37,307 nucleotides of DNA from a virus. The DNA lies in the IMG/VR virus record IMGVR_UViG_3300042473_000106, positions 1 to 37,307 of that record. One strand, given 5' to 3'. The translations under genes were made by a program, and so were the position numbers. Shown here piece after piece: positions 1-37,307 of the stretch. The notes under the pieces were generated by a model, which worked only from the letters and a program-made list of their open reading frames with translations, made no database searches and was not told the DNA's origin. Within the stretch, counting starts at the first letter, position 1. Every line of letters begins with the position of its first letter.

Positions 1-283
1 ATACGAAGCACCTGAAGAAGTTCAGGCACTTGGATCAGTAGCAAACGGAGTCATTGGTGCTACTACAGCAGTCAAGGCTGCCCCAAGAAAGAAAAGCGCA
101 AAGTCAGAAGAAAAGAAAGAAACAGTTGCTCTTTACTCAACAAAGAATGTTACATGGTCAGAAGTAGGCAAGGTCTACCGTGGATATAATATTGTTGAAA
201 AGGCTGCTGCAGAAAAGTGGTTGACAAGATCACATATCCGCATCGCAGCACCAGAAGAAGTTGCCAAGGAATTCGGTAAGTAA
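1..283 (+). CDS. Head-region protein, C-terminal part (partial)
   Basis: The reading frame is open from base 2 to a TAA at 281-283, giving about 93 residues of a protein whose start lies outside the window. The visible part has a Lys/Ala/Glu-rich hydrophilic stretch followed by a compact C-terminal segment (WSEVGKVYRGYNIVEKAA... ending KEFGK). It lies directly before the connector genes, where tailed phages usually have the capsid gene and its small accessory genes. I infer a head or capsid-associated protein but do not recognise the family. Codon choice is rich in C-ending codons (aac, ttc, atc), like the major tail protein and SSB genes, which fits an abundant product. Confidence 0.7.
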   Translation, partial: YEAPEEVQALGSVANGVIGATTAVKAAPRKKSAKSEEKKETVALYSTKNVTWSEVGKVYRGYNIVEKAAAEKWLTRSHIRIAAPEEVAKEFGK

Positions 284-286
284 TTC

Positions 287-1204
287 ATGGAGATATTGAG
301 GGTTCCGCCATACGAAACAATTGCAGTTAACTTTGTTGTCCCAGCAGGGTATAACAATGTAGACATCTATGCAAGGGTTACAGATATGGCGGATCTTTCA
401 GTACAAGATATAGATTTTTTAGATTCATCTACAGGAGATGACTTAGAAATTTCTCTTCCTGGAAGATATGACAATAATTACAGAGTTGAACTTTTTAAAA
501 TTGTTAGCGGGACAGAAGTTTTAATCTACGAAGAGTTCTACGAACTAATCAGACCATATGTAGATCCAAACACACTAGGAACAACAGCATCTGAGATTGC
601 TGAATATACAACATTAGAATTAGTTGCAAGATCAATCATTGACACATTTGTAGCAGAAGGATTTTATAACAAAAAGGTAACAGTTGTTGGCACAGGAAAT
701 GGCTCAGACTACTTCTCTTTATGGGACAAGGCTTACAGAGTATTTAAGATATATGAGAATAACGAACTAGTCTATGACAGATCGACTCCAGAAGAAAATA
801 AATATGATTATGTAATAACATCAGACAAGACTGCAATACAAAAAGTTTATTCTGGACAACTAAACAGATCTGAATCAACAGGACCAAACCTTATTTCTGG
901 AAGAGGAGATCTTGGATACTATGGTTATGATGGAACAGGATTTCCTAAAAACTATGACTACACAATCGTTGTTGACCAAGGATATTTAACTGTTCCTGCA
1001 GATATCGAATATGCTTCAAAACTTTTAATTGAAGATCTTAAGTGTGGAAAGTTAGACTACTACAAGAGATATGTAACTGCATACAATACAGATCAGTTTA
1101 GAATTCAGTTTGATAAAACAATGTTTGATGGTACTGGTAACTTCTTGGTAGATAAGATACTGGAGAAGTATGTTAAGACTATTACCAAGCCAGGGATAAT
1201 TTAA
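287..1204 (+). CDS. Putative head-to-tail connector (adaptor-like) protein
   Basis: This 305-residue protein has no recognisable enzymatic motif. It starts at ATG 287, three bases after the previous stop. The first ~90 residues look like a beta-rich domain (PPYETIAVNFVVPAGYNNVDI). A helical segment follows (ASEIAEYTTLELVARSIIDTFV), and the C-terminal half is aromatic-rich and again helical near the end. A helical stretch of this kind is typical of gp6/gp15-like adaptor proteins that sit under the portal. The assignment rests mainly on gene order: it is the first of four tightly coupled genes running to the major tail protein. The next gene begins in a TAATG overlap at 1202-1206, suggesting coupled translation. 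A beta-rich N-terminal domain is unusual for a simple adaptor, so an additional structural role is possible. Confidence 0.55.
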   Translation: MEILRVPPYETIAVNFVVPAGYNNVDIYARVTDMADLSVQDIDFLDSSTGDDLEISLPGRYDNNYRVELFKIVSGTEVLIYEEFYELIRPYVDPNTLGTTASEIAEYTTLELVARSIIDTFVAEGFYNKKVTVVGTGNGSDYFSLWDKAYRVFKIYENNELVYDRSTPEENKYDYVITSDKTAIQKVYSGQLNRSESTGPNLISGRGDLGYYGYDGTGFPKNYDYTIVVDQGYLTVPADIEYASKLLIEDLKCGKLDYYKRYVTAYNTDQFRIQFDKTMFDGTGNFLVDKILEKYVKTITKPGII

Positions 1205-1650
1205 TGATATGCGAAGAGCCAGACTTTATATTCCCAATGCAAGCAGATGTCTACTACCCAATTGTTGATCAAGGGGTTTATGGAAATGTTAAAAAGACTT
1301 GGGTTCTAGATAAAACTATTGCTGGTAATTTTAATTCTGTTGGTGGCGCAGGCAAAGAAGAAATAACTCCAAATGTCAACATTACACAGAAAACATCTCT
1401 CATTGGAAGAGTAAAGACCGACATTAGAATATCAAGTTTAGATACTCCTCACTCAATGACAAACATTATTTTGACAAATATTCGTGACAAAAACTGTAAT
1501 CATATATACACAGAAACAGCAGGACCAAGAGCAGGCAAGTCGACAATCTTTGAAATTGCAACACAAGAGCCATTCGTAGGACCATTTGGCGGTATTGAAT
1601 ATTATAACCTTGTCGTACGCAGATCTGAGAATCAGGCGGTAGATGTATGA
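1204..1650 (+). CDS. Putative head-tail stopper / connector protein
   Basis: This 148-residue protein starts in a TAATG overlap and ends in an ATGA overlap with the next gene. The sequence reads as a small beta-barrel type protein (DVYYPIVDQGVYGNVKKTWV near the N-terminus, then repeated short strands), which is the general form of SPP1 gp16-like stoppers. The position between the adaptor-like gene and the HK97 gp10/tail-completion-like gene supports that role. No catalytic motif is visible. Size and order fit the second connector ring that closes the portal channel in long-tailed phages; the sequence alone does not prove it. Confidence 0.5.
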   Translation: MICEEPDFIFPMQADVYYPIVDQGVYGNVKKTWVLDKTIAGNFNSVGGAGKEEITPNVNITQKTSLIGRVKTDIRISSLDTPHSMTNIILTNIRDKNCNHIYTETAGPRAGKSTIFEIATQEPFVGPFGGIEYYNLVVRRSENQAVDV

Positions 1651-2321
1651 TTAAAGTAAGAATGGATAGCAAGAAGTTTCGTAAAGAGATGGACAACATT
1701 ATGGAGTACTCTCTAGGATTTGTTGATGGTGTTCAAGTTGGCAAGTCTGCCTTTTTTAAAAATCTTGGACCAGTGGTAGCAGAACAAGCATCGCAATTTA
1801 TTGATGCAAATGCAAGAGTAGGCTACGACACACTTCATCATGTTTATGAGTGGGGTCAATCAGGAAGTTCATCAGCAAGACTATTTGACATTAAGTTTAC
1901 TATAAGCAACCTTGGTTTATCATTTATGTCAGACTTTAAACAATCAAAAACTATTCAGGATGGATCAAGAGTTCCTTTTGAAAACAAGGCAAAGGTTATG
2001 GAACTTGGTCAGCCAGTTGTTATTAAGCCAATTAATGGAGAGACTTTAAGGTTTGAGGTTGGTGGACAAGTTGTATATACAAAGAGACCAGTTGTTGTTC
2101 AAAACCCTGGAGGAAATACACAAGGACAATTTGAAAATGTTTGGGATATGTTCTTCGGCAGATATTTTACTCAAGCATTTTTAAGATCAAGCGGTATTGA
2201 TAAACACTTTGCTAATCCAACAGTTTATAAGAAGAACTTGGCTGCTGGTAAAAGAGGTGGCAGACCAACAGGAATGTCTGTTGGATCTCGCTGGGTAGCA
2301 AGTGCGGGGATGGTATCATAA
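1647..2321 (+). CDS. Putative tail completion / neck protein (HK97 gp10-like position)
   Basis: This 224-residue protein starts with ATG 1647, overlapping the previous stop by four bases. The N-terminal ~35 residues are amphipathic and charged (MIKVRMDSKKFRKEMDNIM), as in HK97 gp10-like neck proteins, whose first helix is followed by a small alpha/beta domain. A distinctive basic tail (KKNLAAGKRGGRPTGMSVGSRW) closes the protein and could contact DNA or the neighbouring ring. It is larger than typical gp10 proteins (about 120-150 residues), mainly through a central beta-rich segment at residues 85-160. The function is inferred from order: it is third in the connector set and directly precedes the terminator-like gene. 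Confidence 0.5.
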   Translation: MIKVRMDSKKFRKEMDNIMEYSLGFVDGVQVGKSAFFKNLGPVVAEQASQFIDANARVGYDTLHHVYEWGQSGSSSARLFDIKFTISNLGLSFMSDFKQSKTIQDGSRVPFENKAKVMELGQPVVIKPINGETLRFEVGGQVVYTKRPVVVQNPGGNTQGQFENVWDMFFGRYFTQAFLRSSGIDKHFANPTVYKKNLAAGKRGGRPTGMSVGSRWVASAGMVS

Positions 2322-2872
2322 TGTCAACATCAACACTAAACACACCAGGACTATGGGTAAACACATACCTTCAAGAAAAAATATTTAACAATACAGAGAT
2401 TGCAATACCATTTTTCCCCACTCTTCCAAACACACTTGATGATTTAACTGAGCAATGGGTAGTTATTAATCAAGAGAGAGCGTCTTATCAAGGAGTGGTT
2501 GCTGTATATGACAGACTAATTAGGATGAGAAGATCTCCTTTCCCACACATTAAATGTGAACAACTTTTGTACTATTTTTATGCTACCCAAAATGATGTAA
2601 CTGAAAGCATGATCAAAGTTCAAGAATCAGTGCTAAGGCTTATGGACCGTGGAGATGAAACTGCTGAAGATATAAATGTATGGGCCAGAAACCATGCTCC
2701 TATCGGTGGGATGACTTGCAAATTCTACTTCCACAACTTCAAGATATATCAACTAGAAGAGGTTAGGGATATTGTAGATTTTGGAACAGCCCGAACCTAT
2801 GGCGGTAACAAGATAATTATCGACTACGACTATCACCAGATGCAAGACATTATTGAGTCTATAGCCCCCTAA
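2321..2872 (+). CDS. Putative tail terminator protein
   Basis: This 183-residue protein starts in a TAATG overlap. The N-terminal helix with an extended aromatic region (LWVNTYLQEKIFN), a central block with charged strands (YDRLIRMRRSPFPHIKCEQL) and a later helix match the layout of gpU/gp17-like tail terminators. Those proteins form a hexameric ring that stops tail-tube growth and joins the tail to the neck. It is the last gene before the major tail protein, the usual place for this function in siphophages. No other role is suggested by motifs. A new promoter begins after it, so this gene closes the connector operon. Confidence 0.55.
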   Translation: MSTSTLNTPGLWVNTYLQEKIFNNTEIAIPFFPTLPNTLDDLTEQWVVINQERASYQGVVAVYDRLIRMRRSPFPHIKCEQLLYYFYATQNDVTESMIKVQESVLRLMDRGDETAEDINVWARNHAPIGGMTCKFYFHNFKIYQLEEVRDIVDFGTARTYGGNKIIIDYDYHQMQDIIESIAP

Positions 2873-2880
2873 AAAAGGGA

Positions 2881-2889
2881 TGATATAAT
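2881..2889 (+). promoter_or_regulatory. Extended -10 promoter for the major tail protein gene
   Basis: TGATATAAT is a perfect TGn extension plus consensus -10. No convincing -35 box lies 16-19 bases upstream. Initiation about 7 bases downstream would give a leader of roughly 45 bases that contains the strong ribosome binding site AAAGAGGTG at 2928-2935. It lies in the only intergenic space of this part, just after the connector operon. Confidence 0.6.
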
Positions 2890-2941
2890 TATCATGAGGA
2901 AACAAGCCCTTTAATCTACAAAGAAAAAAGAGGTGAAATAC

Positions 2942-3559
2942 ATGGCATATACACGTGGTAGTTCTAACGATATTATCGTTGGAGCAGCAGCACTCTTCAC
3001 ATACGAAGCAGGCGCACTTGCAGACGCAGATCGACCAGCGTTCGTGGCAGGAACATCATACAAGGATACTCTCCAAGGTGATGCAGACTTCCGTAACGTT
3101 GGATATACAATGAATGGTTTGGAAATCCAATTCCAACCAGATTTCGGCGAAGTAGCAGTAGACCAGGTACTTGACGTTGCTAAGTTATTTAAGCAAGGCA
3201 TGCAAGTAAACCTAAATACTACATTCGCAGAATCAACACTAGAGAATCTTCTATTTGCCCTTGCAGGCAAGGATGCAGATTTGTCAGTAGTTTCAAGCAA
3301 CCCAACACTTAATCTTTCAGCAGGCGATATTGGCGATGTTCCAGTAGAGCGTGGTTTGATTGCAGTTGGACCAGGAACTGGAGACGCAACCGAGAATATC
3401 GAGCGTGTCTACGTTGCATACCGTGCACTTTCAATTGAGAGCGTATCAGTATCAGCAAAGCGTGACGAAGCGACAATGTTCGAAGTATCATTCCGTCTTC
3501 TTCCAAACGACAACGGATCATACGGTAAGATCGTAGACCGCACAGTCGGCGCAGCATAA
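2942..3559 (+). CDS. Major tail (tube) protein
   Basis: This 205-residue protein is the likely tail-tube subunit, polymerising as stacked rings around the tape measure. I chose ATG 2942 over an in-frame GTG at 2933 because the GTG lies within the ribosome binding site AAAGAGGTG, while the ATG stands at a proper distance from it. The N-terminus (MAYTRGSSNDIIVGAAALF), a mixed beta-rich middle and the C-terminal strand region (SVSAKRDEATMFEVSFRLLPND) fit tube proteins of the lambda gpV/HK97 gp6 type. Supporting context: its own promoter, a strong terminator directly after it, and C-rich codons unlike the flanking genes, all as expected of a very abundant structural protein. The gene is followed by the tail assembly chaperones and tape measure, the normal order. 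Confidence 0.85.
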   Translation: MAYTRGSSNDIIVGAAALFTYEAGALADADRPAFVAGTSYKDTLQGDADFRNVGYTMNGLEIQFQPDFGEVAVDQVLDVAKLFKQGMQVNLNTTFAESTLENLLFALAGKDADLSVVSSNPTLNLSAGDIGDVPVERGLIAVGPGTGDATENIERVYVAYRALSIESVSVSAKRDEATMFEVSFRLLPNDNGSYGKIVDRTVGAA

Positions 3560-3578
3560 TACAACTAAATATATGAGA

Positions 3579-3611
3579 GGCTCAATCCTTCGGGGTTGGG
3601 CCTTTCTGTTT
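3579..3611 (+). terminator. Intrinsic terminator after the major tail protein
   Basis: GGCTCAATCC (3579-3588) pairs with GGGTTGGGCC (3593-3602) over ten base pairs, including two G-U pairs, closed by a TTCG tetraloop. A T-rich tract, TTTCTGTTT, follows. This is a textbook Rho-independent terminator. It allows high, separate expression of the major tail protein. Its last T is also the first base of the next promoter. Confidence 0.9.
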
Positions 3612-3619
3612 GGTATACT
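3611..3619 (+). promoter_or_regulatory. Leaderless-type extended -10 promoter for the first chaperone gene
   Basis: TGGTATACT is an extended -10 element. It ends six bases before the ATG at 3626, so transcription would start at or next to the A of the start codon and give a leaderless mRNA. No ribosome binding site is present before this ATG. The element abuts the terminator T-tract. Confidence 0.65.
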
Positions 3620-3625
3620 TATATA

Positions 3626-4309
3626 ATGGCTACAGAAATATACAAAACTGGAATTATTTATTTAGTTGACGGAACTGAGTTAGAAATATCTCCTCTTAAG
3701 ATTAAGTATCTAAGAAAGTTCATGGATGACTTTGAAGGTGTAAGATCAGCAAAGGGCGACATTGAGGCTATATCTGCTCTTGCCATTTGCGGAATGAACT
3801 GCATGAAACAGTATATGCCAAAGATCTCAAGATCAATTGAAGACTTTGAAGACGCAATAGATTTAAAAAACATTTACAGATTGCTAGACTATGCTGCAGG
3901 AATTAAAGTAGATGAGAAGTCTGATGAAGGAGTAAAGGATCAGGCAGTTAAGTCTGGAGCAACCTGGGAAGATCTTGATTTGGCAAAACTAGAATCAGAA
4001 GTTTTTTTGCTGGGGATTTGGAAAGACTTTGATGAACTAGAGAGATCTTTATCAATGCAAGAGATAACTGCAATACTAAATATAAAAAGAGAAGAAGACT
4101 ATTCTACAAAAAAATTCATGGCAGCAATGCAGGGTGTAGACTTAGATAAAAATGCTAATAAGAGCAATGCTTGGGAAGATATGAAAGCCAGGGTATTTAG
4201 TCGTGGACAAGCAAACGACTCAAGAGACATCCTTGCTCTTCAAGGTCAAAATGCAAGTAGCGCTGGATTTGGTATTGGTATGGGCTTAGACTACGAAAAA
4301 ATAGACTAA
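3626..4309 (+). CDS. Tail assembly chaperone, long form
   Basis: This 227-residue protein is likely the long (gpGT-like) tail assembly chaperone that coats the tape measure and recruits tube subunits. I chose ATG 3626 because a -10 box lies six bases upstream; an in-frame upstream start would lie inside the terminator. Residues 1-105 are clearly related to the next gene: LVDGTELEISPLKIKYLRKFM here against LIDGTTIDVRPLKISLLKPFM there, and later DLKNIYRLLDYAAGI against DLPTVYAVIDAASGI. A C-terminal extension of ~120 residues is absent from the neighbour (FLLGIWKDFDELERSLSMQEI, then a Gly/Ser/Asn-rich end). The order major tail protein, chaperones, tape measure supports the call. A T7 run near codon 126 could allow -1 slippage to a short form. 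Confidence 0.75.
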   Translation: MATEIYKTGIIYLVDGTELEISPLKIKYLRKFMDDFEGVRSAKGDIEAISALAICGMNCMKQYMPKISRSIEDFEDAIDLKNIYRLLDYAAGIKVDEKSDEGVKDQAVKSGATWEDLDLAKLESEVFLLGIWKDFDELERSLSMQEITAILNIKREEDYSTKKFMAAMQGVDLDKNANKSNAWEDMKARVFSRGQANDSRDILALQGQNASSAGFGIGMGLDYEKID

Positions 4310-4325
4310 AATAAGCCTGTCGCTA

Positions 4326-4334
4326 TGGTATAAT
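4326..4334 (+). promoter_or_regulatory. Extended -10 promoter for the second chaperone and tape measure genes
   Basis: TGGTATAAT matches the TGn-TATAAT form exactly. The next ATG is 27 bases downstream and preceded by a strong ribosome binding site (GGAGGAAAG at 4352-4360), so the transcript would have a short leader. It is in the gap between the two paralogous chaperone genes and would allow them to be made in different amounts. Confidence 0.55.
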
Positions 4335-4361
4335 TAATTAACAAACCTATTGGAGGAAAGA

Positions 4362-4673
4362 ATGTCAGAACAAACAACAAAGAAGATCACTCTTATTGAT
4401 GGTACAACTATCGATGTTAGACCGCTAAAGATTTCTTTGCTTAAGCCTTTTATGAAGAGATTCCAAGAACTTTCAGACGTATCAGACAATAACGATGAGT
4501 CGATGAATGTTCTTCTAGACTGTGTAGAAATTGCATTTAAACAATATGTAAAGGAAGAAGTTACTCGTGAGGCACTAGAAGATAATATCGACTTGCCAAC
4601 AGTATACGCAGTAATCGATGCAGCATCTGGTATTCAACTTACAGATCCTACAGCATTGCTTGCATCAAAATAA
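4362..4673 (+). CDS. Tail assembly chaperone, short form (paralog of the preceding gene)
   Basis: This 103-residue protein aligns along its whole length with the N-terminal domain of the preceding gene (TLIDGTTIDVRPLKISLLKP; DLPTVYAVIDAASGIQLTD). I infer a gpG-like tail assembly chaperone. The start is ATG 4362, set by GGAGGAAAG just upstream; an in-frame TTG at 4350 would precede that site. In most siphophages the short and long chaperones come from one gene by programmed frameshifting. Here they are separate genes with separate promoters. It directly precedes the tape measure gene, as expected. Confidence 0.75.
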   Translation: MSEQTTKKITLIDGTTIDVRPLKISLLKPFMKRFQELSDVSDNNDESMNVLLDCVEIAFKQYVKEEVTREALEDNIDLPTVYAVIDAASGIQLTDPTALLASK

Positions 4674-4701
4674 TAAAAAATGAATAGGGGTGTCATGAAT
4701 A

Positions 4702-7700
4702 GTGTCTGATGTAAATGCTAATATTGGTATACATTTTGACACTAGTGATGCTCTCGCTCAACTAAGAAGGCTTCAGGCTGGACTTAGTAGATTCAACCAA
4801 GCCTTAACAGAAGGCAATGTCGCTGCTGCAAACGCACAAAAGGGTTTAAATTCACAACTCATGCAGTCGATCAATGCTACTGGAAAGTTTGTAGCATCAC
4901 AGAAAACCATTGCCTCAAGCACCACAGCGTTCACTGATTCCCTAGAAAAGAATAAGTTGAGCATGGGTCAGTACTTTAGGTACACGGCTGCTGCAGCAAC
5001 AATGAACAGCAAAACCTTAAAAAATGTTTTTGCACAAGAAAAAGATGTCCTAAAGAGGGCAATGAAAGATAGAGTTAAAACTCTACAAACACAATATGTT
5101 CAACTAACAAATGCCAACGGAGAGTTTGTAAAAGTTCTTCAGGTTGTTCCAAAGCATCTTAAAATGGTCAATGGTCAGTATGCTGACTATGCCACAAGAA
5201 CTCAGATGGCTGCTCAAAGACAGCAATTCTTAAATCAACTATTAAAGCAAGGATCAACTCAACTCCTAAACTTTGGTAAGAATACTCAGTGGGCTGGTCG
5301 CCAGTTGATGGTTGGTTTGACTATTCCTCTTACAATTCTTGGTTCTACAGCAGCCAAGGTGTTTCGAGAAATGGAAATGGCAACTGTAAAATTTACAAGA
5401 GTTTATGGAGACATGACCACAGGTATTGGTGATACCGATAAAGCAGTAGCAGAAATTCAGTTACTTGCAAAAGAATTTACAAAGTTTGGAATTGCTGCAA
5501 AAGATACAATGGAAATGGCAGCATCTGCTGCTGCAATGGGTCTTCAGGGTGCAGAACTACAGGCACAAGTTACGCAAGCAACAAGACTTGCTGTCCTTGG
5601 TCAAGTAGAACAAGCCCAGGCACTAGAAACAACTATATCCCTTCAGAATGCTTTTGGTGTTTCTGCAGACCAACTTGCAAGTAAAATTAACTACCTTAAC
5701 GCAGTTGAAAACCAAACAGTTCTATCTATTGAAGATTTAACAATTGCAATTCCAAAGGCTGGTCCAGTTGTAAAGCAACTTGGAGGATCTGTAGAAGATC
5801 TTGCATTCTTTATGACTGCAATGAAGGAAGGTGGAATCAACGCATCAGAAGGCGCTAACGCACTCAAGTCTGGTCTTGCATCCATGATTAATCCATCCAA
5901 GAAAGCAAGTGAATTTTTAGCGGGACTTGGAATTAATATTAAGGGTCTTGTTGATGCCAATGCTGGAGATCTAAAAGCAACCGTAGTGGGATTTGCAAGA
6001 GCACTTGACACACTAGATCCGCTTAACCGTGCAAGAGCAATTGAGCAGATGTTTGGTAAGTTCCAGTTTGCTCGTTTATCAGCATTATTCCAAAACATAA
6101 CAAAAGATTCTTCACAGGCAGCAAGAGCACTTGGACTTGCAGGAGCATCAGTTGAAGAACTTGCGATCTTATCTGAACGAGAATTAGGCAAGGTAGAAAA
6201 TGCTGTTGGAGTAAAGTTCCAAAAGCAACTTGAAAATGTTAAACTACAACTTATCCCTATTGGAAAAGCATTCCTAGAAGCAGTAACACCAGTTGTTCAA
6301 TTTGCCGCAAAAATGCTAGAAAAGTTTAACAATCTTAGCGATGGAACAAAAAAGTTTGTAGTTGGATTTGTTGGAGTAATTGGAGGAATTGCTCCAGTTG
6401 TATTGATGACAGTTGGTCTTGTTGCTAACGGTGTTGCAAACCTTATCAAGTTCTTTGCAATGCTTCGTAGTGGAGTTGCAAAACTTAATGGACAAAATAA
6501 TGTTCTCGGTGGCGGTTTTGATTATCTAACTCAAGCAGAAACAGAAAACCTTGCACAAACTCATGCACTTCATTTATCTCATAAAGACTTAATTTCAACA
6601 TTCAATGTAGAAAAGACATCGGTAGATGCACTCGCTGCAGCATATCTAAATGCAGCATCACAGGCTAGAGCGCTTGCTTCTGGTTCTCCAGCATTATTTA
6701 ACACTGTTCCTGGACCAAAGGGTGCAGTATCTGGCTTACCAAAGTTTGCAGATGGAAAAGTTCCAGGCAATGAGTCTGCAGGAGACAGCATACTTGCACT
6801 AGTTGCACCAGGAGAAACAATTGTTCCAACTGCACAGTCAAAGAAATATGGGCCACTACTAAAGGCTATAATGGGAGATGATCTTCCAGGTTTTATAAAA
6901 GGTAGAAGATCTCTCACTGCTGACCAAGACTCCTTTGTTCAACAAACATCAAGAATTACTCCATCGCAACCAGGAGTTGCTGATGAAATGGCAAAACAAT
7001 TAGAATTTATTAACAAGGCCTCTGCAGAAAATTTGCTTGCATATGCAAAAGCAACTGGAAGAACAGTAACAGATGCTAGTTCAGCATCTCTTGAGGAAAT
7101 AAGAAGATCTCTTGTAGCAAGCGTAAAGGATATATTTACTACTGTTGCTACCGCAGCAAGAGAAAAGGGAAAGACATTAACTGTTGCTGCTGTTAAGGCT
7201 GCAACTAAAAAAGAAGGAACTGCAGGACCAGATGCAAGCGTCCACCAGTTTTACAATCCAAGAGCAAAGCAGCAACTAGGAAGACAGTTTTCACATGGTG
7301 AAACATCTGACTCTGTACCAATTGATCAATTGTCTAAAACAGTAACTATCACACATGAAAAAACACAATCAGACCTTTTAAATATTCAAAGAGCAATTGA
7401 TGCAAGTAATGCAAAAAATGGAACGAATGTTCCAATGCCTACAGCATCTCCAGTTAGTGGTTTTGGGTATGCTCTTCAAGGCCAAGTAAACAAAGCCATG
7501 GCCGATGGTGCTCCAGAGATACAAAATTTCAAAGGTGTTAAAGGTAACACGGTTGCAACAGTTGATGCTTTCCTTGAAGATTTTCAAGACTCTGGTGTTA
7601 CTAAGTGGGCAGACACAGTTAGAATTGGTGGAGGAAACTTTGAAAGATTATCTGGAGCAATTCAAGAGTATGATAGTCGACTACTATCAGCAGTTCAGCA

Positions 7701-10700
7701 ATGGAAGCAGAACAACCCAGGTAAAACATTTACAGATGCAGATTTCCAATCTATTGAACAGACTGTGCGTACTCAAGTTGCTGGTATAGATACTGAACTT
7801 GGTCAAGTTCTTGCAAAGGCAAGAGAGGTTGTTACAGGAATAAGACTCCACATGACTAAAGAACAAAGAGATATTGCTAATGCAGACGCTGTATCAAGAG
7901 GAGAAAAAAACTCTGATGGTGTAGCGTATAGTGCTAAAAATCCAAAATATGATGAAGGAAGATCAACATTCCAAGCAGGTGGCACAGAAAGAAGAAACCA
8001 AGAAGGAGTTGGAAGATTCTCTAAAACAGTATCTGATGATTTAACAGAAGCAGAAAGAATTTCAGAAACACAGTCACCATCAAAGAGAACTGAAAGACTT
8101 GGAGTTAACATTGGAGAAGGACTAAGAATTGGTCTTGAAAGAAAAACAAAAGAGGTAAAGTCTCAAGCAGATCAACTTGCAGAAGCAGCAATTCCAAAGG
8201 TAGATACTGCAAATCAAGCAAAGTATGATGCTATGAAAAATGATCCAGAGCAAAGACAAATTCAGAAGTCTATCGATAGACATTACAGGGATAAGTTTGG
8301 ATCTAAAAAGGTACCAGTTCCAACATCAAGCGAATCAACCGATACATCAGTAACAGTAGATATTGATCCTAAAGCATTAATGTCTGATATGTCTGCAATA
8401 AAGGCTGCTAGACAAAAAGCAAAACAATTAGAAAAAGAAGCATCTGATGCAGAAGCAGCAGCAGCAAAAGTTAGAACCGAAGCAGCAAAATGGGAAGAGG
8501 TTGCAGCCCGTGAAGGTGGCAAGAACATGCACACTGCTGAGAATGCTAGAGACCTTAAGAAACTGGCAGATGAAGCAGAAATTAGAGCAGCACAAGCCAG
8601 AATAAAAGCAGCCGAAGCAGCACAAGCAGCAGCCGAATTAGAAGGTGGTAATGGTAGTGCAGAACAAATAATTCAAGATCCAGCAAAAACTCCAGCAAAG
8701 GTTAAGAAAGCACGGAAAGTAATTGCTCAAGGAACACAAGAGCAAGGCGATGGACTAAAACGAATTGTTGAGGGTACAGAAGATACAGCAGACTCAACAG
8801 TACTAGTTGCAGACCAAACAGATGAGATTGCAACAGTGACTGGAGATATTATTCCAGCACAAACAGAAAATCTAGACAGTGTAATAACAACAGCATCATT
8901 AAACGATGCAATCGTAGGAACTACTGGAGACCTTCATGGCTCTACAATAGACACAGCAATGTCTCAAGAAGAAATAGTTGCACAGCAAGAACGAGAAAAG
9001 TTTTTAAGAGAGCAAATGAATGGAGAACTTGCAAAGCAAAATGCTGCTCTTGCAGCAGGCAGCGACCTTAGCCAAACAGGTAAAAAGAGATACACTGAAC
9101 AACAAGCACTAGCCGAAGCATACGGTGACGGTACTGCAGAAAACCCAGGGTACACCATGGACAAGAAGGGACACTTACTATTTGATCCAGAATTAGATGA
9201 AAATGGCAAGAAGCAACCAACAACCATGACTGAAAAGCAAATCAAAAAGAAGAAGCGTGGCATGCGTAGAGAAAAGGTTGGTAAGTATTCTGGTAAAGCC
9301 ACTGGCGCACTAGGTATGGCAACGATGGCAGCAGGAGCCATGGGAGCGCCACCACAGGTAACTGCAGCACTTGGAACAGCAGCAACAGTTGCTCAGTTTG
9401 CACCTATGCTTGCAGGTATGGGTCCAGTAGGTTGGGCTGCAGCAGGAATTATGGCTGTAGGTGCAGGAGCATACATGCTAAATCAGCACTTTAATAAGAT
9501 GGCTAAAGAAGCAGCAAAGTTTGCAATATCTACCTCAGCAACAAGAGAAGGCATGGTTAAGTTGGGCGAATTGACTGGCAAAGTCGGAGCGTCTCAAATA
9601 ATGGATCGTCGTAGAAGAACAACTCAATATAACAAGTACAGTGACTCTATTAAGATGGACACTACATTTGGAAACAAGTATATGAAAGACCAACAAGGAA
9701 AAGATACAAAAAAGGTATTCAAAGAAACTGTTAAGAAAATGGGAATTGAGCAAGCAACTAGTGACCTATCACTTAAACTGGCTGCTCAAATTGCTGACGG
9801 GGTAATTGATAAAGACGAGGCAGAATCAATTGCAGCATCACTTGCACTTTCATTAAAAGATCAAAGCATTGAAATGCAGGTCACTGGAAAACTAAGAACT
9901 CTTATTGGTCCAGACGGTGAAGACCTAAAAGATAAACCACTAAAGACAAGACTGCTTCTTGTTGCTACAGCAAGACAACGAAGTGAAAAACAACTTAAGA
10001 CTATAGACGCCAAAAAAGCAAAGGGTGAATCTTTAAGAAAAGACATTGCAATGCTTGCTGCATATAATGTAAACAACCTAGAACTTGCCACAATGATTGC
10101 TGATCAAGTTGAAAATGAATTTGAAGTTCAAAAGAAAAAACTTGAAATTGAAATTGCTTCAACAACAAACTTACAGAAAAAACTAGAGTTAGAAGGAAAA
10201 CTTACTAAACTCAATGAAGATAATGCTGCTAACCAAGAAAAAACTAGCCAAGCAATTTTAATGAATATTGCTCAAACAGAAATTGACTTTCAAAAGTTCT
10301 TTAGTGATACTGGTTTTGGGCCACAATCAACTCGTGAGGATGCATATTTTGATGCATCTAGAGGAACCGTAACTGAAGCATATAAGGGTACAGCACAAGA
10401 AAAAGAAGCAGAAAAATTCTTGAAAAATACAGCGCTATTGCAATCTGGCGCTGAAAGAGGTATTTACAATGAAAAGTCAATGACCTATAAAAAGAATGGT
10501 CTAGGTACAGAAAGAGCAGCCCAAACCTTCCAAGCAAAAATGGAAATGCTAGTAGGAAGTAAAGCAATTGGTCCAGACGAAGCAAACGCATGGATGAAAC
10601 TCTTTAGTGGAAAACTAAATGAACTAGATTTAGCAATTAATACAAGCATTAAACAAAATGGTCTAGGAAAGACTAAAGAATTATTTGCGATGTTTGAAGG

Positions 10701-13700
10701 CTTTACAAATAAAAAAGCAGCAACACAGATGATTCAAGAGATCTTATTAACTAAAAAAGATCCAACGCAGTTTGATGCAATTATGGAAACTCTTGCTAAC
10801 CTTAAATCTTTAGATGGAACTGCAATTGATATGCAAGTTCTTGTTAGTGCGATTGGCTTACCAGGTGTTGAAAAATTACAGGAAGAAATGGCAGCCATTG
10901 AAACAAGAAAAGACGAACTAAAGAAAAAGGGCAAAAAGTTTGATCTAAAAGAAGAAGTAAAAGTTGCTGGAACTTCTAAGGCAGCAATCGAAGAACTGAT
11001 GAATAACGAAGAACAAAAAGCAAAATTTGATAAGTTAGATGTAGAGCAGCAAGCAGATTATTTAACAAAGTTAGCAGGAGCCTATGCATCTCAAACACAA
11101 ATGAAACCTGAAATCCTAAAACTTGAAGCAGAAAATCAAGCAAAAACTCTTTTATGGCTGGAGGGAGCAAAAGAGACAGATGCAGATTATCAAGAAAAAC
11201 TAGCAACATATATTACCAAGTACTTGTCCAAAGCCGCTCCAGAACGAACAGTAGATTCTTTAGCATATCTTTTAGATCCAACCATTCCAGTAAAAGGTGC
11301 AACAAGTACAACTACAACGACTACAACAGAAAGAGACACAACTTACGATGAATTAAATAAGCGTCTTAGAAATGTTCGTAACTCTGCTATCGATGCAGCA
11401 GGTGGATTTAAAGAACTTCAAAGAGCAATTGCAGCAACTGGAAGTAAGGCTATTGGAAACAAGTTTAAGGGTCTTGAACAACAGTTAATTCAAATGGGCC
11501 AGACTAGCCAGTTTACAGACTACCTTGCTGGCCTTGACACAAAAGACTTAAAGAAGTTTGCTTATACAGCAACTGCTGCAGATGTAAAAAAGAAAAAAGG
11601 TAAGCAAAAGTATACTCAGGTAGATCCTGAAACTGGCAAGATGGTTACAAAGTATCAAAAGTTTAAGGCAGGAGATACTGTTCTCACCCAAAAGGGTAGA
11701 GATATGGAGCAGGGATATAAGAAGGCTATTATTGGAGATTACAATAAGGCACAACTTCAATCTGTAACTCTGGCAAAGCAGGAAATTGCAGCAAGAGGAA
11801 AACTGCTTGCTCTTGGTTTTGATGAACTAGATATTCAGACAATGCTTGCAGATGAAAACTATAAGACTCTTATTGCTACAGGTAAGGTAACAAAAGCAGA
11901 ACTAGAAACAAATGCTGCTCTAACTAAGCAGGCAAGAATTAGAAACCAGATCAACGGAGCAGTTGCTGGACAAAAGGATTTGCAGAAGACTGCAGATAAT
12001 CAAAAGAGAATTCCAGAAGTTGTAAAGATGATGCAGGATGGTGGAATGAGCGCAGAAGCAATACGTGCAGCCATCACCGACCCAGCAATGCTAGATACTC
12101 TGATTAACGGAATGGATAACTTTGGTACTCTTGCAAAAGATGCTCAGGATGAGTTTAATCATTTGCTTTCACAGATAGAAGATATACCAGAAAGAAAAAT
12201 TATTGAAATTGTGTTTACTCAAACAAGAGAAGAAAAGATAATTAATGCTGCAAATGCAGCAGCAGAAATGTTTGATGCTTACAAAATGATTGATGAAAAC
12301 ACGCTAACAAATGCTGAAGGAAACACTTTTGCTGGTCTTCAAGTTAAGATAGAAGATCTAAACAATCAGTCTAAGATTGCACAAAATGCTATTAACCTAA
12401 CTCAGTCTAAGATTGATGACATGCAAAAGGAAGTTGAGGCAGATCAACGAAAGATTGAAGAAGACTTTACCAGACCAATTGAAAAGAAACAAAGAGAGAT
12501 CGATAAGTTAACAAGAAGTGCTGAACTTAACTTTACTAGACCAATCCAGGCTTTACAAGAAAGATCTGCAGTACTATCTCATGACTTAGATGTCATGAAC
12601 AAGGCTGCAGAAGCAATTAATGAAAAATATGATAAACAACAAGAAGCCCTCACAAAAGTTGCAGAAATTAATCAACAAATTATTAGTCAGCAGCAACAAC
12701 AACTTGGTTTGGCAGATGCTCTTTCTCAAGGAGATATTTCAGCAGCAGCAAAAGCAGTACAAGAAATGCGATCATCTAATGCAGCAAACTATGCAACTAA
12801 TGCACAAGATGCTTTGCAAAAGGCAAGAGAAAACGAAGTGGGAGGTCTTCGTGGTGGCGTCAGCGGAAAGTCTCAGAAAGAAATTGAGGCAGAGCAGTGG
12901 GACATTAGCCAAAAGACTTACGACCTAGAACTCAAAAAGGCTGCTGTAGATAAACAAATTCTTGAAATCCAAGACTCTATATATGCGCTAGAGCAATCTA
13001 GACAGATAGCACTTGATGCGATCCAAGTTAAGACAGATGCTATTGCTAAGATTACATTTGGAACATTACTAGATCAACAAAACAAACTTAAGGCAATTAA
13101 TGACCAGATGCTTCCTCTTCAAATGCAAAGTGATTTACTTGCAAACTCTATACGTGATAACGACAGAAATAGAATTATTCAGGGTCAAACAAGAGAGCAG
13201 TGGGACCTAACACTAAAGGCTGCACAGGCTGCAGAAAAACTTGCAAAGGGAGATCTTGCAACAGCACTTGCTGGAGTTAACTCGGTTTCTGGAACAATAA
13301 AGGGAGCCTGGGATTCTATTAAGTCATCCTATGATGATATTAAAGATAAGTCTATAACTATAACACAGCACATAGTTACTACCTATGGTCCAGCACTTGG
13401 TTTGCCAGATCCAAATGCAGGTAAGCCAGATCCAAATGCAGGTAAGCCAGATCCAACTAAGGCACCAGGAGCAGCATGGGTTTCTGACGGTAGGGGTGGA
13501 TGGAAGAAGCCATATAAGCCTACTGGAGATTATGGTTGGGATGATAATAAAGGTTGGGTTAAGGGATATTATGGCTCTACCGTTCCAGTTACAAAAACTG
13601 GAGGGACAAATGATTCTGCTTCAGAAGTAAACCTTAGAGCAGCAGCACTTCTACAAACAAAAGCAGAAACAGAAAGATTAGCAAAAGAAGAAGAAGCAAG

Positions 13701-14082
13701 ATTAGCAGCACTTGAAAAACAAAGATTACAAAATGCTGCAAAAGCAGAGGGTCTAGCAAAAAGATATGGTGGATTCGTTGGTATGTCTTCTGGTGGTTTA
13801 GTTCCTAAATATTTTGCAGAAGGTGGATTTGCAAGAGGAACTGACACAGTTCCAGCAATGTTAACTCCAGGGGAATTTGTAATGAGTAAGTACGCTGTTA
13901 ATTCTTATGGGGTTGAAAAAATGAAAGCAATTAATTCAGGCACAAGCGTAGGAGATTCAGTGTATAATTATAACCTAAGTGTTAATGTCAAGTCTGATGC
14001 AAACCCAGATCAAATTGCTAGAACTGTCATTGCACAAATTAAGCAGATAGACTCACAAAAAATAAGGGGGACTAGAATCTAA
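4702..14082 (+). CDS. Tape measure protein (giant, TP901-type core)
   Basis: This 3126-residue protein sets tail length and is ejected with the DNA. The start is GTG 4702; a nearby ATG at 4695 leads to a stop after four codons. Residues ~185-475 form a TP901-type tail tape measure core (WAGRQLMVGLTIPLTILGS, then an Ala/Gly-rich helical region). A hydrophobic segment follows at ~549-585 and a longer one at ~1534-1593, candidates for membrane insertion. Coiled-coil regions occur at ~1230-1310 (Ala/Glu/Lys-rich) and ~2546-2740, the latter with a repeated FTRPI motif. A threonine-rich linker lies near 2200. The C-terminal ~110 residues carry the common end motif GTDTVPAMLTPGEFVMSKYA. A similar motif, GDSILALVAPGETIVP, also occurs near residue 694. 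No peptidase or lysozyme domain is evident. Confidence 0.95.
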   Translation: MSDVNANIGIHFDTSDALAQLRRLQAGLSRFNQALTEGNVAAANAQKGLNSQLMQSINATGKFVASQKTIASSTTAFTDSLEKNKLSMGQYFRYTAAAATMNSKTLKNVFAQEKDVLKRAMKDRVKTLQTQYVQLTNANGEFVKVLQVVPKHLKMVNGQYADYATRTQMAAQRQQFLNQLLKQGSTQLLNFGKNTQWAGRQLMVGLTIPLTILGSTAAKVFREMEMATVKFTRVYGDMTTGIGDTDKAVAEIQLLAKEFTKFGIAAKDTMEMAASAAAMGLQGAELQAQVTQATRLAVLGQVEQAQALETTISLQNAFGVSADQLASKINYLNAVENQTVLSIEDLTIAIPKAGPVVKQLGGSVEDLAFFMTAMKEGGINASEGANALKSGLASMINPSKKASEFLAGLGINIKGLVDANAGDLKATVVGFARALDTLDPLNRARAIEQMFGKFQFARLSALFQNITKDSSQAARALGLAGASVEELAILSERELGKVENAVGVKFQKQLENVKLQLIPIGKAFLEAVTPVVQFAAKMLEKFNNLSDGTKKFVVGFVGVIGGIAPVVLMTVGLVANGVANLIKFFAMLRSGVAKLNGQNNVLGGGFDYLTQAETENLAQTHALHLSHKDLISTFNVEKTSVDALAAAYLNAASQARALASGSPALFNTVPGPKGAVSGLPKFADGKVPGNESAGDSILALVAPGETIVPTAQSKKYGPLLKAIMGDDLPGFIKGRRSLTADQDSFVQQTSRITPSQPGVADEMAKQLEFINKASAENLLAYAKATGRTVTDASSASLEEIRRSLVASVKDIFTTVATAAREKGKTLTVAAVKAATKKEGTAGPDASVHQFYNPRAKQQLGRQFSHGETSDSVPIDQLSKTVTITHEKTQSDLLNIQRAIDASNAKNGTNVPMPTASPVSGFGYALQGQVNKAMADGAPEIQNFKGVKGNTVATVDAFLEDFQDSGVTKWADTVRIGGGNFERLSGAIQEYDSRLLSAVQQWKQNNPGKTFTDADFQSIEQTVRTQVAGIDTELGQVLAKAREVVTGIRLHMTKEQRDIANADAVSRGEKNSDGVAYSAKNPKYDEGRSTFQAGGTERRNQEGVGRFSKTVSDDLTEAERISETQSPSKRTERLGVNIGEGLRIGLERKTKEVKSQADQLAEAAIPKVDTANQAKYDAMKNDPEQRQIQKSIDRHYRDKFGSKKVPVPTSSESTDTSVTVDIDPKALMSDMSAIKAARQKAKQLEKEASDAEAAAAKVRTEAAKWEEVAAREGGKNMHTAENARDLKKLADEAEIRAAQARIKAAEAAQAAAELEGGNGSAEQIIQDPAKTPAKVKKARKVIAQGTQEQGDGLKRIVEGTEDTADSTVLVADQTDEIATVTGDIIPAQTENLDSVITTASLNDAIVGTTGDLHGSTIDTAMSQEEIVAQQEREKFLREQMNGELAKQNAALAAGSDLSQTGKKRYTEQQALAEAYGDGTAENPGYTMDKKGHLLFDPELDENGKKQPTTMTEKQIKKKKRGMRREKVGKYSGKATGALGMATMAAGAMGAPPQVTAALGTAATVAQFAPMLAGMGPVGWAAAGIMAVGAGAYMLNQHFNKMAKEAAKFAISTSATREGMVKLGELTGKVGASQIMDRRRRTTQYNKYSDSIKMDTTFGNKYMKDQQGKDTKKVFKETVKKMGIEQATSDLSLKLAAQIADGVIDKDEAESIAASLALSLKDQSIEMQVTGKLRTLIGPDGEDLKDKPLKTRLLLVATARQRSEKQLKTIDAKKAKGESLRKDIAMLAAYNVNNLELATMIADQVENEFEVQKKKLEIEIASTTNLQKKLELEGKLTKLNEDNAANQEKTSQAILMNIAQTEIDFQKFFSDTGFGPQSTREDAYFDASRGTVTEAYKGTAQEKEAEKFLKNTALLQSGAERGIYNEKSMTYKKNGLGTERAAQTFQAKMEMLVGSKAIGPDEANAWMKLFSGKLNELDLAINTSIKQNGLGKTKELFAMFEGFTNKKAATQMIQEILLTKKDPTQFDAIMETLANLKSLDGTAIDMQVLVSAIGLPGVEKLQEEMAAIETRKDELKKKGKKFDLKEEVKVAGTSKAAIEELMNNEEQKAKFDKLDVEQQADYLTKLAGAYASQTQMKPEILKLEAENQAKTLLWLEGAKETDADYQEKLATYITKYLSKAAPERTVDSLAYLLDPTIPVKGATSTTTTTTTERDTTYDELNKRLRNVRNSAIDAAGGFKELQRAIAATGSKAIGNKFKGLEQQLIQMGQTSQFTDYLAGLDTKDLKKFAYTATAADVKKKKGKQKYTQVDPETGKMVTKYQKFKAGDTVLTQKGRDMEQGYKKAIIGDYNKAQLQSVTLAKQEIAARGKLLALGFDELDIQTMLADENYKTLIATGKVTKAELETNAALTKQARIRNQINGAVAGQKDLQKTADNQKRIPEVVKMMQDGGMSAEAIRAAITDPAMLDTLINGMDNFGTLAKDAQDEFNHLLSQIEDIPERKIIEIVFTQTREEKIINAANAAAEMFDAYKMIDENTLTNAEGNTFAGLQVKIEDLNNQSKIAQNAINLTQSKIDDMQKEVEADQRKIEEDFTRPIEKKQREIDKLTRSAELNFTRPIQALQERSAVLSHDLDVMNKAAEAINEKYDKQQEALTKVAEINQQIISQQQQQLGLADALSQGDISAAAKAVQEMRSSNAANYATNAQDALQKARENEVGGLRGGVSGKSQKEIEAEQWDISQKTYDLELKKAAVDKQILEIQDSIYALEQSRQIALDAIQVKTDAIAKITFGTLLDQQNKLKAINDQMLPLQMQSDLLANSIRDNDRNRIIQGQTREQWDLTLKAAQAAEKLAKGDLATALAGVNSVSGTIKGAWDSIKSSYDDIKDKSITITQHIVTTYGPALGLPDPNAGKPDPNAGKPDPTKAPGAAWVSDGRGGWKKPYKPTGDYGWDDNKGWVKGYYGSTVPVTKTGGTNDSASEVNLRAAALLQTKAETERLAKEEEARLAALEKQRLQNAAKAEGLAKRYGGFVGMSSGGLVPKYFAEGGFARGTDTVPAMLTPGEFVMSKYAVNSYGVEKMKAINSGTSVGDSVYNYNLSVNVKSDANPDQIARTVIAQIKQIDSQKIRGTRI
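13405..13458 (+). repeat. 21-base tandem repeat inside the tape measure gene
   Basis: Two identical 21-base units (ccagatccaaatgcaggtaag) at 13405-13425 and 13426-13446 are followed by a third, diverging copy that matches for ten bases. They encode PDPNAGK-PDPNAGK-PDPTKAP, a proline-rich linker. The linker leads into a Trp/Gly-rich segment with two GW.K.Y-type repeats just before the C-terminal motif of the protein. Confidence 0.85.
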
Positions 14083-14807
14083 TGGCTACTTCAGCATATA
14101 TGAATGGTAGAAGAAAGTATGGTCGTCCACAGGCTGTTTTGTTTTCTAACAATCCTGGCACTCTTGTAAATGGTCTCTATGTTCCAAATGGTCTTGAAAT
14201 CGGACAAGACCCAGGTTCTGTTGTTGACCCATCTGTAATAGATGAATTTTTAATTCTTTCAGACCACAACAGATCTGAGATCAAGGTTACTCCAAACCGA
14301 ATAGAAAAAAGAGAAAGAATGATTAATGGCCATATGCGTTCATACCATATTGCTGATAAGATGAACTTTGATTTTTCATGGGATGAACTGCCTTCAAGGG
14401 CTTTTGGACTAAGGCCAGACTTTAACACCACAACAGGTAAAAGTACGCTTATAGGGGCTTCAGGGACCCCTGCAGCACCACCTCAGCAGTACACTGTAGA
14501 TGGTGGAGCAGGCGGAGGAGAACTGCTTGACTGGTATGAAAATCATACTGGATCTTTCTGGATGTTCTTGGCCTACGATAAGTACAATAATTTTGGCAAT
14601 GATAATGCAGCCTATGGACACCTAAATCAATATAATGAAATTGTAGAGGTTTATATTTCTAAGTTTGATTATACAATTTCAAAAAGAGGTCAGGCATTTG
14701 TTTCAGGGTATGAAACACTTCCTGGCGGAGACATAGACCACAGTAAGCCAATACGTTCAGGTGGGCACGATCTCTGGAATGTTTCTCTTTCTTTGGAAGA
14801 AGTATAA
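14082..14807 (+). CDS. Putative distal tail / minor tail protein
   Basis: This 241-residue protein begins in a TAATG overlap with the tape measure stop. The sequence is aromatic- and Gly-rich with many predicted strands (SYHIADKMNFDFSWDELPSR; YNEIVEVYISKFDYTISKRG; HDLWNVSLSLEEV), resembling Dit-like distal tail proteins, which form the ring between the tail tube and hub. Position between tape measure and hub supports this. A flexible Gly/Ala/Pro stretch (GASGTPAAPPQQYTVDGGAG) near residue 130 may be an exposed loop. No enzymatic motif is seen. Confidence 0.65.
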   Translation: MATSAYMNGRRKYGRPQAVLFSNNPGTLVNGLYVPNGLEIGQDPGSVVDPSVIDEFLILSDHNRSEIKVTPNRIEKRERMINGHMRSYHIADKMNFDFSWDELPSRAFGLRPDFNTTTGKSTLIGASGTPAAPPQQYTVDGGAGGGELLDWYENHTGSFWMFLAYDKYNNFGNDNAAYGHLNQYNEIVEVYISKFDYTISKRGQAFVSGYETLPGGDIDHSKPIRSGGHDLWNVSLSLEEV

Positions 14808-17800
14808 TGTTTAAAAATGAAGAACTTCAGAAACACCTAGAAGAGTCTCAAACAATCAGAAGCCGTTCTGCAGTTATTGCTGAATGGAATATGAACATCC
14901 CGTCCAACATAGAAAAAATTGGAAACTACAGATACAGACCAACTCAGCCAGAATCAAAGTTTTTCTTATTGCCAAACACTTTTGATATGAATGATGATGG
15001 AGGATATTACACAGACGCAACAGATTCTGATGTAAAAATTGATGGTGGTTTAGATGAAGAAAATGAAAATATTCCAACAACTATATTAACAAAAAAAGAA
15101 AAGTTTAAAACAATATATTCTTTAGAGGATTGCTTTAAGCAGTTTAGACCAAGATCTGGAATCAACAAAGCAAGGTTTAGTGCTAAATCATATATTCACC
15201 ACTCAAATGTTAGCATGGCGAATAGACCAAGATACTACATGGCAGATAGACAAGATCCATTTAAGTATTGGACATCCTATAGAAAAGAAGATAGCGTAGA
15301 GTATGGTGTTGCAAATAACCTAGTCAACGGACAAAACTCTATAGAAGACACAGTTCCTTTTGTAGTTTATAAGAAGGATATTCCAACTAACAGAATTGTT
15401 GTAAAGATGCAGACCCACATAGGAGATATAAATCTTGGCTCTTTTAGTTGGGATGGCAAAACATTTCTAGATCCATTCTACGGTGATTCGAATAAAGCAA
15501 CACCAAAAAAGTGGAAGATCCAAACATTAAAGAATAATAATTGGGTAGACACGATATCCTTTAATCCAAGTACAACAAGACCAGATGGATCGCCTATCAT
15601 TGGTCCCGACGGATATGTAGAATTAATGTATGGCCTAAAGGTTCCAGATAAATATAAAAAAATATTTGCATTTGCCGAAACAATATCTTCAACCAATGTT
15701 CTTCCCGATAAAAATATTGACGGGTATGCTTACTTGCTTATTGAAAACCCTGGTGAAATTGGAAGATTTTATATTTGGAATGATGGAATTTATGAGACAT
15801 TCGTTCCCTCATACGGGTGGCAACTTGCAGAAGATGAAACTTCAAGACTAACAAATTTTGTTACAGACTTTACAAACCCAAGTTATTATACCTCCACTTC
15901 TGAGAGTTCAAAGAAGTATCGTGAATTTGAAAATATTCGGGGTATCAGAATAGTTGTAGACACAATGACAAAGGTAGATACAACATTCGACCTTATTGAA
16001 ATATCTCCAAGACTTGCTTCTAATATTACTGACAGGGTTACTGACTTCTCTGTAACAAAGAGCGCTTCAGACTTAGGAATCAGTGGGCTACCAGTAGGAC
16101 AACTTTTAGCCTCTACAGGTAAATTAAAGATTTTTGATTTTGATGATTCTTTTTCTGAGATAAATCCAAACAGCATTATCAGAAATTATCTTTCTAGAAA
16201 TATACAGTTTAAGTTTTATGATATAGTAGTTGATCTTGGAGGATACGATTACTACATTCCAATAAAGACAATGTACTCTGATTCATTCCCAGAAGTTTCA
16301 AACTCAGATAAAACTGCAGATATTACTTTAAGAGATATGTTCTTTCATTTAGAGTCTTCTATTGCTCCACAAATGCTACTGACTAATGTCTCTACTAGTT
16401 CTGCAATATCTCTCTTACTTGATTCTACTGGTTTTTCAAACTATACATTCCGCAGAGTTGCGGGAGAAAAAGAAATGACTATACCATATTTCTTCATACC
16501 ACCAGATACAAGCGTTGCACAGGTTCTAGAGGATATAGCAATATCTACACAAACTGCAATGTTCTTTGATGAATACAATAACTTTATCACAATGAGCAAA
16601 AATTATATTATGCCATCTTTAACTGAAAGAGAAACCGATATCACCTTATACGGAACAAAGGATCAGGCAAAAAGCGGAATCATAAATAATTTTCATACCA
16701 ATAACAAACTTGCTAATATTATTGAGTTTACAACACAAGACACGCAACCATATAATGATGGATCAATTACGTACACATCTAGGTCTATTCAAAGATCTAT
16801 CCCTTCTGTAAATCAGTCAATGCTTATTGACTATGACAGAACATATATATACAAACCAGTTTTATTATGGGAAGTAACGGGGGAAGAAAATCTAAAGTCT
16901 TCAAACGGTCAAGTAGGAAGTCAGTCATCGTACTTGTTAGCAGCCATACCGTTAAACTCAAATCTTTCAGATCAAAAGCCAGTTGTTGTAAATCGTGCAT
17001 TACAAAACAACACAATGAATTTTGGAGAAGCCGTATACTGGATAACAAGATATAACGGATACTTTTATGCAAATGGAGAAATTATCAGGTATGATGCAGT
17101 AGAATACAATGTTGCAGGAATTGGCAATGTTTGGATTACAGATGTTCAAGAATATTCTTCTTACCTATCAAAAGTTCCTTTTAACGGAAAGATGTACCCA
17201 ACTGGATCTGTAAGAATCTATTCTGAGCCAAACTACGAAGAAGTCGGTGGAGTTTTAAGACTAAGAAATGGTGAAGTTGCTAAGCATGGTAGAGGTCAAT
17301 TTGGAACACCAATTGTTTCTCATAGTGCTGGACTAAACCCTTATTGGTATGACAACGCAAATCTTCGTGGAGTCACAATGAAATCTGACATTCTTTTTAA
17401 TTCATCTGCTTCAGAACTTCCAACAAGCGCAGAAGGATTATCGCAAGGCGCAGCAGGGCTAACAGCATTCGTTGATCTTGGAACACCTGCTGTTGGAACT
17501 CCATCAACAAGTAATGAACTTGCTAAAAAAACAACAAGGAATGGAGTTATTAAAAATTTCTTATCCTCTACATACATAGATCAGTCAGTTGCAAATACAC
17601 TACAAAGCACACAGAGTGGATCAGTTCAGTCTTCTGCACTAGTAGTTAGTGGTCCTTCCCTGACGACATACCCAACTCCAAACCAATTTGTTTCATATGT
17701 TTACAAAAAACTTTCAAACAAGTTTACACATTTTGGAACAAGAGTAAGAATTGTTGGAAAAATAGAAAACAGCACTGACTCCAGTCAAAGTGCTACGGGA

Positions 17801-19144
17801 AATTCAACATACTACGTAATACCAGGAGATGACCCTTCAAAGAGTATTAGTATATCTGGCGGTGGTGGTGGTATAGCAGTACTAATAGACCCAACAACAA
17901 ACAATGGTTATTATTTTGAGATTGCAGCACTTGGATCATCTGGCTTAACAAATAAAGAAAATTCAAATGTAAACAATGTTTTCTTTTATAAAATATTAAA
18001 AGATGCTAGAAGCAATGCCGTACCAGTAAAACTTTGGGAAGGATTAACAAACATAACCGTTGATGATGGCAACTTTGTTGGTCAGTACAGAGTAGCAGCA
18101 GAAGAGAATCCAACCGTCTATGACTTATCTGTAGAGTATCAGGATATTGGATCTATTAGAAGATTTTTCCTTTACATAAATAACACACTGATAAAAACTG
18201 TGGATGATATTTCTCCTCTTCCGATACATAACAATATGGCTCTTTTTGTAAGAGGCGGATCTAGGCTCATGTTTGAAAATGTCTTTGCTATTTCCAACAA
18301 CTATTCAAAGAATACTGCCTATGCGCTAAGCACACCAGTAAATTCAATATTTGATGACGGACAAGTAACAGTCAATGAATCTTTTAGAAAGTATTCAATG
18401 AGTGGTATTGTTCAATCAACATACCTGTCTGGCATAGAATCTTCAGACTCCCCATCACATAATATATATTTTGAGGAATTTGGAACAATCATGCGTGAAG
18501 CATCTTTATTTAATGTAAGATATGATAAGGCTTGGCCTGCACTTTATGCAAAAATGTCTCCAACATTTAATAGCCTGAAGGGTTATACCGTATCTGGATT
18601 TAGAGCGGGATCGTATGGAGCAGAGTTTATGGTATTCAACTCAACAGATACAGCCCTAAGTTTAGACTCAAGTTCTGGAAACTACTTAAGAATTCAGGGC
18701 GTAACATTTACTCAGCAGTCTCAAAACTCTCTTAAGGTAGATGAGTATTTTTCTAAACTTTCTAATTTAGCAGATCCAAATATTAGTAATGGTGTAGTGA
18801 TAGAATCACCGCTCAAAGCAAAGAAAGACTATGAAGACATAAAAATTAGCAGGCTGACTTACGGCAAAAAAGATTTCAACTTAAATGTTCCATACGTTCA
18901 GACACAGGATGACGCAAATGATTTGATGAAGTGGACAATATCAAAAATAATGAAGCCAAGAAGAAGCATTGGTGTAAAAGTTTTTGCATTGCCAACAGTA
19001 CAACTTGGAGATATCGTAAAGGTTGATTATTTTGAAAATGGAATCAATAAGGGTGGCAACGATAGATTTATTGTTTACAGTATTCAGTATTCAAAATCAG
19101 AAAAGGGCCCAGATATGACGCTATACTTGAGTGAGGTGGTCTAA
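14807..19144 (+). CDS. Large tail hub / minor tail protein with a probable jelly-roll insertion
   Basis: This 1445-residue protein starts in a TAATG overlap. Its last ~100 residues (KKDFNLNVPYVQTQDDANDL; RRSIGVKVFALPTVQLGDIV; FIVYSIQYSKSEKGPDMTLY) look like the final domain of tail-hub (gp27/gpJ-like) proteins. Residues ~390-620 (VTDFSVTKSASDLGI... QVLEDIAISTQTAMFFDEYN) look like the other hub domains. Between them, about residues 945-1160 resemble a LamG/concanavalin-like sandwich: FGTRVRIVGKI, a Gly run, then FFLYINNTLIKTVDD and FENVFAISN. That would be a sugar-binding or structural insertion. The N-terminal ~380 residues have a second possible galactose-binding-like fold. I infer a baseplate hub that also carries receptor-facing domains. 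No hydrolase motif was recognised. Confidence 0.75.
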   Translation: MFKNEELQKHLEESQTIRSRSAVIAEWNMNIPSNIEKIGNYRYRPTQPESKFFLLPNTFDMNDDGGYYTDATDSDVKIDGGLDEENENIPTTILTKKEKFKTIYSLEDCFKQFRPRSGINKARFSAKSYIHHSNVSMANRPRYYMADRQDPFKYWTSYRKEDSVEYGVANNLVNGQNSIEDTVPFVVYKKDIPTNRIVVKMQTHIGDINLGSFSWDGKTFLDPFYGDSNKATPKKWKIQTLKNNNWVDTISFNPSTTRPDGSPIIGPDGYVELMYGLKVPDKYKKIFAFAETISSTNVLPDKNIDGYAYLLIENPGEIGRFYIWNDGIYETFVPSYGWQLAEDETSRLTNFVTDFTNPSYYTSTSESSKKYREFENIRGIRIVVDTMTKVDTTFDLIEISPRLASNITDRVTDFSVTKSASDLGISGLPVGQLLASTGKLKIFDFDDSFSEINPNSIIRNYLSRNIQFKFYDIVVDLGGYDYYIPIKTMYSDSFPEVSNSDKTADITLRDMFFHLESSIAPQMLLTNVSTSSAISLLLDSTGFSNYTFRRVAGEKEMTIPYFFIPPDTSVAQVLEDIAISTQTAMFFDEYNNFITMSKNYIMPSLTERETDITLYGTKDQAKSGIINNFHTNNKLANIIEFTTQDTQPYNDGSITYTSRSIQRSIPSVNQSMLIDYDRTYIYKPVLLWEVTGEENLKSSNGQVGSQSSYLLAAIPLNSNLSDQKPVVVNRALQNNTMNFGEAVYWITRYNGYFYANGEIIRYDAVEYNVAGIGNVWITDVQEYSSYLSKVPFNGKMYPTGSVRIYSEPNYEEVGGVLRLRNGEVAKHGRGQFGTPIVSHSAGLNPYWYDNANLRGVTMKSDILFNSSASELPTSAEGLSQGAAGLTAFVDLGTPAVGTPSTSNELAKKTTRNGVIKNFLSSTYIDQSVANTLQSTQSGSVQSSALVVSGPSLTTYPTPNQFVSYVYKKLSNKFTHFGTRVRIVGKIENSTDSSQSATGNSTYYVIPGDDPSKSISISGGGGGIAVLIDPTTNNGYYFEIAALGSSGLTNKENSNVNNVFFYKILKDARSNAVPVKLWEGLTNITVDDGNFVGQYRVAAEENPTVYDLSVEYQDIGSIRRFFLYINNTLIKTVDDISPLPIHNNMALFVRGGSRLMFENVFAISNNYSKNTAYALSTPVNSIFDDGQVTVNESFRKYSMSGIVQSTYLSGIESSDSPSHNIYFEEFGTIMREASLFNVRYDKAWPALYAKMSPTFNSLKGYTVSGFRAGSYGAEFMVFNSTDTALSLDSSSGNYLRIQGVTFTQQSQNSLKVDEYFSKLSNLADPNISNGVVIESPLKAKKDYEDIKISRLTYGKKDFNLNVPYVQTQDDANDLMKWTISKIMKPRRSIGVKVFALPTVQLGDIVKVDYFENGINKGGNDRFIVYSIQYSKSEKGPDMTLYLSEVV

Positions 19145-19638
19145 TGTCAACAGAAGCAACATCTCCACAACCTTCCAATAACAGCACATCTGCAGCATAC
19201 CCAGCAGTTAAGGTCGCTACACCAGATCTATTTATTTTTAAAGACGAAGTAATCCCTGTTGAATTGATGACAGACTTAATCTTTGAAGATATTGGTGGAC
19301 ATGAACTTATCACTTTGTCCAGAAATGATTTAATATCTGGTCAAACAATTTCATACCAACCAATTAAAAACATAAGCAGTCTTTACTTGCAGTACAACCC
19401 ACAAAATATTCTTAACCTGCAAGATACATCTGTTACTATATTTAAAAATTTCCCTATAAAGATTGAAAAGTCTTTGCCAGCAGTTGGGACTGGCCCAGGA
19501 GGTAAGACCGTATACCTTAATGCTAACGGAGATCTTGTTATCGAGGTCGTAAATCTTGAGCCAGATGAACAGATTGATATTCAAATTTTAATTTCTGGGG
19601 ACAGACTTAGTGGTACAATATATGAGGGGACAATATAA
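19144..19638 (+). CDS. Minor tail protein, unknown family
   Basis: This 164-residue protein starts in a TAATG overlap. A Ser/Thr/Pro-rich N-terminus (~25 residues) is followed by an all-beta body (LYLQYNPQNILNLQDTSVTI; KTVYLNANGDLVIEV) and a Gly-containing C-terminus. It lies between the hub and a fibre-like gene in a run of TAATG-coupled genes, so a structural tail role is probable. I do not recognise the family. The beta pattern and small size would suit an accessory protein that attaches a fibre to the hub. Confidence 0.6.
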   Translation: MSTEATSPQPSNNSTSAAYPAVKVATPDLFIFKDEVIPVELMTDLIFEDIGGHELITLSRNDLISGQTISYQPIKNISSLYLQYNPQNILNLQDTSVTIFKNFPIKIEKSLPAVGTGPGGKTVYLNANGDLVIEVVNLEPDEQIDIQILISGDRLSGTIYEGTI

Positions 19639-20801
19639 TGATTACAGAAAAAGGAAAGTCTATCATAGCCAAATATCTTATTGGCCAGGCTCCCGCATAC
19701 GCTTCTTATATTGCAGTAGGCTGCGGAGCAAAGCCACTAGATACGGTAGATGACTTTGGAGACTATTCAGATAAGAAATCTTTAGACTTTGAGATGCTTA
19801 GAGTTCCTATTATTTCCAGGGGATTTGTAAATGAAGATGGAAATGACAAAATTGTATTAACAGCAGAACTGCCATCAGACGAAAGATATGAAATAACAGA
19901 GGTAGGAGTATACTCAGCAGGATCTAACTCTTCTGCAGGGTCTTTAGACAGTAGAGTGTTGTTTTCTTTTACTCAAAGCGAGAACTGGGAATACCACAAA
20001 CAAACAGAGGCAACATCCATTAAGATTGTTTACGATCCACTAGATGGAACAGATGAGGATAATGCCATAAATGAAACAGAAAAGGTTTTTCAAACAAACG
20101 CAGATAACAGAATATTTACTGATGACACAAGACTTGACAGAAATGAAAGATGTAGATTTTTAAATAATATTATTCTTATGTCTGGTAATTCTTCAAAAAT
20201 TCAGGCAAGCCAACTTGGAAAGTTATCTATTGTTCCGCAGTGGACTCTATCAGGCACAACATATAACTCTGAACACATACACTTAAATGGTGGAAGCATA
20301 GATCTAAATAAGCAGTCACCAACAGATGAACTAAGATTAGCATTTTCAGTAATAAACAAAGATGGAAATTCTACAGTAAATCCAAAAAGAGTTATGGTTC
20401 TTCTAGAGTTTGACTCTGAAGACGCTCACAATACTGGTCAGTATGCTAGGTTTGAAGTAGATATAACACATGCAGCAGGTCACGCATCTAATGACTTCAC
20501 TACAAATAGATACTTTGTAATTAACAAGAAACTTGAAGAACTTACAAAGTCTGGGTCTTTCTCTTGGAGTGCGGTCAATACAGTAAAATTTAGCGTGTGT
20601 GTTCTTGATCAAAATGATAACCCATCATCTGATTTTTATGTAGCACTAGACGCTTTGAGAATTGAAAATACTGACTCACTAAATGTTCTTTATGGGCTAG
20701 TCGGATATTCTGTTATAAAGAATGTACAAGCAAGACCAATTATCAAATCTGCTAACAGCACAAACTTTGTTGAGTTTAGGTTTAATATTGGTGTTTTGTA
20801 A
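19638..20801 (+). CDS. Minor tail / tail fibre protein with probable C-terminal binding domain
   Basis: This 387-residue protein begins in a TAATG overlap. The first ~130 residues (MITEKGKSIIAKYLIGQAPA, then YIAVGCGAKPL and RYEITEVGVYSA) resemble the attachment domain found at the start of many phage baseplate-bound fibres. A Glu/Asn-rich connector leads to a beta-sandwich-like C-terminal half at ~190-385 (QWTLSGTTYNSEHIHLNGGS; RVMVLLEFDSEDAHNTGQYA; FYVALDALRIEN), which could bind carbohydrate. I infer a receptor-facing fibre or side protein. The binding function is not proven from sequence. Confidence 0.65.
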   Translation: MITEKGKSIIAKYLIGQAPAYASYIAVGCGAKPLDTVDDFGDYSDKKSLDFEMLRVPIISRGFVNEDGNDKIVLTAELPSDERYEITEVGVYSAGSNSSAGSLDSRVLFSFTQSENWEYHKQTEATSIKIVYDPLDGTDEDNAINETEKVFQTNADNRIFTDDTRLDRNERCRFLNNIILMSGNSSKIQASQLGKLSIVPQWTLSGTTYNSEHIHLNGGSIDLNKQSPTDELRLAFSVINKDGNSTVNPKRVMVLLEFDSEDAHNTGQYARFEVDITHAAGHASNDFTTNRYFVINKKLEELTKSGSFSWSAVNTVKFSVCVLDQNDNPSSDFYVALDALRIENTDSLNVLYGLVGYSVIKNVQARPIIKSANSTNFVEFRFNIGVL

Positions 20802-21256
20802 TGGCAACAGAAAAAATAAAAAGAGTAATTGTCCCTAAGTCAAAACTTCCAGCATATAGCGGAGACACTGAGTCATACATTGTTAGATACAGAATTGTTT
20901 CAGAGGATAGAAACAGAACTTCTCACTGGTCGCCTCAGTACAAACTACCAGTGCTTCCTTATATAGATGATGATACTCCAGCAGTAAATTTTGCAATAGG
21001 CCTAGATCCAACCAAAAAGATTATCTCTGTAGCCTGGACTCCAACAGCAGATATCAATAACGAGTTTGACATATACTTAAAATGGGACAGCGCTGACTGG
21101 GTATATGAAAAAAGGGTTCTGACTCCATCATACACAGTGTTGGCAAAACAAGGTGCAACATCTGTAAAGGTCTGTGTTCAGATTCCTACATTCCCTACAA
21201 AGAAGTTTGAGCATGCCAAAATTTTTGAATCTGATTCGATTAGCCTAGTGGTATAA
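20801..21256 (+). CDS. Minor tail protein, fibronectin-III-like
   Basis: This 151-residue protein starts in a TAATG overlap. The pattern SYIVRYRIVSEDRNRTSHWS, then ISVAWTPTADINNEFDIYLK, with alternating strands and conserved Trp/Tyr, is typical of a fibronectin type III-like fold. Such domains are common as exposed add-ons in tails of Gram-positive phages, where they may contact the cell wall. The stop codon of this gene lies inside the -10 box of the next promoter. It closes the run of coupled tail genes. Confidence 0.6.
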   Translation: MATEKIKRVIVPKSKLPAYSGDTESYIVRYRIVSEDRNRTSHWSPQYKLPVLPYIDDDTPAVNFAIGLDPTKKIISVAWTPTADINNEFDIYLKWDSADWVYEKRVLTPSYTVLAKQGATSVKVCVQIPTFPTKKFEHAKIFESDSISLVV

Positions 21257-21257
21257 T
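21249..21257 (+). promoter_or_regulatory. Leaderless-type promoter TGG-TATAAT overlapping a stop codon
   Basis: The extended -10 TGGTATAAT contains the TAA stop of the preceding gene (21254-21256). It ends six bases before the ATG at 21264, which has no ribosome binding site. The 15 bases TATAATAGTAATATG from the -10 box through the start codon recur exactly at 30710-30724 before the 2OG oxygenase gene. Confidence 0.7.
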
Positions 21258-21263
21258 AGTAAT

Positions 21264-21704
21264 ATGACTATTCCATATCCAGAGCGAGGCCAACCACTAG
21301 ATGTTGGATACATATACACAATTGTAGAGTCCCTTAACAAACTAATTGCACAGACACCAATATCTACATCAAAATATGTTACTATCGATGTTCCAGGAAT
21401 TGGTCAGCAAAGTGTTAAGACATCGGATGCAAAAATAATCGGTGGCTACAAAGAGATCGTAAATAGCGCAAGCAAGACAAAGGGAGACTCCGTTGCATTT
21501 TCCTATGATTTTAATACCAGTTTTAAGTACACTCCTATTGCCGTTGCTACACCATTGAACATTGCAAACACCTCTGCTGGAAAAAATGTATCTGTTGTTT
21601 TAAAAACAGTAACAACTTCAAAGGTAGAGGGTGTAGTAATTTTTAATGAAACTGGAGATGTAACGGTTGCACTAAACATCATAGTAGTTGGCATTCCAAA
21701 TTGA
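21264..21704 (+). CDS. Putative tail fibre tip / minor tail protein
   Basis: This 146-residue protein has a start set by the leaderless-type promoter. Residues 1-45 include a helical segment (LDVGYIYTIVESLNKLIAQ) likely to trimerise. The remainder is a beta-rich, Val/Thr-rich domain (YTPIAVATPLNIANTSAGKN; SVVLKTVTTSKVEGVVIFNE; VALNIIVVGIPN). The helix-then-beta-head form resembles short fibre or receptor-binding tips such as H-type-lectin-like heads. It is the last structural tail gene and has its own promoter, so its dose is set separately from the rest of the tail. The receptor role is inference. Confidence 0.6.
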   Translation: MTIPYPERGQPLDVGYIYTIVESLNKLIAQTPISTSKYVTIDVPGIGQQSVKTSDAKIIGGYKEIVNSASKTKGDSVAFSYDFNTSFKYTPIAVATPLNIANTSAGKNVSVVLKTVTTSKVEGVVIFNETGDVTVALNIIVVGIPN

Positions 21705-21895
21705 TGCTAAGATGTTCAAGATGCAAGGGAAGAATGTTTGTCGACAGACAGTATAGTTCTCCTATGCACTTAGAAACATATTGTATGCTCTGCGGAAATA
21801 GAAAATTTTTTAATCCACCAAACGATTCATTGGAGGGGAAATGGCTTTTAAAAAAGGAAGCATTGAAAGCGAAGGCTACAATCTCGCCCCTGTAA
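21704..21895 (+). CDS. Small Zn-ribbon protein
   Basis: This 63-residue protein has two CxxC pairs (CSRC near residue 4, CMLC near residue 29) that would hold one zinc ion, followed by a basic C-terminal tail (GKWLLKKEALKAKATISPL). The start ATG 21704 overlaps the preceding TGA. The 3' end overlaps the next gene by 55 bases in another frame; both have good start signals, so I keep both. It may bind nucleic acid or protein. The location at the boundary of tail and replication genes suggests a regulatory role, not proven. Confidence 0.65.
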   Translation: MLRCSRCKGRMFVDRQYSSPMHLETYCMLCGNRKFFNPPNDSLEGKWLLKKEALKAKATISPL

Positions 21896-22383
21896 TTCCT
21901 GGAAATAAAAAAGTTTGGTTTTTAAATGGTGATCTTGTAAGGGTACACCACCTAAATAAATCTAATGGAATTATGTCTGTATATAATATAACTCAAGACA
22001 GAATAGAAAGTTGTCTTATTGGTGACTTTAAAAAGAAAAGGCTTAGAGCATATACTGTCAGAGAGACTGCTGATTTAGTTAATCGTCATAAAAAATATAT
22101 GCCATCATTAATGAAACGAGGAGTCATTCCATTTCCAACGGGATCTCAAAAAGGTGGAGCAAGAGGATTCCAAGTAAGATCATATTACTCAGAATTGCAG
22201 GTAAGAGAGATACGTGATATACTTGCTACATACCATATTGGAAGACCAAGAAAAGATAATTTAATAACAAATGATATTACACCAAGTGCTCAAGAGTTGA
22301 CAAGACGAATGGGAGACGGTATACTTACATATGTAAAGACTGAAGATGGGAGATTTGTTCCAATTTGGAGCGAATCTATTTAG
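21841..22383 (+). CDS. Putative HTH DNA-binding protein (MerR/excisionase-like)
   Basis: This 180-residue protein starts at ATG 21841 behind the strong ribosome binding site TTGGAGGGG. Residues ~68-98 (LRAYTVRETADLVNRHKKYM, then KRGVIPFPTG) resemble the winged helix-turn-helix of MerR/excisionase-type proteins, and a basic stretch follows (HIGRPRKDN). The first ~65 residues form a small beta-rich domain (NKKVWFLNGDLVRVHHLNKS). It sits between the tail and replication modules and is a good candidate for the switch between late and early genes, or for a DNA-binding packaging/replication factor. Low-level expression would be usual for such a gene; I cannot see its operator. Confidence 0.6.
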   Translation: MAFKKGSIESEGYNLAPVIPGNKKVWFLNGDLVRVHHLNKSNGIMSVYNITQDRIESCLIGDFKKKRLRAYTVRETADLVNRHKKYMPSLMKRGVIPFPTGSQKGGARGFQVRSYYSELQVREIRDILATYHIGRPRKDNLITNDITPSAQELTRRMGDGILTYVKTEDGRFVPIWSESI

Positions 22384-22397
22384 CGAAAGGCATTAAA

Positions 22398-22598
22398 ATG
22401 GAAGAAACAAAGGTATCAGTAACGCTAGGATATACGCTTAACCTAGGAAATTTTCAATCTCTTAGACTAGACTTGGGAGTTGTTGACTCCAAGCGTGACG
22501 GAGAAAATACAGATCAGGCTTTTGAAAGAGTTTATAAGTTTGTTGAAGATAAACTTGCACAGAAGATTAACGAAGCAAAGTCCGAAATTAACGAATAA
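22398..22598 (+). CDS. Small conserved-type protein of unknown function
   Basis: This 66-residue protein starts at ATG 22398 with GAAAGG seven bases upstream; an in-frame upstream start inside the previous gene was rejected. The first ~30 residues form a beta-hairpin-like stretch (VSVTLGYTLNLGNFQSLRLD), followed by a charged amphipathic helix (AFERVYKFVEDKLAQKINEA). The strand-then-helix layout could mediate protein-protein contact. The gene ends in a TAATG overlap and is coupled to the next gene and, through it, to the helicase. I do not recognise the family. Confidence 0.65.
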   Translation: MEETKVSVTLGYTLNLGNFQSLRLDLGVVDSKRDGENTDQAFERVYKFVEDKLAQKINEAKSEINE

Positions 22599-22906
22599 TG
22601 GCCGAACGCAAAGACCGAATGGCTTTGCTTTCAAGATACAGCAAGTATCATACTGCAAAGTACGAGTCAAAGCCATCTCTTAATTTGAATGTGGAGCAGT
22701 GGGCATCCGATGCTCTTGTTGAATCATATACTTTGTCTGGGTGTTACGATATACTTGAGTATTACTTTTCAGTTGCAGAGAGTCCTTCTTGGAATTACTT
22801 TGCATACAACGCAGAAAAAATTCTTCAGGCACAAAGAGATAAGATTAAAGATGACAAAGAAAGAGCAGAGCGTAGACAAATGGCTAAGGAGTGGTTAAGT
22901 GAATAA
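22598..22906 (+). CDS. Unknown helical protein upstream of the helicase
   Basis: This 102-residue protein starts in a TAATG overlap. It is rich in charged and aromatic residues and mostly helical (RMALLSRYSKYHTAKYESKP; GCYDILEYYFSVAESPSWNY), with a strongly charged C-terminal helix (KDDKERAERRQMAKEWL). Its 3' end supplies the AAGGAG ribosome binding site of the helicase and overlaps it by eight bases. Genes directly upstream of a phage DnaB-like helicase are sometimes helicase loaders or primosome adaptors, but nothing in the sequence proves this. Confidence 0.6.
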   Translation: MAERKDRMALLSRYSKYHTAKYESKPSLNLNVEQWASDALVESYTLSGCYDILEYYFSVAESPSWNYFAYNAEKILQAQRDKIKDDKERAERRQMAKEWLSE

Positions 22907-24119
22907 CACTGAAGCAAAGGTAATATCTGCAGTCTTACAAGACAAGCAGGTTCATGTTCTACTGCAAGCCAATATAGATAATCTTCTAAGAACTCATACA
23001 GACCTTTGGGAGTTTATCAGAAACTATTTTGAACACAATAGTTCTGTGCCTCCAGCAAACCTTGTTGTTGAAAAGTTTCGTGACTTTGAACCTGTTGCAG
23101 GTGTTGGGTCAACAAAGCACCACCTTGAAGAATTACAAACAGAATACCTAAATGATAGCCTAAAAGATATTCTTAGATCTGCTGCTGGAGATGTTCAGCA
23201 GGGTCAGGGAAACAAAGCACTAGATAACTTAATTACTCAGACTTCAGAGTTAAAGAAAAATACTTCAGCAATTCGTGATATCGATGTTACTGATCTTGAA
23301 TCAGCAGTTGCATACTTTGAAAACTTAAAGATTCAGCAAGCAGCAGGCCATGTTGGAATTAAAACTAATCTACCAGGGTTTGATAACTATCTTCCTTCTG
23401 GAATTATGCCAGGGCACCTAGGAGTCTTTCTAGCATATCCAGGTATAGGAAAGTCATGGATGGCTCTTTACTTCGCTGTACAGGCCTGGAAACAGGGTAA
23501 GAGCCCCCTTGTAATATCTCTTGAGATGTCAGAGACAGAAGTTCGTAATCGTGTTTTTACAATTATGGGTGAGGGACTTTGGTCTCATAGAAAACTCAGC
23601 AATGGTGAAGTTGAAATGGAAACCTTAAAGATGTGGCATGCAAAGCATCTGCAGGGTAAGCCAGAGTTTCACATTATTTCAAATGACCAAGGCGGAGAAA
23701 TCAATCCATCAGTCCTTCGTGGAAAGATTGATCAGTATAAACCAGACTTTGTAATTGTCGACTATCTACAGTTGATGGCTCCTAATCAGAAGTCAGATAA
23801 TGAAACGGTACGAATGAAGAACCTTTCAAGAGAACTAAAACTTATGGCTATTGGTGAAGAGGTTCCAATTATCGCTATCTCATCTGCAACACCAGACGAT
23901 GTTAATGATCTTAGTGGAGTTCCTACCCTAGGTCAAACTGCTTGGTCTAGACAGATTGCATATGATGCAGACTGGGTTTTAGCACTTGGTCGTGCTACAA
24001 ATAGTGATATCATTGAGTGCGCTTTTAGAAAGAACCGTAATGGCTTTATGGGAGACTTCTTAGTCCAGTGTGATTTTGACAAGGGATACTATAGATATAA
24101 AGATTTTGAAGATAAGTAG
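22899..24119 (+). CDS. dnaB: DnaB-like replicative helicase
   Basis: This 406-residue protein is a RecA-fold replicative helicase that unwinds the phage replication fork. Residues ~178-186 carry the Walker A loop (AYPGIGKS). Residues ~284-293 carry the Walker B strand DFVIVDYLQLM, diagnostic of the DnaB group, and VISLEMSETEVRNR supplies the H1a glutamate region. The N-terminal ~80 residues form a reduced DnaB-N-like helical domain. The start is GTG 22899 with AAGGAG seven bases upstream. The neighbouring primase, SSB and polymerase genes fit a replisome operon. It is slightly shorter than bacterial DnaB (about 450-470), consistent with a compact phage version. Confidence 0.9.
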   Translation: MNNTEAKVISAVLQDKQVHVLLQANIDNLLRTHTDLWEFIRNYFEHNSSVPPANLVVEKFRDFEPVAGVGSTKHHLEELQTEYLNDSLKDILRSAAGDVQQGQGNKALDNLITQTSELKKNTSAIRDIDVTDLESAVAYFENLKIQQAAGHVGIKTNLPGFDNYLPSGIMPGHLGVFLAYPGIGKSWMALYFAVQAWKQGKSPLVISLEMSETEVRNRVFTIMGEGLWSHRKLSNGEVEMETLKMWHAKHLQGKPEFHIISNDQGGEINPSVLRGKIDQYKPDFVIVDYLQLMAPNQKSDNETVRMKNLSRELKLMAIGEEVPIIAISSATPDDVNDLSGVPTLGQTAWSRQIAYDADWVLALGRATNSDIIECAFRKNRNGFMGDFLVQCDFDKGYYRYKDFEDK

Positions 24120-24120
24120 G

Positions 24121-24126
24121 TATAAT
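24121..24126 (+). promoter_or_regulatory. TATAAT -10 box, leaderless-type
   Basis: A consensus TATAAT directly follows the TAG stop of the helicase gene and ends seven bases before the ATG at 24134, which has no ribosome binding site. The TGn extension is absent (AGG precedes it). An ATG immediately after the box opens only a short frame that ends at a TGA. This is weaker evidence than the extended examples. Confidence 0.5.
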
Positions 24127-24133
24127 ATGAATT

Positions 24134-24460
24134 ATGGTTCGTTATCATCACAAGCAGATAAAGAAGTTCAATTTAAATGGGGTTATCCACGATGAATCAG
24201 CCATAGGCAGGCTAAAGACTGAATATATCAGACTGGTTGTTTCAGAAATGAAGATCAGTGGATGTGTTCCAAGATTTGACATAGAACCAGATTTTACGAT
24301 AGACTATAATGAGAAGAAGAAATACTTTGAGTTCGAATTAACAATATACGGAATATATGTAGGGAAAAGGAAAAGCGAATGGATAGCAGGAATAGACGGA
24401 ACCAAACCAATAGGTATACCAAAGAACAAATTAAAAGAGTTCTCACAGGAGCAGGTATAG
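24134..24460 (+). CDS. Unknown protein overlapping the primase gene
   Basis: This 108-residue protein starts at ATG 24134, seven bases after a TATAAT. It is basic at the N-terminus (MVRYHHKQIKKFNLNG) with an alternating charged/aromatic beta region (RFDIEPDFTIDYNEKKKYFE). Its final 82 bases overlap the primase gene in another frame, and they also contain the primase ribosome binding site. The family is not recognised. Lying between helicase and primase it may be a primosome accessory, but this is position-based only. Confidence 0.6.
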   Translation: MVRYHHKQIKKFNLNGVIHDESAIGRLKTEYIRLVVSEMKISGCVPRFDIEPDFTIDYNEKKKYFEFELTIYGIYVGKRKSEWIAGIDGTKPIGIPKNKLKEFSQEQV

Positions 24461-25323
24461 ATGTTGAGTCAGAAATTGATTCCGATTATATAATTTTTTG
24501 TCCATATCACAATAACACCCGAACACCAGCAGGAGAAGTAGATAAATATAGCGGAACATTCTTTTGTTTTTCTTGCCAGCATGTTTCAAATTTAACAGAG
24601 TTCGTAATGCATGTTTCTGGAAGAACCTATTTTGAGTCTGAAAGATTTATTAAGAGCAAAGAATCAGAAGGAAATCTAGAGCAAGATATTAACAAAGCCC
24701 TGTATCAAAAACCAGAGTTTGTTTTGTTTGACGAACTGATCCTTAAGCGTTTGCATAATAATCTTATTTCATCAGAAAGAGCAAAAGATTATTTTAGGTA
24801 TCGTAAGATTGAACTTTCTTCTTGGTCAAAATTTTCTTTAGGCTACTCAGAAAAACAAGACATGGTAACTGTTCCAGTACATAGCCCAGATGGAATGCCA
24901 ATTGGTTTTGTAGGAAGATCTATTGAGGGCAAAGAGTTTAAGAATACTCCTGGACTCCCAAAATCAAAAACCCTTTTTAATTTAAACAGAGTAAAAATGT
25001 TAGATAGCGTATATGTGGTTGAGTCCTCATTTGACGCTATTAGACTTGACCAAGTTGGCATCTCTGCAGTGGCTACACTGGGGGCGAATGTGTCAAACAC
25101 ACAAATAGAATTGCTTCAGAAATACTTCAATAGCATTATTGTTATTGCTGATAATGATGAGGCGGGAGGAAATATGAAATCTAAGATAGTTGAAAAACTA
25201 GGATCTCGTGTATCCGTTATCAAACTAGATAAACAATATAAAGACATAGGCGATATGGATGATAAATCAATTAAGGAACTTGACTTCTCATTTGACAAAT
25301 CCATATACTCTATGCTAAACTAA
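24379..25323 (+). CDS. dnaG: DnaG-like primase (Zn-finger plus Toprim)
   Basis: This 314-residue protein is likely the primase that lays RNA primers for the phage fork. An N-terminal zinc site of DnaG type is visible: C41-P-Y-H44, then C63-F-S-C66. A shortened middle domain leads to the Toprim fold, with the catalytic glutamate in YVVESSFDAI (~residue 215) and the metal-binding acidic motif in IADNDEAGG (~residue 258). It is about half the size of cellular DnaG, lacking the C-terminal helicase-binding domain. The start ATG 24379 has AAAAGGAAA upstream; the 82-base overlap with the previous gene is retained because the zinc site lies close to the N-terminus. Confidence 0.85.
   Translation: MDSRNRRNQTNRYTKEQIKRVLTGAGIDVESEIDSDYIIFCPYHNNTRTPAGEVDKYSGTFFCFSCQHVSNLTEFVMHVSGRTYFESERFIKSKESEGNLEQDINKALYQKPEFVLFDELILKRLHNNLISSERAKDYFRYRKIELSSWSKFSLGYSEKQDMVTVPVHSPDGMPIGFVGRSIEGKEFKNTPGLPKSKTLFNLNRVKMLDSVYVVESSFDAIRLDQVGISAVATLGANVSNTQIELLQKYFNSIIVIADNDEAGGNMKSKIVEKLGSRVSVIKLDKQYKDIGDMDDKSIKELDFSFDKSIYSMLN
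25292..25321 (+). promoter_or_regulatory. Strong promoter for the ssDNA-binding protein gene
   Basis: TTGACA (25292-25297), an 18-base spacer and TGC-TAAACT (25313-25321) form a near-consensus sigma70-type promoter with an extended -10. It lies at the 3' end of the primase gene. Initiation near 25328 gives a ~20-base leader with AAAGGAG as ribosome binding site. The same layout occurs before the secreted-protein gene at 36841-36870. Confidence 0.65.
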
Positions 25324-25347
25324 TATAACAACACAAAGGAGAAATAT

Positions 25348-25995
25348 ATGAGCGTAGTAAAGGGACTAAAAGCAATCAATGCCCTGCTCGACAAACCAAA
25401 ATCAGATGGACCAAAGGTTCGTTGGCTAAAGTTAGCAGACGGACAATCAGCAAAGATTCGTTTTATTGAAGAACTTGACGAAGACTCTGCAAACTATAAC
25501 GAAAGCCGTGGACTTGCACTAGTTGTTAAAGAACACACAAACCCAAAGGACTACAAGCGTAAGGCTGTAGACACAATGGATGAAGAAGGCCGTGACTGGG
25601 CAGAAGAGATGCACCGCAAGGATCCAAAGGCTGGCTGGAGAGCCCGTCTTCGTTTCTACTGCAACGTAGTTGTAGACGATGGCCTAGAGCCACCATATGT
25701 TGCTATCTGGTCAATGGGTATCAGCAAGCAATCATCATTTAACACAATCAAGGAATACGCAATGGAGACTGGAAGCATTTCAAATGTTCTCTGGAAGTTA
25801 AAGCGTAATGGTCAGGGAACTGAAACCAATTACACACTGATCCCATCTGCACCAGACAAGGAGCCATTTGATTGGACTGGCATTGAGCCATATCCACTAG
25901 AGTCTGCTCTTCGTAAGGTTCCTTATGCAGAACAAGAAGCGTTCTACCTTGGCTTTGACAGCCCATCCGTTACCAGCACAAATACTGACTGGTAA
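25348..25995 (+). CDS. Putative single-stranded DNA-binding protein
   Basis: This 215-residue protein is likely the phage SSB that coats ssDNA at the fork. The N-terminal helix is followed by a beta-rich body with aromatic and basic positions typical of OB-fold binding (KVRWLKLADGQSAKIRFIEE; WRARLRFYCNVVVDDGLEPP; LWKLKRNGQGTETNYTLIP), and an acidic/aromatic tip (TNTDW) ends the protein. The start is ATG 25348 with AAAGGAG six bases upstream. Codon use is enriched in C-ending codons compared with the flanking genes, and a strong promoter precedes it; both fit an abundant protein. It sits between primase and polymerase genes. The SSB call is from context and composition. Confidence 0.7.
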   Translation: MSVVKGLKAINALLDKPKSDGPKVRWLKLADGQSAKIRFIEELDEDSANYNESRGLALVVKEHTNPKDYKRKAVDTMDEEGRDWAEEMHRKDPKAGWRARLRFYCNVVVDDGLEPPYVAIWSMGISKQSSFNTIKEYAMETGSISNVLWKLKRNGQGTETNYTLIPSAPDKEPFDWTGIEPYPLESALRKVPYAEQEAFYLGFDSPSVTSTNTDW

Positions 25996-25998
25996 TAG

Positions 25999-28900
25999 AT
26001 GAATTACGTAGGCTTACATGTCCACACCCATTTTAGTTTATTTGATGGGATTGCTACTCCAGAAGAATACGTTGACCGTGCAGTTGAGTTAGGGATGCCA
26101 GCAATTGCCATCACTGACCACGGTACTTTATCTGGGCATAGGGAACTGCACCGTATTGCAAAAGCAAAGGGCATTAAGCCAATTCTAGGTCTAGAAGGAT
26201 ACATGTGTGCAGACATATCTGATACAAGAGATAAGTCTGAAAGAGAAGGTCAACAAGATCTTGTCTACAATCACATTATCCTTCTAGCCAAGAATCAAAT
26301 TGGTTTAGAAAATCTTAACAAGATTAGTGAACTATCTTGGACAGATGGTTTTTTTAAGAAGCCACGATTTGATTTTACTATATTAGAAAAGTATAAAGAA
26401 GGAATTATTGTTTCTTCTGCTTGCCCAAGTAGTGTTTTAGTTAAAGCACTTGAGGAAGAAGAGTTTGCTCTTGCCAAGAAGTATATTTCTTGGTTTAAAG
26501 AACGCTTTGCTGATGACTACTATATTGAGGTTATGCCTCACAATGAAGCACACATCAATAAGTATTTAATTGAACTTGCGGACGAGTTTGGCATTAAGGT
26601 TATTGTTACCCCAGACTGCCACCATGTTGATCCATCACAAAAAGAAGTTCAAGAGTTTAAGTTGCTCATGAATACACATGGAAAGTTCGTAAAGGATGCA
26701 ACATACGAAAAGTCAAAGAAGAAGGCAAACATGATGGAACGCCTTGACTATCTTTATGGTGAAGACCGTCAGATTACATTTAATAAGTTTGATATCCACC
26801 TTCTGTCTTATGAAGAAATCAAAGCAGCCATGGAATCGCAGGGTATTGATAGACCAGACATATATTCGAATACACTCCTATTAGCAGAGACAGTAGGAGA
26901 CTATGGCATTCAAGAAGGACTAAACCTCCTTCCAGTACAGTACAAGAGTCCTGATAAGGAACTTGCGAAGGTTGCACTAGAAGGTTTGGCTGAGCGTGGT
27001 TTATCAGAAAACAAAGAGTACCTTGATAGACTTGAAGAAGAGTTGCAGATTATTAAGGATAAGAAGTTTGCTCCATACTTCCTTGTTGTAAGTAACATGA
27101 TTAACTGGGCTAAGAAGGAAGAGATTATGGTTGGGCCAGGTCGTGGTTCATCTGCTGGCTCTCTTGTTTGTTATGCACTAAAGATTACAGACATTGATCC
27201 TATCAAACACAACCTTTTGTTCTTCCGTTTTATTAATCCAGAACGTAACGACTTTCCAGATATCGATACAGATATTCAAGATACTCGTCGTGAAGAAGTA
27301 AAAGACTATCTTGTTAGACAGTATCGACATGTTGCATCTATTGCTACATTCCTTCAGTTTACTGGAAAGGGAATCGTTAGAGATGTTGCACGAGTACTAA
27401 ATATTCCTTTATCAGATGTTAATAAGGTTTTAAAAACTGTAGATACTTGGGACGACTTCTGCACATCTAAATCTACAAGAGAGTTTCGTGAAAAGTATCC
27501 AGAGGTAGAGATTTATGGAGAACAACTTCGTGGTCGTATTCGTGGTACAGGAATCCATGCTGCTGGTGTTGTAACTGCAAAAGAACCAATCTTTAGGTAC
27601 GCACCACTTGAAACAAGATCTTCGACAGGATCCGATGAAAGAATCCCTGTTGTTGGTGTTGATATGGAAGAAGCAGAGAGAATTGGTTTAATTAAGATTG
27701 ATGCTCTAGGGCTTAAAACTTTATCTGTTCTTAAGAATACAATTGATATAATTAAAGAACGAGATGGCAAGAAGATTGACCTTCTTAAGATCAAGATGGA
27801 TGATGCAAATGTTTATCAGATGCTGTCAGACGGGTATACAAAGGGCGTTTTCCAGTGTGAAGCAGCACCATACACAAACCTTCTTGTTAAGATGGGTGTC
27901 AAAAATCTAAACGAACTTGCTGCATCTAATGCTCTTGTTCGTCCAGGCGCAATGAATACTATTGGAAAAGACTATGTTGATCGTAAGCATGGTCGTCAAA
28001 ACATATCTTATACACACCAAGTACTAAAAGAATTTACGGAGGACACCTATGGCTGTATTCTTTATCAAGAACAAGTTATGCAAGCATGCGTACACCTTGG
28101 CGGTATGTCCATGTCGGAAGCAGATAAAGTTAGAAAGATCATTGGAAAGAAAAAAGATGCTAAAGAATTTGATCAGTTTAAAGAAAAGTTCGTAGAGGGA
28201 GCATCTAAGTTTATTACCCCAAATGCTGCTCGTGATCTTTGGCATGACTTTGAGGCTCACGCAGGGTACTCATTTAATAAGTCTCATGCAGTAGCATATT
28301 CAACGCTATCCTACTGGACAGCATGGTTAAAGTATTATTACCCACTTGAGTTTATGTACTCAGTACTAAAAAATGAAAAGGACAAAGATGCGAGAACTGA
28401 ATATCTTATTGAAGCAAAAAGAATGGGCATTAGCGTTAAGTTACCTCACATTAACGATTCGGATATTGATTTTAAAATTGAGGGTAAAGGCATTCGGTTT
28501 GGACTCAGTGCTATCAAGTTCATATCTGACAAAATTGGTGAAAGATACATATCTGCACGACCATTCAATTCGTACAAAGAACTTGAAGAATTTACATTTA
28601 CCAAAGGTAACGGAGTAAACAGTCGTGCACTACAGGCACTAAGAGTAATTGGTGCTGCAACCTTTAGTGATAATCCTAGAAATGATCAGGAGATTAAAGA
28701 GAATCTATATGAATATTTAAACCTTCCAGAGTTTAATATTACTATTCCTTCTCACTACTACGCATTTATTCAGGATATTGTTGACTTTGAAGAAAAGGGA
28801 TCATACATTTTTATGGGTATGGTAAAATCAATTAAGCGAGGAACAGGATGGTCACGAGTTGAAGTTTTGGACAAGACTGGGAGTGTTGGTATATTCGATG

Positions 28901-29274
28901 ATGAGAATACAACTATTGAGACGGGTCGTTCTTATTTGGTTCTTTGTAATGATAACAGGATTGTATCTTTCATACCTTCAGATGAAATAAAAGAATCGTC
29001 ACATGCTCTTGTAAAGTTCTTAAGTTATAAGCAACTTCCATACAAAGATGATGAAATGTTTGTTGTTTCATTTAAGCCAAGGATTACTAAGACTGGGAAG
29101 AAGATGGCATCTCTCACTCTGGCAGACACCAGAAGAGACTTGCACTCTATTACAGTATTCCCTACATCCTTTGCAAAGGCTTACATGAGTATTGAAGAAG
29201 GAAAATCTTACAAGTTTGATTTTGGAAAGACAAAAGACGGAACAGTAACATTGGAGGATGTACATGTCGGTTAG
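25999..29274 (+). CDS. dnaE: DNA polymerase III alpha subunit (DnaE-type)
   Basis: This 1091-residue C-family polymerase would copy the phage genome. An N-terminal PHP domain keeps its metal ligands: HVHTHFSLFDG, ITDHGTLSG and the PDCHH motif near residue 209. The polymerase palm shows GPGRGSSAGS at ~378, the two catalytic aspartates in PDIDTDIQD at ~420, and the third in KIDALGLKTL at ~567. A helix-hairpin-helix region follows, and two OB-fold-like segments close the protein (YIFMGMVKSIKRGTGWSRVE; KKMASLTLADTRRDLHS). The size is close to cellular DnaE (about 1150). The start ATG 25999 is four bases after the SSB stop. The gene overlaps recA by eleven bases. No clamp or clamp-loader gene is visible, so host clamp use is inferred. 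Confidence 0.95.
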   Translation: MNYVGLHVHTHFSLFDGIATPEEYVDRAVELGMPAIAITDHGTLSGHRELHRIAKAKGIKPILGLEGYMCADISDTRDKSEREGQQDLVYNHIILLAKNQIGLENLNKISELSWTDGFFKKPRFDFTILEKYKEGIIVSSACPSSVLVKALEEEEFALAKKYISWFKERFADDYYIEVMPHNEAHINKYLIELADEFGIKVIVTPDCHHVDPSQKEVQEFKLLMNTHGKFVKDATYEKSKKKANMMERLDYLYGEDRQITFNKFDIHLLSYEEIKAAMESQGIDRPDIYSNTLLLAETVGDYGIQEGLNLLPVQYKSPDKELAKVALEGLAERGLSENKEYLDRLEEELQIIKDKKFAPYFLVVSNMINWAKKEEIMVGPGRGSSAGSLVCYALKITDIDPIKHNLLFFRFINPERNDFPDIDTDIQDTRREEVKDYLVRQYRHVASIATFLQFTGKGIVRDVARVLNIPLSDVNKVLKTVDTWDDFCTSKSTREFREKYPEVEIYGEQLRGRIRGTGIHAAGVVTAKEPIFRYAPLETRSSTGSDERIPVVGVDMEEAERIGLIKIDALGLKTLSVLKNTIDIIKERDGKKIDLLKIKMDDANVYQMLSDGYTKGVFQCEAAPYTNLLVKMGVKNLNELAASNALVRPGAMNTIGKDYVDRKHGRQNISYTHQVLKEFTEDTYGCILYQEQVMQACVHLGGMSMSEADKVRKIIGKKKDAKEFDQFKEKFVEGASKFITPNAARDLWHDFEAHAGYSFNKSHAVAYSTLSYWTAWLKYYYPLEFMYSVLKNEKDKDARTEYLIEAKRMGISVKLPHINDSDIDFKIEGKGIRFGLSAIKFISDKIGERYISARPFNSYKELEEFTFTKGNGVNSRALQALRVIGAATFSDNPRNDQEIKENLYEYLNLPEFNITIPSHYYAFIQDIVDFEEKGSYIFMGMVKSIKRGTGWSRVEVLDKTGSVGIFDDENTTIETGRSYLVLCNDNRIVSFIPSDEIKESSHALVKFLSYKQLPYKDDEMFVVSFKPRITKTGKKMASLTLADTRRDLHSITVFPTSFAKAYMSIEEGKSYKFDFGKTKDGTVTLEDVHVG

Positions 29275-30274
29275 TATAGAAGAAGCGTTAGCACAACTTG
29301 ATCCTAAGTTGAGGAAGAGATTAGGTAGTGGAGTCGGAGTCAACTATGAGTATCAACCTACCCCTAGTTTTGGTTTAAACCGTGCTCTGGGAGGTGGACT
29401 GCCTTATGGTAGACAGGTACTCATCTGGGGATCAAAGTCGTCTGCAAAGTCTTCTATGTGCCTTCAGATGATTGCTTTAGCACAGGCAGAAGGAAAGTTA
29501 TGTGCATGGATTGATTCAGAAATGTCATACTCAGAAGACTGGGCCAGAACTTTGGGGGTAGATCCAGAAAAACTAATCTACTCACAGGCAAGAACTATTA
29601 GTGACATGGTAGACGTAGGCGTTGGACTAATGAATGCAGGCGTTGACCTAATCGTGGTAGACTCTATTACATCAATGCTTCCAGCAATCTATTTTGAAAA
29701 AGATACAGATGAGATGAAGGCATTAGAAAATACCAAACAGATTGGAGCAGAATCTCGTGACTTTAGTAACGCATGGAAAATGCTTAACTATGCAAACAAT
29801 AAAGTTAAGCCAACTTTGCTTGTTCTTATTTCTCAGTCTCGTAACAATATCAATGCTATGTATACTAGCCAGCAGCCTTCTGGTGGTCAGGCTACTAAGT
29901 TTTATTCCTCATGTATTATTAAACTCTTTTCTTCAGAGTCAGATAATCAAGCGATTAAGGGCAAGATCAAGGTAGGAGATAAACTAATTGAAGAAAAAAT
30001 TGGCAGAACTATTAAGTGGGAACTCCAGTTCTCTAAAACCTCTCCAGGGTTCCAGTCTGGTGAGTACGATTTTTATTTTAGAGGTGACGATATTGGTCTT
30101 GATACCATTGGTGATTTGGTTACTACCGCAGAACTAAACGGTATTGTAGAGCGCACAGGCGCTTGGTACATACTACCTGACGGATCAAAGGTACAGGGCA
30201 AAGAAGCATTTGTTAATCGTGTAAGAGAGGATCTTGACTTGCAAGAGTCTATCAAAAATAAATTAAATGGATAA
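29264..30274 (+). CDS. recA: RecA-family recombinase with altered Walker A
   Basis: This 336-residue protein is a strand-exchange recombinase of the RecA type. I chose ATG 29264 because the nearer ATG at 29258 directly abuts the ribosome binding site GGAGG and is too close. The core shows the ATP-binding loop GSKSSAKSS at ~56-64, where the usual Gly before Lys is Ala (canonical RecA is GPESSGKTT). Walker B is VDLIVVDSIT at ~126-136, and LLVLISQSRNN is the expected L1-proximal strand. It would act with the neighbouring nucleases and resolvases in recombination-dependent replication or repair. The Lys and Ser of Walker A are kept, so ATP binding is likely still possible. Confidence 0.9.
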   Translation: MSVSIEEALAQLDPKLRKRLGSGVGVNYEYQPTPSFGLNRALGGGLPYGRQVLIWGSKSSAKSSMCLQMIALAQAEGKLCAWIDSEMSYSEDWARTLGVDPEKLIYSQARTISDMVDVGVGLMNAGVDLIVVDSITSMLPAIYFEKDTDEMKALENTKQIGAESRDFSNAWKMLNYANNKVKPTLLVLISQSRNNINAMYTSQQPSGGQATKFYSSCIIKLFSSESDNQAIKGKIKVGDKLIEEKIGRTIKWELQFSKTSPGFQSGEYDFYFRGDDIGLDTIGDLVTTAELNGIVERTGAWYILPDGSKVQGKEAFVNRVREDLDLQESIKNKLNG

Positions 30275-30446
30275 GTATACAGTTTATCATGGGCAATGGG
30301 TGTGTCATACCTGCAAAGTAATTGTTCCAACGCTAAGATGTTATGCTGCAACAAAGACATTAACTTGGATGTGTAAAGAAAAACATTTAACAACAGTTTA
30401 TCTTGGACGAAGAAAAAAGAAGGATTTTGATGACGGAGAAGAGTGA
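30267..30446 (+). CDS. Small four-cysteine Zn-ribbon protein
   Basis: This 59-residue open frame starts at ATG 30267, overlapping the recA stop by eight bases. The translation is MDKYTVYHGQWVCHTCK followed by C25 and C36, giving a CxxC, C, C pattern (C13, C16, C25, C36) likely to bind one zinc ion. The C-terminal end is basic (GRRKKKDFDDGEE). It overlaps the next gene by 17 bases. No ribosome binding site is visible, so translation may depend on coupling with recA. Function unknown; nucleic-acid binding is plausible. Confidence 0.6.
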   Translation: MDKYTVYHGQWVCHTCKVIVPTLRCYAATKTLTWMCKEKHLTTVYLGRRKKKDFDDGEE

Positions 30447-30714
30447 GAGTAAGAGGATAGGTGCTAGGCAGCACAAGAACTCTGGCCGTAATACTCAAAA
30501 GGGAGATGCTTCCTGGAAAAATTTTGTTGTAGACTTTAAAGAAGTTGGCAAATCGTTTACCTTAAATAAAGAGGTCTGGGCCAAAGCGACGACGGATGCA
30601 ATAAAGAACAGCAAAGACCCAGCAATAGTAATCGTAATGGGCGAGGGTAATTCAAAGGTAAGACTTGCAATAATTGAGATGAGTATACTTGAACAACTAG
30701 TGGAGGGTGTATAA
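30430..30714 (+). CDS. Hjc-like PD-(D/E)xK nuclease, probable Holliday junction resolvase
   Basis: This 94-residue protein fits the small resolvase fold. Key residues are K24-G-D26-A (the first metal-binding aspartate) and VVD35-F-K37-E (the second acidic residue with the catalytic lysine), then a KSFTLNKEVW strand/helix seen in archaeal and phage Hjc-like enzymes. The second acidic residue is Asp in place of the more usual Glu. A basic N-terminus (SKRIGARQHKNSGRN) could contact DNA. The start is ATG 30430 with AAGAAGGA upstream; an in-frame upstream start would lie before that site. It follows recA, fitting recombination. The Holliday junction role is family-based inference. Confidence 0.65.
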   Translation: MTEKSESKRIGARQHKNSGRNTQKGDASWKNFVVDFKEVGKSFTLNKEVWAKATTDAIKNSKDPAIVIVMGEGNSKVRLAIIEMSILEQLVEGV

Positions 30715-30715
30715 T
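30708..30715 (+). promoter_or_regulatory. Leaderless-type promoter overlapping a stop codon
   Basis: TATAAT (30710-30715) carries the TAA stop of the upstream gene (30712-30714) and ends six bases before ATG 30722. The 15-base string TATAATAGTAATATG is identical to that at 21252-21266. TTGAAC at 30689-30694 with a 15-base spacer could be a weak -35 box. Confidence 0.65.
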
Positions 30716-30721
30716 AGTAAT

Positions 30722-31306
30722 ATGGAAAACATAATTGTAAAGAACATTTTGACACAAGAACAGATAGATCATATATATAGTCAAGTAGACTCTGCTCCAA
30801 AAGAAAAGACTACTATTCAAACTAGACTTGGCCATCAGGCATATTTTGTTGGATTTGATGAATCACTCAGAGTACACTTTGAAAAAATTATTCAAAAGCA
30901 TTATGGAGAAGAGTGGATACTGACAGATTTTCAGTTTGCTAGATACTCAACAAAATTTGGATATAAACCAAAACTTTACCCGCATTTTGATGATGCCTTT
31001 GAGGTTCACAAACTAACCCTGGATGTACAGATTAATTCTACATTAGACTGGCCAATTGTTGTAGAGGGCAAAGAGTTTCTATTAAAAAATAATGAAGGTG
31101 TTGTGTTTTCTGGAACAGATCAAATTCATTGGAGAGCCCCAGCAGATCTATCAGACACTGATGTTGTGGACATGATGTTTTGTCATGCAGAAAGAAAAGA
31201 TGGTCCCAACAAGTTTGTTACCAAAGAGCATCAAGAAAAAATGTTTATCCTTCAAGAAGAGTGGGCTAAAAAAATAGATATAAACCGTGGCGAGGAAAAA
31301 ATATAA
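30722..31306 (+). CDS. 2OG-Fe(II) dioxygenase
   Basis: This 194-residue protein has the iron-binding triad HxD...H: H88-F-D90 (LYPHFDDAFEVH) and the distal H136 in GTDQIHWRAP, with R138 as a possible 2-oxoglutarate ligand. The intervening strands (HKLTLDVQINSTLDWPIVVE) fit a double-stranded beta-helix like prolyl-4-hydroxylase-type enzymes. The start is ATG 30722, set by the leaderless-type promoter; an in-frame upstream GTG would lie in the -10 box. Phages carry such enzymes without a settled role; possible substrates are nucleic acid bases or a phage/host protein. Here it is inside the recombination gene cluster but has its own promoter. Confidence 0.85.
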   Translation: MENIIVKNILTQEQIDHIYSQVDSAPKEKTTIQTRLGHQAYFVGFDESLRVHFEKIIQKHYGEEWILTDFQFARYSTKFGYKPKLYPHFDDAFEVHKLTLDVQINSTLDWPIVVEGKEFLLKNNEGVVFSGTDQIHWRAPADLSDTDVVDMMFCHAERKDGPNKFVTKEHQEKMFILQEEWAKKIDINRGEEKI

Positions 31307-31611
31307 TGCAAACAGAGAATACTACTATTGATATGGTTAATGGTCTTGCAGAAATAGCAGACTATATGCAGGATGAAGAACTAACTCAGGCATTAACCTT
31401 TATTGCTAAGGTCATTGTTAAGCCAGATATTCCAACACAGGTTGCCACTATTGAAATCGTAAGGCTTCAGGCCATTGCAGCAAAGATGGCATTTAAAGCA
31501 ACATGGATGGCCAATGTTGACAAGTCAGATCGTGGAAAGAAAAACCTTTACTATACTGCAGCAGAGTCTATTAACAATCTTGTTTCTGCACTCAAGTATA
31601 TAACTCGCTAA
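31306..31611 (+). CDS. Small all-helical protein in the recombination cluster
   Basis: This 101-residue protein starts in a TAATG overlap with the oxygenase gene. It appears fully helical with a leucine/isoleucine-rich pattern (MVNGLAEIADYMQDEELTQA; VATIEIVRLQAIAAKMAFKA) and ends with a positively charged, Tyr-containing helix (KKNLYYTAAESINNLVSALK). No family is recognised. Its place between RecA/Hjc-like and Cas4-like genes makes a recombination accessory, such as a RecA-loading mediator, worth considering, but this is purely positional. Confidence 0.6.
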   Translation: MQTENTTIDMVNGLAEIADYMQDEELTQALTFIAKVIVKPDIPTQVATIEIVRLQAIAAKMAFKATWMANVDKSDRGKKNLYYTAAESINNLVSALKYITR

Positions 31612-31613
31612 TC

Positions 31614-31628
31614 TGCTATACTTATACT
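31614..31628 (+). promoter_or_regulatory. Double TATACT -10 promoter for the Cas4-like gene
   Basis: TGC-TATACT is followed immediately by a second TATACT (31617-31622 and 31623-31628). The first has the TGn extension. The gene start ATG 31647 is 18 bases beyond the second box, so the transcript would carry a short leader with only a weak ribosome binding site (ACGAG). Confidence 0.5.
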
Positions 31629-31646
31629 AATAGAAACGAGAAAAAC

Positions 31647-32441
31647 ATGACAAAAAGTTTACTGCAACAAATTATGGTAAAGCAAGAAGTGCTACCAGTC
31701 CATCCAATCGATACTGCTGGTTTGACTGAAAAAATTCAGTCTGGCTATACTGTTAATAGAATAGATAAGCAAACTCAAAAGAAGACTTTTGCACCATCGA
31801 CCATCGCTTATGGTCATGGAGAGTGTCCAAGATACTGGTACCTTGCATTTGACGGACAGATGTTTGAGGATGATGCAACACCATACAGCGCAGCCAATAT
31901 GACTGCAGGAACAAAATCTCATGAAAGAATTCAAGAAGCCATGGGTAATGTTCCAGACTTCCTGGTTGATTCAGAATTTAAAATTACATATACAGATCCA
32001 CCAATTTTTGGTTATGGAGATGTTATTGTTAACTGGCAGGGAGAAGAACTCCTTGGTGAAATTAAAACAATGATGAACGAAGGCTTTGAGTACCGAAAGG
32101 CACATATGAAGCCAAAGAGCGGACACTTAATTCAGTTGCTCATATATATGAAAATTCTAAAGAAGCCAAAAGCAGTTTTAATTTATGAAAATAAAAATAA
32201 TCATGAACTGCTTGTGCTTCCTGTAGAAGTAAACGACTACTATCGCCAATGGGTAGACCAAACTTTTGAGTGGATGAGATCTGTCAGAAAGGCTTGGGTT
32301 GATAGAACCCTTCCTGAAAAGAACTATCGCTCTAACTCAAAGATTTGTAAGTCTTGCCCAATTAAAAAGGCATGTGCAGATGCTGGCAAGGGGGAGTTTA
32401 AATTAAAATCTATGGAGCCATTGAAAGATGAAGCATTGTAA
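31647..32441 (+). CDS. Cas4-like PD-(D/E)xK exonuclease with Fe-S cysteines
   Basis: This 264-residue protein is probably a RecB/Cas4-family DNA exonuclease. Nuclease residues are the acid in IFGYGDVIVNW (~122) and the catalytic GEIKT motif (~137-141), with a conserved His in KSHERIQEAM. Four cysteines that would bind a 4Fe-4S cluster are present: one in GECPRYWYL (~60) and three in CKSCPIKKAC (~234-243). This is the Cas4 arrangement. No CRISPR array or other cas gene is visible, so it most likely serves phage recombination by resecting DNA ends for RecA. It overlaps the next gene by fourteen bases. Confidence 0.85.
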   Translation: MTKSLLQQIMVKQEVLPVHPIDTAGLTEKIQSGYTVNRIDKQTQKKTFAPSTIAYGHGECPRYWYLAFDGQMFEDDATPYSAANMTAGTKSHERIQEAMGNVPDFLVDSEFKITYTDPPIFGYGDVIVNWQGEELLGEIKTMMNEGFEYRKAHMKPKSGHLIQLLIYMKILKKPKAVLIYENKNNHELLVLPVEVNDYYRQWVDQTFEWMRSVRKAWVDRTLPEKNYRSNSKICKSCPIKKACADAGKGEFKLKSMEPLKDEAL

Positions 32442-32712
32442 ATGGTGTGATTCCGAATTCAATACAGAAGTTAGTTACCAGATATATTGCTCTGTCCAAT
32501 GCAGAGAGCAAGCAACTAAAGAAAAAATTGCAGAGCGATATCTGGTGCTTCGTCGTCAAAAAAGAATAGGCAAGGAAAGAAAGTGCAAGGGTTGTCAAAA
32601 AAGTTTATCTATTTACAATGATGATCCATTGTGTGTAGAATGTTTTGTTAATCCTATAATTGTTTTAAAAACACTAAAAAAGATTAAGGGCCTGGGAAAT
32701 AGTGAAGAATAA
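32428..32712 (+). CDS. Double Zn-ribbon protein
   Basis: This 94-residue protein has two sets of paired cysteines. The first is CKWC (residues 4-7) with CSVQC (~21-25); the second is CKGC (~53-56) with CVEC (~69-72). Each set should bind zinc. A basic, helical linker connects them (KEKIAERYLVLRRQKRIGKE). The layout suits nucleic-acid binding. The start overlaps the Cas4-like gene and the end precedes the RuvC-like gene, so a role with these nucleases is plausible. I do not recognise a named family. Confidence 0.65.
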   Translation: MKHCKWCDSEFNTEVSYQIYCSVQCREQATKEKIAERYLVLRRQKRIGKERKCKGCQKSLSIYNDDPLCVECFVNPIIVLKTLKKIKGLGNSEE

Positions 32713-32725
32713 GTGGGGAATAGAG

Positions 32726-33289
32726 ATGATACCTAAAAACATCTGCGCCATTGACGCTAGTACTAATAGTCTTGCCTTTGCAGTATTTGATACTTTTACT
32801 CAAACAATAACAAGCCTTGGAAAGATTAACTTTACTGGTAGTAATACTTATGAAAAGGTTATGGATGCTGGTCAAAAAGTAAAAGCATTTTTTGATTATT
32901 CTGGTGGATTTGAGGCAATCGTTATTGAGCACACTGTGTTTATGAATAGCCCAAAGACGGCTGCTGATCTAGCATTAGTTCAAGGTGCAATTCTAGGATC
33001 AGCAGGTCAATCTGGGACTAAGACTATTGGAAAGGTTGCGCCAATTACTTGGCAAAACTTTATTGGAAATAAGAAAATATCTAAAGATGAGAAACTATAT
33101 ATTAAATCACAAAATCCAGGGAAGTCAGAATCATGGCTTAAATCCTACGAAAGAGACCTAAGAAAACAAAGAACAATAAACTTTATTAACATACAGTATG
33201 ACAGGACTATAACAGACAACGATGTGGCTGATGCCTGTGGAATTGGGCATTGGGCATTAAAAAATTGGGATAAAGCGGTTGGCGTTTAA
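32726..33289 (+). CDS. RuvC-like Holliday junction resolvase
   Basis: This 187-residue protein shows the RNase H-fold four-acid active site: D10 in AIDASTNSLAFAVFD, E68 in AIVIEHTVF, and the pair D166 and D169 in ITDNDVADACGIGHW. This matches RuvC D-E-D-D order and spacing. I chose ATG 32726 because GTGGGGAA lies at good distance upstream and the first strand begins right after it; an in-frame GTG at 32702 would add eight residues. It would cleave four-way junctions before DNA packaging. A second, unrelated resolvase-like gene lies 2 kb upstream. Confidence 0.8.
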   Translation: MIPKNICAIDASTNSLAFAVFDTFTQTITSLGKINFTGSNTYEKVMDAGQKVKAFFDYSGGFEAIVIEHTVFMNSPKTAADLALVQGAILGSAGQSGTKTIGKVAPITWQNFIGNKKISKDEKLYIKSQNPGKSESWLKSYERDLRKQRTINFINIQYDRTITDNDVADACGIGHWALKNWDKAVGV

Positions 33290-33465
33290 TGATGGAAAGA
33301 GAACCATTTATTTTTAAAGAAGAAGATCAAGATGTTATACTTACTGTAAGAACTCTTGCACCCACAAAATGGGTTCTTCTTGATAGAGAAACTGGTCAAA
33401 TGTATCAGGGAAATGCAAAGGGTTATTGGGATAAATTAAAAATAGTAGAAAGATATGAACTGTAA
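33289..33465 (+). CDS. Small unknown protein
   Basis: This 58-residue frame starts in a TAATG overlap after the RuvC-like gene and ends in another TAATG with the next gene. The translation is acidic at the start (MMEREPFIFKEEDQDVILTV) and then beta-rich with aromatic residues (KWVLLDRETGQMYQGN). It uses the same codons and coupling as its neighbours, so I consider it a real gene. No family recognised. Confidence 0.6.
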   Translation: MMEREPFIFKEEDQDVILTVRTLAPTKWVLLDRETGQMYQGNAKGYWDKLKIVERYEL

Positions 33466-34109
33466 TGCCAGAGTTAAATGCAAACATACCACCAATACAT
33501 TGCTATGTAAGAGGTAACTATTTAAGAAACCACCAAGATAGCCACGACAAATACTTTGAGTGTGTAGTATTTGGTGTTTCAAGTTTAAAGTCTAGAAGCC
33601 CACTGTTTCATATCATGATGCCAGATGGTGGACTATGGTGGAGACTTCCAATCTCTGCTTTTTGCACAGAGCCAGGAGTTCCTGAAGTTGATCTACACAA
33701 TCTAGTTCTATGGAATTCTTTTAGCCATCACATTTCTGTAACTCAATTTGAAAATCTAACCAACCTCAGAATGTCTTACATAGATCGAACAAAGACAATG
33801 CACAAAGGAACATACCTATTTACATTAGACTGGCATAACCCAGATAGAAATGTTTTAGATGATGGATATTCAGAAAGCCCAGCAGATCACAAGTGTGGGC
33901 ATGTTATACAGAGAGATGATGGAAATTTTGCTATTCAGCCTAACAATAGAGTCCGTGTTTATGAGCCATCATTTACGCTTGAAAAAGAATACTTGATTGA
34001 TAGAATAATCAATGAAAGAAAGTATGATGTTGAAAATCAGGACAAGTGGATAATGGAAAACTCTGATAGATTTAATTATGATATTAATGAAGAGCAGGTT
34101 GACAAATAA
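33465..34109 (+). CDS. Unknown protein rich in His, Trp and Cys
   Basis: This 214-residue protein starts in a TAATG overlap. The N-terminal region has histidines and aromatics (IPPIHCYVRGNYLRNHQDSH); the middle contains MPDGGLWWRLPISAF and LVLWNSFSHHISVTQF. A very distinctive block follows, TYLFTLDWHNPDRN, GYSESPADHKCGHVI and RDDGNFAIQPNNRVRVYEPS. The clustered His, Cys and Asp residues could form a metal site, but I cannot name a fold. Its 3' end carries the TTGACA of a candidate promoter for the packaging genes. A role in late gene expression or packaging is possible from location only. Confidence 0.65.
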   Translation: MPELNANIPPIHCYVRGNYLRNHQDSHDKYFECVVFGVSSLKSRSPLFHIMMPDGGLWWRLPISAFCTEPGVPEVDLHNLVLWNSFSHHISVTQFENLTNLRMSYIDRTKTMHKGTYLFTLDWHNPDRNVLDDGYSESPADHKCGHVIQRDDGNFAIQPNNRVRVYEPSFTLEKEYLIDRIINERKYDVENQDKWIMENSDRFNYDINEEQVDK

Positions 34110-34127
34110 CGACATGGCTGCTAAACT
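34099..34127 (+). promoter_or_regulatory. Candidate promoter for the HTH-terminase gene group
   Basis: TTGACA (34099-34104), a 17-base spacer and TGC-TAAACT (34119-34127) form a near-consensus promoter with the same extended -10 as the SSB promoter. Because the -10 lies just after ATG 34114, the transcript would better support a start at ATG 34147 (GGAAG upstream) for the HTH gene, and would then cover the downstream genes including both terminase genes. Confidence 0.45.
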
Positions 34128-34269
34128 ATATACATCGGAAGTCTTTATGCGTAAGAGGTATCTTATGGATAAAAAGACCCCAGAAGAGATTGCAAAGGAG
34201 TGCGGAGCCAGTGTTGAGACTATCTACGTATACCTTGCCAAATTCGGATTAAGGAAATCAAAAAGATGA
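34114..34269 (+). CDS. Small HTH DNA-binding protein
   Basis: This 51-residue protein is a single homeodomain-like helix-turn-helix: MRKRYLMDKKTPEEIAKECG followed by ASVETIYVYLAKFGLRK, the pattern of sigma-region-4/resolvase-like HTHs, with a basic end (RKSKR). I placed the start at ATG 34114, five bases after the previous stop; ATG 34147 is an alternative that fits the internal promoter and still keeps the HTH (40 residues). It may regulate or bind DNA for packaging. It overlaps the next gene by four bases. Confidence 0.6.
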   Translation: MAAKLYTSEVFMRKRYLMDKKTPEEIAKECGASVETIYVYLAKFGLRKSKR

Positions 34270-34400
34270 AAAAATTTGAAAAAGCATTAATAGCACTTGC
34301 TGTAGCAGGTACCGTTGGTTTTGCATTTGCCTTTGCTGCACTAAAGGGTATTCCAGAAGCGTTTGATTGGGAACTTGACGAAGAGGAATCACATGAGTGA
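34266..34400 (+). CDS. Small one-pass membrane peptide
   Basis: This 44-residue frame starts at ATG 34266 in an ATGA overlap. A basic N-terminus (MKKFEKALIALAVAGTVGFA) leads into a ~22-residue hydrophobic helix, then an acidic tail (FDWELDEEESHE). Positive-inside charge predicts an extracytoplasmic C-terminus. No cleavage site of the AxA type is convincing. It could be an envelope-targeted factor or a small lysis or exclusion peptide; nothing in the sequence decides this. Confidence 0.55.
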   Translation: MKKFEKALIALAVAGTVGFAFAFAALKGIPEAFDWELDEEESHE

Positions 34401-34635
34401 CAATCTAAACATAACAGTTGATCAAGTTAATAATCCTAGACACTACACCTCTGATCCTTCAGGAATAGAATGTATAGAAATTACTAGACACCGTAACTTC
34501 AATATTGGCAATGCTTTTAAGTATCTTTGGAGAGCAGGTCTTAAAGATGAAGCAAAAACAATTCAGGATTTAGAAAAAGCAATCTTTTATATTAAAGATG
34601 AAATCAACAGATTAGAGGGAAAGTATGTCAACTGA
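34393..34635 (+). CDS. DUF3310-family protein
   Basis: This 80-residue protein matches the DUF3310 pattern: NNPRHYTSDPSGIECIEITR followed by FNIGNAFKYLWRAGLKD and a C-terminal amphipathic helix (DLEKAIFYIKDEINRLEG). Members are common in phages and often called nucleotide-kinase-like, but no Walker A loop is present here, so enzymatic function is doubtful. I chose ATG 34393 with AGAGGAA upstream; an in-frame TTG further up is less likely. It overlaps the upstream membrane peptide by eight bases and the small terminase by eleven. Confidence 0.75.
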   Translation: MSDNLNITVDQVNNPRHYTSDPSGIECIEITRHRNFNIGNAFKYLWRAGLKDEAKTIQDLEKAIFYIKDEINRLEGKYVN

Positions 34636-35158
34636 AGATGATTTAGTTAAGCACCTAGACCAAGTTAATCTTGTTGTAGAAGAATACTTAAAGGGTAACG
34701 ATCCAACAGTAATCTCAAAGCAGTTAGACATACCAAGACAAAGAGTTGTTACACTTATTAATGAGTGGAAGGTTATGGCATCTGCCAACGATGCTATTCG
34801 TGCTCGTGCAAAAGAAGCACTCGCTGCAGCAGACACACACTACAGTAAGTTAGTTTCTCGAACATACGAAGTTATCGATGAGGCATCAATGACAAACAAT
34901 CTTAGCGCTAAGACTGCTGCGATTAAACTTGTTATGGATATTGAGTCTAAGCGCATTGATATGTTGCAGAAGGCTGGTCTTCTTGAAAATAAAGAACTTG
35001 CTGAAGAGATGGTTGAGATTGAGCACAGACAAGAAGTCCTTATTAATATACTTAAAGATATAGCAACAGAGCACCCAGAAATTCGTGATGAGATTATGCG
35101 TAGGTTGTCTAGGATATCTAAAGACGATGAGGTAATAACAATTGTCCACGAAGTTTAA
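34625..35158 (+). CDS. terS: Small terminase subunit (probable)
   Basis: This 177-residue protein has an N-terminal HTH (VVEEYLKGNDPTVISKQLDI, then PRQRVVTLINEWKVM) and a long helical body (AKTAAIKLVMDIESKRIDML), ending with a charged C-terminus. This is the usual form of small terminases, which recognise packaging sites in the genome. The gene directly precedes the large terminase and overlaps its TTG start by seventeen bases. AGGG upstream of ATG 34625 serves as ribosome binding site. The subfamily is not recognised, but order and architecture are convincing. Confidence 0.75.
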   Translation: MSTEDDLVKHLDQVNLVVEEYLKGNDPTVISKQLDIPRQRVVTLINEWKVMASANDAIRARAKEALAAADTHYSKLVSRTYEVIDEASMTNNLSAKTAAIKLVMDIESKRIDMLQKAGLLENKELAEEMVEIEHRQEVLINILKDIATEHPEIRDEIMRRLSRISKDDEVITIVHEV

Positions 35159-36926
35159 TGAATTCTTAGAGGTTCTTAAAAATAACAACTTTGAAGAAAC
35201 TCCAGTAGATGCAAAGACATTTGTTGAGTCAGCATCTTATTTGGGCCAACCACCGCTATCAGATATTCAGTATGACATTGTTGAGGCGATGAGCCAGATC
35301 TATCGTAAAGAAGATTTGATAGATATACTAGGAGAAGAAAAAGGAACCCAGTACTATAATAAGTACACAAAGAATGAGATTATTCTGCAACTTGGCAAGG
35401 GATCTGGAAAGGACTTTACATCAACCGTAGCATGCTCATACATCGTATACAAACTTCTATGCTTAAAAGACCCAGCAAAATATTTTGGTAAGCCCTCTGG
35501 AGACGCTATTGACCTAATCAATGTTGCTATTAACGCTCAGCAGGCAAAGAATGTTTTCTTTAAAGGATTTAAAACAAAGATTGAAAAGTCCCCATGGTTT
35601 GCTGGAAAGTATAATGCTAAAGCAGACTCGGTAGAGTTTGATAAATCAATCACTGTTTACTCTGGACACTCAGAAAGAGAATCGCATGAGGGTTTAAACC
35701 TTTTACTTGCAGTACTTGATGAGATTTCTGGTTTTGCATCTGAAGTTGGAACAGGCAATGAGCAGGGTAAGACTGCTGATAATATCTACAAGGCTTTTCG
35801 TGGATCAGTAGACTCCCGTTTTCCCGACCTTGGCAAAGTTGTTTTGCTTTCATTTCCAAGATATCCAGGGGACTTTATTTCAGAAAGATATGATGCAGTT
35901 ATTGCAGATAAAGAAATAATTGAAAGAACGCATGAGTTTGTAATCAATCCACTTCTTCCAGATACAGACCCAAGCAACAAGTTTCAAATTTCCTGGGATG
36001 AAGATCAAATCATTTCATACAAATATCCAGGAGTATTTGCATTAAAGAGACCTACATGGGAAGTAAACCCAACAAGAAGCATTGATGATTTTAAGATTGC
36101 GTTTATGACAGACCTTGGAGATGCCATGATGCGCTTTGCATGCGTCCCAACTTTTGCTTCAGATGCATTCTTTAAGCAAGCAGAAAAGGTAAGAGCATGC
36201 ATGACTCTTCGTAATCCAATAGACAATTTTAGAAGGTTTGACGAAGCATTCAAACCAGATCCAACTAAAAAGTATTATGTTCACGCTGACCTTGCACAGA
36301 AGCACGACAAATGTGCAGTTGCAATTGCCCATGTAGAAAAATGGGTAAACATACAGGTAATTAACAACTACGAACAAGTAGCACCAATTGTAGTAGTAGA
36401 TGCAGTGGCATGGTGGGAACCAAAGATTGAGGGTCCAGTAAATCTTTCAGAAGTAAAGCAGTGGATCCAAAATCTTAGAAGGCTTGGGTTTGATATTGGA
36501 ATGGTTTCATTTGACCGTTGGCAATCATTTGATATTCAAAATGAACTTCAGCAAGTTGGAATGAGAACTGATACTGTTTCTGTTGCCAAGAAGCACTACG
36601 AAGACATGGCAATGCTTGTATATGAAGAAAGACTGGCGATGCCAGCAATTGAACTTCTGTTTGATGAACTAACACAATTAAAGATTATGAAAAATGACAG
36701 AGTTGATCACCCACGCAAAAAGTCAAAGGACTTGGCTGATGCTGTGTGTGGTGCTATTTTTGGGGCTATATCTCATACTCCAAAAAATAACAACACCGAA
36801 ATAGAGATTCATACTTTTAGAGACAGATCTAAGAGTGAATTTGACATGAAAAACGACGGTGTGATACAATATAAACCTATGCCAGATGATGTAAAAGATT
36901 ATCTGGATAGATTAAATCTACTATAA
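35142..36926 (+). CDS. terL: Large terminase subunit (ATPase-nuclease)
   Basis: This 594-residue protein is the packaging motor. Walker A is GKGSGKDFTS (~85-93), Walker B is LLLAVLDEIS (~187-196) and the coupling motif is VVLLSFPRYPG (~233). The nuclease domain has the RNase H-fold acids: D in YYVHADLAQKHD (~381), D in VSFDRWQSFD (~457) and D in KSKDLADAVCG (~532). The start is TTG 35142 with GATGAGG upstream; the ATG in the TAATG at 35156-35160 opens only three codons, and no ATG or GTG occurs before the first conserved segment (LSDIQYDIVEAM). It lies at the right end of the window; portal and capsid genes would be expected next in a standard order. Confidence 0.95.
   Translation: MSTKFNEFLEVLKNNNFEETPVDAKTFVESASYLGQPPLSDIQYDIVEAMSQIYRKEDLIDILGEEKGTQYYNKYTKNEIILQLGKGSGKDFTSTVACSYIVYKLLCLKDPAKYFGKPSGDAIDLINVAINAQQAKNVFFKGFKTKIEKSPWFAGKYNAKADSVEFDKSITVYSGHSERESHEGLNLLLAVLDEISGFASEVGTGNEQGKTADNIYKAFRGSVDSRFPDLGKVVLLSFPRYPGDFISERYDAVIADKEIIERTHEFVINPLLPDTDPSNKFQISWDEDQIISYKYPGVFALKRPTWEVNPTRSIDDFKIAFMTDLGDAMMRFACVPTFASDAFFKQAEKVRACMTLRNPIDNFRRFDEAFKPDPTKKYYVHADLAQKHDKCAVAIAHVEKWVNIQVINNYEQVAPIVVVDAVAWWEPKIEGPVNLSEVKQWIQNLRRLGFDIGMVSFDRWQSFDIQNELQQVGMRTDTVSVAKKHYEDMAMLVYEERLAMPAIELLFDELTQLKIMKNDRVDHPRKKSKDLADAVCGAIFGAISHTPKNNNTEIEIHTFRDRSKSEFDMKNDGVIQYKPMPDDVKDYLDRLNLL
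36841..36870 (+). promoter_or_regulatory. Near-consensus promoter for the secreted-protein gene
   Basis: TTGACA (36841-36846), an 18-base spacer and TGA-TACAAT (36862-36870) sit at the 3' end of the large terminase gene. Initiation near 36877 gives a ~70-base leader holding AAAAGGA as ribosome binding site. This is one of the best promoter matches in the window. Confidence 0.7.
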
Positions 36927-36946
36927 AAAGAAAAGGAATAAATTAA

Positions 36947-37307
36947 ATGAACTCATTTAAGAAAATCGCACTAGCCATGGTTGCAGCCATGACTTTGGGC
37001 ACAATCGTAGCATCACCTGCAAGTGCTGCTGTAATGTCAGTCGCTGTAGAACTTGCTGGAACGGCCAATACAACCGCTTCATCAATCTCAACACCTGCAT
37101 CATTACCAGTCCCTGCAGACAACTCAGTTGACGCTGCTGACGCACTAAAGTTCGTCGCAACTGTTGACACAGGAACAGTAGTTTCTGTAGTAACAACAAA
37201 CGCAACAATCGTGTCTGCACTACACACAACCGCTGCACCAGTAACATCGGCATCAGGCTCTTCAAGCCTAAGCATTGCAACTGGTACAGGAACAACTGCA
37301 ACATTCT
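36947..37307 (+). CDS. Secreted protein with Sec signal peptide (partial, 3' end missing)
   Basis: The frame is open from ATG 36947 to the window end, giving 120 residues. It starts with a basic n-region (MNSFKKIA), a hydrophobic core (LAMVAAMTLGTIV) and an Ala-x-Ala cleavage site (ASPASA, cut before residue ~28). The mature part is rich in Ser, Thr, Ala and Val with short repeated strands (VDTGTVVSVVTTNATIVSA; SSSLSIATGTGTTATF), like secreted beta-sandwich or surface proteins. C-ending codons are common, as in the major tail protein and SSB genes. A near-consensus promoter precedes it. It follows the large terminase, where phages normally carry the portal gene, so it is an unusual insertion. 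I do not recognise the family. Confidence 0.75.
   Translation, partial: MNSFKKIALAMVAAMTLGTIVASPASAAVMSVAVELAGTANTTASSISTPASLPVPADNSVDAADALKFVATVDTGTVVSVVTTNATIVSALHTTAAPVTSASGSSSLSIATGTGTTATF

Follow-up and report, generated by a model that had tools for sequence, protein, structure and literature searches.

A predicted exported protein with Ig-like domains encoded behind the large terminase gene of Stanwilliamsviridae-like phages, and its possible role at the cell surface

The gene behind terL and its product

We analyzed a stretch of viral DNA of 37,307 nucleotides (hereafter, the window; IMG/VR record IMGVR_UViG_3300042473_000106) that ends inside a gene directly following the large terminase gene, terL. 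The original prediction had placed a signal-peptide protein at this position, and the open reading frame is real: it runs uninterrupted from the ATG at 36947 to the contig end, covering 120 codons in the window's ORF list (Table 1). The rest of the gene, which the original prediction had sought, is supplied by a sister contig (L001). There, the complete gene encodes 375 amino acids, and the two proteins are identical at 120 of 120 shared residues. The family to which they belong comprises more than 500 loci.

Table 1. Positions of the features found at the 3' end of the window, with the basis for each
Feature	Position	Strand	Basis
TerL, large terminase subunit; TTG start; last codons hold the promoter of the next gene	35142..36926	+	PHROG 2 terminase, E 1.9e-16; 55% identical to LukeCage terminase
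Promoter within the 3' end of terL: -35 TTGACA (36841-36846), 18-nt spacer, TG, -10 TACAAT (36865-36870)	36841..36870	+	11/12 consensus match
Untranslated leader, inferred start point; RBS AAGGA (36933-36937)	36877..36946	+	Sequence reading; RBS present in relatives
5' part of the exported-protein gene, first 120 codons	36947..37306	+	Cut by contig end; 375 codons in L001:5033-6157
Sec signal peptide, 27 residues, predicted cleavage between ASA and A	36947..37027	+	Rule-based check, 95/95 members; conserved in alignment
First Ig-like domain, start (residues 28-120)	37028..37306	+	AlphaFold model of residues 28-268, pLDDT 91.4, pTM 0.84

The encoded protein is predicted to be exported by the Sec pathway. 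The clean signal and AxA cleavage site of the original prediction correspond to a textbook signal peptide, MNSFKKIALAMVAAMTLGTIVASPASA, with predicted cleavage before the next residue, A. We applied a rule-based check (positive n-region, hydrophobic core, and AxA-type cleavage site), and a signal of this kind was found in all 95 distinct family members. No lipobox, LPxTG motif, or transmembrane segment past the signal was detected in the family members checked, and neither SLH nor any other known wall-anchoring domain was found with Pfam or NCBIfam. An exported protein that has no recognized anchor could simply be released.

The complete protein has a modular layout. In L001, the 27-residue signal is followed by two Ig-like domains (residues ~28-153 and ~154-262), a coiled coil (~265-345), and a constant C-terminus, NALATKWNKKNPKAKVTLLK. 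Among relatives, the length of the coiled coil changes stepwise, for example by 7 or 11 residues. The C-terminus (KWNxKNPKAKV...) is very basic, with a charge of +8 over the last 30 residues. Structure prediction of residues 28-268 yields two beta-sandwich domains that resemble the Ig domains of adhesins (AlphaFold, pLDDT 91.4); a first run with 30 near-identical sequences modeled the Ig part poorly (mean pLDDT 58) and was discarded. The best Foldseek matches are intimin, invasin, InvD, and the S-layer protein SbsC (E 1e-5 to 1e-7), all with a TM-score below 0.5, and the adhesin FdeC gives a weak profile match. Ig folds are generic. The predicted fold also resembles Ig proteins of phage virions, and thus the modeled fold alone does not decide the function. 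The Ig part is under purifying selection that is about three times more relaxed than that on TerL (dN/dS of ~0.21 and 0.07, respectively).

Transcription and codon signals are consistent with strong expression from a dedicated unit. Of the sigma-70-like sites in the final 3.3 kb of the window, the promoter listed in Table 1 scores best. It agrees with the near-consensus promoter of the original prediction, and its layout recurs in relatives: of 91 unique upstream regions, 32 contain TTGACN-18-TAnAnT, compared with 1.2% of random windows, and 67 contain an extended -10 box (TGnTAnAAT). Boxes of the TTGAC or TTGCA type at -35, together with the extended -10, are kept in relatives whose TerL tails differ. 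The predicted 70-base leader likewise fits, as a transcription start near 36877 would leave ~70 nt. Just past the stop codon, 63 of 90 unique downstream regions carry a G/C-rich hairpin and a T run; the stem takes many different sequences. No hairpin scored comparably at 32 other gene ends in the window or in 2000 random windows. The gene downstream usually has its own TGnTATAAT box.

Codon usage matches that of abundant structural proteins, as had been proposed. The exported-protein gene uses AAG for 96% of Lys codons and lacks ATA. AAG reaches 100% in the major tail gene and 76-88% in the major capsid gene, unlike in TerL (54%) and DnaE (63%). The combined signals support a self-contained unit, equipped with a promoter and a terminator of its own, and, probably, strong monocistronic expression.

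A small hairpin of the TTCTG...CAGA type, variable in stem and loop, lies directly 5' of the RBS at several loci of a second phage lineage described below (lineage B; L055, L062, L107, and L141). The same type of hairpin also occurs at some loci of the window's own lineage (lineage A; L052 and L026). It is a possible RNA control element.

Carrier phages and the spread of the family

The region after TerL in this group of phages is accessory. The original prediction had placed the gene in a packaging region, at a position where a portal gene is expected. This placement is wrong: TerL lies mid-genome in the group, and the portal, protease, and capsid genes are located far from it. In Streptomyces phage LukeCage (Stanwilliamsviridae, 133 kb), the portal gene lies ~43 kb upstream of TerL, and an HNH gene and tRNA genes follow TerL. 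One relative (G001) has its portal gene at 112 kb and its TerL at 36 kb. A portal slot or packaging role for the exported-protein gene is ruled out by the order of genes in LukeCage and in two near-complete relatives.

The carriers are Stanwilliamsviridae-like, WhiB-bearing phages of ~115 kb. They have homologous TerL, portal, protease, capsid, tail, and replication genes in conserved order. The likeness to LukeCage extends to a TerL that is 55% identical, collinear structural and replication modules, and the mid-genome position of TerL. WhiB is encoded on every one of seven long contigs from relatives (51-119 kb; five measure 115-119 kb), and the host is thus very probably an actinobacterium. 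We presume, from habitat, that Nanopelagicales are plausible hosts. Isolated Nanopelagicales phages have 39-kb genomes (PMC10202952). Lysogenic conversion was rejected, as no integrase or resolvase family was found among the five genomes examined.

Two further observations concern these genomes. The tape measure protein of the window (4702-14082) is very long, at 3126 amino acids compared with ~2100 in LukeCage. In addition, the 119-kb contig G001 carries a capsid-like gene and its neighbors at both ends, in diverged form (G001:28-858 and 115247-116404). Either the map is circular and its overlap is strain-mixed, or the capsid region is duplicated.

At the window's end, the assembly broke within a gene that is common to many phages. 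Among 76 contigs with a complete TerL of this type, 17 stop within 450 nt after TerL, and 2 start in the 450 nt before it. Breaks after TerL are expected where co-occurring phages share near-identical sequence, and the window is one more case. The exported-protein gene thus accounts for the assembly breaks seen right behind terL in these phages. Misassembly at this end was ruled out, since L001 shares the stretch at 100% identity and the 17 contigs stop similarly.

The family is large and unnamed. In a set of loci picked by TerL similarity alone, and so free of bias toward the exported-protein gene, this gene directly follows TerL at each of the 66 loci that extend far enough to tell; the remaining 10 contigs stop no more than 180 nt past TerL. 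Among these phages, those with a TerL 88-91% identical to that of the window have Ig parts that range from 27% to 95% identity to that of L001. Two kinds of protein occupy the one locus: the two-Ig type and a longer type of 560-590 residues with weak Big_1 similarity. A scan with the C-terminal motif alone recovered 77 new loci, which encode proteins of 329-575 residues with Ig regions as little as 32% identical to that of L001. These proteins keep the same kind of signal and C-terminus.

Database searches returned no named relative. Pfam, PHROGs, NCBIfam, and PADLOC gave no usable match for the exported protein, and the PADLOC models matched none of its neighbors. The Big_1 model (PF02369) did not match the window type, and it scored the long type at 16-18 bits against a cut-off of 34.9. 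Cultured phage records held no relative of the exported protein, its long variant, or the stalk and membrane proteins encoded nearby. Two scans of GTDB genomes with N-terminal seeds, which a variable domain would escape, likewise found no relative. We found no description of the family in the literature.

Variant exchange and co-inherited partners

The Ig part and TerL appear to have separate histories. Their identities are nearly unrelated across 1770 pairs (Spearman rho = 0.14), a sample gathered through the exported-protein gene, so that its medians are biased and its extremes are not. At those extremes, one pair of phages (L064/L111) has TerLs that are 99% identical and Ig parts that are 45% identical, while another (L075/L078) has values of 54% and 93%, respectively.

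Comparison of two lineages suggests that the gene has moved recently. Between the window's lineage (A) and lineage B (G004), 55-65% of fourfold-degenerate sites differ in TerL, DnaE, and RecA. The difference falls to 35% in the codon-biased major tail gene and to 23-26% in the exported-protein gene. Recent transfer of the exported-protein gene is the simplest account. Linkage disequilibrium decays inside the gene, which we read as a sign of recombination within it. Lineage B carries the gene ~16 kb after TerL, behind a secreted subtilase.

In lineage A, the exported-protein gene is followed by an operon encoding a stalk protein, a membrane protein, and, usually, a holin-like protein (PHROG 443, E 0.0036). 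The stalk protein comprises a signal peptide, a head, a Pro-rich stretch, and a hydrophobic region near a basic C-terminus. Its heads differ between phages: PA14 in L002 and L032, PA14 with fn3 in L102, and unrecognized in others. The membrane protein is small (55-75 amino acids), although longer in some phages.

The Ig part co-varies with two of these partners. At loci where the genes are adjacent, rho is 0.79 for the stalk protein and 0.64 for the membrane protein; it is 0.10 for the holin-like gene, which neighbors the membrane-protein gene, and 0.24 for TerL. Physical linkage could explain co-variation of adjacent genes. We therefore tested loci in which the exported-protein and membrane-protein genes are 4-7 kb apart. 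In a first separated set of 7-10 loci, co-variation was 0.62-0.77, while intervening genes gave 0.03-0.37, which was not significant. Across 43 separated loci (4-7 kb), class I proteins pair with class I (9/9) and class II with class II (34/34; Fisher p = 1.8e-9), with class boundaries that were set after the data had been seen. The match is strong at the class level only, as the continuous correlation in these 43 loci is weak (0.15). At 97 adjacent loci, class I proteins occur with class I membrane proteins in 44 of 44 cases, and class II proteins are split 43 to 10. These patterns strongly suggest a functional pairing of the exported protein and the membrane protein, and shared ancestry may contribute to the class match.

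The partner region has several other features. The stalk gene has no ATG, GTG, or TTG where a start is expected (L001:6158-6810, L002:7164-7577, L007, L015, and L045). Loss of the start is only apparent, since the signal peptide is in frame past a strong RBS and ATT or ATC is the likely start codon, suggesting deliberately weak expression. A subtilase-like protease with a signal peptide lies near the exported module (L015:13425-14399 and equivalents; G004:40303-41349). It is 30-60% identical between phages and weakly matches type VII mycosin (E 1.9e-6). A proteasome-subunit-like protein is encoded after the holin-like gene at most loci (L002:9913-10509 and equivalents; Pfam Proteasome, E 2e-5). 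Some phages have a sulfotransferase-like gene inserted between the exported-protein and stalk genes (L015:9152-9940; L010, L013, and L014).

A possible role at the surface of the infected cell

Because the expression and export signals are present, the protein probably acts outside the cytoplasm; the co-inherited exported stalk protein strengthens this reading. Strong expression and export, as originally predicted, are supported by the promoter, terminator, codon usage, and the signal in 95 of 95 members, whereas the portal and packaging premise did not hold. The sequences also support a fixed place, variant exchange, and co-inheritance for what is probably a strong monocistronic unit.

Our preferred reading, which we place just short of an even chance, is that the exported module alters the infected cell's surface, most likely as a means of excluding rival phages. 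An abundant protein would leave the infected actinobacterial cell via Sec and stay at the envelope, where a multimerizing coiled coil and the very basic constant C-terminus would hold it in the wall. Its two Ig-like domains would face outward. Acting with its two co-inherited partners, the membrane protein and a stalk protein with exchangeable heads (PA14, PA14 with fn3, and others), it would change the cell surface such that other phages could not adsorb or inject, by superinfection exclusion or receptor masking. This would explain the trade of variants between phages that share hosts. Wall retention, physical interaction with the partners, exclusion, and a benefit to the phage are steps that we infer. 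Superinfection exclusion was chosen for economy, as a reason for variant exchange. It is also quite possible, if short of probable, that the locus is one of surface exchange, carried by an entire group of abundant freshwater actinophages. A matched, swappable set of the Ig/coiled-coil protein, the stalked head protein, and the small membrane protein would then rebuild the outer surface through variant-specific interactions and be traded among distantly related phages.

Other functions could account for parts of the evidence. The family might stem from an abundant host envelope or S-layer-like protein, with the phage version coating or replacing the layer and its variants exchanged to match host strains, not to combat other phages. 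We regard such mimicry as unlikely: the Ig fold resembles that of SbsC and adhesins, expression is predicted to be high, and the longer type with weak Big_1 similarity sits at the same locus, but GTDB genomes yielded no relative (though N-terminal seeds could miss the variable domain), and WhiB is the sole pointer to a host. Somewhat more doubtful is an adhesive or anti-grazing coat, which would let the infection finish or spread by making infected cells cling to particles or other cells or by shielding them from protist grazers. Heads of PA14 and fn3 on a long Pro-rich stalk look adhesin-like and the variants are swapped, yet such a coat gives no reason for variants to track phage exchange over habitat.

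The neighborhood raises the prospect of a lysis helper, as the partner operon has a holin-like gene and is followed by the secreted subtilase and the proteasome-like gene. The protein would be stored in the wall and, as infection ends, would assist the membrane protein and the next operon's holin-like gene in opening the envelope. This is improbable, since the exported protein carries no catalytic domain and shows no co-variation with the holin-like gene, their promoters and terminators are separate, and lysis does not call for swapped variants. A virion protein, such as an Ig-like decoration or fiber with a signal-like start, is very improbable. Ig-like folds are common among phage virion proteins, and the codon usage resembles that of the major capsid and tail proteins. 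Against this stand the complete signal architecture in 95 of 95 members, a gene position outside the structural module, a separate transcription unit, and co-inheritance with another exported protein.

Freshwater actinobacteria rank among the most numerous bacteria of lakes. To our knowledge, little is known about how their phages affect the living infected cell. A gene that is present in every sampled phage of a group, apparently strongly expressed and exported, and independently exchanged points to competition at the cell surface. The locus allows phage-phage exclusion or surface remodeling to be tested directly.

Known surface proteins offer partial parallels to the proposed exclusion module. 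The Ltp-type superinfection-exclusion lipoproteins of Gram-positive phages, such as that of TP-J34 (PMC3952083), are also phage-encoded, exported, and exposed at the cell surface, the place at which we propose that the exported protein acts against phages. However, Ltp is a lipoprotein of temperate phages, whereas the exported protein has no lipobox cysteine (cleavage is predicted between ASA and A, and the mature part lacks Cys in 93 of 95 members) and its carriers have no recognizable integrase or resolvase. It has Ig domains and a coiled coil with no sequence relation to Ltp and, judged by these features, is not a member of the Ltp family. CwpV of Clostridioides difficile is an abundant, variable cell-wall protein that blocks phage infection (PMC4737114); it is host-encoded and phase-variable, and no sequence relation to the exported protein is indicated. 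Intimin, invasin, InvD, and FdeC, which have Ig domains of the Big_1 type, and SbsC share with the exported protein tandem Ig-like domains on an exported surface protein. Unlike these, the exported protein is phage-encoded and, in place of a beta-barrel or SLH anchor, carries a coiled coil and a basic C-terminus.
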